From Pelagimonas phthalicica (GTDB lineage Bacteria; Pseudomonadota; Alphaproteobacteria; Rhodobacterales; Rhodobacteraceae), in assembly GCF_004364805.1 (NCBI RefSeq), contig NZ_SOAP01000004.1, forward strand, positions 62,001-126,000: a stretch of 64,000 nt of DNA, read 5' to 3'. The notes under the pieces are model-generated. The model made no database searches. It was not told the origin of the DNA and was given only the letters and a program-made list of their open reading frames with translations. The translations under genes were made by a program, and so were the position numbers. Below are positions 1-64,000 of this stretch, in pieces. Every line of letters starts with the position of its first letter. The stretch's first letter is position 1.

Positions 1-821
1 AGGGTTTTCAACTGCCGCGCCGTCAGGGCCTCTACCCCCGGTTTCCCGATCACAAAGAACCCGGTGCGCGCCTTTGCATCCAGAAACAGGGCCCCATTGG
101 GTGAGGCCTCGTAAAACCTGCTGAGCGCCCCATTGGGAACGCTCAGATCTTCGGCAGCATCAATCGCACCGGCTTGCAGGCTTTGATACACTTCAGATAA
201 CGGCAGCGACTGTGGCACCGCCCCCAATTGTTCGAAAATCTCCGCCGAAGAGGTCCCGACAGTGCGCAGCTTCAGGCCCTGCAAATCTGCGACATTCGTT
301 TCGGCATTGGATGCAAAAACACTGCTTGGGGATGACGGCCAGTTTGCCAGCCCATAAAGCCCCAATTCCCCCAACAGCGCGGTGGCCCCAACCTCCAACG
401 GTCGGCGCTGATCGGTCGCGTCAGAGTTGGGCGGCACACCAAAATAGGACCGTTCATAGGCGGACAGCATATCTACCACCGCCCCCTGCTCCTCATTGCG
501 GGCCACAAAGGTCAGCAGATCCGTGCTCAGCAAGGCGACCGCCTCGGATTTGAACATCTCTGACACAACGTCACGCGCGCCCCCCAACTCGGCATAAGAC
601 CTGACATCCAACTTGATACCCGCTTCGGCCAAGCGGTCGTCAATCAATAGGGCATCAACGAATTGGGCCGTCGGTGGGTCCATGCGATCCGGTATCGCAA
701 AGAGCAGGTCAGCAGCAAAAGATGGCGTGCCAGCACAAAAAACCGCTGCGACAACAGCCGCGCGCAAACCGGGTTTTGGGGTGAGGTGATCCTGAGTTTT
801 GAAAAAGCACGTGAAAGACAA
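1..821 (-). CDS. TRAP transporter substrate-binding protein, DctP-like (3' end outside window)
   Basis: Reading the minus strand from a TTG at 821 gives an open frame that runs off the left edge, with about 273 codons visible. An AGGAG lies 8 bases before the TTG. The N-terminus looks like a signal peptide (hydrophobic AAVVAAVFCAG, cleavage near FAA). The later segment FEQLGAVPQSLPLSEVYQSL followed by QAGAIDAAE matches the ligand-pocket region of DctP-family periplasmic receptors, which bind organic acids and feed TRAP membrane subunits. Family members have about 330 residues, so perhaps 50-60 are missing. No dctQ or dctM partner is visible; they may lie to the left. Family assignment is good; the ligand is unknown. 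Confidence 0.72.
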   Translation of the reverse strand, partial: MSFTCFFKTQDHLTPKPGLRAAVVAAVFCAGTPSFAADLLFAIPDRMDPPTAQFVDALLIDDRLAEAGIKLDVRSYAELGGARDVVSEMFKSEAVALLSTDLLTFVARNEEQGAVVDMLSAYERSYFGVPPNSDATDQRRPLEVGATALLGELGLYGLANWPSSPSSVFASNAETNVADLQGLKLRTVGTSSAEIFEQLGAVPQSLPLSEVYQSLQAGAIDAAEDLSVPNGALSRFYEASPNGALFLDAKARTGFFVIGKPGVEALTARQLKT

Positions 822-1071
822 TGGGGATGCTCCTAATCTGAATGAGCGATAGGCAAATCAATGCCCGATGGTAACATCAATTTCCCGTTTTACAAAAACG
901 CATCACCAAGAAAATAACTCAAGGTTGTCGCTCCCGTCCTGACATGCTCCGTTCGACGCTGGTGACAAACACACGTCTTCCCCTGACGCAATCGCCCTCA
1001 CCTCTGTTCCTTGTTTCGCGTGCAATGGCCCGTTAGGCTCGTCCTATTGGGGTGCTGGGGATGATCGGGAC

Positions 1072-1842
1072 ATGGACGAAAAACAGATCGCGTCTTTGGT
1101 GGATGAGGAAATCGCAAAACGCCATCTGGCGGGTCAGCTCGAGCCAGCAGAAAACCCCCGTTGGCGTTTCCTGAGACACCCTTTGATGCTGACGATCGTT
1201 GGCTTTCTGCTCACCGTGGGCATCGGCGGGTTCTATGACAGCGTGCTGGAAAACCGAAAACAAGCAGCGGCAGAGCGGCTGGTTGCTATGGATGCGGTGC
1301 ACGGGCTTGTTCAGGCCGCCGCCGAGCGCCGGGTGCGCGGCTCTCTGGTTGTCTCCGGCATTCGGCGCGGTTTACCCTCTGATCGGTTGCACGAAAGAAA
1401 ATCGGCCTATGACGTGGCCTATATTGATTGGAATACCAATCTGATCCCGCGGTTAAGCGCGCTCAGGCATTACTTGGATTCCGATCAACAAAACGATTTC
1501 GAGATCCAGATGAACCTGAACTTTTTCCCTTGGATGGGCGCAGCCGATAATTGCCTGACCCGCGCCTATGACGTGGTGCAGTCCCAGGCCGATGACCGAT
1601 CCGCCCTCGCACAAGAGATCTTGGCCAATTGCAGCGGCCCGGGCGATATCCCAGACATCAAGGCCAGCTATTCCTTTTCCGAAATTTCCCGAGCGCTGCA
1701 TGGTTGCGAAATTGCGGTTGTCGAGACCCTCGCAGTGACCGTCAGGCGCGGCATTCAAGCCTCGGACGCCACTTGGCCGCAGGTTCAAGAAAAAGCCGTC
1801 GCCATGTTCCAGCATTACTGCCGCCCCGATTGGGAAGGGTAA
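1072..1842 (+). CDS. hypothetical single-pass membrane protein
   Basis: 256 residues. A short charged cytoplasmic N-terminus (MDEKQIASLVDEEIAKRHLA) precedes one hydrophobic segment at about 36-54, followed by a mostly helical soluble part with several Cys residues (NCLTRAYD, ANCSG, HGCEIAV, HYCRPDW). I do not recognise the family. It stands alone on the plus strand and converges with the cation efflux gene downstream with only 25 bases between the stops. The ATG is preceded by only weak purine-rich sequence. Base use resembles the flanking genes, so it is probably native. Confidence 0.6.
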   Translation: MDEKQIASLVDEEIAKRHLAGQLEPAENPRWRFLRHPLMLTIVGFLLTVGIGGFYDSVLENRKQAAAERLVAMDAVHGLVQAAAERRVRGSLVVSGIRRGLPSDRLHERKSAYDVAYIDWNTNLIPRLSALRHYLDSDQQNDFEIQMNLNFFPWMGAADNCLTRAYDVVQSQADDRSALAQEILANCSGPGDIPDIKASYSFSEISRALHGCEIAVVETLAVTVRRGIQASDATWPQVQEKAVAMFQHYCRPDWEG

Positions 1843-1867
1843 GCGATCTGGCCCTAAGGTCCCGGCC

Positions 1868-2827
1868 CTAACGCGCCCGCGCCGCCTCGTTCACCTCAAC
1901 GGTAATATGCGACAGGTGGCCGATCTTTTTCAGGCTCTCTTTGTAATGCGCTGGCGGTTGCGGGTTGGGCGAGGCAAGGGACAGGATCACCGAATAATGT
2001 CCCGGCCCAACTTGCCAGATATGCAGGTCGGTGACGGTGTCTCGGCCCTGCTCCACCGCGGCCTTGATCTGCGCGGCCAGATCATCGCCGCCGGGGGTGC
2101 GATCCAGCAACACCCCGCCCGTGTCACGGATCAACCCCCAGGACCAGCGCGAGATCACAATCGCCCCGACGATGCCCATCATCGGATCGGCCCAGAACCA
2201 GCCATAGGCCCGCCCCAGCAACAGCGCGGCAATCGCCAGCAAGGATGTCAGCGCATCCGCCAGCACATGCAGATAGGCGGCGCGCAGGTTGTTATCCTGA
2301 CCATGATGGTGGTGATCGTGCCCATGGCTGTGCCCGTGGCCATGATGCCCGTGCCCATGGTGATGATGATGATCGTCCCGCAGCAACCAGGCGCAGACCA
2401 GATTGACGACCAACCCAATCACCGCAACCATAATCGCCTGCTCAAAGCTGATAGGCACCGGATCCACCAGCCGCATCAGGCTTTCCCAACCGATCAGCAA
2501 GGCGATCAGCACCAGCACCACAGCGCTGGCAAACCCGGCCAGGTCGCCGACCTTACCGGTGCCAAAGCTAAAGCTGGGGTTATTGGCGTTCTTGCGGGCA
2601 AAACGATAGGCCAGCACTGCGATCAACATCGCACCCGCATGGGTCGACATATGCCAGCCATCCGCGACCAAGGCCATCGAGCCAAACCAATGCCCCGCCG
2701 TGATCTCGATAACCATCATAGCGGCCGTCAAGGCGATCACCAGCCAAACGCGGCGCTCATTGCGATCCTGATCCTGCCCGAGAAAGGCGTGGTCATGCGT
2801 GAAGGCGGCTGTGTCAGTTTCTGGCAT
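1868..2827 (-). CDS. dmeF: cation diffusion facilitator, DmeF-like Ni/Co efflux transporter
   Basis: 319 residues with the six-helix CDF fold. The helix II metal site appears as DGWHMSTHA (His59, His63) and the helix V site as HVLADA (His187, Asp191). A strongly His-rich cytoplasmic loop at about 153-175 lies between helices IV and V, and the C-terminal domain contains the LHIWQVGPGHYSV stretch. CDF proteins export divalent metals in exchange for protons. The His loop and HxxxH helix II site are typical of the DmeF/nickel-cobalt branch. The upstream gene encodes an RcnR/DmeR-type repressor on the same strand, 36 bases away, as in rhizobial dmeRF. Substrate is inferred from this pairing. Confidence 0.85.
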   Translation of the reverse strand: MPETDTAAFTHDHAFLGQDQDRNERRVWLVIALTAAMMVIEITAGHWFGSMALVADGWHMSTHAGAMLIAVLAYRFARKNANNPSFSFGTGKVGDLAGFASAVVLVLIALLIGWESLMRLVDPVPISFEQAIMVAVIGLVVNLVCAWLLRDDHHHHHGHGHHGHGHSHGHDHHHHGQDNNLRAAYLHVLADALTSLLAIAALLLGRAYGWFWADPMMGIVGAIVISRWSWGLIRDTGGVLLDRTPGGDDLAAQIKAAVEQGRDTVTDLHIWQVGPGHYSVILSLASPNPQPPAHYKESLKKIGHLSHITVEVNEAARAR

Positions 2828-2863
2828 GGCGGTCCCTTTCCTGCGGCTTCTAAGACGCGCGGA

Positions 2864-3136
2864 TCATTTCAGGTAGGTTTTCAAAATCTGGATCATGTCC
2901 TCGGCCCCTTGCTCGCGGGCCGTCTCATCCGAGGCCTCAACAACATGCGAGCGCAGATGTTCCTCTAAAACCTCATTGGTCAGCCCGGTCATCGCGCCCC
3001 GGATAGAGGCGATCTGGCGCAGCACTTCGGTGCAATCTGCGCCCTTCTCCAGCGCCCGCTCCACCCCTTCGACCTGTCCTTTGATGCGGCGCAGACGGGC
3101 AATCAGTTTGGAATTGTCGCGGGTGAGGTGGGACAT
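2864..3136 (-). CDS. dmeR: metal-sensing repressor of the RcnR/CsoR family (DmeR-like)
   Basis: 90 residues, usual length for the family (DUF156). The all-helical core starts LIARLRRIKGQVEGV. The metal-ligand positions known for E. coli RcnR are all present: His3, Cys35, His60 and His64. Copper-type CsoR proteins have a different C-H-C set, so a Ni/Co sensor is favoured. It sits first in a two-gene unit with the CDF exporter. The DNA just upstream of the start has an A/T-G6-T/A element (3150-3176) like RcnR/DmeR operators, which suggests autoregulation: the apo-protein represses and metal binding releases it. Confidence 0.88.
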   Translation of the reverse strand: MSHLTRDNSKLIARLRRIKGQVEGVERALEKGADCTEVLRQIASIRGAMTGLTNEVLEEHLRSHVVEASDETAREQGAEDMIQILKTYLK

Positions 3137-3149
3137 GATGCGGCTCCGA

Positions 3150-3176
3150 ATATAGCATAGGGGGGTATATTATTTT
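3150..3176 (-). promoter_or_regulatory. putative DmeR/RcnR-type operator
   Basis: 14 bases upstream of the dmeR start codon. The element has an A/T-rich half (ATATAGCATA), a run of six G, and a second A/T-rich half (TATATTAT) forming an imperfect inverted repeat around the G tract. RcnR and DmeR sites are known to have this inverted repeat plus G/C-tract form. The specific binding is inferred. Confidence 0.6.
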
Positions 3177-3503
3177 AAGCAAAAAAGCAAGGTTGCGCTT
3201 TGAGGTGGCCCCACACCCCTGGACTGCTTTTTTGAGCCAGCTCACAGAAATGTGAGCGGTGAAATTCCTGATTTTTGGGCCACGTTGAAAGCGCAGACCC
3301 AATCCCCCCAAAAGACCGGTAGAATCAGACAGATTGCCCTCTGCCCTCGCCAAAGCCCCGGTTCAGCGCCCCGAAATCGGCCAGGGCAATCTCCCCCAAA
3401 CGCGGGGCGTTTTGCACAGAATCGTGCCTAACAAGGGGTTAATCACCCGGCTTTAACGCAGCGAACGCTGGGTTTTATCGGATTTCGCCTTGATCTGCCC
3501 AAT

Positions 3504-3533
3504 TAGAAAACCCCCGACACATGGCCGAGGGTT
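3504..3533 (-). terminator. intrinsic terminator downstream of aqpZ
   Basis: On the minus strand AACCCTCG pairs with CGGGGGTT across a short loop and is followed by TTTTC, 29 bases after the aqpZ stop. Confidence 0.6.
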
Positions 3534-3561
3534 GCTCTGTTTCAGATTGTTGCGCAGCTGG

Positions 3562-4245
3562 TCAGGCGTCGCTGTCCAGCACCCCAGAGCGGAACAAAAG
3601 CCCCGCCGCCACAGCCCCCAGGATCGGTGCCAGAATGAACAGCCAAAGCTGCCCCAAAGCCTGCACCCCCGCGAACAAAGCCGGCCCAAAAGAGCGCGCC
3701 GGATTGACCGAAACCCCGGTGATATTGATGCCGACCAGATGGATGCCCACCAGGGTCAAACCAATGGCCAGACCCGCAAATTGGGCCGGCACCCCGGCCC
3801 CGGTAGCCCCCAAAATAACCACCATAAACAGGAAGGTAGCCACCAGTTCGAACAGGAAGGCCGCGATCATGCCATACTCCCCCAGATAACCCGCGCCCCA
3901 GCCATTTTGACCCAGCCCGTTCTCAGCGACGCTGTAATCGGCCTTGCCCATGGCGATCATCATCAGGATGAACGCAGCAGCGACAGCTCCGGCCACCTGC
4001 GCGATGATATAGGTCACCGCCTCGGGCATGCTAATGCGCCCCGCCGCCACCGCGCCCAGCGACACAGCCGGGTTGATATGACAGCCCGAAACCGGCCCGA
4101 TCCCATAGGCCATCCCGATCAAAGCCAGCCCAAAAGCCAGACTGATCCCGGTCAGCCCAATGTCCGGCCCGGCAATCACAGCCGACCCGCACCCAATCAG
4201 AACTAGCGTAAATGTTCCAATAAACTCAGCGACTTGTTTCTTCAT
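3562..4245 (-). CDS. aqpZ: aquaporin Z
   Basis: 227 residues from the ATG at 4245, which is preceded by GAGGTGAGGG; an upstream in-frame ATG would add 12 non-homologous residues. Six membrane helices and both NPA half-helix motifs are present (HINPAVS and SVNPARS; the Arg after the second NPA is the selectivity-filter Arg). It is a membrane water channel. Compared with E. coli AqpZ the segment before the first NPA reads IGPVSGCH instead of VGHISGGH, a modest change. The gene lies downstream of rplW on the same strand but a strong terminator separates them, so it likely has its own promoter. Confidence 0.92.
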   Translation of the reverse strand: MKKQVAEFIGTFTLVLIGCGSAVIAGPDIGLTGISLAFGLALIGMAYGIGPVSGCHINPAVSLGAVAAGRISMPEAVTYIIAQVAGAVAAAFILMMIAMGKADYSVAENGLGQNGWGAGYLGEYGMIAAFLFELVATFLFMVVILGATGAGVPAQFAGLAIGLTLVGIHLVGINITGVSVNPARSFGPALFAGVQALGQLWLFILAPILGAVAAGLLFRSGVLDSDA

Positions 4246-4360
4246 CGCACCCTCACCTCGTAAGCTACATGCGCCAAACATCTGACAGTTTGTCGCAGCG
4301 GGTAAGGGGAATTCGGGCGCGGCAAACTCAGGTCACAACACCCGCACCCGCGCACAAAGA

Positions 4361-4392
4361 AAAACCCCCTGGCAAAAACCAGGGGGTTCTTC
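4361..4392 (-). terminator. terminator of the S10-type operon (after rplW)
   Basis: Perfect 10-bp stem AACCCCCTGG / CCAGGGGGTT with a 6-base loop, followed on the minus strand by TTTTTCTTTG. It lies 46 bases beyond the rplW stop, showing that the operon ends here and does not continue into rplB. Confidence 0.85.
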
Positions 4393-4400
4393 AAATTCAT

Positions 4401-4428
4401 GCCGTAGGGTGGGGTTAAACCCCACCTT
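4401..4428. repeat. GGGTGGGGT palindromic repeat, copy 1
   Basis: GCCGTAGGGTGGGGTTAAAC continuing into CCCACC; the arms GGTGGGGTT and AACCCCACC can pair. The same element occurs at 9703, 11025, 37057 and 49977, always between genes. Confidence 0.75.
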
Positions 4429-4437
4429 ACCCATCCT

Positions 4438-4734
4438 TTACAGACCAGTGGTCACGTCGATGGTGTTGCCCTCTTCGAGGGTCACATAGGCTTTCTTGAC
4501 GTCCTTGCGACGGCCGGTCACGCCTTTGAAACGCTTGACCTTACCTTTGGTGATGGTGGTGTTAACCGCCTTCACCTTCACACCAAACAGAGCCTCAACG
4601 GCCTCTTTGATCTGTGGCTTGTTGCTGTCGATGGCAACTTCGAAAACCACTGCGCCGTTTTCGGACGCCATGGTGGATTTCTCGGTTACGACCGGCTTGC
4701 GGACGATGTCGTAATGTTCTGCTTTCGCGCTCAT
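4438..4734 (-). CDS. rplW: 50S ribosomal protein L23
   Basis: 98 residues, normal length. The N-terminal [11 protein letters not shown] and the central [20 protein letters not shown] stretch are characteristic of L23, which binds 23S rRNA near the peptide exit and docks SRP and trigger factor. The start overlaps the rplD stop by 4 bases, indicating translational coupling. It is the last gene of this operon: a strong terminator follows and rplB is absent, which is unusual. Confidence 0.97.
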
Positions 4735-5348
4735 TTCAGGCGAGCCTCCAGTGCTTCGACACCTGCTTTGGTGATCACCAGAGTGTCACGCTTGAGGATG
4801 TCATAAACGTTGGCACCGATGGTTGGCAGGATGTCCAGACCTTCGATGTTACGAGCTGCTTTGGCGAAGTCTTCGTTGACCGAAGCCCCGTCGATGATCA
4901 GCGCGCGCTTCCAACCCAGAGCCTTGACCTGATTGGCCAGGGTCTTGGTCTTGCCGTCGGTGGCCGCATCCTCAAGAACAACCAGCGAGCCAGTTGCAGC
5001 CTTGGCGGACAGAGCCATTTTCAGACCCAGAGCGCGGACTTTTTTCTGCAAGGAGTGACCGTGCGAACGCGGGGTCGGACCCTTGTAGATACCACCCTTG
5101 CGGAAGATAGGCGCCTTGCGGGACCCGTGACGTGCGCCACCGGTGCCTTTTTGGCGATAGATCTTCTTGGTCGAGTAGCTGACCTCGGAACGGGTCTTGA
5201 CCTTGTGGGTACCGGCTTGGGCGTTGTTACGCTGCCAGCGGACCACACGGTGCAGGATGTCGGCACGTGGCTCGAGGCCAAACAGTGCTTCGTCCAGCTC
5301 GACAGAACCGGCGGCTGCGCCGTCAAGTTTGATTACGTCGAGTTTCAT
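4731..5348 (-). CDS. rplD: 50S ribosomal protein L4
   Basis: 205 residues. The conserved extended loop is clear ([20 protein letters not shown]), as is the C-terminal [18 protein letters not shown]4 binds 23S rRNA and lines the exit tunnel; in E. coli it also autoregulates the S10 operon. The gene overlaps rplC by 4 bases and rplW by 4 bases, so rplC-rplD-rplW form a coupled unit. Confidence 0.97.
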
Positions 5349-6064
5349 GCGTCACCTCCTTCGGCAGCAGCTTCTTCTGCCGGAGCGTCTGTGGAGCGGA
5401 TAGCCGCAGGTGTCGGCACGTCAGAAGGCACAGGCTTTTTGACCGCGTCCTTCAGAGTGACCCAGCCACCCTTGGAACCCGGAACAGCGCCTTTGATCAT
5501 GATGATGCCGCGATCCGCGTCAGTCTTCACAACCTGCAGGTTCTGAGTGGTAACACGGGCAGCACCCATGTGACCGGCCATTTTCTTGCCTTTGAAAACC
5601 TTGCCCGGGTTCTGACACTGACCGGTCGAACCGTGGGAGCGGTGGCTGATGGACACACCGTGTGTCGCACGCAGACCGCCAAAGTTCCAACGCTTCATAC
5701 CACCGGCGAAACCTTTACCGATCGAGATGCCGGATACGTCAACGTACTGGCCCTCGTTGTAATGTTCGGCGGTGATTTCCGCGCCCACTTCGATCAGCAT
5801 CTCAGGAGCAACACGGAATTCCGCAACCTTACGCTTGGGTTCCACATTTGCTTTGGCAAAGTGGCCACGCATGGCTTTGGAAACGTTTTTGGCTTTGGCT
5901 GTGCCAGCACCCAGCTGAACAGCGGTGTAACCGTGCTCTTCTTCGGTGCGTTGTGCCACGACCTGCAGGTTTTCCAGCTGCAGAACGGTCACCGGGATCT
6001 GCTTGCCGTCCTCTTGGAACAGACGAGTCATCCCGACTTTCTTTGCGATAATACCAGAGCGCAT
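5345..6064 (-). CDS. rplC: 50S ribosomal protein L3
   Basis: 239 residues. The N-terminus [16 protein letters not shown] and the central [17 protein letters not shown] and [15 protein letters not shown] segments are diagnostic. L3 folds early onto 23S rRNA near the peptidyl transferase centre. Compared with the about 209-residue enterobacterial form, it has an Ala/Glu-rich C-terminal extension ([15 protein letters not shown]), common in Rhodobacterales. The start lies 9 bases after the rpsJ stop. Confidence 0.97.
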
Positions 6065-6073
6065 GATACCCCC

Positions 6074-6379
6074 TTAGACTTTGATCTCGACGTCAACGCC
6101 AGCGGCGAGGTCGAGCTTCATCAGGGCATCAACAGTCTGAGGAGTCGGGTCGACGATGTCGAGCATACGCTTATGCGTACGGATCTCGAACTGGTCGCGC
6201 GACTTCTTGTTCACGTGTGGGCCACGCAGAACTGTGAATTTTTCGATTTTGTTAGGCAGCGGGATGGGACCGCGGACCTGAGCACCGGTGCGCTTGGCAG
6301 TGTTAACGATTTCCTGTGTGGAAGCATCGAGAACGCGATAGTCAAACGCCTTCAGCCGGATACGGATGTTCTGGTTCAT
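6074..6379 (-). CDS. rpsJ: 30S ribosomal protein S10
   Basis: 101 residues from the ATG at 6379 ([18 protein letters not shown]). An upstream in-frame start would add 18 residues not found in S10. The core [20 protein letters not shown] and [12 protein letters not shown] is diagnostic. S10 (NusE) acts in the 30S head and in NusB-dependent antitermination. It heads the operon rpsJ-rplC-rplD-rplW, and a promoter-like site lies about 120 bases upstream (6496-6524). Confidence 0.96.
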
Positions 6380-6449
6380 TGAACATACCTTTATTGGCAT
6401 TGGAGTTGAGAGGAGGATGGGCGACCACCGCACACCCTCATCGAACCCA

Positions 6450-6471
6450 AACGGCGGGAATCACCCCGCCG
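6450..6471 (-). promoter_or_regulatory. leader hairpin of the S10 operon
   Basis: CGGCGGG, a 5-base loop AATCA, then CCCCGCCG lies in the predicted untranslated leader between the S10 promoter and rpsJ. It could be part of the L4-type autoregulatory leader, but the fold does not clearly match the E. coli one. Confidence 0.35.
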
Positions 6472-6495
6472 CAAGTCTCATCGAGACATTACGCG

Positions 6496-6524
6496 CGTAT
6501 ACAAGCGGGATGAAGATCAGGCAA
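6496..6524 (-). promoter_or_regulatory. predicted promoter of the rpsJ operon
   Basis: Minus strand: TTGCCT, 17-base spacer, TATACG. The -10 hexamer is identical to that of the str operon promoter at 14350. The expected leader is about 110 bases. Confidence 0.5.
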
Positions 6525-6672
6525 GCCCCTCTCTGCAGAGTGCACCAAGTTTACCAAGACTCGTTGGCAAGTCTGATGGCTTATCATCCGCAAGCCCGAC
6601 ACTGATGAAACACGAGCCCATTTCAGACTAAGTTCACGTGCACCGTTAACTTTTACTTGCTTATAAAGAGAA

Positions 6673-7977
6673 ATGACTACTTCATATTGGAAATTGTATC
6701 CAAACTCAAAAGTTTCCATGTCCGACAGCACCAAAGATTTCCGCATTTTCATTAGTCACAAACATCAGGATACGCACCTGGCAAAGAAGCTTCATGAAAT
6801 CCTTCATGACAAGTGGTTGGGCGGAAACGGAAAGGTCTTTCTATCTAGTCTACCAGGGAGCGGCAAACAGGGAAAGAACCTGAACACGGAACTTACAGAA
6901 GAGCTACGGCGCACAGATTTATTCATCCTTTTGTTCACAGATGCAGATGAGGACTGGTCAAACTGCATGTGGGAGCTTGGTGTGGCAACTGGGTCTCAAA
7001 CCAAAGCAACCAGGGTCGTGACTCTTTACTGTGGAAACAAGCAACCGCTTGTCAGGATTTCTGATCTTACCGTGAGTGTTCGAGACGACAAAGAAGTTGC
7101 TGACTTTGCCGCGAATTTCCATGGCAAGGATGGATGGCTTATCAAGGACGAAGGTACTCGAGAAAGTGAAAGCGCTTTGCTGTCGTATTTGGGCTTGCAG
7201 TCGGAAGATGAAGTCAACAATCGCGCCATGTTTTTGCACGAAGAGCTTTCCAAATTCATAAATGATTCTTCACCAGAATGGATCGAAAGACTTGAATACT
7301 TGAAGTTTTCTCTGGAACGCTCACATGTCGAAAGCGTTATCGAACTTCGTGAAAAGGCGCAAAAACTCTCATTTGTTAACCAAGATCACATCGATTTCAA
7401 GAAACTGGAAGATGAAGACAAACAAAAACATCAGGCCCTGCGCCAAGAGTATGATAGCCTACGCACCAAAGCGACCATGCTCTTGCAGTCGGAATTGGTT
7501 TTGTCTCCAGATGGCCCGCTCACACAAGGTGCTCTAAACCGATTTGGTTACACCGTCGCGCCTAAAAAAGCGACCCTTAAGGATCTATTTCGAAACTGGG
7601 AAGACGATTACAGATCAAACCATAACGGCCACCTAGATGAGGATGTCATTCAGTGGCAAGCTGAATTGCTGAGTGATCTTTCCCGCGCGACCGAAGGGAG
7701 AAGTTCACGACCGTCTCGTTTTGCTATGCCAGCCACCTCTTCGAACAACAGCGAAGAGGTCTTACCGGTCGTCGTGCGCACGAGGAGCAAAGTGGATGGC
7801 TCAGTAGTCTATTTCGTATACTTCTTCCGTGCCCCTGAAGATTACTCGGCCAACGCTGTTTATAATGATTTTCTAGAAGAGACTCTAGCAGATCTAACTG
7901 ATGACCTGACAAAATGTCGAGAAGAGCTCAACAATGCAAATCTCGAAATTGCTCGTTTGACAAACGAAACTCAATAA
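6673..7977 (+). CDS. TIR-domain protein with coiled-coil and unknown C-terminal region
   Basis: 434 residues. Residues about 22-160 form a TIR-like domain: strand A FRIFISHKHQD, a Ser/Gly-rich BB-loop region (SSLPGSGKQGKNL), strand DLFILLFTDAD, and the helix motif WSNCMWELG in which Glu101 sits at the position of the NADase catalytic Glu. A charged helical stretch (about 190-310) and a small mixed domain (VVVRTRSKVDGSVVYFVYFF) follow, ending in a predicted coiled coil. The gene is clearly more A/T-rich than its neighbours and lies alone between two ribosomal operons, so transfer is likely. Many TIR proteins are anti-phage NAD-cleaving effectors; that role is inference here. The start may instead be the ATG at 6718. 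Confidence 0.72.
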   Translation: MTTSYWKLYPNSKVSMSDSTKDFRIFISHKHQDTHLAKKLHEILHDKWLGGNGKVFLSSLPGSGKQGKNLNTELTEELRRTDLFILLFTDADEDWSNCMWELGVATGSQTKATRVVTLYCGNKQPLVRISDLTVSVRDDKEVADFAANFHGKDGWLIKDEGTRESESALLSYLGLQSEDEVNNRAMFLHEELSKFINDSSPEWIERLEYLKFSLERSHVESVIELREKAQKLSFVNQDHIDFKKLEDEDKQKHQALRQEYDSLRTKATMLLQSELVLSPDGPLTQGALNRFGYTVAPKKATLKDLFRNWEDDYRSNHNGHLDEDVIQWQAELLSDLSRATEGRSSRPSRFAMPATSSNNSEEVLPVVVRTRSKVDGSVVYFVYFFRAPEDYSANAVYNDFLEETLADLTDDLTKCREELNNANLEIARLTNETQ

Positions 7978-8246
7978 AACCGTGCTTCTCCAAATGCTCC
8001 GACAGCCATCGACAAGAGCTCTGTCTGAGCTTGGTCAGACACTTGAACACATTCTTCGAAGACCCTCTGCATCTGAAACCCCGAAATTTGATTAAGAGGC
8101 AAACGTGTTACCATGAATACCGCCCTGTCCAAAAGGTAGAGATCGTCGCTATTTCGACCCCGTCGGAGCAATTCTGCAGCAACTGCGTCACTTGATGCTG
8201 TTTGGTCACCCCATTCACTACAATTAGTGCCCATCTGCCCTATCAC
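7971..8246 (-). CDS. possible small hypothetical protein convergent with the TIR gene
   Basis: A 91-codon frame from GTG at 8246, with an ATG 4 codons further in. Its predicted product is helical and not obviously low-complexity (AVAAELLRRGRNSDDLYLLD, FQMQRVFEECVQVSDQAQ). It overlaps the last 7 bases of the TIR gene tail to tail. I do not recognise it and there is no strong ribosome-binding site, so it may be spurious. Confidence 0.33.
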   Translation of the reverse strand: MIGQMGTNCSEWGDQTASSDAVAAELLRRGRNSDDLYLLDRAVFMVTRLPLNQISGFQMQRVFEECVQVSDQAQTELLSMAVGAFGEARFY

Positions 8247-8733
8247 CCCATCTTTTAGTAGAAGCTACGAAACCTAGCAGGTTTCATCAAGTTTTTTTTC
8301 CCCAACAATTTCTAAGGCCTCCCGCAAATAGGGAGCGCGCCTTCAGCCCCATAGCGGTGGTTTGTTCACTGGGGTGTGAGGATTTCTGCCGGATTGCGGG
8401 AAATTCTGTAACAAACCTCTTGTTCACGGATGCACACTGATTGTTCAGCGGGAATTTGGGTCACGGTGTTTCACTGGGATAGTGAGGAATTGGGCGGGGG
8501 TGTGAGGGTGGGGGGCTTGTTTTATTGGTCCGCACCGAGGCTGTGCAGGGGCGCGCAGTGACCTGTCTTGGCGCGCGCAATTCAAGGGCAAATTCGCGTG
8601 AGCGGGCGCGATTTTTTCGTGTGTTCAAATCCGAAATCGGGGCCCCTATCTCGTTTGGTGTCGGACGCAACAGTCCAAACAAACAAACGCCCAACCGGGC
8701 CTAACACACTGATACATATAGAAAGACAGACAC
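7978..8733. other. intergenic region between the TIR gene and the first microprotein gene
   Basis: The first part carries only the doubtful 91-codon minus frame. From about 8340 the sequence is a diverged homologue of the DNA upstream of the second microprotein cluster (about 35705-35851). From 8498 the two regions become essentially identical. Several TGTTCA repeats lie at 8361-8447. The leader of the first microprotein gene includes a short hairpin GCCC-AACC-GGGC near 8690. Confidence 0.5.
8421..8447 (+). promoter_or_regulatory. conserved TGTTCA-repeat block upstream of microprotein cluster 1
   Basis: A 27-base block with TGTTCA at both ends, 21 bases apart, and GCACAC between them. It matches the block at 35774-35800 with few changes although the surrounding DNA has diverged. 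This suggests selection on a regulator-binding site; the regulator is unknown. Confidence 0.4.
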
Positions 8734-8943
8734 ATGAAAACCCTGATCGCTTCCGCCCTCGTCGCCACTGCCGCCCTGACCGGCGCTGCCAATGCGTCGC
8801 TGTCGTCTGACGTGAAGACTTACGCCCCTGGCGCAGACATCTCCAACCTGACCGCCGCTGAAACCGCCTCGCTGCACCTGATCGTCAATGGTGGCGGTTC
8901 TGAAAGCGAAAAGCGCAACGCTGTGCGTAAAATCGTAAACTAA
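8734..8943 (+). CDS. secreted microprotein, paralogue 1 of cluster 1
   Basis: 69 residues: signal peptide MKTLIASALVATAALTGAAN ending at Ala21 (ANA), then a mature part of about 48 residues (SLSSDVKTYAPGADISNLTA, a central ETASLHLIVNGGG, basic tail KRNAVRKIVN). There is no Cys and no membrane segment in the mature part. Export to the periplasm or outside is inferred from the signal. Two near-identical paralogues follow, and the whole triplet is repeated at 36088. I do not recognise the family. The first gene has only a weak AGAAAGA ribosome-binding site, unlike copies 2 and 3. Confidence 0.82.
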   Translation: MKTLIASALVATAALTGAANASLSSDVKTYAPGADISNLTAAETASLHLIVNGGGSESEKRNAVRKIVN

Positions 8944-9029
8944 GGGACTTTTGCGGCCGCATTGGCCGCAACCTTTCCCCTCCCCCTCCCAAGACTCCCA
9001 AGAACTCCCTCCCCGAAAGGATATTTGTC

Positions 9030-9239
9030 ATGAAAACCCTGATCGCTTCCGCTCTTGTTGCAACTGCCGCTCTGACCGGTGCCGCCAATGCGTCGCTGTC
9101 ATCTGACGTGAACACCTATGCGCCCGGCGCAGACATCTCCAACCTGACCGCCGCTGAAACCGCCTCGCTGCACCTGATCGTCAATGGTGGCGGTTCTGAA
9201 AGCGAAAAGCGCAATGCGGTTCGCAAGATCGTAAACTAA
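9030..9239 (+). CDS. secreted microprotein, paralogue 2 of cluster 1
   Basis: 69 residues, differing from paralogue 1 only by Asn for Lys at residue 28 (DVNTYAPG), although synonymous changes are frequent. This contrast points to purifying selection on the peptide. The signal peptide is unchanged. The ATG follows GAAAGGA at 8 bases spacing and a CT-rich leader (CCCTCCC repeats) that is also found before paralogue 3. A GCGGCC/GGCCGC hairpin lies between genes 1 and 2. Confidence 0.82.
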   Translation: MKTLIASALVATAALTGAANASLSSDVNTYAPGADISNLTAAETASLHLIVNGGGSESEKRNAVRKIVN

Positions 9240-9409
9240 GACGTGTTTGGGGACGCTTAAGCAAAGCATCGGTTCTCCGCGTTCCTGCCCTCGGGCGGGA
9301 GGCAGCGGAAACCGATCCAAGATCCCCAAATCACGGCTAAGGAGCGCTCCGGCGCATCCCCTCTCCCTCCCAAGACTCCTAAAACTCCCTCCCCGAAAGG
9401 ACCTTTGTC

Positions 9410-9619
9410 ATGAAAACCCTGATCGCTTCCGCCCTTGTTGCAACCGCCGCTCTGACCGGTGCTGCCAATGCCTCCCTGTCTTCGGACGTGCAGACCTACG
9501 CTCCTGGTGCCGACATCTCCAGCCTGAGCGCCGCTGAAACCGCCTCGCTGCACCTGATCGTCAATGGTGGCGGCACTGAAAGCGAAAAGCGCAACGCAGT
9601 GCGCAAGATCGTAAACTAA
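9410..9619 (+). CDS. secreted microprotein, paralogue 3 of cluster 1
   Basis: 69 residues, same architecture; it differs from paralogue 1 at four conservative sites (DVQTYAPG, ISSLSAAE, GGTESE). The start is preceded by GAAAGGA. A hairpin terminator follows 40 bases after the stop, so the triplet seems to end here and is convergent with tuf. The central ETASLHLIVNGGG and the C-terminal SEKRNAVRKIVN are invariant in all six copies, marking the likely functional region. Confidence 0.82.
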   Translation: MKTLIASALVATAALTGAANASLSSDVQTYAPGADISSLSAAETASLHLIVNGGGTESEKRNAVRKIVN

Positions 9620-9659
9620 GACCTGTTCGGAGCCGCTCTGCCGGCCCCAAAACAAGATG

Positions 9660-9689
9660 AAAGCGCTGTCCGGATCGGGCAGCGCTTTT
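9660..9689 (+). terminator. terminator of microprotein cluster 1
   Basis: AAAGCGCTG and CAGCGCTTTT arms with an 11-base loop, ending in TTTT, on the plus strand after the third microprotein gene. Confidence 0.7.
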
Positions 9690-9702
9690 GCGTTGCTGGA
9701 AT

Positions 9703-9730
9703 GCCGTAGGGTGGGGTTTTACCCCACCTT
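9703..9730. repeat. GGGTGGGGT palindromic repeat, copy 2
   Basis: GCCGTAGGGTGGGGTTTTAC continuing CCCACC, between the microprotein terminator and the tuf terminator. The same core is present at 4401. Confidence 0.75.
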
Positions 9731-9756
9731 TGCCCTGCAACTGACCGCGAACAAAG

Positions 9757-9788
9757 AAAAAGGGCGCTCCAAACGGAGCGCCCTTCTT
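9757..9788 (-). terminator. terminator of tuf copy 1 / str operon
   Basis: Perfect 11-bp stem AAGGGCGCTCC / GGAGCGCCCTT, 4-base loop, followed on the minus strand by TTTCTTTG. Confidence 0.85.
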
Positions 9789-9822
9789 AAATCATCACCT
9801 CTCGGCGGCAAAGCCGCCGGAA

Positions 9823-10998
<1,176 letters not shown>

Positions 10999-11024
10999 GA
11001 TATGGCTCCTTCTTGGTGTCGGAT

Positions 11025-11049
11025 GGTGGGGTGAAACCCCACCCTACGG
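11025..11049. repeat. GGGTGGGGT palindromic repeat, copy 3 (inverted)
   Basis: GGTGGGGTGAAACCCCACCC followed by TACGG, between fusA and tuf; reverse orientation relative to copies 1 and 2. Confidence 0.75.
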
Positions 11050-11088
11050 TGGTGGGCAGGGCGGGGAGGTCCCCCGCCACCCGATTTC

Positions 11089-13206
11089 TTATGCGTATTG
11101 CGCCTGGATCTCGTCAGAGATGTTCTGCGGAACCGGATCGTAATGGTCGAACTGCATGGTAAACTGCGCGCGGCCCGAAGACATGGAACGCAGGGTGTTG
11201 ATGTAGCCGAACATGTTGGCCAGCGGAACAAATGCGTTGATCGCAACCGCGTTGCCGCGTGGTTCCTGACCGTTCACCTGACCGCGACGCGATGTCAGAT
11301 CGCCGATGATACCGCCGGTATATTCTTCCGGAGTAACAACTTCGACTTTCATCATTGGTTCCAGCAGTTTCGCACCCGCTTTGCGCATACCTTCACGCAT
11401 ACACATACGTGCTGCGATTTCGAATGCCAGAACGGAGGAGTCAACGTCGTGGAACTTACCGTCGATCAGAGCAACCTTGAAGTCGATCACGGGGAAGCCA
11501 GCCAGCGGGCCGGAGTCCATAACCGATTTCACACCCTTTTCAACACCTGGGATGTATTCCTTTGGAACCGCACCACCAACGATGCGAGATTCAAACGAAT
11601 AGCCTTCGCCGGGCTCGGTCGGAGTGATGATCATTTTCACTTCGCCGAACTGACCCGAACCACCCGACTGTTTCTTGTGGGTGTAGGTGTGTTCGACTTC
11701 GTGACCAATGGTCTCACGGTAAGCAACCTGAGGCGCACCGATGTTCGCTTCAACCTTGAACTCGCGCTTGAGGCGGTCAACCAGGATGTCCAGGTGAAGT
11801 TCGCCCATGCCTTTCATGATGGTCTGACCGGATTCCAGGTCAGTCTCAACACGGAAGGAGGGGTCTTCGGCGGCCAGACGGGCCAGACCCTGGGACATCT
11901 TCTCTTGGTCGCCCTTGGTCTTAGGCTCAACCGCGATCTCGATCACCGGATCAGGGAAGGTCATTGTTTCGAGAACAACAGGGTCGTTCTTGGCACAAAG
12001 GGTATCCCCGGTTGTAGTGTTCTTCAGGCCACCAAGCGCGATGATGTCGCCGGCAAATGCCTCTTCGATCTCTTCGCGGTTGTTGGAGTGCATCATCATC
12101 ATACGACCGACGCGCTCGTTATTGCCCTTGGTCGAGTTCAGCATCGAGTCACCCTTGTTCAGAGAGCCAGAGTAGATGCGAACGAAGGTCAAGGAACCAA
12201 CAAACGGGTCGTTCATGATTTTGAACGCGAGCCCGGAGAACGCCATGTCATCATCCGCACGGCGGGCAATGTTACGCTCTTCGGTTTCGTCACCCGGTGC
12301 AAAGCCCATGTAATCAACAACGTCCAGCGGGCTGGGCAGATAGTCGATCACAGCGTTAAGCAGCGGCTGAACACCTTTGTTTTTGAACGCAGAACCACCC
12401 AGAACCGGAACGAAGTCCAGCGCCAGTGTGCCTTTGCGCAGCAGTTCACGCAGCTTTTCAACCGATGGCTCTTCGCCTTCCAGATAGGCTTCCATGGCGT
12501 CATCGTCCTGCTCAACGGCAGTTTCGATCATCTTGGCGCGCCATTCGTCGGCCATGTCCTTCAGCTCGGCACGGATCTCACGCTTTTCCCAGGACGCGCC
12601 CAGGTCTTCGCCAGCGTAAACCCATTCCTGCATGGTCACCAGATCAACCAAGCCTTCCAGCTCGTTCTCGGCACCGATCGGAATACCAACCGGAACAGCA
12701 GTCGCGCCGGTGCGATCTTCGATCATTTCAACACAGTTGAAGAAGTCAGCGCCGATCTTGTCCATCTTGTTGACGAAAACAATGCGCGGAACCTTGTAGC
12801 GGTCAGCCTGACGCCACACGGTTTCGGTCTGAGGCTCAACACCGGCGTTGGCGTCAAGAACACAGACAGCACCGTCGAGAACCGCCAGCGAACGCTCAAC
12901 TTCAATGGTGAAGTCAACGTGGCCAGGGGTGTCGATGATGTTCAGACGGTGCTTTTCAGTGTCCGCAGTTTTGCCATCTTCGGTGCGTTCCCAGAATGTG
13001 GTGGTCGCCGCCGAGGTGATGGTGATGCCGCGTTCCTGTTCCTGCTCCATCCAGTCCATGGTGGCCGCACCATCGTGCACCTCACCAATGTTGTGGGATT
13101 TACCAGTGTAATACAGGATGCGTTCGGAACAGGTGGTTTTACCTGCATCGATATGCGCCATGATACCGAAGTTACGGTACCGATCTAATGGATATTCGCG
13201 TGCCAT
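11089..13206 (-). CDS. fusA: elongation factor G
   Basis: 705 residues. The N-terminal GTPase shows [26 protein letters not shown] and NKMDK; the RGITI effector motif and the C-terminal domain IV segment ([16 protein letters not shown]) are complete. EF-G drives translocation. It is the third gene of the str operon, with 21 bases to rpsG. No second fusA-like gene is seen in the window. Confidence 0.97.
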
Positions 13207-13227
13207 GTGTTTGGTCCTAAGCCAATA

Positions 13228-13713
<486 letters not shown>

Positions 13714-14085
13714 TTACTTAGGACGCTTGGCGCCATATTTCGAACGACGCTGCTTACGGTCTTTAACGCCCTGAGTATCCAGAACACCGCGCAGGATGTG
13801 GTAGCGAACACCAGGAAGGTCTTTTACACGACCGCCACGGATCAGAACCACAGAGTGCTCCTGAAGGTTGTGGCTTTCACCCGGGATGTAGCTGATGACT
13901 TCGTAACCGTTGGTCAGACGCACCTTGGCAACCTTACGCATCGCCGAGTTCGGCTTTTTCGGTGTGGTTGTGTAGACGCGTGTGCAAACGCCGCGTTTCT
14001 GCGGGCACTGCTCGAGGTGCTGCGACTTCGAGCGTTTGATTTTAGGCTGACGCGGTTTGCGGATCAGCTGTTGGATCGTGGGCAT
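13714..14085 (-). CDS. rpsL: 30S ribosomal protein S12
   Basis: 123 residues: [15 protein letters not shown], the streptomycin-region segments [19 protein letters not shown] and [14 protein letters not shown] are intact. The usual Lys residues linked to streptomycin sensitivity (PKKPNS and RVKDLPG) are unchanged, so no resistance allele is visible. First gene of the str operon, with a leader of about 257 bases to a strong promoter. Confidence 0.97.
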
Positions 14086-14452
14086 TCGGTTATATTCCCC
14101 GTGCTTTCACTATGTGATGCCAAGGACCGGAGCCCGAGGCGGTTAAGGTTGGCGCATCTTGCGAAGCGCCGGGTTCGGGGCTTGCCATCACATCGCTGCG
14201 CGACAGGACAACAAGCAAAAAACCCGCAACGTTCCCATTCCGAGGTGAACGAAGCGGTCGGTTCTCAGAGGATCGGGCAGTTAGGTCGCCTGGATCTTGA
14301 TCAACGCAAATTGTAAAAACGCGTGTGTACAGCACGCGGATTAGGCGGGCGTATAGGGGGAGTCGCCAGACATGTCAACTGCCCGCCCGCCTTGCCTGTC
14401 GGCCTCGGCAATGTCATGCATGACTTTGTGTTCTGCAGACAAAGGATAGGTC
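14086..14452. other. divergent intergenic region between rpsL and the glycosyltransferase gene
   Basis: Contains the str operon leader and promoter reading left. No conserved gene is seen in the leader. The start-proximal part before 14453 supplies AAAGGATAGG as the ribosome-binding site of the rightward gene. Confidence 0.6.
14350..14378 (-). promoter_or_regulatory. str operon promoter
   Basis: Minus strand: consensus -35 TTGACA, 17-base spacer, -10 TATACG. This is the best sigma-70-type match seen in the window and lies about 265 bases upstream of rpsL. Confidence 0.78.
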
Positions 14453-15259
14453 ATGCAAGTCATCGGTTTCTGTCGCTTTTCCTACCCGGCCGAGGGCGGA
14501 TTTCAGGTCGAACATGACAGTGTCGAAGCGCGCAAGGCTTTCCTCTACGCACCCGAGCGGATCAATGAGAGGTTTCGCTATTTCGAAACCATCTGCCTGC
14601 CGGGATTGCGCGCCCAAACCGACCCGGATTTCACCTTTGTCATCCTGATTGGCGATGACCTGCCGGAAGAACACGTTGCCCGTCTGTTTGATCTGGTCGA
14701 AGACCTGCCACAAGCAGTCATTGTCGCCCGTCCCCCCATGCCCCATCGCGCGGTGTGCAAAGAGGTGATCAATCTCGCCCGTCACGATATGGATGCCGAT
14801 TGCCTGCAGTTCCGACTTGATGATGACGACACGGTTGCGCGTGATTTTGTTGAACGCATCCGTGCCGATGCCAGGCTGATCGCGCCTCTTCGCGCCAAAC
14901 ATCGCCTTGTCGCGATGGATTATAATCGCGGGTTTTTGATGCGTCCCGGCGCAGATGGCATCGCAGCAGAAGCCTGTCTGATCCCTTATCACTCGATGGG
15001 TCTGGCCCTCGTGGTGCGTGGCGGTTGCCATCAAAGCATCATGAATTTCGCCCATAACAAGCTGAACCAGCATATGCCAACGGTGACCTTTACCGACAAG
15101 CCGATGTATGTGCGCGGCCATAGTGACAACAATGACTCGCGCCAAAAGAAACATGTGAAACCGGTGATCCTGCCCATGTTGGACAGCGCCGGTGAGGCCG
15201 AGCTAAAGGCGGAATTCGGTATAGATGGCGATCACATTCGACGGGTTTTCAACGGCTGA
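14453..15259 (+). CDS. putative rhamnosyl transferase family glycosyltransferase
   Basis: 268 residues. The N-terminus VIGFCRFSYPAEGGFQ, the segment RFRYFETICLPGLRAQTDPD and the acidic FRLDDDDTVARDF (a likely metal/nucleotide-sugar DxD site) match the putative rhamnosyltransferase family found in Rhodobacterales. It would be a cytoplasmic GT-A enzyme acting on surface glycans. AAAGGATAGG precedes the ATG. It reads away from the str operon; the next gene, an ECF sigma factor, starts 91 bases later and a palindrome lies between. Confidence 0.7.
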   Translation: MQVIGFCRFSYPAEGGFQVEHDSVEARKAFLYAPERINERFRYFETICLPGLRAQTDPDFTFVILIGDDLPEEHVARLFDLVEDLPQAVIVARPPMPHRAVCKEVINLARHDMDADCLQFRLDDDDTVARDFVERIRADARLIAPLRAKHRLVAMDYNRGFLMRPGADGIAAEACLIPYHSMGLALVVRGGCHQSIMNFAHNKLNQHMPTVTFTDKPMYVRGHSDNNDSRQKKHVKPVILPMLDSAGEAELKAEFGIDGDHIRRVFNG

Positions 15260-15271
15260 TCTGGACGCATC

Positions 15272-15293
15272 CAAGATTTTTCCAAAAATCTTG
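15272..15293. repeat. AT-rich palindrome CAAGATTTTT/AAAAATCTTG
   Basis: Ten-base perfect arms around CC, between the glycosyltransferase and the sigma factor genes. It may act as a bidirectional terminator or be a dispersed repeat. Confidence 0.55.
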
Positions 15294-15350
15294 TCACAGA
15301 TTGGCAGCACGGGATGTCTAACTATCATACGCCCTGAAACGGAGCTCGAT

Positions 15351-16163
15351 ATGACATTGCCCAATCTGGAACCCCTGGCACAGCGCGCCAATCAAGGCGA
15401 TGCGCAGGCGCTGGAAACTCTTGTTGCGAACATCCAGGACCAGATCCACCGCCTTGCGCTGCGCATGCTGGCCGATCCGGTCCAGGCCGAGGACGTCACC
15501 CAGGACATTCTGATCCGGGTGATCACCAAATTGTCGACCTATCGCGGCGACTCTGCCTTTCGCACTTGGGTGTATCGCGTCGCCACCAACCACCTGCTGA
15601 CAACCGTCAAGCGCAGCCAGGCCGAAACCATGCTGAGCTTTGACGTATTCGCTGCGGATCTTGAGGCCGGGTTGGTGGATGAAAACCAAAAAGCACCCGA
15701 GGATCACATCCTGCTAAACGAGCTGCGGATCGGCTGTACCATGGCGATGCTGCTCTGCCTCGATCGCCCCCATCGCATTGCCTATATCTTGGGTGACGTG
15801 TTCGAATTGGATCAGGGCGAAGCGGTTGGGATTCTGGATATCTCCAAGGATCTCTACCGCCAACGTCTGTCCCGTGCTCGAAAGAAGGTCACAGAGTTCA
15901 CCGCCCGAAGCTGCGGTCTCGCCGGTGCCCAAAACGCCTGCACCTGCCCCAAACGCCTGCCCGCCGCCATTGAGCTGGGGCGCGTTCCGTCTGTTCCATC
16001 GAACTTGATGTCAGATGCCCCTGATTACGCCTCGGTCCGCAAAATGGCTTTGACCACCGAAGCCGCCCTGGTCGCTGCCAAGTTGCAACGGGCCACCGGA
16101 CCGCTGAAGGCGCAAAAGAACTTTGCAGCAGAGCTGGAAAGGATCGTGTCCCTAGGAAACTAG
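15351..16163 (+). CDS. ECF-type RNA polymerase sigma factor with Cys-containing C-terminal extension
   Basis: 270 residues from the ATG at 15351 (GGAG 8 bases upstream). Region 2 is clear (DPVQAEDVTQDILIRVITKL, YRGDSAFRTWVYRVATNHLL); region 4 is recognisable but divergent (FELDQGEAVGILDISKDLYR, QRLSRARKKV). Beyond region 4, an extension of about 80 residues begins with a Cys cluster (SCGLAGAQNACTCPKRLP) and continues as a helical tail. Extra C-terminal domains on ECF factors usually replace or help an anti-sigma factor; redox or metal sensing through the Cys cluster is inference. No anti-sigma gene is adjacent; an NTF2-like gene follows 33 bases later. Confidence 0.82.
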   Translation: MTLPNLEPLAQRANQGDAQALETLVANIQDQIHRLALRMLADPVQAEDVTQDILIRVITKLSTYRGDSAFRTWVYRVATNHLLTTVKRSQAETMLSFDVFAADLEAGLVDENQKAPEDHILLNELRIGCTMAMLLCLDRPHRIAYILGDVFELDQGEAVGILDISKDLYRQRLSRARKKVTEFTARSCGLAGAQNACTCPKRLPAAIELGRVPSVPSNLMSDAPDYASVRKMALTTEAALVAAKLQRATGPLKAQKNFAAELERIVSLGN

Positions 16164-16196
16164 AACACGTTCACATCAACCCAAAAGGAAACACTC

Positions 16197-16673
16197 ATGA
16201 AACATGCAGCCGCATGGCTGGTCGCGCTCGCCCTGAGCCTGGCCACAACTGAAACTTCTGCAGGAGAAAAACCCATGACCCAAGACCAAACCGCCATTCA
16301 CAGCGCCGTTGAACAGATGACCTATGCCTTTATGGCCGGGGATATTACCCGCGTTATGCGAAGCTATGAACCCGGAGCGGCAGTGATGTTTGAACCGCAA
16401 AGCCCGGTCTCGGATGAGGACCAATTGCACGCCATGTTCACCGCCATGTCAGCCATGAAGCCGGCCTTTACCTATTCCGGACACGAAGTCTATGTCTCGG
16501 GGGATACCGGATTGCATATCGCGCCCTGGGACATGGTCGCAACTGGGCCAGAGGGCGAAGAGATCACGCAATCGGGCCTTTCGGTTGCCGTGTTCCGTCG
16601 TCAAGAAGATGGCAGCTGGAAGATGGTTTTGGACAATCCCCACGGGGCGTTCTTGATGTCTGAGGCAAAATAA
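16197..16673 (+). CDS. exported NTF2-like (SnoaL/DUF4440-type) protein
   Basis: 158 residues. The N-terminus MKHAAAWLVALALSLATTET looks like a signal peptide, although a second Met (MTQDQTA) could give a cytoplasmic form. The rest shows the NTF2-like pattern: helix VEQMTYAFMAGDITRVMRSY, then EPGAAVMFEP and terminal strands SGLSVAVFRRQEDGSWKMVL. Such domains bind small ligands or act as isomerases. Its pairing with the ECF gene suggests a linked stress-response function, but the substrate is unknown. Confidence 0.68.
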   Translation: MKHAAAWLVALALSLATTETSAGEKPMTQDQTAIHSAVEQMTYAFMAGDITRVMRSYEPGAAVMFEPQSPVSDEDQLHAMFTAMSAMKPAFTYSGHEVYVSGDTGLHIAPWDMVATGPEGEEITQSGLSVAVFRRQEDGSWKMVLDNPHGAFLMSEAK

Positions 16674-16710
16674 GGGGGTCAGCCCCCTTGCGCGCCTTCG
16701 GGCGCGCCAC

Positions 16711-16736
16711 CCCCGGGATATTTGGAGCCCAAAGAA
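16711..16736. repeat. CCCCGGGATATTT...AGCCCAAAGAA motif, copy 1
   Basis: The same 26-base motif, with two differing bases, occurs at 61939-61964, in both cases just after the stop and hairpin of a rightward gene. Confidence 0.6.
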
Positions 16737-16740
16737 GACC

Positions 16741-16849
16741 TAAAGCGTCCGGCCTTTAACCTGAAACATCAAGCGACACGGATTCCCGAGAGCGCCGAAG
16801 GCGTGGCAGGGTATTCGTGTCTCCAGTTTAAGGTCGGGCGATCTAAAGC
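16741..16849. repeat. imperfect inverted-repeat unit (MITE-like)
   Basis: TAAAGCGT is directly repeated at both edges. Inside, CGTCCGGCCTTTAACCTG pairs imperfectly with CAGTTTAAGGTCGGGCG read in reverse, around a GCGCC-GAA-GGCG centre. No coding capacity. Confidence 0.4.
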
Positions 16850-16982
16850 GTTGCCAGTTTTTGTTTAAGCAGAGCATCAGCTTTCTGGGTTTGAGCCTTT
16901 GGCGAAAGGCGGCGAAAGCTGTTCCGAAAGAAACTGGAAACGCTCTGGCGGATTACCCTTGGTCGCAGGGACCCTCCAAAAG

Positions 16983-17011
16983 AAAAGGGGCCCGCAAATG
17001 GGGCCCCTTTT
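16983..17011 (-). terminator. rpoC terminator
   Basis: Perfect 11-bp stem AAAAGGGGCCC / GGGCCCCTTTT with a 7-base loop, 22 bases past the rpoC stop; T-rich flanks on both strands make it possibly bidirectional. Confidence 0.82.
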
Positions 17012-17032
17012 GAATTGTGTGCTTAGCAGTGG

Positions 17033-20000
17033 TTATTCGCGACTTTCCGGAGTGTCGACAACCAGCGTGTCGAACTCGTCGCCACCCACAACATCGCTCA
17101 TGGCCTCGGGCGCGGCCAGGGCGGCGGCGGCTTCGGCTTCTTCACGACGGGCTTCGATGACCACATTGTCACGCGATTGCGCGATGTGGCGCATCTTTTG
17201 CGTCGCCCCACCTGTACCGGCCGGGATCAGACGGCCCACGATGACGTTTTCCTTGAGGCCGACCAGCTTGTCCTTCTTGCCCTGAACCGAGGCTTCGGTC
17301 AGCACGCGGGTTGTTTCCTGGAAGGAGGCCGCGGAGATGAAGGAACGGGTCTGCAAGGACGCCTTGGTGATACCGAGCAGGATCGGCTCACCCTGAGCAG
17401 GACGGTCGCCTTTGGCGATTGCCTTTTCATTGGCGGCATCAAACTCGGCTTTGTCCACATGCTCACCCTTAAGCAGGGTGGTGTCACCGCTGTCCTGGAT
17501 TTCCCATTTCTGCAGCATCTGGCGCACGATCACTTCGATATGCTTATCGTTGATCTTAACACCCTGCAGACGGTAAACGTCCTGAACCTCGTCGATCATG
17601 TAGTTTGCCAGCGCCTCGATCCCCATAATGGCGAGGATGTCATGCGGAGCCGGGTTACCATCCATGATGTAATCACCCTTCTGGACAAAGTCACCTTCCA
17701 GGACAGGAATGTGCTTGCCTTTCGGGATCATGTACTCACGGGTTTCCATGGTCTCGTCTTGCGGTTCAATCGCAATGCGGCGCTTGTTCTTGTAGTCCTT
17801 GCCAAAGCGCACGTAACCATCGATTTCAGCGATGATCGCGTGATCCTTTGGACGGCGGGCTTCGAACAGTTCCGCAACACGTGGCAGACCACCGGTGATG
17901 TCCTTGGTCTTGGCACCTTCGCGCGGGATACGCGCGACAACGTCACCAGCTTTGACCTCGGAGCCGTCTTCGACCGACAGAATGGCGTCAACCGACATCG
18001 GATAGGTGATCGGGTTGCCCGCATCGTTGCGCACAGGCTCGCCATCGGACCCCATCAGGATGATTTCCGGCTTGAGCTCGTTGCCTTTTGGCGCGGCGCG
18101 CCAGTCGATCACGATCTTCTGGGTCATACCGGTCGCATCGTCGGTTTCCTCGCGTACGGCAACGCCGTTCACCAGGTCGACATGTTTCGCGATACCATCC
18201 TTTTCGGCGATGATCGGCAGGGTATACGGGTCCCATTCGAACAGTTTGTCACCGCGGGCAATGTCCTGGCCGTCCTTGACGAACAGTTTCGAACCATAGC
18301 CCATTTTATGCGATGCAATCTCTTCGCCCTGATCGTTCAGGATCAGGACCTGCATGTTGCGGTTCATCACGATGCTTTCGCCATTGGCGTTCACAATGAC
18401 ACCTGGGTTGGCGAAGGCGATCTTACCGTTTTGGCTGGCCTCGAGGAAGGACCGGCTGGAGCCCTGAGCAACGCCACCCATGTGGAAGGTCCGCATGGTC
18501 AGCTGTGTGCCCGGTTCACCGATCGACTGTGCCGCGATGATGCCGACAGCTTCGCCGATATTGACGCGGGTACCACGTGCCAGGTCACGACCGTAACACT
18601 TGGCGCAAACGCCCTCTTCGGCTTCACAGGTCAACGGCGAGCGGATACGCGCGGTCAGAACACCTGCCTCTTCGATTGCGTCGGCGGTGCGTTCGTCGAT
18701 CAAGCTTTCGTCTGCGGCCAGAATTTCGCCGGTCACAGGGTGCTTGATATCCTCAGCCGCAACACGACCCAGAATACGTTCACCCAGAGTGGCAACGACT
18801 TCGCCGTCATTCACAGCCGCTTCGGCGGTGATGGCGCGGTCGGTGCCGCAATCTTCCATGCGCACGATGCAGTCTTGGGCAACGTCCACCAGACGACGGG
18901 TCAGGTAACCGGAGTTCGCAGTCTTCAAAGCGGTGTCTGACAGACCCTTACGGGCACCGTGGGTGGAGTTGAAGTACTCCAGAACAGTCAGACCTTCTTT
19001 AAAGTTCGAAATGATCGGTGTCTCAATGATGTCGCCGTTCGGCTTGGCCATCAGGCCACGCATACCGCCCAGCTGTTTCATCTGAGTAACCGAGCCACGA
19101 GCACCCGAGTGGGCCATCATGTAAACCGAGTTCGGTTCCTTGACCGAGCCATCCTCGTCACGCTGTTCGGCGGAGATGGTGGACATCATCGCCTCGGTGA
19201 CGCGGTCGTTACACTTGGACCAGGCATCGACAACTTTGTTGTACTTTTCGCCCTGAGTGATCAGGCCGTCCATGTACTGCTGTTCGAAATCCTTCACCTG
19301 ATCGCGGGTGTCGCCAACGATGTCCCACTTGTTGTCAGGAATAACCATGTCGGACTTACCGAACGAGATCCCGGCCTTGAACGCTTCTTTGAAGCCCATG
19401 GACATGATCTGGTCACAGAAGATGACGGATTCTTTCTGACCACAATAGCGGTAGACGGTGTCGATGACACGCTGCACGTCTTTCTTACGCAGCAGGCTGT
19501 TGACCAGGTCAAACGGTGCCTTGGCGTTCAGCGGCAGCAAGCTGCCGAGACGGACACGACCAGGGGTGGTTTCAAAGCGCTTGTAAACTTCGTTACCTTC
19601 CTCATCGATCTGCTTGATGCGCGCTTCGATCTTGGCGTGCAGATGCACTTCGCCGGCGTCAAGCGCGTGCTCGACTTCCTCCAGCGAGGAGAACTTCATG
19701 CCTTCGCCCTTCATGCCTTCGCGCTCGATGGTCACATAGTAGAGACCCAAGATCATATCCTGCGACGGAACGATGATCGGCGCGCCGTTGGCTGGCGACA
19801 GAACGTTGTTGGTCGACATCATGAGAACACGCGCTTCGAGCTGTGCCTCAAGCGAGAGCGGTACGTGAACCGCCATCTGGTCGCCGTCAAAGTCAGCGTT
19901 AAAGGCCGAGCAGACCAGCGGGTGCAGCTGGATCGCCTTACCTTCGATCAACGTGGGTTCGAACGCCTGAATGCCAAGACGGTGCAGAGTCGGCGCACGG

Positions 20001-21280
20001 TTCAGCATGACAGGGTGTTCGCGGATCACCTCATCGAGGATATCCCACACCTCGGGACGTTCTTTTTCGACCAGCTTCTTGGCTTGCTTCACGGTGGAAG
20101 ACAGGCCTTTGGCCTCAAGACGGCTGTAGATGAACGGCTTGAACAGCTCCAAGGCCATCTTTTTCGGCAAGCCACATTGATGCAGCTTCAGTTCCGGACC
20201 GGTCACAATCACCGAACGACCAGAGAAGTCGACCCGCTTGCCCAAAAGGTTCTGACGGAAACGACCCTGCTTACCTTTCAGCATGTCGGACAGCGATTTC
20301 AGCGGGCGCTTGTTGGCACCGGTGATCACGCGGCCACGGCGGCCATTGTCGAACAGAGCGTCCACGGATTCCTGCAGCATCCGCTTTTCGTTGCGTACAA
20401 TGATGTCAGGTGCGCGCAGTTCGATCAGACGCTTCAGACGGTTGTTCCGGTTGATCACACGACGATAAAGATCGTTGAGGTCAGAGGTCGCGAAACGGCC
20501 ACCATCCAGCGGCACAAGTGGGCGCAGCTCTGGCGGGATCACAGGCACAACAGTCAGGATCATCCATTCTGGGCGGTTGCCGGATTCCAGGAAGGATTCC
20601 ACAACTTTCAGACGCTTGATGATCTTTTTGGGCTTCAGTTCACCTGTCGCCTCTTTCAGATCGGCGCGCAGCTGCTCCGCTTCGGATTCCAGATCGATGT
20701 TTGCCAGCATTTCACGGATCGCTTCGGCGCCGATATTGGCGGTGAAAGCGTCCATGCCATAGGCATCCTGAGCGTCGAGATACTCTTCTTCGGTCATCAT
20801 CTGACCGTATTGCAGATCTGTCAGGCCTGGTTCGATCACAACGTAGTTTTCGAAATACAGAACACGTTCCAGATCACGCAGAGTCATGTCCAGCATCAGG
20901 CCGATGCGCGATGGCAGCGACTTGAGGAACCAGATATGCGCGCAAGGAGCGGCCAGTTCGATATGGCCCATGCGTTCGCGGCGGACCTTTTGCAGGGTGA
21001 CTTCGACCCCGCATTTTTCGCAGACAACGCCGCGATATTTCATGCGCTTGTATTTGCCGCAGAGGCATTCGTAATCTTTGATCGGGCCAAAGATACGCGC
21101 ACAGAACAACCCGTCACGCTCAGGTTTGAACGTGCGGTAGTTGATGGTTTCAGGCTTCTTGATCTCACCAAAAGACCAAGAGAGGATCCGCTCGGGCGAG
21201 GCGAGCGAAACTTTGATCTCGTCAAACACCTTTGGCGGCGTGAGCGGGTTGAACGGGTTGTTAGTCAGTTCCTGGTTCAT
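17033..21280 (-). CDS. rpoC: DNA-directed RNA polymerase beta' subunit
   Basis: 1,415 residues, full length. It shows the zinc-binding [20 protein letters not shown] segment, the catalytic [11 protein letters not shown] motif, the bridge/trigger region ([20 protein letters not shown]) and the second zinc site ([19 protein letters not shown]). It forms the catalytic centre with RpoB. Unusually, it does not follow rpoB directly: a GSCFA-family gene of about 1 kb lies between, with a gap of 102 bases before rpoC. Confidence 0.97.
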
Positions 21281-21382
21281 TTTGTGTCCTCGGCGTCTTC
21301 TGCCTGACCCTCTAGGTCACTGGCACGTTTCGCATTTGGCAAATTTCTGTGGCGCTGCCCCGGCAAAGGCCAGCTGGCGGTG

Positions 21383-22353
21383 TTACGCGGCCCCTTCAAG
21401 GTATTGATCGACCATATGATTCACGACTCTCTGCACGGTAGCTGGGCGGACATGTACATTGTCTTCTCCAAAGCTTCGGAAACCGGATGTTGTGACAGCC
21501 TCATAGCTGGGGAAGTAATCCACCATGTCGAAATTGTTCGACACGGTTTCCGCAACGACGCGCAACACGGCTTTTGAAAAGCCGTTTGCTGTCGTGGCAT
21601 CCCCTCCTGCAAATGTGACCTGCAAAGGCACCGGAGACACAGTCAGCACGATATTGCGCCTCTTGTCCCTGTTCAGAAGCTCGACCATCGCGGAGACCAG
21701 TCGTTCACATTCAGAAACACCCAGACGGCGAAATTCGAACTGGCTTGCATTGCTGCGAACCAGCTTCGCCGGAGGCATTTCGTTCAGGTAAATACCGGCT
21801 TCTAAGTCCAGCCAACTTTCGATCAACCCGAGAGTGATCACCACGGTTTCCGACGCCGCGAGACCGTCGGTATAAAGCTGATCGATCTCGGCGCGACGTT
21901 CATTTACGCGGTTCAAAGAGGTCGGCGCACCACCTGTTGATAGCAAGCTGTCAACATATTGCTTTTTCAGCTTGTCACGACCCGCATCATAGATCCCGCC
22001 TTCGATCTTTTTGCCAAAGACGTTCTCGACACATTGCAGCATCGTACCAGGATTATACTGGTTCAACACACGGTTAGGACGGCCCGGGATCTTGTCCTGG
22101 GCCGCACTGAACGAAGCGGTCGGAACAGACACGCCGCGTTCAATCAACGCCTCTTCAACATTACGCGCAAAGCAGGACCCGATGGTAAAGACCGACGACG
22201 AAGCGTCGATCTTGAAACCTGGTGCCACTGACGGAAGGATGAGATGATCTTCAAAACGCGCATCCGAACGATCTGGATACTTGCGCATAGGATTTCTCAG
22301 CGTTTCCGCCAGTGCCTCGGCACCATTTTGGGATCCTGCGATCGGAGAAATGA

Positions 22354-22357
<4 letters not shown>
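21383..22357 (-). CDS. GSCFA-family protein inserted between rpoB and rpoC
   Basis: 324 residues starting at a GTG whose last bases are the rpoB stop (GTGA overlap), so its translation is probably coupled to rpoB. The family-naming motif is present ([20 protein letters not shown]), followed by [17 protein letters not shown] and [13 protein letters not shown], and a late [22 protein letters not shown] proteins resemble SGNH-type hydrolases and often occur near glycan genes; the reaction is unproven. The catalytic Ser would be the Ser of GSCFA and the His that of DNVHV. Codon use is a little less GC-rich than in rpoB and rpoC, suggesting later insertion. Confidence 0.85.
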
Positions 22358-26490
<4,133 letters not shown>

Positions 26491-27055
26491 GACAGATGTC
26501 ACCTTTCGATAATCTCGCCCGTACACGCACCGTCGGGCCCCGGCGCGCATCGTCTAGTGACGGCAAAAGTCCGATCCATTCTCGTCCTTCGTCCCACCGA
26601 AGGTCTCTCGATCTTGAACCCTGCCTTGGAAAACCCCTGATTTCGGGGGCTTGCCAAGCCGGGGCATTCATCGCCCAAATCTGTGCTAAACCCCACCTGT
26701 CAAAGCGCTTTTTCTCGGACAGTCAGGCGTTTGATATGTTCTGTGGAGCACCCCGTATCAGCCAAAGAGAAAAAGCGGCTTCGAATCGCTCGAACCCGCA
26801 GGAGATTTCCGAATATTCGGTGAACGGACAGAATGCAACCCCCAAGGGAGCTGCAACAGTTTTATCCTAGGAAGGTAAGGTCGCATTTTTGCGGCCTTTC
26901 GTCAAGGCAAGAGGCTTGCCCATTGATCACCAGCAACTCAAACTGGCAAGCGACACAGGTTAGCAACTTTGTTTCCGGGAAATCGTATGCGCCGAGCCTG
27001 ACAGCCTACCGAAGACATTTATGGGTATCTAGCAGCAGTCAAGGCCCGGCCCGAA
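26491..27055. other. rpoB upstream region
   Basis: 565 bases without a convincing gene. On the minus strand a TTGACA (26698-26703) is present but the expected -10 is poor. A CCCC-GGGG hairpin followed by TTTTCC near 26630-26650 could act as an attenuator. I see no other element. Confidence 0.4.
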
Positions 27056-27322
27056 ATGTATATCGGGGATCCAGGTTCCGCCGACGCGCTGAAATCACTT
27101 GAAACACTCATCTGTGGGTACGAAGCTGCACTGATCGCCCATGACATTCAGGACACTCATGATGGACGAACGTTCACGAGAGAAGCCTTTGGACGTTGGC
27201 TTTGGGAAACCCGGGGCTGGAGCACCGCTCTTGGAATTACCCATGAAATAAGCCAACAAGGCACACCAAAGGATGCTTTTCAACTGCTCTTCGAACTGAT
27301 TGACGAATTCAGAAATTCCTAA
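27056..27322 (+). CDS. small hypothetical protein, possibly 5'-truncated
   Basis: 88 residues from an ATG at 27056, within a frame that is open from an in-frame TGA about 17 codons upstream. The upstream codons read QPTEDIYGYLAAVKARPE, which continue smoothly into MYIGDPGSADALKSLETLIC, so the true protein probably started further upstream and this may be a decayed or non-ATG-initiated gene. The ARPEMYIG segment recalls the RPGMYIG motif of GyrB-type proteins and a family of small unknown proteins. The remainder (FGRWLWETRGWSTALGITHE) looks like a folded domain. It is the only plus-strand gene between rplL and rpoB. Confidence 0.45.
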   Translation: MYIGDPGSADALKSLETLICGYEAALIAHDIQDTHDGRTFTREAFGRWLWETRGWSTALGITHEISQQGTPKDAFQLLFELIDEFRNS

Positions 27323-27341
27323 CCCGCAATTGAAGGCTGGC

Positions 27342-27734
27342 TCAGCGCGAAATCGGAACGACCGCCCAGAGAGCCACCAGCCCGACCAACCCTGCACAAA
27401 CAAAATAGCCTAAGACTCCATAGGCCCATTGCAATTGAATCGCTTTGAAATCCAAAAAATCAGGGTTGGAACGAGACGTTGATTTATAGCGCCTCAGAAG
27501 GCTTGGATAGAAAGCTGACAGCCCATGCAGTAACGCCAAGGGAACAAGCAGCAGCCCCACGGTTAAACCGAAAACCAACGCCGCTACTCCACGCGCAGTC
27601 CAAGGCACATTCCACTGCTGAAAGATGACGCCCGAAATGACCACGACACTCAGCAAACAGGCCAATGACATCGCCAGCGCACCCAAACGTTGCATCCACG
27701 TTTCCGGCGCGGAATTGGCGAAAAACCTTAGCAA
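27342..27734 (-). CDS. small membrane protein of unknown function between rplL and rpoB
   Basis: 130 residues from a TTG at 27734 preceded by AGGGGG. Three hydrophobic helices are visible (about 15-38, 47-72 and 103-126), with a basic loop RRYKSTSRSNP between the second and third. I do not recognise the family. It is co-directional with rplL but a terminator-like hairpin lies between them, so it may be read through at low level. Its position interrupts the usual rplJL-rpoBC operon. Confidence 0.6.
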   Translation of the reverse strand: MLRFFANSAPETWMQRLGALAMSLACLLSVVVISGVIFQQWNVPWTARGVAALVFGLTVGLLLVPLALLHGLSAFYPSLLRRYKSTSRSNPDFLDFKAIQLQWAYGVLGYFVCAGLVGLVALWAVVPISR

Positions 27735-27750
27735 ACTTACCCCCTAGAAG

Positions 27751-27782
27751 AAACAAGCGCCCCCAAAATTGGGAGCGCTTGC
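27751..27782 (-). terminator. terminator or attenuator after rplL
   Basis: Minus strand stem AAGCGCTCCC / GGGGGCGCTT with a 6-base AATTTT loop, then GTTTCTTC. The T tract is weak, consistent with partial read-through to downstream genes. Confidence 0.6.
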
Positions 27783-27805
27783 CGTAAACCAGTTCGAAAA
27801 CCGAA

Positions 27806-28186
27806 TTACTTGAGCTCGACTTCCGCGCCTGCGTCTTCGAGCTTTTTCTTGATTTCTTCAGCTTCGGCTTTGTCGACGCCTTCTTTGACGGCTTTGCCGC
27901 CGGCTTCAACCAGCTCTTTCGCTTCTTTGAGGCCCAGGCCGGTGATGCCGCGGACTTCTTTGATGACGTTGATTTTCTTGTCGCCAGCGGCTTTCAGAAT
28001 TACGTCAAATTCAGTTTTTTCCTCAGCAGCTGCGCCGCCGGCGTCGCCAGCAGGGCCCGCCATCATAACTGCGCCACCGGCTGCAGGCTCGATGCCGTAC
28101 TCGTCTTTGAGGATGGTTTTCAGTTCTTGTGCTTCCAGCAGGGTCAGACCCACGATGCTTTCAGCAAGTGCTTTCAGATCAGCCAT
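27806..28186 (-). CDS. rplL: 50S ribosomal protein L7/L12
   Basis: 126 residues. N-terminal dimerisation part [20 protein letters not shown], Ala/Gly-rich hinge ([15 protein letters not shown]), and the conserved C-terminal domain [20 protein letters not shown]. It forms the flexible stalk that recruits GTPase factors. The gene follows rplJ by 75 bases. Confidence 0.97.
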
Positions 28187-28261
28187 TTTGAGACTCTTTC
28201 CGTTTTCAGTTTCTGTTCCAACGTCAGGGGGTAAACCCTACGGGGATCAATCCAGTTGCTC

Positions 28262-28780
28262 TTACGCCGCTTCCGCTTTCTCTTCGATGGTCGAGAGAAT
28301 GGATGCGATGTTCGAAGCAGGTGCGCCAATTGCGCCGGCGATGTTGCTTGCAGGTGCGCCGATGCAGCCCACGATGGAAGCGATAAGCTCCTCGCGCGAA
28401 GGCATTTTCGACACGGCCTCAACACCAGCCCGGTCCAGAGCCGTTCCGCCCATTGCGCCACCCAGAATTTCGAATTTCTGGTTTTCTTTGGCGAAATCCT
28501 CAACCACTTTGGCGGCTGCCACAGGGTCTTCGGAATAGGTCAGAACGGTCATGCCTTCCAGATATTCCGCAATGCTTTCGCACTGGGTATCTTTCACGGC
28601 AATCTTGGCGAGCCTGTTCTTGGCCACGCGAACCGACGCCTCGGCGTTGCGGGCAATGCCGCGCAAGTTCTGCATGTCAGCAACTGTCAGACCCTCGTAG
28701 CGGGACACCACTACGACGCCAGAGCTTTCAAAGATCTGGCCCAGTTCTTTGACCAGTGCCTCTTTTTGTGCTCTATCCAC
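28262..28780 (-). CDS. rplJ: 50S ribosomal protein L10
   Basis: 172 residues from a GTG at 28780 (GGAG 10 bases upstream). Segments [30 protein letters not shown] and the C-terminal L12-binding helices are present. L10 anchors the L12 dimers. A GGAGGGG/CCCCTCC hairpin (28799-28816) lies just upstream of the ribosome-binding site, a plausible part of an L10-type autoregulatory leader. Confidence 0.96.
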
Positions 28781-28798
28781 AGTTTCACTCCAATTTAT

Positions 28799-28816
28799 GG
28801 AGGGGGCGACCCCTCC
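28799..28816 (-). promoter_or_regulatory. hairpin in the rplJ leader
   Basis: Seven-base GGAGGGG / CCCCTCC stem with a GCGA loop, 19 bases upstream of the rplJ start. Possibly part of the L10(L12)4 autoregulatory leader. Confidence 0.4.
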
Positions 28817-29043
28817 GGCTCACTTTTGCCTGCGTTGCCACAGGCGAGAAGTCCGTTGTCGGGTCGTCGCATCAAAATGCCGGGGCAGATATGCACCGGT
28901 AAAGATGTCTCTTCCCGTCTCAGGCAGGAGTTATGGATGCGGATGCATCCGCCCACCGTCTCGGACGAAAACAGGGTCCCGCGAATCGAGCAAGGACCCT
29001 GAATGCGTCAGTTAGACTGTTTGTTGGGATTTGCCAACCCGCT

Positions 29044-30816
29044 TTAGCTTTCACTCTGAGTTATTTGGCTCAACTCTTCCATCAATCGTTTTTTCGGGAG
29101 GGGTTTGGGCAATACCCGATCAATGCCCGCCTCGATATATTCCGCCACCTGATGGGACATGACGTTGGCTGTTACAGCAAAAATTGGAACGCGGGCCCGC
29201 CCTGTTTCGCTTTCTTCAGCGCGGATGCGCCGCGTTGCTTCGATTCCGTCTACGCCGGGCATCTGGATATCCATCAGGATCAGGTCAAACTCCGTATCCG
29301 AGGCCAAGGTCACCGCCTCTTCGCCACCGGATGCGGAGTAAACGATGCAGTCAGACGGCGACAGGAACCGTTCGAGGATCAAGCGGTTTGTCGCATTGTC
29401 GTCAGTGATCAACACGCGCTTGCCATGCAGCGGGACGACATCGGTCGGCTTCTTTTCTTCGCGAGTGGGGACGGCATTGGAATGCACGCGCAGCGGCAAA
29501 AGAATCCGGAATTCTGACCCGCGCCCCAGCGTGCTTTCAACGGTCAGGCTACCCCCCATCGCCTCGATAATCTGGCGCGAGATTGCCAATCCTAACCCGG
29601 TGCCACCAAATTTCCGCGTGACCGAGGAATCCGCCTGTACAAAGGGTTCAAAGATCTTATTCAACGCCTCCGACGGGATGCCGACCCCAGTATCCAGCAC
29701 TTTGACCGTGATTGAATCCGCCTCAGTGTTCCAGGTCGCGACGATGTTAACCCGCCCCCCTTCGGTGAACTTCACGGCATTGGCGATCAGGTTGTGCAAC
29801 ACCTGCTGCAGTTTCCGTTCATCCGCGCGGACACTATTGGGCACCTGCCCCGAAATATCCAATGTGAATGTCAGCCCTTTTTCGCGCGCCTTAGGGGCGT
29901 AGAGATCATAGGCCGATTGCAACGTCTTCGTCAGGTTGAAATTGCTGTCCTTCAAATCCATCCGGCCTGCTTCGACCTTGGACAGGTCCAGCACATCGTT
30001 GATGGTGTCCAGCAACACGGCCCCGGAGTTGTTGATGACCGTCACGCATTTTCGTTGATTGGCGTCGAGTTTCGTCTCTTCAAGCTCACTCGCCATGCCC
30101 AAAATGCCATTGAGAGGCGTTCTGATTTCATGACTGACATTGGCAAGAAAACGTGATTTGGCCGCACTGGCGCGCGAGGCCTCCAGCCTGAGCGCGCGTT
30201 CTATCTGCTGATCGCGCCCGGCCTGATAGACTTCGAAAACGACGTAAAGAAACACCAGGCCCAGCAACAAGGCCACGACGGTTTCGGTACTTCGCTTACT
30301 GGCATCAGCTGAAATATCAGCCAAAATCTTTTGCGCCGGCTTTCGCGTACCAAAGTTTTCCAACCACAATTGGCGCAGCCTGACATTAAAGCCCGTTATT
30401 TCGTCGGCAACGGCCATGAGTTGCGCGCCATCCTGTGGGCCGTCGAAATAGACGATTTCATCGGCAACCGGCATGTAGTCGCGAAATTCGCCGATCAGCT
30501 CGTGAAACCCCGCCCCCTCAGAGAACCGTTCCAGCCTGACGACCCCCAAACGGCTCCACAAGACATCAAACCGGACCTGGGTTTCATAGGCTTGAGCAGG
30601 ATCATGGACCTGATCATGCAGTGAAATCACCACCCTTTGGCTGACATAGTTCAGCTCGCTGATGCTCCACAGCATGACATTGATTTTGCGAACGATGTCT
30701 GCTTGCTGCTTGGAATGACTATGTTCGACAGAAACCAACAGGCCTGCCAGCGCCGCCGAGACCGTCAGCGCAAAGAGCGCGCGCAGCGCTCTTGCATTTT
30801 CTCGCAGCCAGGCCAT
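29044..30816 (-). CDS. hybrid sensor histidine kinase with C-terminal receiver
   Basis: 590 residues. Membrane helices at about 11-30 and 178-196 enclose a periplasmic helical sensor region. The dimerisation/phosphoacceptor helix is FLANVSHEIRTPLNGILGMA (His229). Next come HATPase boxes (NAVKFTEGG, DTGVGI, GGTGLGLAIS) and a receiver (ITDDNATNR, LILMDIQMPGVDG, PKPLPKK). It lacks a PAS domain and an output domain, so it likely feeds a phosphorelay. It is 11 bases after a periplasmic oxidoreductase-fold gene, which may be its sensory partner. The pair splits rplKA from rplJL. Confidence 0.88.
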   Translation of the reverse strand: MAWLRENARALRALFALTVSAALAGLLVSVEHSHSKQQADIVRKINVMLWSISELNYVSQRVVISLHDQVHDPAQAYETQVRFDVLWSRLGVVRLERFSEGAGFHELIGEFRDYMPVADEIVYFDGPQDGAQLMAVADEITGFNVRLRQLWLENFGTRKPAQKILADISADASKRSTETVVALLLGLVFLYVVFEVYQAGRDQQIERALRLEASRASAAKSRFLANVSHEIRTPLNGILGMASELEETKLDANQRKCVTVINNSGAVLLDTINDVLDLSKVEAGRMDLKDSNFNLTKTLQSAYDLYAPKAREKGLTFTLDISGQVPNSVRADERKLQQVLHNLIANAVKFTEGGRVNIVATWNTEADSITVKVLDTGVGIPSEALNKIFEPFVQADSSVTRKFGGTGLGLAISRQIIEAMGGSLTVESTLGRGSEFRILLPLRVHSNAVPTREEKKPTDVVPLHGKRVLITDDNATNRLILERFLSPSDCIVYSASGGEEAVTLASDTEFDLILMDIQMPGVDGIEATRRIRAEESETGRARVPIFAVTANVMSHQVAEYIEAGIDRVLPKPLPKKRLMEELSQITQSES

Positions 30817-30827
30817 TCAGCGACCGC

Positions 30828-31337
30828 TCAGGGTTTGACTTCGATGCTTTTGAGCTGCCAGATCATCCGGGCGGAATGCAAGTCATTCACCTGTGATGGG
30901 TCACTGGCAGGATAGACAACCCAGATCGGCCCCCTATCCCGGATGCGCAGCGGCTTGCCATCCCGCTCAAGCGCGAGAATGACGTTATGCGCCTGTGCAT
31001 CCTGAACCGGAATGTCGATGGCGTAATCATCCAAGGCCGTGGCGCGCAACGTCCCGCCCTCGACCCCAAGATAAGTCAGCAACGAGGCAAGTGTTGGCCC
31101 AGAAAACCGGTGTCGCCCGTCGTCAAAGGATACGTAAGTGTCGACATCCCGCCAATCCAACGCCGCCAACATCTCGCGGTCAAACTGCGCTTCGGCATCC
31201 GCGTTGAAAACGCCAATCTCACCGCTGACGCGCAAAAGAATCGGCCCGCTCGGGGCCTCCATCGCGGTCGCAAAGGTAGAAAGACCAAATAAAATCAGTA
31301 TGGCGGACGTCAAAAAACGATTTAGCGAACCAAACAT
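30828..31337 (-). CDS. exported protein with molybdopterin-oxidoreductase-like fold
   Basis: 169 residues with a signal peptide (SAILILFGLSTFATAME). The mature part resembles the sulfite-oxidase/YedY-type domain of small exported proteins: ILLRVSGEIGV, FDREMLAALDW, GPTLASLLTYLGVEGGTLRA, RDRGPIWVVYPAS. The Cys that ligates molybdenum in true enzymes is not evident, so it is more likely a binding or sensor protein than an oxidoreductase. It is probably co-transcribed with the hybrid kinase downstream; a periplasmic input function is inferred. Confidence 0.65.
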   Translation of the reverse strand: MFGSLNRFLTSAILILFGLSTFATAMEAPSGPILLRVSGEIGVFNADAEAQFDREMLAALDWRDVDTYVSFDDGRHRFSGPTLASLLTYLGVEGGTLRATALDDYAIDIPVQDAQAHNVILALERDGKPLRIRDRGPIWVVYPASDPSQVNDLHSARMIWQLKSIEVKP

Positions 31338-31416
31338 GGCGTCACCCTTTTTGTGGATCTATTCATCCAACGGTAGGCACCATGTCCTAAGACTTCCTTT
31401 TTATCCGTCGCCGCTA

Positions 31417-31450
31417 ACAAAAAAGGCGGGCCAACCGGCCCGCCTTTTCG
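31417..31450 (-). terminator. terminator of rplK-rplA
   Basis: Perfect 12-bp stem AAAAGGCGGGCC / GGCCCGCCTTTT, 4-base loop, then TTTTTTG on the minus strand. Confidence 0.87.
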
Positions 31451-31467
31451 CTAGATATTGAACGATA

Positions 31468-32166
31468 TCAGCCTTCGACAGCTGCGCTCACGTCCAGTGT
31501 CACGCCTGGGCCCATTGTGGAGCTCAGCGCGATTTTCTTCATGTAGGTGCCTTTTGCGCCTGCAGGCTTGGCCTTGGAGACGGCGGAGATGAAGGCACGT
31601 ACGTTTTCAACCAGCTTGGCTTCGTCAAAGGACGCTTTGCCAACACCGGCGTGAACCACGCCACCTTTTTCAGCCTTGAACTGAACTTCGCCACCTTTGG
31701 CGGCTTCAACAGCGGCTTTGACATCCATGGTCACGGTGCCAACTTTTGGGTTTGGCATCAGGTTGCGTGGGCCCAGAACCTTACCCAGACGGCCAACGAT
31801 TGGCATCATGTCAGGGGTCGCGATGCAGCGATCAAAGTCGATGGTGCCGCCCTGGATGGTTTCCATCAGGTCTTCTGCGCCAACGATGTCTGCGCCAGCG
31901 GCCTGAGCTTCTTCAGCCTTGGGGCCACGTGCGAACACAGCAACGCGCATGGCTTTGCCGGTGCCGTTGGGCAGGCCAACAACGCCGCGCACCATTTGGT
32001 CCGCGTGACGGGTGTCAACGCCCAGGTTCAGCGCGATTTCGATGGTTTCGTCGAATTTGGCTTTGGCATTGCCCTTGACCAGAGCAACAGCTTCTTCAAC
32101 CGACAGGTTTTCTTTGCCAGCAAAAGCTTCACGAGCGGCGGTGGTGCGTTTTCCGAGTTTAGCCAT
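31468..32166 (-). CDS. rplA: 50S ribosomal protein L1
   Basis: 232 residues. It includes [20 protein letters not shown], the central domain [15 protein letters not shown] and the C-terminal [18 protein letters not shown]1 forms the mobile stalk at the E site and represses its own operon in E. coli. It follows rplK after a single base. A strong terminator follows, so rplJL are not in the same transcript here. Confidence 0.97.
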
Positions 32167-32167
32167 C

Positions 32168-32617
32168 TTACTTCACCTCGATGCCCATGGACTTGGCGGA
32201 GCCAAGGATGATCTGCATTGCAGCTTCGACGTCGTTCGCGGAGAGGTCTTTCATCTTTGCCTCAGCAATTTCACGAACCTGAGCAACGGTCACGGTTGCA
32301 ACAGTTTCACGGCCGGGGTTCTCGGCACCACGCGGACGGTTCCGCTTGCCAACCGGCTTCAGGCCAGCGGCTTTTTTCAGGTAATAAGACGCAGGCGGCG
32401 TCTTGATGTCCATGGTAAAGGACTTGTCCTGATAGTAGGTGATCACGGTCGGGCACGGTGCGCCGGGCTCCATTTCCTGCGTCTTGGCGTTGAACGCCTT
32501 GCAGAATTCCATGATGTTGATGCCGCGCTGACCCAGCGCAGGACCCACGGGTGGGGATGGGTTGGCTTTGCCTGCAGGGATCTGCAGCTTCATGGTGCCG
32601 GCAAGCTTCTTGGCCAT
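32168..32617 (-). CDS. rplK: 50S ribosomal protein L11
   Basis: 149 residues. Proline-rich [33 protein letters not shown] and the C-terminal RNA-binding [16 protein letters not shown]-type segment are present. L11 binds the GTPase-associated 23S region and is needed for RelA activation. The Pro residues linked to thiostrepton sensitivity (PSPPVGP) are unchanged. Confidence 0.97.
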
Positions 32618-32789
32618 CGGCTTTCTCCTTTACAACACCCTCGCGCACGCGTGGCTCGGGCAGGTTATGTTGCGTGGTCTGGTCCGCGACGCGCGCGCCG
32701 CTTGCCTCCCACGATTCGTACGCCTGAACGGCGCAGATGCGGTGCGTTACACCGAGCTTTTCGGAAAAGCAAGCATTGCGGGCCCAAGT

Positions 32790-33266
32790 TCATTCACCTG
32801 CCGAGGTTTTCCTCTTGGATACACCGCTTGGCAACTTTGAAACCCCAGCCTTCCGCCAAGCAATGAAGCCCTTTGCGCCAATCCAAACGAGCAAACCAAC
32901 CATCAGAAGGAAAAGAAAGGCGAACAAGTACCTTTCGACAACTAAGAGCCAAAAGCGATAGGCCTCAACTTCTACCCACTCAGAGCTGCCGCCCAACTTC
33001 TTTTCCAGGAGAAAGAAACGCCCCTCATCGCTTCGCCCGTCATAAGCCCCGTTGTACGACCCCAGAGACAACAAAACCAAAAAGAAGAAGACGAACGGAA
33101 GGCGCGTAAAGCGTGCAATTCGCTTTGGAAAGCCGTCTTCCTTTTCGATAAAACCTCTCATGAAATCCAAGTAGCTCACAACGCTACCGAGCGCTTTAAA
33201 GGCTAGGTGAAATAGCCGAGAGAGTGAGCGGAGGAACTGCCGCCTAGTAATTTTCCGCATCAACAA
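32790..33266 (-). CDS. small membrane protein of unknown function between nusG and rplK
   Basis: 158 residues. A basic N-terminus (MLMRKITRRQFLRSLSRLF) is followed by two clear hydrophobic helices (FVFFFLVLLSLGSY and RYLFAFLFLLMVGLLVWIGA) with a charged loop between and a basic tail. It is A/T-richer than neighbouring ribosomal genes, suggesting a late arrival. I do not recognise it. It follows the nusG terminator and precedes rplK by 172 bases. Confidence 0.55.
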   Translation of the reverse strand: MLMRKITRRQFLRSLSRLFHLAFKALGSVVSYLDFMRGFIEKEDGFPKRIARFTRLPFVFFFLVLLSLGSYNGAYDGRSDEGRFFLLEKKLGGSSEWVEVEAYRFWLLVVERYLFAFLFLLMVGLLVWIGAKGFIAWRKAGVSKLPSGVSKRKTSAGE

Positions 33267-33353
33267 AAATAGCGCTTCTTGACATTCAGTTACTGGGACG
33301 ACTGCAGTCGCCCTGCCCTTTACAATAACCCAATTAGGCGGTTGGGCCTACCG

Positions 33354-33383
33354 CAAACAAAAACGCCCCGCAAAAGCGAGGCG
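33354..33383 (-). terminator. nusG terminator
   Basis: Minus strand CGCCTCGC / GCGGGGCG stem with a TTTT loop followed by TTTTTGTTTG. Confidence 0.8.
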
Positions 33384-33407
33384 CTTCAAAACCAATTTGA
33401 CGAGGCC

Positions 33408-33941
33408 TCAGACCTCTTTGCTCACCTGAGTGAAATCCAACTCCACCGGAGTTTCGCGGCCAAAGATGGAGACGGAAACCTTGAGCTTTTGCGCGTCGTC
33501 GTCCACGCCTTCGACCATACCGTCGAAACCTTCGAACGGGCCGTCGTTGACCTTGACCTTTTCGCCGATCTCGAAACGGATCTCGAGGCGCGGCGCTTCT
33601 TCGTTTTCCTGAACTCGGCCCAGGATCGCCTCAACTTCGGCGTCACGCATGGGCAGCGGGCGCCCCTGCGGGCCCAAGAAGCCGGTGACGCGGTTGATCG
33701 AGTTCACCAGGTGATAGCCCTGATCCGACATCTCCATGCGCACCAGCACATAGCCGGGCATGAAGCGGCGTTCGGTCGTGACCTTCTTGCCGCGGCGCAC
33801 TTCGATCACTTCCTCGGTCGGCACCAGAACCTCGTCGAACTGGTCCTCGAGCCCCTGCTCTTCAACCGCCGTCCGGATCTGCTCGGCAATCTTCTTCTCA
33901 AAGTTCGAAAGAACACTGACCGAATACCAACGCTTTGCCAT
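33408..33941 (-). CDS. nusG: transcription termination/antitermination protein NusG
   Basis: 177 residues. The NGN domain ([34 protein letters not shown]) and the KOW domain ([20 protein letters not shown], then [14 protein letters not shown]) are complete. It binds the RpoC clamp and links transcription with Rho or S10. It follows secE at the usual position. Confidence 0.97.
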
Positions 33942-33989
33942 CTGGGCCTACCTCTGTCTGACCGGGGCGCGATTTTGGCTCCCCAAATG

Positions 33990-34020
33990 AAAACCGGCGT
34001 GCGACTCAGCGCACGCCCGT
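33990..34020 (-). terminator. hairpin between secE and nusG
   Basis: Minus strand GGCGTGCG / CGCACGCC stem, 6-base loop, followed by GGTTTTC. Possible attenuator separating secE from nusG. Confidence 0.5.
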
Positions 34021-34109
34021 TAGAAAGTGGATTTGCTCTTACCCTTGCAAAGGCAGAGTTTCAAGTCTGCAAAACGCCTTTGAGGTTTGTTCCCCAACAG
34101 CGCCCGCCC

Positions 34110-34304
34110 TTAAACGAAGGACAGGCCGAATTGCAGACCGCCCTTGATCGCCAGGTCGACCAGGGCAAAGAAGATCGCGGTCAGCGTCGCCATGATGAAC
34201 ACCATGATCGTGGTCAGCATCACTTCGCGACGCGTCGGCCAGACGATCTTGGAGACTTCGGCGCGCACCTGCTGGATAAACTGAAGAGGATTCGTGGTGG
34301 CCAT
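34110..34304 (-). CDS. secE: preprotein translocase subunit SecE
   Basis: 64 residues, typical of the short single-helix form. FIQQVRAEVSKIVWPTRREV is the conserved amphipathic segment, followed by one membrane helix (TTIMVFIMATLTAIFFALVD). It clamps SecY in the inner membrane. Confidence 0.95.
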   Translation of the reverse strand: MATTNPLQFIQQVRAEVSKIVWPTRREVMLTTIMVFIMATLTAIFFALVDLAIKGGLQFGLSFV

Positions 34305-34408
34305 TGGCTCTCATTCCATAAAACGGGGTTTTGTCGCAGATAGACGAGGCTGAGCGCGATTTCAAGCACTGCCGTGTCACAGCTGCGTGGATTGGTACAG
34401 AAACGCCG

Positions 34409-35446
34409 CTAGCGAAAGGCCCGCCGCGCCCAGATCGGCATCAGGAAAGACAGAAGGATCAGGCGCGACAAATGATGCGCCGCGACAAAGGCCGGGTCCA
34501 TGCCCATCAGAATCGCGATGGCCGCCATAGCCTCGACCCCGCCGGGAACAAAGGCGATGATCAACAAGGGCACAGAGGCATTAAACAGCAAAGCCGCAAT
34601 CGCGACACTTATTAAGGTCACCGCAAAGCCAATCGAGGTCACAGCCACACCTCCGGCCAAGGCGTGACGCAGATCTTTTGCCGTGACACCGGAAAAGCGA
34701 CTGCCGATCAACGCCCCCATGGCAATCATGGCGACGGTCAGCAACCCCCAGGGCATCCGGCCCGGGGTCAACCCGCTTATATGACCTGCCGCGCTCACCG
34801 CCATTCCGGACAATAGATAGGCTGCGGGCAGATTGAACTTTTGAAACGCCAAACCAACGGCACCCGCAGCCAGGGTCAGCGCAATCAGGTTTACCCAGGA
34901 CATGGTTGGCAGTTCCGGCAAATCCGGCATGCCCTCGGCCAGGCCCCAAGTGATCAATGGCGGCACAAGCAAGGTGATGGCAAGAACCCGAATGCTTTGA
35001 ATCAGCGCCACAGGGGCCGCGTCAATGTTGCGCTCTGCCGCGATACCCAAGACAAAGCTTAGATGCCCCGGCGCGGCAGCCAACATCGCCATGATCGGGT
35101 CAAGCTTGAGCACTTTGTTCAGAAAGGCTCGCGACAAATAGAGGGTGGCAAGCACGCATAGCGACAGCAGCACGATCGTTTCGGGCCAGTTCTTGGCGGC
35201 TTGCACCGTTTCGGCCGTGGCGCCCGAGCCGATATTCAGACCAATGAGCACAAAGAGAAAGTCGCGCCAGCGCACCGGCAAATCCATACGCGCACCGCTA
35301 AACAGGCATGTAAGCGACACCGCAAAGGCCGATCCGGTCACAGCAGCAGCGGGAAACCCGACCAACTCAAACACAACAGTGCCCACGGCCCCCGCAATCA
35401 AACAGATCGCGATTCCCCAAAGTCTCGTTTTCAATTCTGCTGTCAT
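34409..35446 (-). CDS. AbrB-type integral membrane protein (PF05145-like)
   Basis: 345 residues with about 9-10 hydrophobic helices in two related halves. Gly-rich segments such as AAPGHLSFVLGIAAERNID in the first half and FVPGGVEAMAAIAILMGMDP in the second repeat the same PGG/PGH pattern, as in the membrane AbrB duplication family. Databases often call these ammonia monooxygenase or AbrB transcriptional regulators, but no catalytic or DNA-binding domain is visible; a transporter is more likely. It is inserted between tRNA-Trp and secE, in the same direction. Confidence 0.8.
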   Translation of the reverse strand: MTAELKTRLWGIAICLIAGAVGTVVFELVGFPAAAVTGSAFAVSLTCLFSGARMDLPVRWRDFLFVLIGLNIGSGATAETVQAAKNWPETIVLLSLCVLATLYLSRAFLNKVLKLDPIMAMLAAAPGHLSFVLGIAAERNIDAAPVALIQSIRVLAITLLVPPLITWGLAEGMPDLPELPTMSWVNLIALTLAAGAVGLAFQKFNLPAAYLLSGMAVSAAGHISGLTPGRMPWGLLTVAMIAMGALIGSRFSGVTAKDLRHALAGGVAVTSIGFAVTLISVAIAALLFNASVPLLIIAFVPGGVEAMAAIAILMGMDPAFVAAHHLSRLILLSFLMPIWARRAFR

Positions 35447-35537
35447 AATTGACCTGACAATAAATCTGGTTCCCGACGGATCGCGCCCAATGGAACGGGC
35501 CCCGCTCGCCTACGTCATATATCGGTCAATGAGATAA

Positions 35538-35613
35538 TGGCAGGGGCAGCAGGGTTCGAACCCGCGACCTACGGTTTTGGAGACCGTCGCTCTACCAGCT
35601 GAGCTATACCCCT
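35538..35613 (-). tRNA. trpT: tRNA-Trp (CCA anticodon)
   Basis: 76 nt with encoded CCA end. Acceptor AGGGGTA/TGCCCCT, D-arm GCTCAGCTGGTAGAGC, anticodon loop CTCCAAA and T-arm GGGTTCGAACCC are all intact. Location next to secE-nusG is common in bacteria. Confidence 0.96.
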
Positions 35614-35640
35614 AAGGCCGGTCTGTGGGGTACGCCAAGG

Positions 35641-35669
35641 ATTAGGTGAAATCAAGAGCGGAAAACCAA
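35641..35669 (-). promoter_or_regulatory. predicted promoter of tRNA-Trp
   Basis: Minus strand TTGGTT, 17-base spacer, CCTAAT, about 28 bases upstream of the mature tRNA end. Confidence 0.42.
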
Positions 35670-35773
35670 GTCTTTCACAGAATTTCGATTTTTTGGGTCG
35701 AAATTTTTGTGAACCCGCTCACGCGTTTGCGATTGAGCGGGGTGTTTTGGGGCATTTCCTGAAACATCCCGGC

Positions 35774-35800
35774 TGTTCACGGCTGCACACGGGTTGTTCA
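35774..35800 (+). promoter_or_regulatory. conserved TGTTCA-repeat block upstream of microprotein cluster 2
   Basis: Counterpart of 8421-8447: TGTTCA at both ends with a 21-base period and GCACAC between. It is conserved although the surrounding sequence has diverged. Confidence 0.4.
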
Positions 35801-36087
35801 TGGGATTGTTTTGTCACGTTGGGTGACGATTGGTGTGAGGGGATTTGGGGTGGGTGTGAGGGTGGGGGGCTTGTTTTATTGGTCCGCACCGAGGCTGTGC
35901 AGGGGGGCGCAGTGACCTGTCTTGGCGCGCGCAATTCAAGGGCAAATTCGCGTGAGCGGGCGCGATTTTTTCGTGTGTTCAAATCCGAAATCGGGGCCCC
36001 TATCTCGTTTGGTGTCGGACGCAACAGTCCAAACAAACAAACGCCCAACCGGGCCTAACACACTGATACATATAGAAAGACAGACAC

Positions 36088-36297
36088 ATGAAAACCCTGA
36101 TCGCTTCCGCCCTCGTCGCCACTGCCGCCCTGACCGGCGCTGCCAATGCGTCGCTGTCGTCTGACGTGAAGACTTACGCCCCTGGCGCAGACATCTCCAA
36201 CCTGACCGCCGCTGAAACCGCCTCGCTGCACCTGATCGTCAATGGTGGCGGTTCTGAAAGCGAAAAGCGCAACGCTGTGCGTAAAATCGTAAACTAA
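36088..36297 (+). CDS. secreted microprotein, paralogue 1 of cluster 2
   Basis: 69 residues, identical in sequence to the product at 8734, including the signal peptide ending ANA at Ala21 and the tail KRNAVRKIVN. It is the first gene after the diverged leader, so this copy may be regulated differently from its twin while making the same peptide. Confidence 0.82.
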   Translation: MKTLIASALVATAALTGAANASLSSDVKTYAPGADISNLTAAETASLHLIVNGGGSESEKRNAVRKIVN

Positions 36298-36383
36298 GGG
36301 ACTTTTGCGGCCGCATTGGCCGCAACCTTTCCCCTCCCCCTCCCAAGACTCCCAAGAACTCCCTCCCCGAAAGGATATTTGTC

Positions 36384-36593
36384 ATGAAAACCCTGATCGC
36401 TTCCGCTCTTGTTGCAACTGCCGCTCTGACCGGTGCCGCCAATGCGTCGCTGTCATCTGACGTGAACACCTATGCGCCCGGCGCAGACATCTCCAACCTG
36501 ACCGCCGCTGAAACCGCCTCGCTGCACCTGATCGTCAATGGTGGCGGTTCTGAAAGCGAAAAGCGCAATGCGGTTCGCAAGATCGTAAACTAA
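36384..36593 (+). CDS. secreted microprotein, paralogue 2 of cluster 2
   Basis: 69 residues, identical to the product at 9030 (DVNTYAPG variant). GAAAGGA and a CT-rich leader precede the ATG. Confidence 0.82.
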   Translation: MKTLIASALVATAALTGAANASLSSDVNTYAPGADISNLTAAETASLHLIVNGGGSESEKRNAVRKIVN

Positions 36594-36763
36594 GACGTGT
36601 TTGGGGACGCTTAAGCAAAGCATCGGTTCTCCGCGTTCCTGCCCTCGGGCGGGAGGCAGCGGAAACCGATCCAAGATCCCCAAATCACGGCTAAGGAGCG
36701 CTCCGGCGCATCCCCTCTCCCTCCCAAGACTCCTAAAACTCCCTCCCCGAAAGGACCTTTGTC

Positions 36764-36973
36764 ATGAAAACCCTGATCGCTTCCGCCCTTGTTGCAACCG
36801 CCGCTCTGACCGGTGCTGCCAATGCCTCCCTGTCTTCGGACGTGCAGACCTACGCTCCTGGTGCCGACATCTCCAGCCTGAGCGCCGCTGAAACCGCCTC
36901 GCTGCACCTGATCGTCAATGGTGGCGGCACTGAAAGCGAAAAGCGCAACGCAGTGCGCAAGATCGTAAACTAA
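36764..36973 (+). CDS. secreted microprotein, paralogue 3 of cluster 2
   Basis: 69 residues, identical to the product at 9410 (DVQTYAPG, ISSLSAAE, GGTESE variant). Last gene of the triplet, followed by a hairpin terminator and converging on tuf copy 2. Confidence 0.82.
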   Translation: MKTLIASALVATAALTGAANASLSSDVQTYAPGADISSLSAAETASLHLIVNGGGTESEKRNAVRKIVN

Positions 36974-37013
36974 GACCTGTTCGGAGCCGCTCTGCCGGCC
37001 CCAAAACAAGATG

Positions 37014-37043
37014 AAAGCGCTGTCCGGATCGGGCAGCGCTTTT
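37014..37043 (+). terminator. terminator of microprotein cluster 2
   Basis: Identical to the AAAGCGCTG/CAGCGCTTTT hairpin at 9660. Confidence 0.7.
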
Positions 37044-37056
37044 GCGTTGCTGGAAT

Positions 37057-37084
37057 GCCGTAGGGTGGGGTTTTACCCCACCTT
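37057..37084. repeat. GGGTGGGGT palindromic repeat, copy 4
   Basis: Part of the large duplication; identical to the element at 9703. Confidence 0.75.
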
Positions 37085-37110
37085 TGCCCTGCAACTGACC
37101 GCGAACAAAG

Positions 37111-37142
37111 AAAAAGGGCGCTCCAAACGGAGCGCCCTTCTT
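37111..37142 (-). terminator. terminator of tuf copy 2
   Basis: Identical to the AAGGGCGCTCC/GGAGCGCCCTT hairpin with T tract at 9757. Confidence 0.85.
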
Positions 37143-37176
37143 AAATCATCACCTCTCGGCGGCAAAGCCGCCGGAA

Positions 37177-38352
<1,176 letters not shown>

Positions 38353-38407
38353 CTTCCAGACGCCTCTAAATTTGCGGGGCCTCGCTGGCCCAAGTTACAT
38401 CGCGCGC

Positions 38408-38436
38408 CGTTTATTGGTTTGAGAGAGGAAAATCAA
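38408..38436 (-). promoter_or_regulatory. predicted promoter of tuf copy 2
   Basis: Minus strand TTGATT, 17-base spacer, TAAACG. The ACG end of the -10 is shared with the str and rpsJ promoters. The leader is about 50 bases. Confidence 0.42.
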
Positions 38437-38541
38437 GTCAATCATGCAATCACCACCCCGCAAACGGCAGGTGACAGGCCAGCGCACTGGCCTGCGGCAA
38501 TAAAATCAATGAAAACGACCCGGTTGGGTTAGGTTTGCGCC

Positions 38542-39108
38542 TTATTCAGCAGGGCTTTCGCCGGGCTCATCTGCGACAACACCCTCAGCACCATTGCGCG
38601 GGGCGAACCACGCTTTTTCCTCGTGCATTTGCCGCATCCATTTCTCGATTTCCAAGGCGATGGATTCGGACAGACGGGCAATCTGGTCTTCGCGGGTCAT
38701 TTGCAACCGCGATTCGAAGACATGGATGGCGTGGATTTCCTTGGTTTTCTCATTCAGCTTGGCCTGGGTCGCGTCGTCAAATACGGTCACACGCACAGCC
38801 AAGGCGGATTTGCCCGGAACCACCGGAGGCGGCAGGGAATAGGCTTCGACGCTGACGCCAATGTGATAGTATTGGTCGCCATCAAACCGGCGAAAGCGCT
38901 CCTCCAGCGCCTTGTCGACAGCTGCGCTCCACTCTTCGGCGCTGGCATCGCGCGACACCAACAGCTTTTGCAGATTTGGCGCGACAACCTCGGCATGGCC
39001 CAGTTTAAAGGCCCCCATGGGTTCCGCAGGTTTGGCCAAATCCGCCGGAGGCGCGTTACATGCCAAAAGGAACAAACTTGCGCCCAGCGCGGCCAGATTT
39101 CGCAGCAT
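38542..39108 (-). CDS. predicted lipoprotein of unknown function
   Basis: 188 residues from the ATG at 39108, which follows GAGGGG. A lipobox is clear (LGASLFLLACNAP; Cys about residue 17), so it should be a membrane-anchored periplasmic lipoprotein. The mature part includes DKALEERFRRFDGDQYYHIG, SLPPPVVPGKSALAVRVTVF and a helical tail. It resembles conserved Rhodobacteraceae lipoproteins, but no function is known to me. It is upstream of tuf copy 2 in the same direction with about 190 bases between. Confidence 0.75.
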   Translation of the reverse strand: MLRNLAALGASLFLLACNAPPADLAKPAEPMGAFKLGHAEVVAPNLQKLLVSRDASAEEWSAAVDKALEERFRRFDGDQYYHIGVSVEAYSLPPPVVPGKSALAVRVTVFDDATQAKLNEKTKEIHAIHVFESRLQMTREDQIARLSESIALEIEKWMRQMHEEKAWFAPRNGAEGVVADEPGESPAE

Positions 39109-39253
39109 GAGACCCCTCTGCCATTGATATGCCTCGCAACCGGATATCTCACAGGGCCTTTTGACGCAACTGACTCTGATGGACGCGGGGCGATCCTGCG
39201 CTACCTTGGACAGGTGGTTTGCCCCGACCACCGACGTGGATCAGGAGTGTAAA

Positions 39254-40612
39254 ATGACAGGAACGCCCAAGCCCCTGCCGCCCCGTGTGCCGCTGGTCAC
39301 ACAGCCGATGGGACTGTGGCAAAGCCTGCAGACCGCCCGCAAAAACATCCTTGCCATCATCCCCGACATCGCCACGCGTCAGCCCATGGTGTCCGGCAAG
39401 ACCGGGAAACGCTGGCATATGGTGATGGATCCAGAGGCCATTCGACAGGTGCTATTGGAAAAACTGGACGATTACCCCAAATCGCTGGTGACCAAAAACC
39501 TGCTGCGCCCCGCGATTGGCGATTCCCTGTTTATCGCCGAGGGCGCGCATTGGCGCTGGCAACGGCGCGCGGCGGCCCCTGCCTTTTCACATCGCAATGT
39601 GATGAACCTTGCCCCTGTGATGACGCGCGCGGCGGAACAATCAGCAGAACGTATCGCGGCCGCAGGCCCACGAGCGATCAATTTCCTCGATGAAATGGTG
39701 TCGCTGACCTTTGACGTGATCTCGGATGTGACCTTTTCCGGAGATGAAGGGTTTGATCGCGGCGCGGTGCATAAGGCCATTGATTCCTATATTGCCGAGG
39801 CTGGCAAACTGTCCTTGTTCGATATTCTGGGCCTGCCCGACTGGGTGCCTCGCCCGGCGCGGGTGTTTTCCACCGGTGGTGTCAAACAGATGAAACGCGT
39901 GGCCGATAGCGCTATTGAGGCGCGGGCGGCACGGGGGGCTGATGAGGTCCCTGATTTGTTGGATCTGCTCTTGGCCGGGGAAGACCCGGAGACCAAGCGG
40001 CAAATGAACATTTCGGAACTCAGGGATAATCTGCTGACCTTCATCGTGGCCGGTCATGAGACGACGGCGCTGACTCTGGCCTGGTCCCTGTACCTGCTGG
40101 CCTTTGATCAAGAGGTTCAGGACAAGGCTCGGGCAGAGGTACAAACGGTGTTGTCGGGCCGGTCCGCGAGTGGAGAGGATGTGGCGCAGCTGCCCTATAT
40201 CCGGCAGATCGTTGATGAAGCTCTCAGGCTCTATCCACCGGCGGGTATGGTGTCGCGGACGGCCTTGGCGAAAGACACGCTATGTGGGCGCGAAATCTTG
40301 CCCGGTGACACGGTGATCCTACCGATCTATGCCCTGCACCGAAATCACCAGCTTTGGGAAGACCCGGATCGCTTTGATCCGGATCGATGGAGCGGAGACA
40401 AGCCCGAGCGCTATGCCTATCTGCCGTTTGGCGATGGGCCGCGTATCTGCATCGGGGCCTCGTTCGCGATCCAGGAGGCGGTGATTGTCCTGGCGACACT
40501 GCTGTCTCGGTTCCGCTTCACCCCCGTCGCGGGCAAAGTGCCCGATCCCGTGATGATCATCACCTTGCGCCCCGAGGGCGGTGTCTGGCTGGAGGCGGAG
40601 CCAATCGCCTGA
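39254..40612 (+). CDS. cytochrome P450
   Basis: 452 residues from the ATG at 39254 (AGGAGTG just upstream; an earlier in-frame start lacks homology). I-helix AGHETT, K-helix ExxR as EALRLYPP, and heme-ligand loop FGDGPRICIG are intact. No signal anchor is present, so it is a soluble class I-type enzyme needing a ferredoxin system encoded elsewhere. The LYPPAGMVSR and PEGGVW parts resemble bacterial CYP102/4-like fatty-acid or terpene hydroxylases. Substrate unknown. It diverges from the lipoprotein gene. Confidence 0.92.
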   Translation: MTGTPKPLPPRVPLVTQPMGLWQSLQTARKNILAIIPDIATRQPMVSGKTGKRWHMVMDPEAIRQVLLEKLDDYPKSLVTKNLLRPAIGDSLFIAEGAHWRWQRRAAAPAFSHRNVMNLAPVMTRAAEQSAERIAAAGPRAINFLDEMVSLTFDVISDVTFSGDEGFDRGAVHKAIDSYIAEAGKLSLFDILGLPDWVPRPARVFSTGGVKQMKRVADSAIEARAARGADEVPDLLDLLLAGEDPETKRQMNISELRDNLLTFIVAGHETTALTLAWSLYLLAFDQEVQDKARAEVQTVLSGRSASGEDVAQLPYIRQIVDEALRLYPPAGMVSRTALAKDTLCGREILPGDTVILPIYALHRNHQLWEDPDRFDPDRWSGDKPERYAYLPFGDGPRICIGASFAIQEAVIVLATLLSRFRFTPVAGKVPDPVMIITLRPEGGVWLEAEPIA

Positions 40613-40625
40613 GGCGCGCGCGCCC

Positions 40626-40667
40626 AAATTCCATCGATGGAATTTGCAAATTCCGTGCACGGAATTT
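40626..40667. repeat. two adjacent perfect 20-bp palindromes
   Basis: AAATTCCATCGATGGAATTT, GC, then AAATTCCGTGCACGGAATTT. Both are perfect palindromes with the same AAATTCC/GGAATTT arms and different 6-base centres (ATCGAT and GTGCAC). They lie in the convergent gap between the P450 and adenosyltransferase genes. Confidence 0.85.
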
Positions 40668-40696
40668 ATCAGCGCCCGCCTCACGGGATGCGCCCG

Positions 40697-41272
40697 TTAT
40701 TCGCGGTTCGCCCCTGGCACCCAAAGGACGTCGCTGCGCCCCTTGTCATTGGCCATCCGCGCCGCCGCAAAGAACCAATCGGATAGGCGGTTCAGGTATT
40801 TCACTGCAGCAGGGTTGATCGGCTCCTCAGCGGCCAGTGCCACCGTCAACCGTTCCGCACGCCGGGCCACCGTTCGGCATTGATGCAGATAAGCCGACAA
40901 GGCTGATCCACCCGGCAGGATGAAACTGCGCAGCGGTTCAAGAACAGCCGTCATCTCATCAATCTCAGTCTCGAGCCTCTCGACCTGGGTCATCACCATG
41001 CGCAGCGGCGGGTATTCAGCCTGATCGTCCTTTTCCATATCGGGCTGGCACAGGTCCGCGCCCAGATCGAACAGGTCATTCTGAATGCGGCTGAGCTGTT
41101 GATCTATCACCCCCTCAGCATGCAAGCGCGCCAATCCGACAATCGCGTTCAGCTCATCCGAGGTGCCATAAGCCTCAACCCGGGGATCATTTTTCGCCAC
41201 GCGCGTGCCATTGCCCAGCGCCGTGTCACCCTTGTCACCCGTGCGTGTGTACAGCTTGTTCAGAACAACCAT
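40697..41272 (-). CDS. cob(I)alamin adenosyltransferase, PduO type
   Basis: 191 residues from the ATG at 41272; an upstream start would add 12 residues. The ATP-binding N-terminus LYTRTGDKGDTAL, YGTSDELNA, and the ILPGGSALSAYLHQCRTVAR and RLSDWFFAAAR segments define the PduO/MMAB family. It transfers adenosyl from ATP to cobalamin, giving coenzyme B12. It is followed after one base by a HIG1-like membrane gene upstream on the strand, forming a two-gene unit. Confidence 0.92.
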   Translation of the reverse strand: MVVLNKLYTRTGDKGDTALGNGTRVAKNDPRVEAYGTSDELNAIVGLARLHAEGVIDQQLSRIQNDLFDLGADLCQPDMEKDDQAEYPPLRMVMTQVERLETEIDEMTAVLEPLRSFILPGGSALSAYLHQCRTVARRAERLTVALAAEEPINPAAVKYLNRLSDWFFAAARMANDKGRSDVLWVPGANRE

Positions 41273-41273
41273 A

Positions 41274-41477
41274 TCAGCCGCCGCTCCGCAGCCAGACAAA
41301 GCCGACAATCAGAATCACCGCGATGAACTGCGCAATCAAACGCCAGCGCATGGCGCGATTGGCATGTTTGCGGTTGAAATCACCGCCCTTGGCGAAACTG
41401 CCAATCCCAAAGAGCAAAATGCCGACCACTGCCGCCATTGCGATCAGTACGACATAGAATAACGGGTCTTGTGCCAT
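41274..41477 (-). CDS. small two-helix membrane protein, HIG1-type
   Basis: 67 residues. Two hydrophobic helices (YVVLIAMAAVVGILLFGIGS and LIAQFIAVILIVGFVW) flank a basic loop NRKHANRAMRWRLIAQ that fits the HIG1 motif (RxRxxxQ). HIG1 proteins associate with respiratory supercomplexes; in Roseobacters such twin-transmembrane proteins are frequently next to the B12 adenosyltransferase. The stop is one base from the adenosyltransferase start. Confidence 0.72.
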   Translation of the reverse strand: MAQDPLFYVVLIAMAAVVGILLFGIGSFAKGGDFNRKHANRAMRWRLIAQFIAVILIVGFVWLRSGG

Positions 41478-41512
41478 GAGTCCTCCGGTCTTTGGTCACG
41501 GGCTTAACCGCT

Positions 41513-42346
41513 CTAACCGCCCTTGGAAACCAGCCAATCCAGCGCAGGGGTCGGCAAGAGCCGTTTAGCGGCCCCCATGAGGTAGGTCGCCTTGGTGATG
41601 TAGTATCTGGGGCGGGGACGGTCGCTTTCCAGTGCGTGGATCAGTTTTGCCGTGACCGCCGAGGGCGGCAATTCAAACGTGTCAGGGCCGCTATCCTCAT
41701 ACAGCCGCTTCATCAGGCGGGCCTCGTAATCCTTGGCGCGGGGCGAGGATTTCCAGTCAATCCAACGTTCAAAATGCGGGATGGCATTCTCGCGGATCTT
41801 GGAGGTGACCGGCCCGGTGTTTAGCGTGACCACATGAATGGGCGTGTCGCGCATTTCGATGCGCAATGTGTCGGTCAGCCCTTCGGTGGCGAATTTTGTC
41901 GCATTATAGGCCGCGCGCCACGGGGCGGTGACCAGCCCCAGAACCGAAGAATGATTGACAATCCGCCCATGCCCTTGCGCCCGCATCACCGGGATCACCC
42001 GGCAGGTCAGGTCATGCCAGCCAAAGACATTGGCCTCAAAAATCGCGCGCAACGCGTCGACCGGCAGATCCTCGACCGCGCCCGGAGTGGCATGAGCGCC
42101 GTTGTTGAACAGCGCATCCAAAGTCCCATCGGTGGCCTCCAATGTTTCCGCCAATCCCGCCTCAATCGTCGCAGGATCTGTGTAATCAATGCGCGGAGAC
42201 TCAAACCCCTCATCGCGCAGGCGTTGGCAGTCTGCCTCTTGCCGACAAGACGCAAAAACCCGCCAGCCGCGATCACGCAACCCGTGCACCGCATCGTAAC
42301 CAATCCCCGAGGAACTGCCCGTTACCAAAATGCTTTTCCCTGCCAT
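41513..42346 (-). CDS. short-chain dehydrogenase/reductase
   Basis: 277 residues from the ATG at 42346 (MAGKSILVTG); ATG at 42364 is also possible. The nucleotide-binding GSSSGIG, NNGA, active-site Ser (NHSSVLG) and YNATK are all in place for a classical SDR of about 280 residues. The ADP-binding region FASCRQEADC suggests NADP preference. Substrate unknown; the C-terminus looks like the long-chain retinol/steroid-type SDRs. It is co-directional with the SH3 gene upstream, but a terminator separates them. Confidence 0.85.
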   Translation of the reverse strand: MAGKSILVTGSSSGIGYDAVHGLRDRGWRVFASCRQEADCQRLRDEGFESPRIDYTDPATIEAGLAETLEATDGTLDALFNNGAHATPGAVEDLPVDALRAIFEANVFGWHDLTCRVIPVMRAQGHGRIVNHSSVLGLVTAPWRAAYNATKFATEGLTDTLRIEMRDTPIHVVTLNTGPVTSKIRENAIPHFERWIDWKSSPRAKDYEARLMKRLYEDSGPDTFELPPSAVTAKLIHALESDRPRPRYYITKATYLMGAAKRLLPTPALDWLVSKGG

Positions 42347-42401
42347 GCGCCCTGCCCTTTTCATATGTTTCGCGCCAACTCCCTTTAACATAGGTCCCAT
42401 A

Positions 42402-42435
42402 AACAAAAAACGCGCGAGGATCACTCGCGCGTTCT
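42402..42435 (-). terminator. terminator after the SH3-domain gene
   Basis: Perfect 10-bp stem AACGCGCGAG / CTCGCGCGTT, 5-base loop, then TTTTTTG on the minus strand. Confidence 0.85.
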
Positions 42436-42459
42436 TGTCCCCGTGCCTAAGGGATACGG

Positions 42460-43011
42460 TCAGTTGACCGCTTTGAGGAAACTTTCCGACATCCAACCGA
42501 TGTCATTGCCGTCCAGCGCGCGCAGCTTAACCCAGCCGTCACCTTCGCTTTCAAGAATTTCAACTTCTTCACCGCGCAGCAGCTGTGTCACAACGTCAAA
42601 ACCAGTGCCGGGACCGCCACGCAGATTAACCCGCGAACCAGTGACTTGGCGATAATCGACTTTGGGCGCGGCCAGTTCGATCACCGCATCTGTTTGAACG
42701 ATTGGGTTGTCCAAAGCTGCCACTTGCTCTTGTGCAGGGGCAATCACAGGGGCTTGCTCAACAACGACCGAGGCCGCGATCACTTGTTCCAGTTTCGGAG
42801 GAGTTAGACCGGTCAGAGGTGCCGATGTCGTATCAGCACGCGCCACGCGTTCCACAACGGGTTTGATCGGGGTTTCGCGTTCTGTTTGCACAACAGGGGC
42901 TGCGGCCAGCAAGGTCACACCATTCTGGCCCGGCTGAAAATCAGCACCGCCAGACATTTCAAACCATGCCCAACCAAGTACACCAAACGTCAAAAGAATG
43001 ACTTTCGTCAT
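42460..43011 (-). CDS. exported or membrane-anchored bacterial SH3-domain protein
   Basis: 183 residues. A hydrophobic N-terminus ([16 protein letters not shown]) works as a signal or anchor. A Pro/Val/Ala-rich linker (about 35-115) then leads to one SH3b domain ([45 protein letters not shown]). SH3b domains bind peptidoglycan peptides or metal. It is divergent from parC, with about 170 bases between. Confidence 0.82.
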
Positions 43012-43153
43012 GCCTTACCCCCCAAAAGATTACCCCACGCGAATGTTGCAGCAGCATCGGCAACATTACGCTCACTATACATGATTCCCCCCACTCGAGA
43101 GAAGGGAAATTCCGAGAATTTTTCCCGCCCTTTACTCAAGCCTGCGCTTTACC

Positions 43154-43176
43154 CCCCCGAAACTCGGCTGTATCAC
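43154..43176 (+). promoter_or_regulatory. predicted parC promoter placing transcription start at the ATG
   Basis: The -10-like TATCAC (43171-43176) is preceded, after 17 bases, by a TTTACC -35 that starts at about 43148. The A of the parC ATG is 7 bases downstream of the -10, where transcription would start. No ribosome-binding site is visible. Confidence 0.38.
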
Positions 43177-43182
43177 CCATCT

Positions 43183-45612
43183 ATGGCTATGGATGATGAT
43201 CTTTCCGATCCCGATATGACTTCACGTCACCTTTCTGAACCCCTGCGGCGGGCCATTGGTGAACGCTATCTGACTTACGCGCTGTCGACGATCATGCACC
43301 GGGCATTGCCCGATGCGCGTGACGGGTTGAAGCCGGTGCATCGGCGTATTCTTTACGCGATGCGGCGATTGCGCCTGTCCTCTTCGGGCGGCTTTTTGAA
43401 ATCCGCCAAGATCAGCGGCGACACGATGGGGGATTTCCACCCGCATGGGGATGCGGCGATCTATGATGCCATGGCCCGTCTAGCGCAGGATTTCACCATC
43501 CGTTACCCGCTGGTCGACGGTCAGGGCAACTTTGGCAATATCGACGGCGATAACCCGGCGGCCTCGCGCTATACCGAGGCGCGCATGACCATCATGTCCG
43601 AGGCCCTGCTTGAGGGGCTCGACGAAAACTCGGTCGACTTTCGCCCCAACTATGATGGCCGCCTGGAAGAGCCCAGCGTTCTGCCCGCCTCGTACCCCAA
43701 CCTGCTGGCCAATGGGTCGAGCGGGATTGCGGTGGGCATGGCGACGAACATTCCACCGCACAACATTGGCGAGTTGATCAATGCCTGCCTGCATCTGATC
43801 AAATCCCCCAATGCTGTGGACGACACACTGCTGCAATACGTCCCCGGCCCGGATTTCCCAACCGGCGGCGTCATTGTCGAACCGCCAGAGAATATCGCCA
43901 CCGCCTATCGCACCGGCCGCGGGTCCATCCGGCTGCGTGCCCGGTGGAGCGTCGAGGATCTGGGCCGCGGCCAATGGCAGGCCGTGGTCAGCGAAATCCC
44001 CTATCAGGTGCAGAAATCCAAACTGGTTGAGCGCATCGCCGAGCTGATCCAGACCAAAAAGATCCCGATTCTCGCCGATGTGCGCGATGAATCCGCCGAT
44101 GACATCCGCCTGATCCTTGAACCGAAATCCAAGAATGTTGACCCCGACATTCTGATGAACACCCTGTTCAAGAACTCTGATCTGGAAACGCGGTTCTCGC
44201 TCAATATGAACGTGCTGATTGACGGGGTTACGCCCAAGGTCTGCTCGCTCAAAGAAGTGCTGCGCGCGTTCCTGGATTTCCGCCGCGAGGTCCTGATCCG
44301 CCGCGCCCGTCATCGCATGGCCAAGATCGATAACCGGCTTGAGGTGCTTGAGGGTTTGATCATCGCCTTCCTCAATCTCGACCGCGTGATCGACATTATC
44401 CGCTACGATGACGACCCCAAAGCGGCCTTGATGTACGAGGATTGGTCGCGCGACCATCAAGCTGGCATTCCCCGCGCCATGGATGAAAGCGACTATGTCT
44501 CGCCCCTGGCTGGGGTCGACGTCAAATCCCTGACGCTTAAGGAAGATCCCGAAGCCATTGCGCGCGGTGTTCTCGCCGATGATGGCACCGATGCCAAAAT
44601 CCCGTCGCGCTTTGATGGCCGCTCCGAAGGGCTGTCAGATGTTCAGGCCGAGGCCATCCTCAACATGCGCCTGCGCAGTTTGCGCCGCCTTGAAGAGCTG
44701 GAACTGGTCAATGAACGCGACCGCTTGATGGAAGAGCGCGCCGGGCTTGAAGATCTGCTGGAAAGCGACGACCTGCAGTGGAAATCCATCACCGAAGAGC
44801 TGCGCGAAGTGCGCAAAAAATTCGCCAAGGATCATCCGCGCGGTGGCCGTCTGACCACCTTTGCCGAGGCCGGCGAAGCCGAGGATGTGCCGATTGAGGC
44901 CATGATCGAACGCGAACCGATCACGGTCGTCTGCTCGCAAATGGGTTGGATCAGGGCAATGACCGGCCATATCGACCTGAACCGCGAACTCAAGTTCAAG
45001 GATGGCGACGGTCCGCGCTTTATCTTCCATGCGGAAACCACCGACCGCCTGCTGGTCTTTGGCAGCAATGGTCGTTTCTACACCCTGTCCGCCGCCAACC
45101 TGCCCGGCGGGCGCGGCATGGGCGAACCTTTGCGTCTGATGGTCGATCTGCCCAATGAGGCCGAGATCGTCGATATCTTCATCCACAAACCCGACCGCAA
45201 ATTGCTGGTGGCCTCAACCGCCGGTGACGGGTTTATCGTGCCTGAAAACGATGTGATCGCGCAGACCAAGAACGGCAAGCAGGTTCTGAACGTCAAAGAT
45301 CCGGTACGTGCCAAGCTGTGCAAACCGGTCGATGGTGATTCCGTTGCGGTTGTTGGCGAAAACCGCAAGGTTCTGATCTTTGGTGTGGATGAACTGCCAG
45401 AAATGGGCCGTGGCAAGGGCGTGCGTTTGCAGAAATACAAGGATGGCGGGCTGTCTGATGCGCGTACCTTTACCTTGGCAGATGGCCTCAGCTGGCTAGA
45501 CCCCGCCGGTCGCACCCGGACCGAGCTGGAACTGGCCGAATGGCAGGGCAAGCGCGCAGGCACCGGGCGCATGGCCCCCCGTGGGTTCCCACGCGACAAC
45601 ACATTCACCTAA
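43183..45612 (+). CDS. parC: DNA topoisomerase IV subunit A
   Basis: 809 residues from the ATG at 43183. [36 protein letters not shown] and the active-site region [10 protein letters not shown] (catalytic Tyr) fit the GyrA/ParC family. The length, the [16 protein letters not shown] variant and the short C-terminal domain without the GyrA box (QRRGGKG) indicate ParC. With ParE it decatenates replicated chromosomes. No gene for ParE is in the window. There is no Shine-Dalgarno sequence before the ATG, so a leaderless transcript is possible. Confidence 0.94.
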
Positions 45613-45617
45613 CCCCA

Positions 45618-45649
45618 AACCCCGGCCAATGCGCCGGGGGTTTTCTTTT
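45618..45649 (+). terminator. parC terminator
   Basis: CCCCGGC / GCCGGGG stem with a 6-base loop and GTTTTCTTTT, 8 bases after the parC stop. Confidence 0.85.
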
Positions 45650-45754
45650 GAAAACAATGATTTTCAATCCACCTATGTAATTCCTGACTTTACGAAACCA
45701 TTCCCGCGACTATGGTGGCCGCACAATTATAACGTGCGACAGTAAGGTTTCCTA

Positions 45755-46966
45755 ATGAACACACATTCTTCTGCGCCCCTCAGCTATCACGGCGAAAAGG
45801 GCCCTCTTTTCTCACTCGCTTTCAAAACCGCCCTTTTGACCCTGATCACATTGGGCATTTACCGTTTTTGGCAAAAAACACGTATCCGTAAATATATCTG
45901 GTCTTCGATCGATATGGGCGGGGATCGGTTGGAATATACCGGCACCGGCCTGGAAAAGCTGCTTGGCTTTTTCATCGCCGTCCTCTTTCTCGCCGTCTAC
46001 CTAGGCGCGATTCAAATGGGCCTGTTCTATTTCGGCTTTAGCATGATGGTTGACCCGCAAACCGCCAGCTATGAGGAAATGATCGGCTATTTGATTGCCA
46101 TCTACGCCTCATTCTTTGCGGTTCTGCCTTTCCTGCTTTTTGCAGTCTACCGCGCGCGTCGCTACAAAATGGCCCGCACCCGTTTTCGCGGTATCCGCTT
46201 TGGCATGGATAACGGCGCCTGGGGCTATGTTGGCCGCGCGCTGCTCTATTGGCTGCTGTCGATCCTGACGCTGTTCATCCTTTCACCTCTGGCCATGTTC
46301 AAACTGGAAAAATACATGGCCGATCGCAGCTATTATGGCAGCGGTCGCATTGAACAGGGTGGCAAATGGACTGCGCTTTATAAATATGCCCTGCATATGT
46401 TCATCGGGATTGTCCTGCTTGCTGGCGGTGCCGGTGCCGGTGCAGCCCTTCAAAACGAAGCTTTGATGATAATCGGTATGGTTGTCGGCTATATCTGGTT
46501 CTTTGTTGGCATCACCTATTTCCAGATCCGCAGCTTTGCCTATCTGATGGAAAACAAGACCCTGAACGGCGAGATTGGCTTTACCTGCGAACCGAAAACC
46601 GGAACCGTGATCAAGCACTACATTGTTGGTGGCCTGATCGTTGGTCTGATTATCGGTGTCATCGCCGCCATTCTGGGCGCGGGTGTGTCGATCATTGCAG
46701 GGGCAATGCTGTCTGGTGGCAATGTTGACCCGATGATGTTCACCATCTTGCCGATCATCATAGGTGTGGTGATCTACCTGCCGCTTCTGGTTCTGGCACA
46801 GGCTCTGGCTCTGGTCTTTATCACCCAGCCCATCATCGCGCATATCGTGGAAACGACCGCCGTCACCAATGCCGATGCGCTGAACCGCATCACCCAGCGC
46901 GAAACCGAGCGCGGCGTTGATGCCGACGGGTTTGCCGATGCTCTGGATGTCGGAGGCGCGATCTAA
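45755..46966 (+). CDS. DUF898 (YjgN-type) membrane protein
   Basis: 403 residues. The N-terminus SYHGEKGPLFSLAFKTALLT and LITLGIYRFWQKTRIRKYIW is the DUF898 signature (GLFxI..xxxLTLGIY.FW.KTR). About eight hydrophobic helices follow. Its stop overlaps the start of a membrane M48 protease gene (TAATG), so the two are coupled and may act together in membrane or envelope quality control. The biochemical role of DUF898 is unknown. Confidence 0.85.
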   Translation: MNTHSSAPLSYHGEKGPLFSLAFKTALLTLITLGIYRFWQKTRIRKYIWSSIDMGGDRLEYTGTGLEKLLGFFIAVLFLAVYLGAIQMGLFYFGFSMMVDPQTASYEEMIGYLIAIYASFFAVLPFLLFAVYRARRYKMARTRFRGIRFGMDNGAWGYVGRALLYWLLSILTLFILSPLAMFKLEKYMADRSYYGSGRIEQGGKWTALYKYALHMFIGIVLLAGGAGAGAALQNEALMIIGMVVGYIWFFVGITYFQIRSFAYLMENKTLNGEIGFTCEPKTGTVIKHYIVGGLIVGLIIGVIAAILGAGVSIIAGAMLSGGNVDPMMFTILPIIIGVVIYLPLLVLAQALALVFITQPIIAHIVETTAVTNADALNRITQRETERGVDADGFADALDVGGAI

Positions 46967-48096
46967 TGTTGCCCTTTCAGGCACATTTTTACGATGGTCT
47001 CACAGCGGGGCGGCATGATGTTCATGTCGCCCTGAACTCTGACCGCGTCCATCTGGACATTTCGGGCGACACCCTGTCGCCCGCGCTACATTGGCCCCTG
47101 CAGGATTTGCGCGCGCTCAAAGGCAGCGCAGACCGAGACGGCCTGACCCTGACCCGCGTGGCCGAAACCGATGACGAAGCCCCGCGTGACCCGGCCCGTC
47201 TGGTCATCACTGATCCAGCCGCCATCGACTGGTTCCACAAAACCCGCCCTTCGCTTTTCAAAACCGATCTGCGCAGCGGGACATTCCGCAAGATCGCCAC
47301 CTATGCGGGGGCTGCCGTGGTCGCCGTGCTGATGATGTTGTTTGTCATCCTGCCCGCCCTGGCCAACAGCCTTGCCAAAATCCTGCCTATCGAGCGTGAA
47401 ATTGCCTTTGGCCGCCATGTCACCGCGCAAATGGAGCGTTTCATGGGCGCGTCCGAACTGGGTGGGCTGCGCTGCTCATCCCCCGAAGGTGACGCTGCCA
47501 TCGCCAAGATGCTGACGCGCCTCACTGAAAACCACGACATGCATTACGATGTCGAAATTCACGTGTTCGATCACCCAATGCTCAACGCCTTTGCCGCCCC
47601 GGGCGGTCAGGTTGTGATGATGCGCGGTTTGATCGAAGAAGCCGAACGCGCCGAAGAGGTGGCCGGTGTGCTGGCCCATGAAATTGCCCATGTCGAGAAT
47701 CGCGATGCCACGCGCCATGCTCTGCGCGCGACCGGGTCTGCCGGTTTGCTGACCATGTTGATTGGCGATTTCACCGGTGCCGCGGCCATCGCGCTGATCG
47801 GTGAACACATGCTATCCGCGTCTTACACGCGCGAGGCCGAAGGGATCGCCGATGAATTCGCGCTGGAAATGCTGGCCAATGCCGATGTCGACAGCAACGG
47901 ATTTGCCCGCTTTTTCGACGAGCTGGGCGAGCACACGCATGGCGTGGAAATTCCCAGCTATTTGTCCACCCATCCGGCCACCGGGGATCGCGCCGACAAG
48001 GCCCGCGCCTTTGCCGCGCAACAATCTGACACCAGACCGATTCTAAATGAAACGGAATGGCAGGCCATGCGTTCGATCTGCGACAAATCTGACTGA
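46966..48096 (+). CDS. membrane-anchored M48-family metalloprotease
   Basis: 376 residues. After a soluble N-terminal part of about 110 residues, one membrane helix (AGAAVVAVLMMLFVILPALA) leads to a protease domain with zinc motif HEIAHVENRD and the distal Glu in YTREAEGIADEF. A late STHPATGDR matches the BepA/LoiP-like pattern. It probably faces the periplasm. Coupled to the DUF898 gene. Confidence 0.88.
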   Translation: MLPFQAHFYDGLTAGRHDVHVALNSDRVHLDISGDTLSPALHWPLQDLRALKGSADRDGLTLTRVAETDDEAPRDPARLVITDPAAIDWFHKTRPSLFKTDLRSGTFRKIATYAGAAVVAVLMMLFVILPALANSLAKILPIEREIAFGRHVTAQMERFMGASELGGLRCSSPEGDAAIAKMLTRLTENHDMHYDVEIHVFDHPMLNAFAAPGGQVVMMRGLIEEAERAEEVAGVLAHEIAHVENRDATRHALRATGSAGLLTMLIGDFTGAAAIALIGEHMLSASYTREAEGIADEFALEMLANADVDSNGFARFFDELGEHTHGVEIPSYLSTHPATGDRADKARAFAAQQSDTRPILNETEWQAMRSICDKSD

Positions 48097-48284
48097 AACC
48101 CAACTTGACCTTACGAAACCTTACAAAAGGTCAGCAAAACTGGCATTTCCGACAAAACGCGACGTCTGTTGGCGATAACGTGACGATTTTGCTCTGTTTC
48201 ACCGGCACATCGCACGCTATCACCCATCAAGAAGTCTGACGCGCGGGGATTCCCTCGCGCAATCGTTTCGAAGGAGAGGACGCG

Positions 48285-49043
48285 ATGAAGGTATTGGTGC
48301 CTGTCAAACGCGTGATCGACTACAACGTTAAGGTTCGTGTCAAAGCGGACGGAACGGGTGTTGATCTCGCCAATGTGAAGATGTCGATGAACCCATTCGA
48401 CGAGATTGCCGTCGAAGAGGCCATTCGTCTGAAAGAAGCTGGCAAAGCTGACGAAGTTGTGGCTGTGTCCATCGGCGTCAAGCAGGCTCAGGAAACCCTG
48501 CGCACCGCTCTGGCGATGGGTGCTGACCGCGCGATCCTGGTTGTGGCTGCAGATGACGTTCACACCGATATCGAACCTCTGGCCGTTGCCAAGATCCTGG
48601 CGAAAGTCGTCGAAGAAGAGCAGCCCGGCTTGGTTCTGGCGGGCAAGCAAGCCATCGACAACGATATGAACGCCACCGGTCAGATGCTGAGCGCGCTGCT
48701 GGGTTGGTCCCAGGGCACTTTTGCCTCTGAGATCGACATTGACGGTGACAGCGCCAAAGTGACCCGCGAAGTTGACGGCGGTTTGCAGACCATCGAAGTC
48801 AAGATGCCTGCCATCGTGACCGTTGACCTGCGCCTGAACGAGCCGCGCTATGCCTCGCTGCCCAACATCATGAAGGCCAAGAAAAAGCCGCTGGATGAAA
48901 AGACCGCTGCCGATTACGGCGTCGATGTCACCCCGCGTCTGGAAATCGTCAAAACCGAAGAGCCCGCCGCACGTGCAGCAGGTATCATGGTTGGCTCGGT
49001 CGACGAGCTGGTAGAGAAACTCAAAGAAGCGGGGGCTGTGTAA
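48285..49043 (+). CDS. etfB: electron transfer flavoprotein beta subunit
   Basis: 252 residues. [40 protein letters not shown] and the adenine-nucleotide-binding [17 protein letters not shown] are typical. EtfB binds AMP and, with EtfA, shuttles electrons from acyl-CoA and other dehydrogenases to ETF:quinone oxidoreductase. GAAGGAGAGG precedes the ATG. The stop overlaps the etfA start. Confidence 0.96.
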
Positions 49044-49969
49044 TGGCTGTACTTCTTCTTGCCGAAGTCACCAATGGCGAACTGGCGCTGGACGCCACCG
49101 CCAAAGCTGTCACCGCCGCCAAGGCGCTGGGTGATGTGACCGTTCTGGCCGCTGGTGCCTCTGCTGCGGCAGCAGGCGAAGCCGCTACGAAAATCGACGG
49201 TGTTGCCAAGGTTCTGGTCGCCGAAGACGCAACCCTGGGCCACCGCCTGGCGGAGCCAACCGCGGCGCTGATCGCTGGTCTGGCTGGCGACTATTCCCAC
49301 ATCGTTGCCCCGGCAACCACCGACGCCAAAAACGTCATGCCCCGCGTTGCGGCGCTGTTGGACGTGATGGTGATCTCGGACGCGACGGCCGTTGTTGACG
49401 CCGACACGTTCGAGCGTCCGATCTATGCAGGCAACGCCATGCAAACCGTCAAATCCTCGGATGCGAAAAAGGTCATCACCTTCCGCACCTCGACCTTTGA
49501 CGCGGCTGGCGAAGGCGGTTCTGCCTCTGTTGAGACCATCGGCGCAGCCGCTGATCCGGCTCTGTCGAGCTGGGTCGAAGACAAGGTTGCCGAATCCGAT
49601 CGCCCCGAGCTGACCTCGGCTGGCGTGGTTGTGTCCGGTGGTCGTGGCGTGGGTTCCGAAGAGGATTTTGCTCTGATCGAGAAGCTGGCCGACAAGCTGG
49701 GCGCAGCCGTTGGCGCATCCCGTGCGGCGGTTGACTCGGGCTATGCCCCAAACGACTGGCAGGTGGGTCAAACCGGTAAGGTTGTTGCTCCGGATCTTTA
49801 CGTTGCCGTTGGCATCTCCGGCGCGATTCAGCACCTGGCGGGTATGAAAGACTCCAAGGTCATCGTGGCGATCAACAAAGACGAAGAAGCGCCCATCTTC
49901 CAGGTTGCCGATTTCGGCCTGGTTGCGGACCTCTTTGACGCTGTGCCAGAGCTGACCGAAAAGCTGTAA
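49043..49969 (+). CDS. etfA: electron transfer flavoprotein alpha subunit
   Basis: 308 residues. The C-terminal FAD domain shows [40 protein letters not shown] and [20 protein letters not shown]. The pair etfB-etfA overlaps by one base and ends at a shared terminator. Confidence 0.96.
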
Positions 49970-49976
49970 GCACAAA

Positions 49977-50002
49977 GGTGGGGTGAAACCCCACCCTACC
50001 GC
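49977..50002. repeat. GGGTGGGGT palindromic repeat, copy 5 (inverted)
   Basis: GGTGGGGTGAAACCCCACCC followed by TACCGC directly after the etfA stop; same orientation as the copy at 11025. Confidence 0.75.
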
Positions 50003-50007
50003 ATTTC

Positions 50008-50039
50008 GAAAGGGCCCGCTTTTAGCGGGCCTTTTCTTT
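50008..50039 (+). terminator. terminator shared by etfBA and the convergent serine hydrolase gene
   Basis: GGGCCCGC / GCGGGCC stem, short loop, T-rich flanks on both strands (CTTTTCTTT on plus, TTTCG on minus). The stop of the minus-strand gene lies inside it. Confidence 0.72.
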
Positions 50040-51149
50040 GGTCAACTCGTACAGCGTTGAATGCAGCAGTTGCGGCTTGGTACCAAAACGCACGACAACC
50101 ATGTCCGCCTCGGGCAGCAGATAAACCATCTGCCCCCCATGCCCCATCATATAGGCAAATGGCCCGGACAGCGTTTCGCCGGTACGGTCCAGAATGTCAT
50201 GCCGGATTTGCCAGCCATAAGCCCCGCTTTGACGCAGCTTGGGCGGCAGATCGGGCAAAATCCACTCTCGCCACAGATCCTCTGGCAATAGCGGATTATC
50301 CGCCGTTCCATTGTTCAGTAAGAATCGTCCAACCCGCAGCCAATCAAGGGGCCGGGCATAGAGGCAGCAATAGGCCGACACCCGCCCCGAAGTCGGGTTC
50401 TCGCGCCAATAAGCCTCCGCAGCACCCGCCGGAGACCAGATGAGGCGCGACAGCAGAGCGTCCAACGGTTCGCCATACGCCGCCTCAACCGCCAGGCCCA
50501 GCAAGGCTGTGTTCACGCTTTGATAATGGAACTGCCCACGCAAGGTGGCATCAACCTCAATCTTGCCAAACAAGTCTTGCACACCAAAGGCATGTAACCG
50601 GGCGACAGGTGACAAGGGCGAGAACTGCGCATCATCCAGAGATTTGGCCAGATCCTCTTTGGGCGGCTCTCCGTACAAAACCAATCCGCTGGTCATGATC
50701 AGGGCTTCGCGCAAGGAAATATCCGGAGCCTCCGCCCCTAGGACCTGCCGCAATGGGGTGTCCAACCCGTCTATCTTACCATCGGCCACCGCACGCAGCG
50801 CCAACACACCGATCAGGGATTTCACCAGGGAATAGGAATTGAAGCGTGCCGCCCGGTCATGACCACCCAAATATGTTTCCCGCGCCAACTGCCCGCCTTG
50901 ATCCACCAAAAGCGCCAGACCAGCTGCCTCTTGTAACCGGAGCATCGCGGGTTGGGGGACATCCGCAGCCTTGTCGGGCTCCACAAACGGCCGGCCCGAA
51001 ACTGTTTTGAACGTACCCGGTGCAGGCCAATGCGCGTCTGGAAACCCCTCTTTGGCCAGTACAACAAGCTGCGGGGCCAGAAGAAAAACCAAAAGGGTGG
51101 CCGTGATCGCCACCCCAATTCCAGATATCAGCCAAATTTTCCAACGCAT
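50022..51149 (-). CDS. class C beta-lactamase-like serine hydrolase
   Basis: 375 residues. An N-terminal membrane anchor or signal (WLISGIGVAITATLLVFLLA) is followed by a beta-lactamase/DD-peptidase fold. The catalytic SxxK reads SLVK (in SYSLVKSLIG), the third motif is near GHGGQ. The expected YxN appears as HYQSVNTALLG, closer to esterase/amide-hydrolase members than to true beta-lactamases. Resistance is therefore unlikely. The gene converges on etfA. Confidence 0.8.
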   Translation of the reverse strand: MRWKIWLISGIGVAITATLLVFLLAPQLVVLAKEGFPDAHWPAPGTFKTVSGRPFVEPDKAADVPQPAMLRLQEAAGLALLVDQGGQLARETYLGGHDRAARFNSYSLVKSLIGVLALRAVADGKIDGLDTPLRQVLGAEAPDISLREALIMTSGLVLYGEPPKEDLAKSLDDAQFSPLSPVARLHAFGVQDLFGKIEVDATLRGQFHYQSVNTALLGLAVEAAYGEPLDALLSRLIWSPAGAAEAYWRENPTSGRVSAYCCLYARPLDWLRVGRFLLNNGTADNPLLPEDLWREWILPDLPPKLRQSGAYGWQIRHDILDRTGETLSGPFAYMMGHGGQMVYLLPEADMVVVRFGTKPQLLHSTLYELTKEKAR

Positions 51150-51214
51150 GTCACTGATCCAGACCCAATTGCCTGGTTCATCTGAGCATCCGCCGTCAAA
51201 CGGTCAAGGGCGCA

Positions 51215-52060
51215 TTATTGCTCCTCCTCCTCGCGATCTGTCAGGCGACGCAGCACGCGTTCCAACACATCGGCGGCTTCTTCATGCGCGTAGGGCCCCA
51301 TCAGCTCGGCGGCAGCGCAGGCGTCAAAATCGCTATAGACCATGCCCTTGGTCCCTTCCATCTGCGCGCTTTCCGAAGCCACGACCTCGGCCACCGCAGA
51401 AACGCGCGGGCGCAGGGTTTCGACCATCTGGCGAGTCACAAACAGCGGATCACCGTCCAACGGCGCGTCTGCACTGCTAGGGATCGCATGATCGGCAAAC
51501 CACAGCAAAACCACCTGCCCGCGCAGCAAGGTCAGGATATGCTTCATCCGGGCGACCCAGGCCATGCGCAGCTCTTCGATCACGATCTCATAGCGGTCTT
51601 GCGAAATTTCGGCCAGTTTCCCGAGCATGTGCCGGACAAAGTGGAACTCAGTGAAATCCACTTCGGGATAGAGGGATTCCAGCCGTTCTGAGGCGCGCAA
51701 AAACCGGTCATTGCGACGCGGATGCACAGAATAATAGCGATTGGACATGTTCTGCGCGCCCATGATCTGAATGACCTTTGCGACGCTGGAAATCGCCAGA
51801 TCCATCGAAGCCGGATCATTCAGGTACAGATCGACCCCGGCATTCACGACACCAAAATTCACGCACGCCACGGACATGCGTTTTTCAATCAGGGTCGGAA
51901 ACGGCGTTTCAATAAATCGCCCATATGTTTCCGTTCCGCCTAAGAATGCGAAATATTCCTTGTCCAACTGTTTGCGCGGTCCGCGAAACAGCACCCGTGA
52001 ACCGCCGTAGCGGCAAGGATAATATTCAAGGGCCCCATGGCCCCCGCCATGTACTGACAT
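51215..52060 (-). CDS. DUF6473 family protein
   Basis: 281 residues from the ATG at 52060, preceded by AAAGGTGGG; a GTG 21 bases earlier is the alternative. LEYYPCRYGGSRVLFRGPRK, FLGGTETYGRFIETPFPTLI and QIMGAQNMSNRYYSVHPRRN are the conserved blocks of this Rhodobacteraceae family. GGTET and NFGVVNAG recall SGNH-hydrolase-like active-site turns. Cellular role unknown; family members often occur in pairs with sulfotransferase-like genes, which is not the case here. Confidence 0.78.
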   Translation of the reverse strand: MSVHGGGHGALEYYPCRYGGSRVLFRGPRKQLDKEYFAFLGGTETYGRFIETPFPTLIEKRMSVACVNFGVVNAGVDLYLNDPASMDLAISSVAKVIQIMGAQNMSNRYYSVHPRRNDRFLRASERLESLYPEVDFTEFHFVRHMLGKLAEISQDRYEIVIEELRMAWVARMKHILTLLRGQVVLLWFADHAIPSSADAPLDGDPLFVTRQMVETLRPRVSAVAEVVASESAQMEGTKGMVYSDFDACAAAELMGPYAHEEAADVLERVLRRLTDREEEEQ

Positions 52061-52214
52061 AACACCCACCTTTTCTTTCACCCGGAGCTAAGATTCCCTG
52101 AAATCCGTTTCGAAATGGCTAAAGTGCAAATGCGTCTATAAGTTTAGAGACCGCCCCTTGCAGCCCGGTGCAACACAGGCCATTGTTCAGCCAGATTACG
52201 AAGGGGACGCTCCG

Positions 52215-53090
52215 ATGGAGATCAAATCAGTTGGTGTCGTAGGCGCAGGCCAAATGGGCAATGGGATTGCCCATGTCATGGCGCTGGCTGGCTATGATGT
52301 TCGTTTGAATGACATTTCCAAGGATGCGCTGGACAGCGCCGTTGCCCTGATCCAGAAAAACCTGGACCGTCAGGTCAGCCGAGGCAAGATCGAAGAGGGC
52401 GCGCGCGATGCCGCAATGGCGCGCATTCAGACCACCTTGGACCTTGGCGATATTGCCGGAACCGACCTGGTGATCGAAGCCGCGACCGAGCGCGAGGAAG
52501 TCAAACACAAGATTTTCGAAGCAATTGTTCCCAACTTGGCCGATCACACGATTCTGACCTCGAACACTTCGTCGATCTCGATCACCCGATTGGCATCGCG
52601 CACGGACCGGCCTGAAAAATTCATGGGCTTTCATTTCATGAACCCGGTTCCGGTCATGCAGTTGGTCGAGTTGATCCGCGGCATTGCCACCGATCAGGAC
52701 ACCTATCAATCCTGCCTTGGCGTGGTGGAATCCCTGGGCAAAACCGCCGCCAGCGCCGAGGATTTCCCGGCCTTTATCGTGAACCGGATCCTGATGCCAA
52801 TGATCAATGAGGCGGTTTATACGCTTTATGAAGGTGTGGGGAACGTGAACAGCATCGACCAATCCATGAAGCTCGGGGCCAACCACCCGATGGGCCCGCT
52901 GGAGCTGGCGGATTTCATTGGCTTGGACACCTGTCTGGCGATCATGAACGTGTTGCATGATGGGTTGGCGGATACGAAATACCGTCCCTGCCCCTTGCTG
53001 ACCAAATATGTCGAAGCAGGTTGGCTGGGTCGCAAAACGCAGCGCGGTTTCTACGATTATCGTGGTGAAACGCCGGTTCCGACCCGCTGA
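52215..53090 (+). CDS. 3-hydroxybutyryl-CoA dehydrogenase
   Basis: 291 residues from the ATG at 52215 (AAGGGG upstream). The NAD-binding GVVGAGQMGNGIAHVMALAG, catalytic region FHFMNPVPVMQLVELIRG with His-Glu, and C-terminal NHPMGPLELADFIGLDTCL are diagnostic. It oxidises 3-hydroxyacyl-CoA, serving butanoate/PHB turnover or ethylmalonyl-CoA precursors. ETF genes nearby fit fatty-acid-type metabolism, but there is no operon linkage. Confidence 0.93.
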   Translation: MEIKSVGVVGAGQMGNGIAHVMALAGYDVRLNDISKDALDSAVALIQKNLDRQVSRGKIEEGARDAAMARIQTTLDLGDIAGTDLVIEAATEREEVKHKIFEAIVPNLADHTILTSNTSSISITRLASRTDRPEKFMGFHFMNPVPVMQLVELIRGIATDQDTYQSCLGVVESLGKTAASAEDFPAFIVNRILMPMINEAVYTLYEGVGNVNSIDQSMKLGANHPMGPLELADFIGLDTCLAIMNVLHDGLADTKYRPCPLLTKYVEAGWLGRKTQRGFYDYRGETPVPTR

Positions 53091-53099
53091 GTTTCAGCG

Positions 53100-53981
53100 T
53101 CAGAGCGTGTCTTTCAACGCCAAGGTACGCTCGCGCAGCCAGGCAACAAATTCGCGCTGCCCCCCTTCAAACCCTTTGATCTCCTCCGGGCCGATAGGCT
53201 CTCCGACAACGGGGGTCTGGGGGCGCTTGCAGGCGTGCACCACCTCGTGGATCAGCAACCCCTGACGAATGGTGGGCGAGATTTTGTTGGCGATCTGATA
53301 CACCCGGCTGTTCTGCCCTGGGAAAAAGATCGGCACCACGGTTGCGCCGGACCGTTGGATCATTTTGGCGGTAAACGGGTTCCAACCCGCCTCAACAGCG
53401 GGGCCAAACATGGTCTCGCTCGACGCCACAACGCCCGACGGGAACAGCACAATCACGCCATTGCCCTTTAGGTGCGCCATGGCGCGAGCCCGCATCTCCA
53501 GGCTTTGCTCCCGCGCGTTTTCCTCATGCGGGAAGGGCACCGGGATCATGAAGGGATCGATTTCCTCGACACCGGTCAGCAGGCTGCGAGTAAGAATTTT
53601 GTAATCGGTGCGCACATGGCCAATGAGATGCGCCAGCACCATGCCATCAACCAACCCATGCGGGTGGTTGGCAACGATAACAACTGGACCAGTCTCAGGA
53701 ATATTGCGGATTTGCTCTAACGGTGTCCTGAGCTCAATCCCCATCACCCGCAGGGCGCGGGTCCAGAATTCCTGCCCTTCGACCAGCCCTTCTTTTTCGA
53801 ACCGGCGCACGATCCGCAGCAAAGGGATCTTACCGGTCAGCCATTCCATCACGCGAATGGTATTGGCCTTCCAGGGGTTGGTGAAAGTATTGGCGTAGCT
53901 GACCTTGCGCTTGTCGTAGGGAACGGGCTGGTGCACAGGGGCCGCTGTGTCCACCGTCGAGGATTGTGTGCTGTCCACCAT
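53100..53981 (-). CDS. lysophospholipid acyltransferase (PlsC-type)
   Basis: 293 residues from the ATG at 53981; a TTG at 54032 with GGAG upstream would start inside the HPr stop region and cannot be excluded. The acyltransferase motif appears as NHPHGLVDG (HX4D type), with FPSGVV as the substrate-binding motif and VVPIFFPGQNSR later. It likely acylates phospholipid or ornithine lipid at the inner membrane. It is the last gene downstream of the ChvIG/PTS cluster. Confidence 0.85.
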   Translation of the reverse strand: MVDSTQSSTVDTAAPVHQPVPYDKRKVSYANTFTNPWKANTIRVMEWLTGKIPLLRIVRRFEKEGLVEGQEFWTRALRVMGIELRTPLEQIRNIPETGPVVIVANHPHGLVDGMVLAHLIGHVRTDYKILTRSLLTGVEEIDPFMIPVPFPHEENAREQSLEMRARAMAHLKGNGVIVLFPSGVVASSETMFGPAVEAGWNPFTAKMIQRSGATVVPIFFPGQNSRVYQIANKISPTIRQGLLIHEVVHACKRPQTPVVGEPIGPEEIKGFEGGQREFVAWLRERTLALKDTL

Positions 53982-54025
53982 CCGTCTGTTCAGTCCCGTA
54001 TCCAGAGCCCGAGTTTGGACCCGGG

Positions 54026-54304
54026 CTAGCAATCTTCTCCGAAACGGTCAGCAACCAAGGCTTCGACCGCATCCGCCAAAGCCGTTGCATCCGGCCCAGA
54101 CGTCTGGACTTCAATAGTGGTTCCTTTGGCGGCTGCCAACATCAAAAGGCCCATAATACTGTCGCCACCGGCAGACATTCCGTCGCGAGAGACCTCTGCC
54201 GTTGCGTCAAATCCTTCAACAACTTCGACCAGCCGCGCCGATGCACGGGCATGCAGGCCCTTTTCATTGATGATTCTCAGCTCGCGCGTGGTGGTTTCCG
54301 TCAT
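54026..54304 (-). CDS. HPr-family phosphocarrier protein
   Basis: 92 residues. The phosphorylated His is in KGLHARASARLV (His18) and the regulatory Ser in GGDSIMGLLML (Ser49). Both sites being present, together with an hprK upstream, indicates a regulatory nitrogen-type or carbon-type PTS. No sugar EIIBC is in the window. It lies 36 bases after the EIIA gene. Confidence 0.93.
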   Translation of the reverse strand: MTETTTRELRIINEKGLHARASARLVEVVEGFDATAEVSRDGMSAGGDSIMGLLMLAAAKGTTIEVQTSGPDATALADAVEALVADRFGEDC

Positions 54305-54340
54305 CTTGAACTCTTGTCAGTGAATGGGTTCAGGGCACAA

Positions 54341-54730
54341 TCAGGCCCGGATGTTCTGGCTGTCAATATATTTCCGCCCTGCCTCAAGCGCGACACGGAC
54401 AGCATCCGCCACAGGCTTGTGACGCGATTTCGCCAGTTTGATCAACATCGGCAGGTTGGCACCATAAAGGATGCGGCGGTTTTCCGGCCGGCAGGCATTC
54501 AGCGACAGATTGGACGGCGAACCACCAAACATATCGGTAACGATCACCACGCCTTCGCCCTCATCCACATCATCTGCGGCGGCACAAATCTCGGCTTGTT
54601 TCGAGCTGCGGTCACAATCGGCCTCTATCGGGATGGCGGCCATGCCGGGCTGAGCCCCGACAACGTGTTCTACCGCTGCCAGATACTCTCCGGCCAAACC
54701 GCCATGTGCCACGATCACGATACCGATCAC
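54341..54730 (-). CDS. PTS EIIA component, mannose-type
   Basis: 129 residues. MIGIVIVAHGGLAGEYLAAV carries the phosphorylated His9; VTDMFGGSPSNLSL is the conserved loop of the Man family. With no membrane EII, it is thought to act as a regulatory phosphate acceptor. Its start overlaps the rapZ stop by 4 bases. Confidence 0.93.
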   Translation of the reverse strand: MIGIVIVAHGGLAGEYLAAVEHVVGAQPGMAAIPIEADCDRSSKQAEICAAADDVDEGEGVVIVTDMFGGSPSNLSLNACRPENRRILYGANLPMLIKLAKSRHKPVADAVRVALEAGRKYIDSQNIRA

Positions 54731-55671
54731 TCGGACGCCTCTCTTTCCGTCTTTGGGAGCGCACCAGGGGTGAATCGCACCCCACGCCGCTCCAGCTCGC
54801 GGTGCCTAGTTGACACCTGCCAGCCATTCTCTGCAAGGGCTGCTGCAACAGCTTCCGTCAAGGCAACCGAGCGATGTTTGCCGCCGGTACAGCCAAAACC
54901 AACGGAAAAATGCGCCTTGCCTTCGTCCACGCAGCCGGGCAGCACCACAGCCAAGAGTTCCATAATATGTTTAACAAACGCATCATAGCGTTTATCCGCA
55001 GAAACATATTCAAAAACACCAAGATCCAGCCCGGTATAGTCGCGCAGCTCGGTGTCCCAATGCGGATTGCGTAGAAAGCGGCAGTCAAACACCATATCCA
55101 GCCCCTGCGGCAGGCCTCTTTTGTAGGAAAACGAGTGAACGGACAGCGCCATGCCCTGGCCGGTTGCCGTCGAAAACCTGTTTTCGATTTCTGCCTTCAA
55201 CTCGTGAACCGTCAACTCGCTGGTATCCAGCAGAATATCAGCCCGGGCTTTGACATCCTCAAGCAGCGCGATTTCACGGGCAATCCCGTCTGCGGGGCTT
55301 TCATCCGGGGCCAAAGGATGGCGGCGGCGGGTTTCTGAATAGCGACGTTGCAAAACGTCCGGCAGACTATCCAGGTAAAGCAACTCGCAAGTCAGTCCGG
55401 ATTTCTCTGACAGAACCCCAGCCAGTTCCAGCAACCCCTCGATCGAAAAATCGCGGTTGCGCGCATCTATCCCAAGCGCCAAAGGCTGCGCGCCCGTCTC
55501 GGTCCCACCGATCAGACGCGGAATGAGGCTGAGGGGGATATTATCAATGGCCTCAAAACCCAGATCCTCAAGGGCATTGATCGCAGTCGAGCGCCCTGCC
55601 CCGGCAGGGCCGGTCACAAGGACAATCCGTTGGCTCGGCGCATTTGGCTGAGGATTGCTATGCTCTGTCAC
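54727..55671 (-). CDS. rapZ: RNase adapter protein RapZ
   Basis: 314 residues. The Walker A is GPAGAGRSTAI, followed by ALEDLGFEAIDNIPL, DSLPDVLQRRYSETRRRHPL and C-terminal FGCTGGKHRSVALTEAVA. In E. coli it directs RNase E to a small RNA; in alphaproteobacteria its role is less clear but it nearly always follows hprK. Overlaps hprK and EIIA genes by 4 bases each. Confidence 0.95.
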   Translation of the reverse strand: MTEHSNPQPNAPSQRIVLVTGPAGAGRSTAINALEDLGFEAIDNIPLSLIPRLIGGTETGAQPLALGIDARNRDFSIEGLLELAGVLSEKSGLTCELLYLDSLPDVLQRRYSETRRRHPLAPDESPADGIAREIALLEDVKARADILLDTSELTVHELKAEIENRFSTATGQGMALSVHSFSYKRGLPQGLDMVFDCRFLRNPHWDTELRDYTGLDLGVFEYVSADKRYDAFVKHIMELLAVVLPGCVDEGKAHFSVGFGCTGGKHRSVALTEAVAAALAENGWQVSTRHRELERRGVRFTPGALPKTEREASE

Positions 55672-56099
55672 GTGTCTCTCCGACCGCCCTTCAGGAATTG
55701 AATAAGGCCTGCGGGGAAATAAGGAGACGAAAAGTTAAAAAGCAAGGGGACAGTAACCCCAAGTAAAGAAATATCGCGATCTGGAGGGAGACGGTCACAT
55801 TCTTCGTGATCCAGATCCAGGACCGCCACCATTTGCGCGGTGCTCGCGAATTCGGCATGCAGTAACCCGATCCCGCGCGCCTCGATCAGGCCGGCCAATT
55901 CGGGATGTGGAGCCATGTTCAGCCCCGTCTCAGACCGGCTCACGATTGTGCGATCATCCGCAACAAGGCTGGCACCCAGCGCCATCAGCGACAATGTCAG
56001 CCCGGATTTACCTGATCCCGATCCGCCTTTGATCAGCAACCCACGCCCCTGCACGGCAACAGCGTTAGCATGCAGGTTCAGCGGGTCTTGGTCAGGCAT
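55668..56099 (-). CDS. hprK: HPr kinase/phosphorylase, short alphaproteobacterial form
   Basis: 143 residues, less than half of the Firmicute protein: only the C-terminal catalytic domain remains. The P-loop is GGSGSGKSGLTL, followed by LVADDRTIV and the HPr-contact EARGIGLLHAEF. It phosphorylates HPr on Ser. It starts 3 bases after the chvG stop, so sensing, kinase and PTS genes form one operon. Confidence 0.93.
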   Translation of the reverse strand: MPDQDPLNLHANAVAVQGRGLLIKGGSGSGKSGLTLSLMALGASLVADDRTIVSRSETGLNMAPHPELAGLIEARGIGLLHAEFASTAQMVAVLDLDHEECDRLPPDRDISLLGVTVPLLFNFSSPYFPAGLIQFLKGGRRDT

Positions 56100-56102
56100 G
56101 GA

Positions 56103-57824
56103 TCAGAGCGGCAGGCCAACCACAAAACGCGCGCCCAGCGGTTCCGAGGTGACGTCAGCTTCGGTCGGGCGGATATTTTCCGCCCAGATCACCCCGCCAT
56201 GCGCCTCAACGATTTGTTTGGAAATCGCAAGGCCGAGGCCGGAGTTATTGCCAAAATCAGATTGCGGGCGCGAGGTGTAGAAGCGTTTGAAGATCTTCGC
56301 CAACGCCTCTTCGGGAATGCCCGGCCCGGTATCTTCGACAACAACCAGCACGCGGTTATCGCGCCGACGCGCCCAGACGCGGATGGCATCACCGTCTTCG
56401 CAAAAGCTGATCGCGTTGGTGATGAGGTTGACGAAAACCTGCGCAAGGCGCGGCTCCAACCCGTGAATGGAAATCGGACGCCCCGGCAGATCGGTGATGA
56501 ATTCGATGCCCTTTTGCTCGGCATCCTGACCGAGGAATTCGGTGATATTGCCCACCATTTCCATCAGGTTGAATTCTTGTTCCTCTTCCTTGACCAGCTC
56601 GGAATCCAGACGCGAGGCGTTGGAAATATCACTGACCAAACGGTCGAGTCGGCGCACATCATGGTCGATCACATCCAAGAGCTTGGTGCGATGTTCTTCC
56701 TTTTTGACCATGCGCAGTGATCCAACCGCCGAGCGCAGTGAGGCCAGCGGGTTCTTGATCTCATGCGCCACATCCGCAGCGAATTGTTCATTGCTGTCGA
56801 TCCGGTCATAAAGCGCGCTCACCATGCCACGCAATGCGCCCGACAGGCGCCCGATTTCATCGGGACGCGCGGTCAAATCCGGAATGCGAATGCGCCCCGG
56901 AGCCACATTGCGACGGTGTCGGTCACGGCCAATCTCAGCCGCATCCGCGAGGTCCGAGATCGGGTTGGCGATGGTTGAGGCCAGGACAAGGCTCAGACCA
57001 ATGGAAAAGAGCGTCGCGATAACAAAGACTTGCAGCACCTGCTCTTGCGAGGCGGAGACAGCGGCATCAATCTCGCGCGCCTGCGAGACCAGCGCCACGG
57101 TACCGATGATCGTATCCCCCTGCCGGATCGGCGACACCGCGTTGAAAAGCGAGCTGCCATCGGCGGCCTTGCCCTCGATCACGCGGGTCAAAGCCGGGTC
57201 GCCGTTTTCGATCAAACGGCGCATCTTATCCTCAAGGACCAGCTCGGGCTCTTGTGAAAAATAGGTCGCCAGGCCGGCCACCGATTGCCAGATCTGATGC
57301 AGGAAATTCGAAATGACCGTGGGCTGATTGTCATCATCAATGGCGTTCAGAATCGGAGCCATTGCGCCCGTTGCCTCGCCCACCAGGAAATTGCCGGTAT
57401 CATAGACCAACAGCTGCGCACCCCGGCGCAGCTCGATCCCGGCGATGGTGCTTTCAATATCGATCCCGTCCGAGGTCGCCAGATTGACCGGTGCGCCCTG
57501 CGGCAGCTGCGCCTCAAAGATATCCGCGATCAGCTCAACCTCGGACTGCAATGCATTGGCGTGTTGGATAGCCAGCGTGTCGCGCGAGGAATTCATCCAC
57601 AAAATACCCGCGACCAGCACGTTCAACGCAATCAGGTTAAACGTGATGATCTTACGGGTCAGAGGAGAGCGGTTGAGCGAAAACAAAGAACGCCGCGCGC
57701 GACTGTCGCGCAATTCTTTCTCAACCGTGCTGTCCGGGGCGATCCAATCATCACCCAAGACAACATCGGCATCGCGGCGATCCTCGTCGCCGCCGCCACT
57801 GGTCATACGTTCGGCCAAGGCCAT
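56103..57824 (-). CDS. chvG: sensor histidine kinase ChvG
   Basis: 573 residues. Two membrane helices (about 58-77 and about 265-290) enclose a periplasmic sensor of about 190 residues. Then come HAMP (STIANPISDLADAAEIGRDR), HisKA with DVAHEIKNPLASLRSAVGSL, and HATPase boxes (NAISFCEDG, DTGPGIPEE, GLGLAIS). ChvG responds to acid and envelope stress and in related bacteria is restrained by periplasmic ExoR. It follows chvI by 3 bases. Confidence 0.94.
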   Translation of the reverse strand: MALAERMTSGGGDEDRRDADVVLGDDWIAPDSTVEKELRDSRARRSLFSLNRSPLTRKIITFNLIALNVLVAGILWMNSSRDTLAIQHANALQSEVELIADIFEAQLPQGAPVNLATSDGIDIESTIAGIELRRGAQLLVYDTGNFLVGEATGAMAPILNAIDDDNQPTVISNFLHQIWQSVAGLATYFSQEPELVLEDKMRRLIENGDPALTRVIEGKAADGSSLFNAVSPIRQGDTIIGTVALVSQAREIDAAVSASQEQVLQVFVIATLFSIGLSLVLASTIANPISDLADAAEIGRDRHRRNVAPGRIRIPDLTARPDEIGRLSGALRGMVSALYDRIDSNEQFAADVAHEIKNPLASLRSAVGSLRMVKKEEHRTKLLDVIDHDVRRLDRLVSDISNASRLDSELVKEEEQEFNLMEMVGNITEFLGQDAEQKGIEFITDLPGRPISIHGLEPRLAQVFVNLITNAISFCEDGDAIRVWARRRDNRVLVVVEDTGPGIPEEALAKIFKRFYTSRPQSDFGNNSGLGLAISKQIVEAHGGVIWAENIRPTEADVTSEPLGARFVVGLPL

Positions 57825-57827
57825 TAC

Positions 57828-58529
57828 TTACTCTTCGTTATATCGGTATCCGATACCGTACAGCGTTTCGATTGCTGAAAACTCATTATCCGCGGTGCGC
57901 ATCTTTTTGCGCAGACGTTTGATGTGGCTGTCGATGGTGCGGTCGTCGACATAGACCTGATCGTCATAGGCAACGTCCATCAGCTGGTCGCGCGATTTGA
58001 CGAAACCCGGACGCTGAGCCAGGGCCTGCAACAGCAGGAATTCGGTCACGGTCAGGGACACATCATTGCCCTTCCAGGTCACCGCATGGCGCAGCGGATC
58101 CATGGTGAGCGAACCGCGCGTCATCAGCTTGGTCTCTTCGGTGTCGCCAACAACGTCACCGGCCACAGCCTCTTGGCGGCGCAGCAGCGCGCGGATGCGT
58201 TCGACCAACAGGCGCTGGCTGAAAGGCTTTTTAACATAGTCATCCGCGCCCATGCGCAGACCCAGAACCTCGTCGATCTCATCGTCTTTGGAGGTCAGGA
58301 AAATGACCGGCATCTTGGATTTCTGACGCACGCGCTGCAACAGATCCATGCCATCCATGCGCGGCATTTTGATGTCAAAGACGGCCATATCGGGCATCTT
58401 TTTGTTAAACGCATCAAGCGCTGCTTGACCGTCATTATATGTCTCTACTTCGAAACCCTCAGCCTCAAGAGTCATCGAAACCGATGTCAGGATATTCCTG
58501 TCATCGTCCACTAGGGCGATTTTTGACAT
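57828..58529 (-). CDS. chvI: response regulator ChvI
   Basis: 233 residues, OmpR/PhoB type. Receiver with acidic cluster VDDDR, phosphorylated Asp52 in [17 protein letters not shown] and KPFSQRLL; winged-helix DNA-binding domain with [20 protein letters not shown] and [17 protein letters not shown]. First gene of chvI-chvG-hprK-rapZ-EIIA-HPr. Confidence 0.95.
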
Positions 58530-58900
58530 GGGGCATTCCTTATACTGCTCTGGTTGCCTGCTTTTTTTCGCCAGTATGGGGTATTTAGTGCTTTACAACA
58601 ATCCCCAAGTGCGAATCAGGCAGGCTTCATTGCCACATTTCGGACGAAATCTGTTAATGAATGACCAAAATGCCTCACATTTATTGCCTCAGGGTTGAGC
58701 ATGTGGGCGCAAACATCTGACCCTATCTTCGTTAACGACCGGCAGGGTTTCGCCATGGTATCGCTAAACTTTCATATGGTTGCGCTAACTGCGCTTTTGC
58801 GTCCTGTTCATAGCTGAAAGCGACGTGTTAAGGAGCTGTCACATTGCGGCCCCCAGCCGCAAGATTCTTACCAAGACAGCGCGCTACAGGAGCTACGCAA
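58530..58900. other. divergent regulatory region between chvI and pckA
   Basis: 371 bases with no gene. It must carry both promoters. A tandem direct repeat lies at 58755-58791; no other clear element was seen. Confidence 0.55.
58755..58791 (+). promoter_or_regulatory. tandem operator-like repeat upstream of pckA
   Basis: ATGGTATCGCTAAACT at 58755 and ATGGTTGCGCTAACTG at 58776, with a period of exactly 21 bases (two helical turns). Such spacing is typical of tandem regulator sites on one DNA face. The regulator could be ChvI or a LacI-type PckR; unproven. Confidence 0.42.
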
Positions 58901-60499
58901 ATGACATTTGGACGGGTAAACCCGCAATTCCGCCTCGAAGATCAAGGGATCGAAGGGTTGGGCAATGTCTATTACAACCTCATGGAGCCCGCTTTGATCG
59001 AAGCGGCCCTGAAACGGGGCGAAGGGTCTCTGGGCAAGGGTGGTTCCTTCCTGGTGACCACTGGCAAATTCACCGGCCGCTCCCCCAAAGATAAATTCAT
59101 CGTCAAAACCGACAGCGTTGCCGACAGCATCTGGTGGGACAACAACGCCCCGATGACACCCGAAGGGTTCGACGCTCTGCATGCTGATATGCTCGAGCAT
59201 ATGAAGGGCAAGGATTACTACGTTCAGGATCTGGTTGGCGGTGCTGACCCCGCCAATGCCATCGACGTGCGTGTCGTATCCGAACTGGCCTGGCACAACC
59301 TGTTCATCCGCCACATGCTGCGCCGCCCGGATCGCGAAGATCTGGACACGTTCGAAGCGGATTGGACAATCATCAACTGCCCAAGCTTCAAAGCGACCCC
59401 GGAAAAGCACGGCTGCCGCACCGAAACCGTGATCGCGATGAACTTTGACAAAAAGACCATCCTGATCGCCAACACCGAATATGCCGGTGAGAACAAGAAA
59501 TCGGTCTTTACCCTGCTGAACTACATCCTGCCGGGCAAAGGCATCATGGCGATGCACTGCTCTGCCAACCACGCCGTTGGCAATCCGGTCGATACGGCTG
59601 TGTTCTTTGGCCTGTCCGGCACCGGCAAAACCACCCTGTCCGCTGATCCCGAGCGCGTGCTGATCGGTGACGACGAACATGGTTGGTCGGATCGTGGCAC
59701 CTTCAACTTCGAAGGCGGCTGCTATGCCAAAACCATCAACCTGTCGCCCGAGGCCGAGCCTGAGATCTACGCCACCACCGAGAAATTCGGCACCGTGATC
59801 GAGAATATGATCTATGACGAAGAGACACGCGATCTCGACTTCAAAGATGACAGCCTGACCGCCAATATGCGCTGCGCCTACCCGCTGCATTACATCGACA
59901 ATGCGTCGAAAACCGCGCTGGGTGGTCACCCCAAGAACATCATCATGCTGACCTGTGATGCCTTTGGTGTTCTGCCTCCGATCGCGCGTCTGACCCCGGC
60001 GCAGGCCATGTATCACTTCCTGTCCGGCTTCACCTCGAAGGTGGCGGGCACCGAACGTGGCGTGACCGAGCCTGAACCCACATTCTCGACCTGCTTTGGT
60101 GCGCCTTTCATGCCGCGCCGTCCCGAGGCCTATGGCAACCTGCTGCGCGAAAAAATCGCCAAGCACGGTGCAACCTGCTGGCTGGTCAACACCGGCTGGA
60201 CCGGTGGGGCCTATGGCGAAGGCTCACGTATGCCGATCCGCGCCACCCGTGCCCTGCTGCACGCGGCTCTGAATGGCTCGCTCAACAATGCCGAATACCG
60301 CAAGGACCCGAACTTTGGCTTTGAGGTTCCTGTCGCCGTTGAAGGTGTGGCCGAGCTGCTGCTGGATCCGCGCAAAACCTGGGACGACAAAGAGGCCTAT
60401 GACGCACAGGCCGCGAAACTGGTCGAAATGTTCTCCAACAATTTCGAGCAGTATATCCCTTACATCGACGAAGACGTGAAAGCCGTCGCAATCGGCTAA
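58901..60499 (+). CDS. pckA: phosphoenolpyruvate carboxykinase (ATP)
   Basis: 532 residues from the ATG at 58901 (AGGAG 9 bases upstream; an earlier in-frame ATG lacks homology). The PEPCK kinase-2 and P-loop parts are [16 protein letters not shown] and IGDDEHGW, with [15 protein letters not shown] near the N-terminus and [17 protein letters not shown] later. It makes PEP from oxaloacetate for gluconeogenesis. Divergence from chvIG-hprK is conserved in alphaproteobacteria, linking carbon flow to the ChvIG/PTS system. Confidence 0.97.
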
Positions 60500-60521
60500 G
60501 TCCTCTGCGATGTGACCATTT

Positions 60522-60556
60522 AACCCCCGGTTCGCCTGAGCCGGGGGTTTTTCTTT
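60522..60556 (+). terminator. pckA terminator
   Basis: AACCCCCGG / CCGGGGGTT stem with a 10-base loop, then TTTCTTT. Confidence 0.85.
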
Positions 60557-60656
60557 GGCATGGTTTTGCCTGCATTTGCCCAATCCAGAACTGCCAGCTT
60601 TCCTTTCTCGGCACAGACGCCGATAGTTCCTTCAACGTGTTCTTTGAGGTCTCACC

Positions 60657-61181
60657 ATGCGCCTGTGCTGTTTTATTCTGATGTCTGCCCTGGTCGCGAC
60701 GCACGCGCAGGCGCAGCAATCCCCGGTCGAAATGCTGGATTTCGGCGTGATCTGCGATGTCGAGACCAATGGCCAGATCGATGCGCCTGAAACCGCCTCG
60801 GGCGTGCTGAACCTCATCGACCAAAACCGCGAGATTGATGTGACCACGACCGAAGTTCCGGCCCATCTTGGCCTGAGCTTTGGGCTGCGCACCCGGATGC
60901 AGCCAGACACCAGCATGCGCGGGCTGCGCATGGTGGTCACACATCCGCCCATGGGTCCCAACAACATCACAAGGCAAAGCTGGGCCGCGCCAATGGCGGC
61001 CGGGCAGACCGGGGTCAACCTCTATACCTTCGACAATAAACACGAGCTGGTGAAAGGCATCTGGCGCTTTCAGCTGATGTTTTCCGACGCGGTTTTGCTG
61101 GAAAAGGTGTTTGAAGTGCTGCCCAAGGGCACGGTTCCGGCGGTTCAACACACATGCCTGGGCCAGAGTCTAACATCCTGA
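60657..61181 (+). CDS. exported DUF3859-type protein
   Basis: 174 residues. Signal peptide MRLCCFILMSALVATHAQAQ. The mature part, VEMLDFGVICDVETNGQIDA, HLGLSFGLRTRMQPDTSM, RGLRMVVTHPPMG and IWRFQLMFSDAVLLEKVFEV, fits the beta-rich DUF3859 family. Periplasmic location is inferred; function unknown. Two Cys in the mature part may form a disulfide. Confidence 0.75.
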   Translation: MRLCCFILMSALVATHAQAQQSPVEMLDFGVICDVETNGQIDAPETASGVLNLIDQNREIDVTTTEVPAHLGLSFGLRTRMQPDTSMRGLRMVVTHPPMGPNNITRQSWAAPMAAGQTGVNLYTFDNKHELVKGIWRFQLMFSDAVLLEKVFEVLPKGTVPAVQHTCLGQSLTS

Positions 61182-61200
61182 CCGGACTCACTTATTCCCT

Positions 61201-61244
61201 TGTGGATATCTCGATATTCTGTGGACAACCTTAATCCATCCACA
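61201..61244. promoter_or_regulatory. cluster of DnaA-box-like sequences
   Basis: TGTGGATAT (61201), TGTGGACAA (61220) and the reverse-oriented CCATCCACA (61236) differ from the DnaA box by one, one and two bases. They lie in a gap of 223 bases whose right part is A/T-rich. They could regulate the downstream gene or bind DnaA; a replication origin is not supported by other evidence. Confidence 0.38.
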
Positions 61245-61404
61245 ACTTATTGTGGGGTTAGGGAAAATATTGCTTTACTTACGACCCCTTACACATGCAC
61301 CATATCTAGTAAGGGCTGCGGCTGCGTCCGCTGACCCTAGAGCAGTCAGCAAGCGTTGGCGGAACCTTTTCCTCACAACGCTATAACCAGAATGAGGTGG
61401 CAGC

Positions 61405-61905
61405 ATGTCTCTGTCCGAGCACTATCTTGCAGATGACTTGCACCCGATCGACATTGTCGAACATATCGCGGTGCATAATGACTGGGAGTTCGAACGCCTG
61501 GCCGATGATCAGATCGCCATGGCGGTCGAAGGGCAATGGCGCACCTACTCGATCACCCTGGCCTGGTCCGGTGGCGATGAGACACTGCGCATGGTCTGCA
61601 CCTTTGACATGGACCCGCCCAGCGACAAGGTCGATGTGCTGCATGAGGGGCTGAACCTGGTCAATGACCAATGCTGGGCTGGGTCCTTCAGCTACTGGGC
61701 CCCGCAAAAGCTGATGGTTTACAAATACGGCTTGGTTCTGGCCGGCGGCAATGTGGCCAGCCCGGAACAGATCGACACGATGATCAGCGCCGCGGTCCTG
61801 AGCGCCGAACGCTATTATCCCGCCTTCCAGCTGATGGTCTGGACAGACAAGACCGCCAAGGAATCCATGCAGGTCGCCATCGCCGAGGCCTATGGCCGCG
61901 CCTGA
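61405..61905 (+). CDS. YbjN domain-containing protein
   Basis: 166 residues. HPIDIVEHIAVHNDWEFERL, TYSITLAWSGGDETLRMVCT and DKVDVLHEGLNLVNDQCWAG SFSY match the YbjN/type III chaperone-like fold. Cytoplasmic; probable chaperone or regulator, role unclear. AATGAGGTGG precedes the ATG. Confidence 0.86.
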   Translation: MSLSEHYLADDLHPIDIVEHIAVHNDWEFERLADDQIAMAVEGQWRTYSITLAWSGGDETLRMVCTFDMDPPSDKVDVLHEGLNLVNDQCWAGSFSYWAPQKLMVYKYGLVLAGGNVASPEQIDTMISAAVLSAERYYPAFQLMVWTDKTAKESMQVAIAEAYGRA

Positions 61906-61938
61906 CTGGGGTTAGGGGCGCTGCCCCGTCCTGGGACT

Positions 61939-61964
61939 CCCCGGGATATTTTTAGCCCAAAGAA
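61939..61964. repeat. CCCCGGGATATTT...AGCCCAAAGAA motif, copy 2
   Basis: Matches 16711-16736 with two changes, again just downstream of a rightward gene and a GGGGCGCTGCCCC hairpin. Confidence 0.6.
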
Positions 61965-61967
61965 ACC

Positions 61968-61998
61968 AAAGGGTGCCATTGCGGTGCCCTTTTTCTTT
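61968..61998 (+). terminator. terminator of the ybjN-like gene
   Basis: AAAGGGTGCC / GGTGCCCTTT arms (two G-T pairs), 5-base loop, then TTCTTT. Confidence 0.68.
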
Positions 61999-62033
61999 GG
62001 CTACGCCTTGGGCAGGAAAGTTTGGGGGAAAGC

Positions 62034-62849
62034 ATGAAAGACGGTGTCATCGCAGAGCGCGGTCTGGTCCTGTTGGGATGTGGCAAGATGGGATCGGCCA
62101 TGTTGGAGGGCTGGCTGGCGCGTGGCTTGCCTGCAACGTCGGTTTGGGTGACGGACCCTTACCCATCGGACTGGGTCAAGGCGCAGGGCGTGCATCTGAA
62201 CACCGAATTGCCCGACAATCCGGCGATTGTTTTGGTGGCGGTCAAGCCGCAGATGATGGGCGACGCCCTGCCAAGCCTGCAGGCGCTTGGCAATGGTGAA
62301 ACGCTGTTTGTCTCGGTTGCGGCCGGTGTGACGATTGCCAATTACGAGGGTATTTTGGGCGCAGAAACCCCTATCGTGCGCGCCATGCCCAACACGCCCG
62401 CAGCAATCAGCCAGGGGATCACGGCAATCATTGGCAACAGCCATGCCAGCGCTGACCATCTTGATCTGGCGGAAAGCCTGCTGGACGCGGTGGGTCAGGT
62501 GGTGCGTCTGGACAATGAGGGCCAGATCGATGCCGTCACAGGTGTCAGCGGCTCGGGCCCGGCCTATGTGTTTCACATGATTGAATGCCTTGCCGCGGCG
62601 GGCGAAGAGCAGGGTTTGGGCACTGATCTGGCCATGCAATTGGCCATGGCCACGGTTGCCGGAGCTGGCACCCTGGCCATGCAAAGCGATGATAGCGCCG
62701 AACAGCTGCGCATCAACGTGACCTCGCCCAATGGCACGACGCAGGCGGGATTGGAGGTCTTGATGAACGGAGACACCGGCCTGCCGCCGCTGATCAAATC
62801 CACCGTCGCCGCCGCGACCAACCGATCCAAGGAGCTGGCCAATGGCTGA
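62034..62849 (+). CDS. proC: pyrroline-5-carboxylate reductase
   Basis: 271 residues from the ATG at 62034 (GGGGGAAAG upstream). The NAD(P)-binding GCGKMGSAMLEGWLARGLPA, VKPQMM, RAMPNTPAAISQG and the signature GVSGSGPAYVFHMIECL are complete. Last step of proline synthesis. Its 3' end overlaps the csaA start by 8 bases. Confidence 0.95.
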   Translation: MKDGVIAERGLVLLGCGKMGSAMLEGWLARGLPATSVWVTDPYPSDWVKAQGVHLNTELPDNPAIVLVAVKPQMMGDALPSLQALGNGETLFVSVAAGVTIANYEGILGAETPIVRAMPNTPAAISQGITAIIGNSHASADHLDLAESLLDAVGQVVRLDNEGQIDAVTGVSGSGPAYVFHMIECLAAAGEEQGLGTDLAMQLAMATVAGAGTLAMQSDDSAEQLRINVTSPNGTTQAGLEVLMNGDTGLPPLIKSTVAAATNRSKELANG

Positions 62850-63180
62850 GATCACCTTTGACGACTTTCTGGCCGTCGACATCCGTGTCGGCACCATCAT
62901 CCGTGCCGAACCTTTCCCCGAGGCACGCAAGCCCGCGATCAAGCTCTGGATCGATTTCGGCGCTGAGATTGGGGAAAAGAAAAGCTCGGCCCAGATCACC
63001 GCGCATTATACGCCCGAAGGGCTGGTCGGCAAACAAATCATGGGCGTGGTCAATTTTCCGCCCCGCCAGATCGGCCCCTTTATGTCCGAGGTGCTGGTGC
63101 TGGGCTTTTCCGATGACAATGGCGACATCGTTCTGGCCCGTCCGGATCAGCCGGTTCCTGCCGGTTCGCGCATGCATTGA
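62842..63180 (+). CDS. csaA: tRNA-binding domain protein CsaA
   Basis: 112 residues. ITFDDFLAVDIRVGTIIRAE, KPAIKLWIDFGAEIGEKKSS and VVNFPPRQIGPFMSEVLVLG make up a stand-alone EMAP/Arc1p-like OB-fold. CsaA dimers bind tRNA and have chaperone-like activity. Overlap with proC indicates an operon. Confidence 0.93.
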   Translation: MAEITFDDFLAVDIRVGTIIRAEPFPEARKPAIKLWIDFGAEIGEKKSSAQITAHYTPEGLVGKQIMGVVNFPPRQIGPFMSEVLVLGFSDDNGDIVLARPDQPVPAGSRMH

Positions 63181-63266
63181 CGGCTCTGCGCCCAAGCTGA
63201 CCTTGCGGCAAAGCTTGACCTTGGGGCCTCCTTGGGGTTTTCGTCTTTGCCCAAAGGAGACTTCGG

Positions 63267-64000
63267 ATGTACCAGCCAGCGATCACCGGTCATGGGGTGT
63301 TCACCCCGCAGCAATCCATCAGCAACGAAGAGCTGGTCATAGCCTTCAACGCCTATGCCGATCGCTGGAACGCGGCCCATTCCGATGACATCGACGCGGG
63401 TAAAGTTGAGGCCATGGGCCATTCCAGCCCGGAGTTCATTTTCTCGGCCTCCGGGATCGAGCGCCGCTATGTGATGGACAAGGACGGGGTGCTGGACCCG
63501 GATCGCATGTATCCGAAGTTACCCTGCCGGGCCGATGAAGAGCCGGGCATCATGGCTGAAATGGGCGTGGATGCAGCCAACCAAGCGCTGGAAATGGCGG
63601 GGCTGACCGGTGCCGACATTGATCTGGTGATCTGCGCCGCCTCGAACCATGAACGCGCCTACCCGGCCATTGCCATCGAGATCCAGAACCTGCTGGGTGC
63701 AGGAGGCTTTGCCTTTGACATGAATGTCGCCTGTTCCTCGGCTACTTTTGGCATTCAGGCGGCGGCGGATATGGTGCGCTCGGGCTCGGTGCGCCGGGCG
63801 CTGGTGGTCAATCCCGAGATCTGCTCGGGCCATCTGGAATGGCGTGACCGCGATTGCCACTTTATCTTTGGCGACGTGGCCACTGCCGTTGTCATCCAAC
63901 GCGACGAAGAAGCCAAGGGCGCGCATTTCACCATTCGCTCCACCAGCTGCGCCACCAAGTTTTCGAATAATATCCGCAACAATAACGGCTTCCTGCGCCG
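63267..64000 (+). CDS. 3-oxoacyl-ACP synthase III (FabH-like) (3' end outside window)
   Basis: 244 codons visible, running off the right edge. ATG at 63267 follows AAAGGAGA by 7 bases. The thiolase fold has the Cys nucleophile in MNVACSSATFGIQAAADMVR, and NHERAYPAIAIEIQNLLGA. The His and Asn of the triad would be beyond the edge, except NNNGF is near. The insertion ADRWNAAHSDDIDAGKVEAM makes it longer than E. coli FabH, like the fatty-acid or OleA-type branch of Roseobacters. It could be the main or an auxiliary initiator synthase. Confidence 0.88.
   Translation, partial: MYQPAITGHGVFTPQQSISNEELVIAFNAYADRWNAAHSDDIDAGKVEAMGHSSPEFIFSASGIERRYVMDKDGVLDPDRMYPKLPCRADEEPGIMAEMGVDAANQALEMAGLTGADIDLVICAASNHERAYPAIAIEIQNLLGAGGFAFDMNVACSSATFGIQAAADMVRSGSVRRALVVNPEICSGHLEWRDRDCHFIFGDVATAVVIQRDEEAKGAHFTIRSTSCATKFSNNIRNNNGFLR

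What the first reader, a model, noticed from the sequence alone, without database searches (positions are those of the whole stretch)
8734..9619. Undescribed secreted microprotein family in tandem triplets
Three 69-residue paralogues with the same signal peptide and about 48-residue mature parts occur in tandem and again at 36088-36973, six copies in total. Protein differences are few and conservative, while synonymous differences between paralogues are many, which indicates selection on the peptide. The conserved core ETASLHLIVNGGG and tail KRNAVRKIVN match no family I know. Location next to tuf and high copy number suggest high-level expression of an exported peptide.
Basis: partly seen in the sequence, partly recalled or inferred. 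Interest (0 to 1): 0.75.

Follow-up and report, generated by a model that had tools for sequence, protein, structure and literature searches.

The report
Undescribed family of small exported proteins
Three near-identical genes next to the elongation-factor gene tuf encode tiny exported three-helix proteins of an undescribed family seen here almost only in one bacterial family (Rhodobacteraceae), with its own promoter and stress-linked multi-domain cousins, and no known function.

Summary
In detail: three intact 69-residue ORFs with one signal peptide lie at 8734-9619 and again at 36088-36973. The second triplet is not independent: it sits in an exact 2446-bp repeat that contains all of tuf, so tuf gene conversion probably carried it along. 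The family is real and matched no curated family in Pfam, NCBIfam, PHROGs or PDB. A mature-part profile hits 55 of 290 genomes of its taxonomic family (own included) but only 2 of 289 class-wide, one of them its own. AlphaFold2 gives a confident three-helix mini-domain (pLDDT 93); 0 of 122 extracted members have a cysteine in the mature part. Single-domain arrays share a private promoter and a 5' mRNA hairpin; multi-domain genes carry an EcfG-type general-stress promoter (22 of 28 upstreams, against 0 of 46 single-domain ones). Most likely role: an abundant, non-enzymatic envelope or periplasmic binding/protective protein. Export, abundance and role are inferred, not shown.

The parts
8734..8943 (+). 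single-domain family gene 1 (signal peptide 8734-8796, mature part 8797-8940)
   Evidence: ORF; family profile
9030..9239 (+). single-domain family gene 2
   Evidence: ORF; profile
9410..9619 (+). single-domain family gene 3
   Evidence: ORF; profile
8585..8652 (+). conserved promoter footprint with GTGA-type direct repeats and a -10-like CCTATCT
   Evidence: R2 model hit G000:C4:70585-70652, E=3.6e-12 (a training locus); matrix
8663..8676 (+). putative 5' UTR hairpin; only 4 bp in this copy, longer in relatives
8499..10998 (.). repeat unit A: promoter, triplet and whole tuf; exact from 8553, one mismatch left of it
35853..38352 (.). repeat unit B, copy of unit A beside tRNA-Trp
35939..36006 (+). 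second copy of the promoter footprint
   Evidence: R2 hit G000:C4:97939-98006
36088..36297 (+). identical copy of gene 1
36384..36593 (+). identical copy of gene 2
36764..36973 (+). identical copy of gene 3
9823..10998 (-). tuf (EF-Tu), convergent with the triplet, inside the repeat
   Evidence: ORF; repeat
37177..38352 (-). second, identical tuf
35538..35613 (-). tRNA-Trp, syntenic landmark shared with relatives

Best explanation
The triplet encodes a Sec-exported, cysteine-free three-helix mini-protein of about 48 residues from a family seen here almost only in Rhodobacteraceae. With no conserved catalytic residues it most likely acts by mass, in the periplasm or envelope, binding or shielding a common envelope component or client protein. 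Dosage is raised by tandem copies, by a dedicated promoter with GTGA direct repeats, by a 5'-terminal mRNA hairpin that probably stabilises the transcript, and here by tuf gene conversion that copied the array to a second locus. Relatives string 2-4 such domains into one protein, mostly under an EcfG-type general-stress promoter: a stress-induced form of the same binding unit. Shown: family, predicted fold, purifying selection, synteny, two promoter classes, the exact repeat. Inferred: export, abundance, location, conversion direction, and the protective or binding role.
For: Homologues in many genera. dN well below dS for most tandem paralogues and against the congener (dN 0.09-0.10, dS 0.57-0.62). 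Signal peptide, no mature cysteine in 0 of 122, net charge 0 (5 acidic, 5 basic). Three-helix model pLDDT 93. Only P11 invariant and L18 nearly so, i.e. no catalytic signature. Tandem arrays of 2-4 in 20 of 39 loci. Private promoter: all 20 R2 hits at E<=0.01 over 20 genomes precede family genes. 5' hairpin in 18 of 29. EcfG-type promoters on 22 of 28 multi-domain genes, and NepR in 16 of 16 genomes that have one, 19 of 31 others.
Against: No expression, localisation or phenotype data. No conserved partner gene that would name the client: contexts away from tuf vary. Codon adaptation only moderately raised, one of three copies at 0.056. The NepR contrast is modest once all 47 genomes are counted. 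235 of 290 genomes of the family show no hit, so it is dispensable or fast-evolving. CenR, an envelope regulator that would have tied the arrays to the envelope, failed its matrix test. Some divergent tandem pairs have dN near or above dS (L042 with its fourth gene 0.61/0.47, L095 0.90/1.04, L097 0.94/1.07).
Confidence: 0.42

Rival explanations
1. A secreted antagonistic peptide (bacteriocin-like) released to inhibit relatives.
For: Small, exported, tandem near-identical copies, helical.
Against: Neutral charge and no cysteine; no immunity or dedicated export gene recognised by eye in neighbouring ORFs (neighbours were not all searched in family libraries); conserved sequence rather than diversification; multi-domain stress-promoter relatives.
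Confidence: 0.12
2. A precursor of a peptide signal, processed further after export.
For: Small exported product with a conserved C-terminal segment.
Against: Conservation spans the whole three-helix domain, a stable fold is predicted, and multi-domain forms exist.
Confidence: 0.08
3. A neutral passenger kept and spread by tuf gene conversion, with no selected role.
For: It lies inside the tuf repeat, and tuf genes convert readily (recalled).
Against: Purifying selection; arrays are also amplified without tuf (L128/L129); conserved private promoter.
Confidence: 0.04
4. The locus acts mainly as RNA (hairpin-capped transcript), the ORFs being incidental.
For: Conserved 5' hairpin and promoter.
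Against: Open frames with dN below dS across paralogues and genera; the same domain occurs in longer proteins; no Rfam family over its gathering score in 8400-10000.
Confidence: 0.02

Closest known systems
DUF4148 (PF13663)
   Same: Small exported proteins; 8 of 35 full-length members match weakly, best E 0.0034
   Different: With the signal peptide removed none of 10 mature parts matched it at E<=1, so the likeness is in the signal peptide
Tuberculin-active protein / MTB12 family (PF12198; NF053528)
   Same: Small secreted helical proteins; PF12198 E 0.048 for gene 1, one of 35 members E 0.0051 to NF053528
   Different: PF12198 scores 14.1 bits against a cut-off of 25; single weak hits only
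EcfG general-stress regulon of Alphaproteobacteria
   Same: 22 of 28 multi-domain relatives carry GGAAC-N16/17-[CTG]GTT; published consensus GGAAC-N16-CGTT (PMC7083833, passages)
   Different: The window's single-domain arrays lack it (0 of 46 single-domain upstreams), and the own genome has no NepR
CenR (CenKR envelope two-component system) regulon of Rhodobacter sphaeroides
   Same: Direct repeats of TGA upstream of a promoter; targets are mainly exported or envelope proteins (PMC9275681, passages and section 11 part 1)
   Different: A matrix from its 31 published sites does not pick out the array promoters

Membership tests
DUF4148 (PF13663) | match to the profile by the mature domain | tested here: not met
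   0 of 10 mature parts at E<=1; the weak matches of full-length members (8 of 35, best 0.0034) depend on the signal peptide
Tuberculin-active protein (PF12198) | profile score above the curated cut-off | tested here: not met
   14.1 bits against 25; 12.8 for the mature part
EcfG (general stress) regulon, multi-domain relatives | EcfG-type promoter upstream | tested here: met
   22 of 28 relaxed, 5 of 28 strict GGAAC-N16-CGTT; dinucleotide shuffles mean 0.16 (max 2) relaxed and 0.02 strict; random pieces 8 and 0 of 1140. Pattern chosen after seeing the sequences
EcfG (general stress) regulon, multi-domain relatives | anti-sigma NepR present in the same genome | tested here: met
   16 of 16 with such a gene, 19 of 31 others, Fisher p=0.0038; genomes chosen by me
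EcfG (general stress) regulon, window arrays | EcfG-type promoter upstream | tested here: not met
   0 of 46 single-domain upstreams; no NepR in the own genome
CenR regulon | match to the published CenR sites | tested here: not met
   46 single-domain upstreams: mean best 5.5 against 5.3 for dinucleotide shuffles, 5 of 46 over the 95% level
CenR regulon | loss of transcription when CenR activity falls | not testable with these tools
   needs mutants
Bacteriocin | linked immunity or export gene | tested here: inconclusive
   none recognised by eye; neighbours were not systematically searched in family libraries
Bacteriocin | growth inhibition of relatives | not testable with these tools
   bench assay

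The most novel reading that the evidence does not exclude
A new Rhodobacteraceae-specific exported mini-domain that bacteria use in two forms: free monomers from dosage-amplified arrays with a private promoter and a hairpin-capped mRNA, and stress-induced strings of 2-4 domains, both often placed at the tuf/tRNA-Trp/secE junction. Together they would be a previously unseen modular envelope-protection system.
Probability: 0.33. Interest if true: 0.7.

Novelty: new variant of a known kind. Interest (0 to 1): 0.52.

Why it matters
An exported protein family beside core translation genes is absent from the family libraries searched, although its domain, its arrays and its dedicated regulation recur across many genera of a large bacterial family. 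The two promoter classes turn 'hypothetical protein' into a testable statement about when each form is made, and the tuf-linked repeat suggests how tuf gene conversion can spread a neighbouring array.

Tried and rejected
Six independent copies: rejected, exact tuf-containing repeat. DUF4148 or tuberculin membership: rejected. Weak library matches of multi-domain relatives (L018 to PF09290 E 1.1e-4 and PF21058 E 3.8e-4; L043 to PF21737 E 0.0012) are all under their curated cut-offs and share no family; one member reaches E 9.7e-4 to NCBIfam NF040942 (cut-off not shown there). CenR control of the arrays: looked good by eye, failed the matrix built from published sites; the multi-domain upstreams did score above shuffles there (mean 8.1 against 5.1; 10 of 28 over the 95% level), not pursued. 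RpoH promoter: the -10 (CTA..T) fits, but the -35 TTG is TTC in 19 of 28 (passages of PMC3441632). Sigma-70 scan: no site. Exact promoter pattern and short model R1 in the own genome: only the two array copies. Plasmid relatives: none at E<=0.001. Rfam over 8400-10000: nothing over its gathering score. PDB by sequence: mature profile best E 0.13; the profile with signal peptides gave 8qjg_A at E 0.012. First AlphaFold2 model with signal peptide was poor (pLDDT 70) and gave no fold match; the better model gave none either. Literature: none of six peptide strings occurs in the held library; searches (listings only; no paper) showed no such family.

Limits. The promoter matrix was trained on the sequences it scores, and its null is mononucleotide shuffles, as is that. 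R2 was trained on 24 of the 26 promoters cut, so most of its hits are training loci; those outside training are G397:C1, G258:C51 and G088:C11 (E<=0.002), G047:C43 (0.012) and G397:C14 (0.29). Of 34 R2 hits, 14 have E above 0.01; G047:C43 and G397:C14 are family promoters, G258:C3 was read and no family gene was seen, the other 11 were not resolved. The regions were picked from hit lists, not drawn at random. A few sources are the same genome under two names (e.g. L036 and L110; L045 and L130 look identical), so the 122 members hold some duplicates; upstreams were deduplicated. Four hits without a start were dropped. NepR absence in G181 and G098 is weak (86% and 84% complete).

Full report
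Observation. Three ORFs of 69 codons lie at 8734-8943, 9030-9239 and 9410-9619 on +, tail to tail with tuf (9823-10998, -), and again at 36088-36973 beside the second tuf. The two triplets lie in one exact repeat of 2446 bp, 8553-10998 = 35907-38352, that contains all of tuf and ends at its start codon; with one mismatch it extends left to about 8499. The own genome has no other member at E<=0.001. The paralogues differ by 1-4 residues with NG86 dN 0.007-0.034 and dS 0.35-0.41. Codons 41-54 are DNA-identical in all three, so the core's identity within the triplet is weak evidence for protein selection. Against the congener's partial copy (51 codons) dN is 0.09-0.10 and dS 0.57-0.62.

How the second triplet arose. 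In the same-genus genome G218, one tuf has a single divergent member behind it (L109), followed by DNA matching window 6472-4438 at 90%, while its tRNA-Trp locus carries the start of a gene and promoter like the window's before the contig ends. In the window, the DNA that matches G218 is separated from tuf by a TIR-domain gene (6673-7974) and the repeat unit; a tblastn of the divergent member over window 4001-12000 found only the triplet and chance-level matches. The simplest reading, an inference, is that the array first sat between tRNA-Trp and tuf and that tuf gene conversion copied it to the other locus.

Family. One sequence finds 24 of 295 genomes of the taxonomic family (own included), a profile of the mature part 55 of 290 and 43 of 244 in the order sample, all 43 labelled same family. 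A class-wide sample gives 2 of 289: the own genome and a 23-position match at E=1.7e-4 in another family. Named holders are Pelagimonas, Mameliella, Antarctobacter, Roseivivax, Sagittula, Marivita, Citreimonas and Salipiger (14 loci). Of 122 members extracted from fetched loci (a few duplicates), 93 have one domain, 15 two, 13 three and 1 four; none has a cysteine after residue 25. No curated cut-off was reached where cut-offs were shown, NCBIfam, PHROGs and PADLOC name no shared family, and the PDB has no sequence relative.

Structure. With 28 single domains aligned, AlphaFold2 gives three helices (2-9, 20-31, 36-47), pLDDT 93, pTM 0.73; Foldseek finds nothing with E<=0.001 in the PDB, best E 4.0. 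Only P11 is invariant and L18 nearly so. No conserved cysteine and no catalytic pattern points to a binding or structural role (inference).

Place. In the 52 regions fetched (chosen from hits), single-domain genes occur in 39, of which 24 lie near tRNA-Trp or tuf (5 kb) or secE (3 kb); multi-domain genes occur in 22, of which 14 do. Of single-domain genes within 5 kb of tRNA-Trp, 37 of 44 run opposite to it, and 12 of 12 multi-domain genes do. A recurrent order is secE, multi-domain gene, tRNA-Trp, single-domain array, tuf. Copies of one genome usually group together in a protein tree (few columns, the Marivita-like copies unresolved), and tandem paralogue dS starts at 0.017: repeated local amplification or conversion. 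In G323 a 1.4-kb stretch with the whole triplet is duplicated at 96.7% on a second contig without tuf in the stretch fetched.

Selection. In one search most tandem pairs have dN well below dS (e.g. L080 0.006/0.11, L100 0/0.26, L128 0.08/0.47). Against this, a few very divergent pairs do not: L042 with its fourth gene (0.61/0.47), L095 (0.90/1.04), L097 (0.94/1.07), where saturation makes the estimate poor.

Promoter of the single-domain arrays. Of 46 deduplicated upstreams, 28 score above 17 with a matrix trained on them (shuffles at most 7.3): GTGATTT, 19 nt, CC[TC]A[TG][CT]T. In 16 of 29 a further TGA lies 21 or 22 nt before the first, the pattern of an OmpR-type activator (inference); the CenR matrix did not support CenR. 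Over 20 genomes all 20 R2 hits at E<=0.01 lie upstream of family genes, by coordinates or by reading; three were outside training, and one of these (G088:C11) leads to a family gene that the protein profile had not listed. So the promoter looks private to this family. Just downstream, 18 of 29 leaders have a stem of weight 5 or more against 9.7% of shuffles; the stems differ in sequence but share place and A/C-rich loops, and mean MFE is -9.5 against -5.4 kcal/mol. The window's own stem is only 4 bp.

Promoter of the multi-domain genes. GGAAC-N16/17-[CTG]GTT occurs in 22 of 28 upstreams, 0 of 46 single-domain ones, 0.16 on average in dinucleotide shuffles and 8 of 1140 random pieces; the strict GGAAC-N16-CGTT occurs in 5 of 28. 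This is the EcfG consensus (PMC7083833, passages). I noticed the motif by eye first, so the pattern is post hoc. NepR, the anti-sigma of that system, was sought in 47 chosen genomes: present in 16 of 16 with such a gene and in 19 of 31 others (Fisher p=0.0038). The first 20 genomes alone had looked sharper; the second 27 weakened the contrast. The own genome has neither NepR nor, at the thresholds used, a multi-domain member.

Expression. Codon adaptation to tuf, fusA and ribosomal/nusG genes is 0.61-0.64, near rpoB/rpoC (0.67) and above the window background mean of 0.49; that background of 28 ORFs still held rpoB, rpoC and the second tuf, so the contrast is if anything understated. This favours fairly high expression, unproven.

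Verdict. This is a genuine undescribed exported domain family with its own regulatory anatomy. Its biochemical role remains an inference; I put the envelope-protection reading at 0.42.

Noticed in passing
window 6673-7974 (+): TIR-domain protein of 434 aa (Pfam TIR_2 E 9e-8, PADLOC ThsB models E 4.5e-9) with poorly adapted codons (0.31), between the DNA shared with the congener and the repeat unit; it looks like a recent insertion, possibly anti-phage defence.
   Followed up: partly
L109:766-1023 (-), genome G218: Same-genus genome has a divergent 86-aa family member with a C-terminal tail beside tuf; no trace of it in the window.
   Followed up: partly
L096, L097: Divergent members lie near an ORF that by eye looks like pyruvate kinase; L095 and L103 may be alike on the other strand. 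Not checked with a profile.
   Followed up: no
L036, L037, L039, L040, L048, L110: Contigs end inside or close to the arrays, so draft assemblies probably undercount copies.
   Followed up: no
upstreams of multi-domain genes, e.g. L090, L117, L136, L139: CenR-like sites are enriched here (mean best 8.1 against 5.1; 10 of 28 over the 95% shuffle level) though not at the single-domain arrays.
   Followed up: no
window 9757-9788: Strong hairpin with T-run behind tuf (14 pairs), a likely shared terminator of tuf and the array.
   Followed up: no
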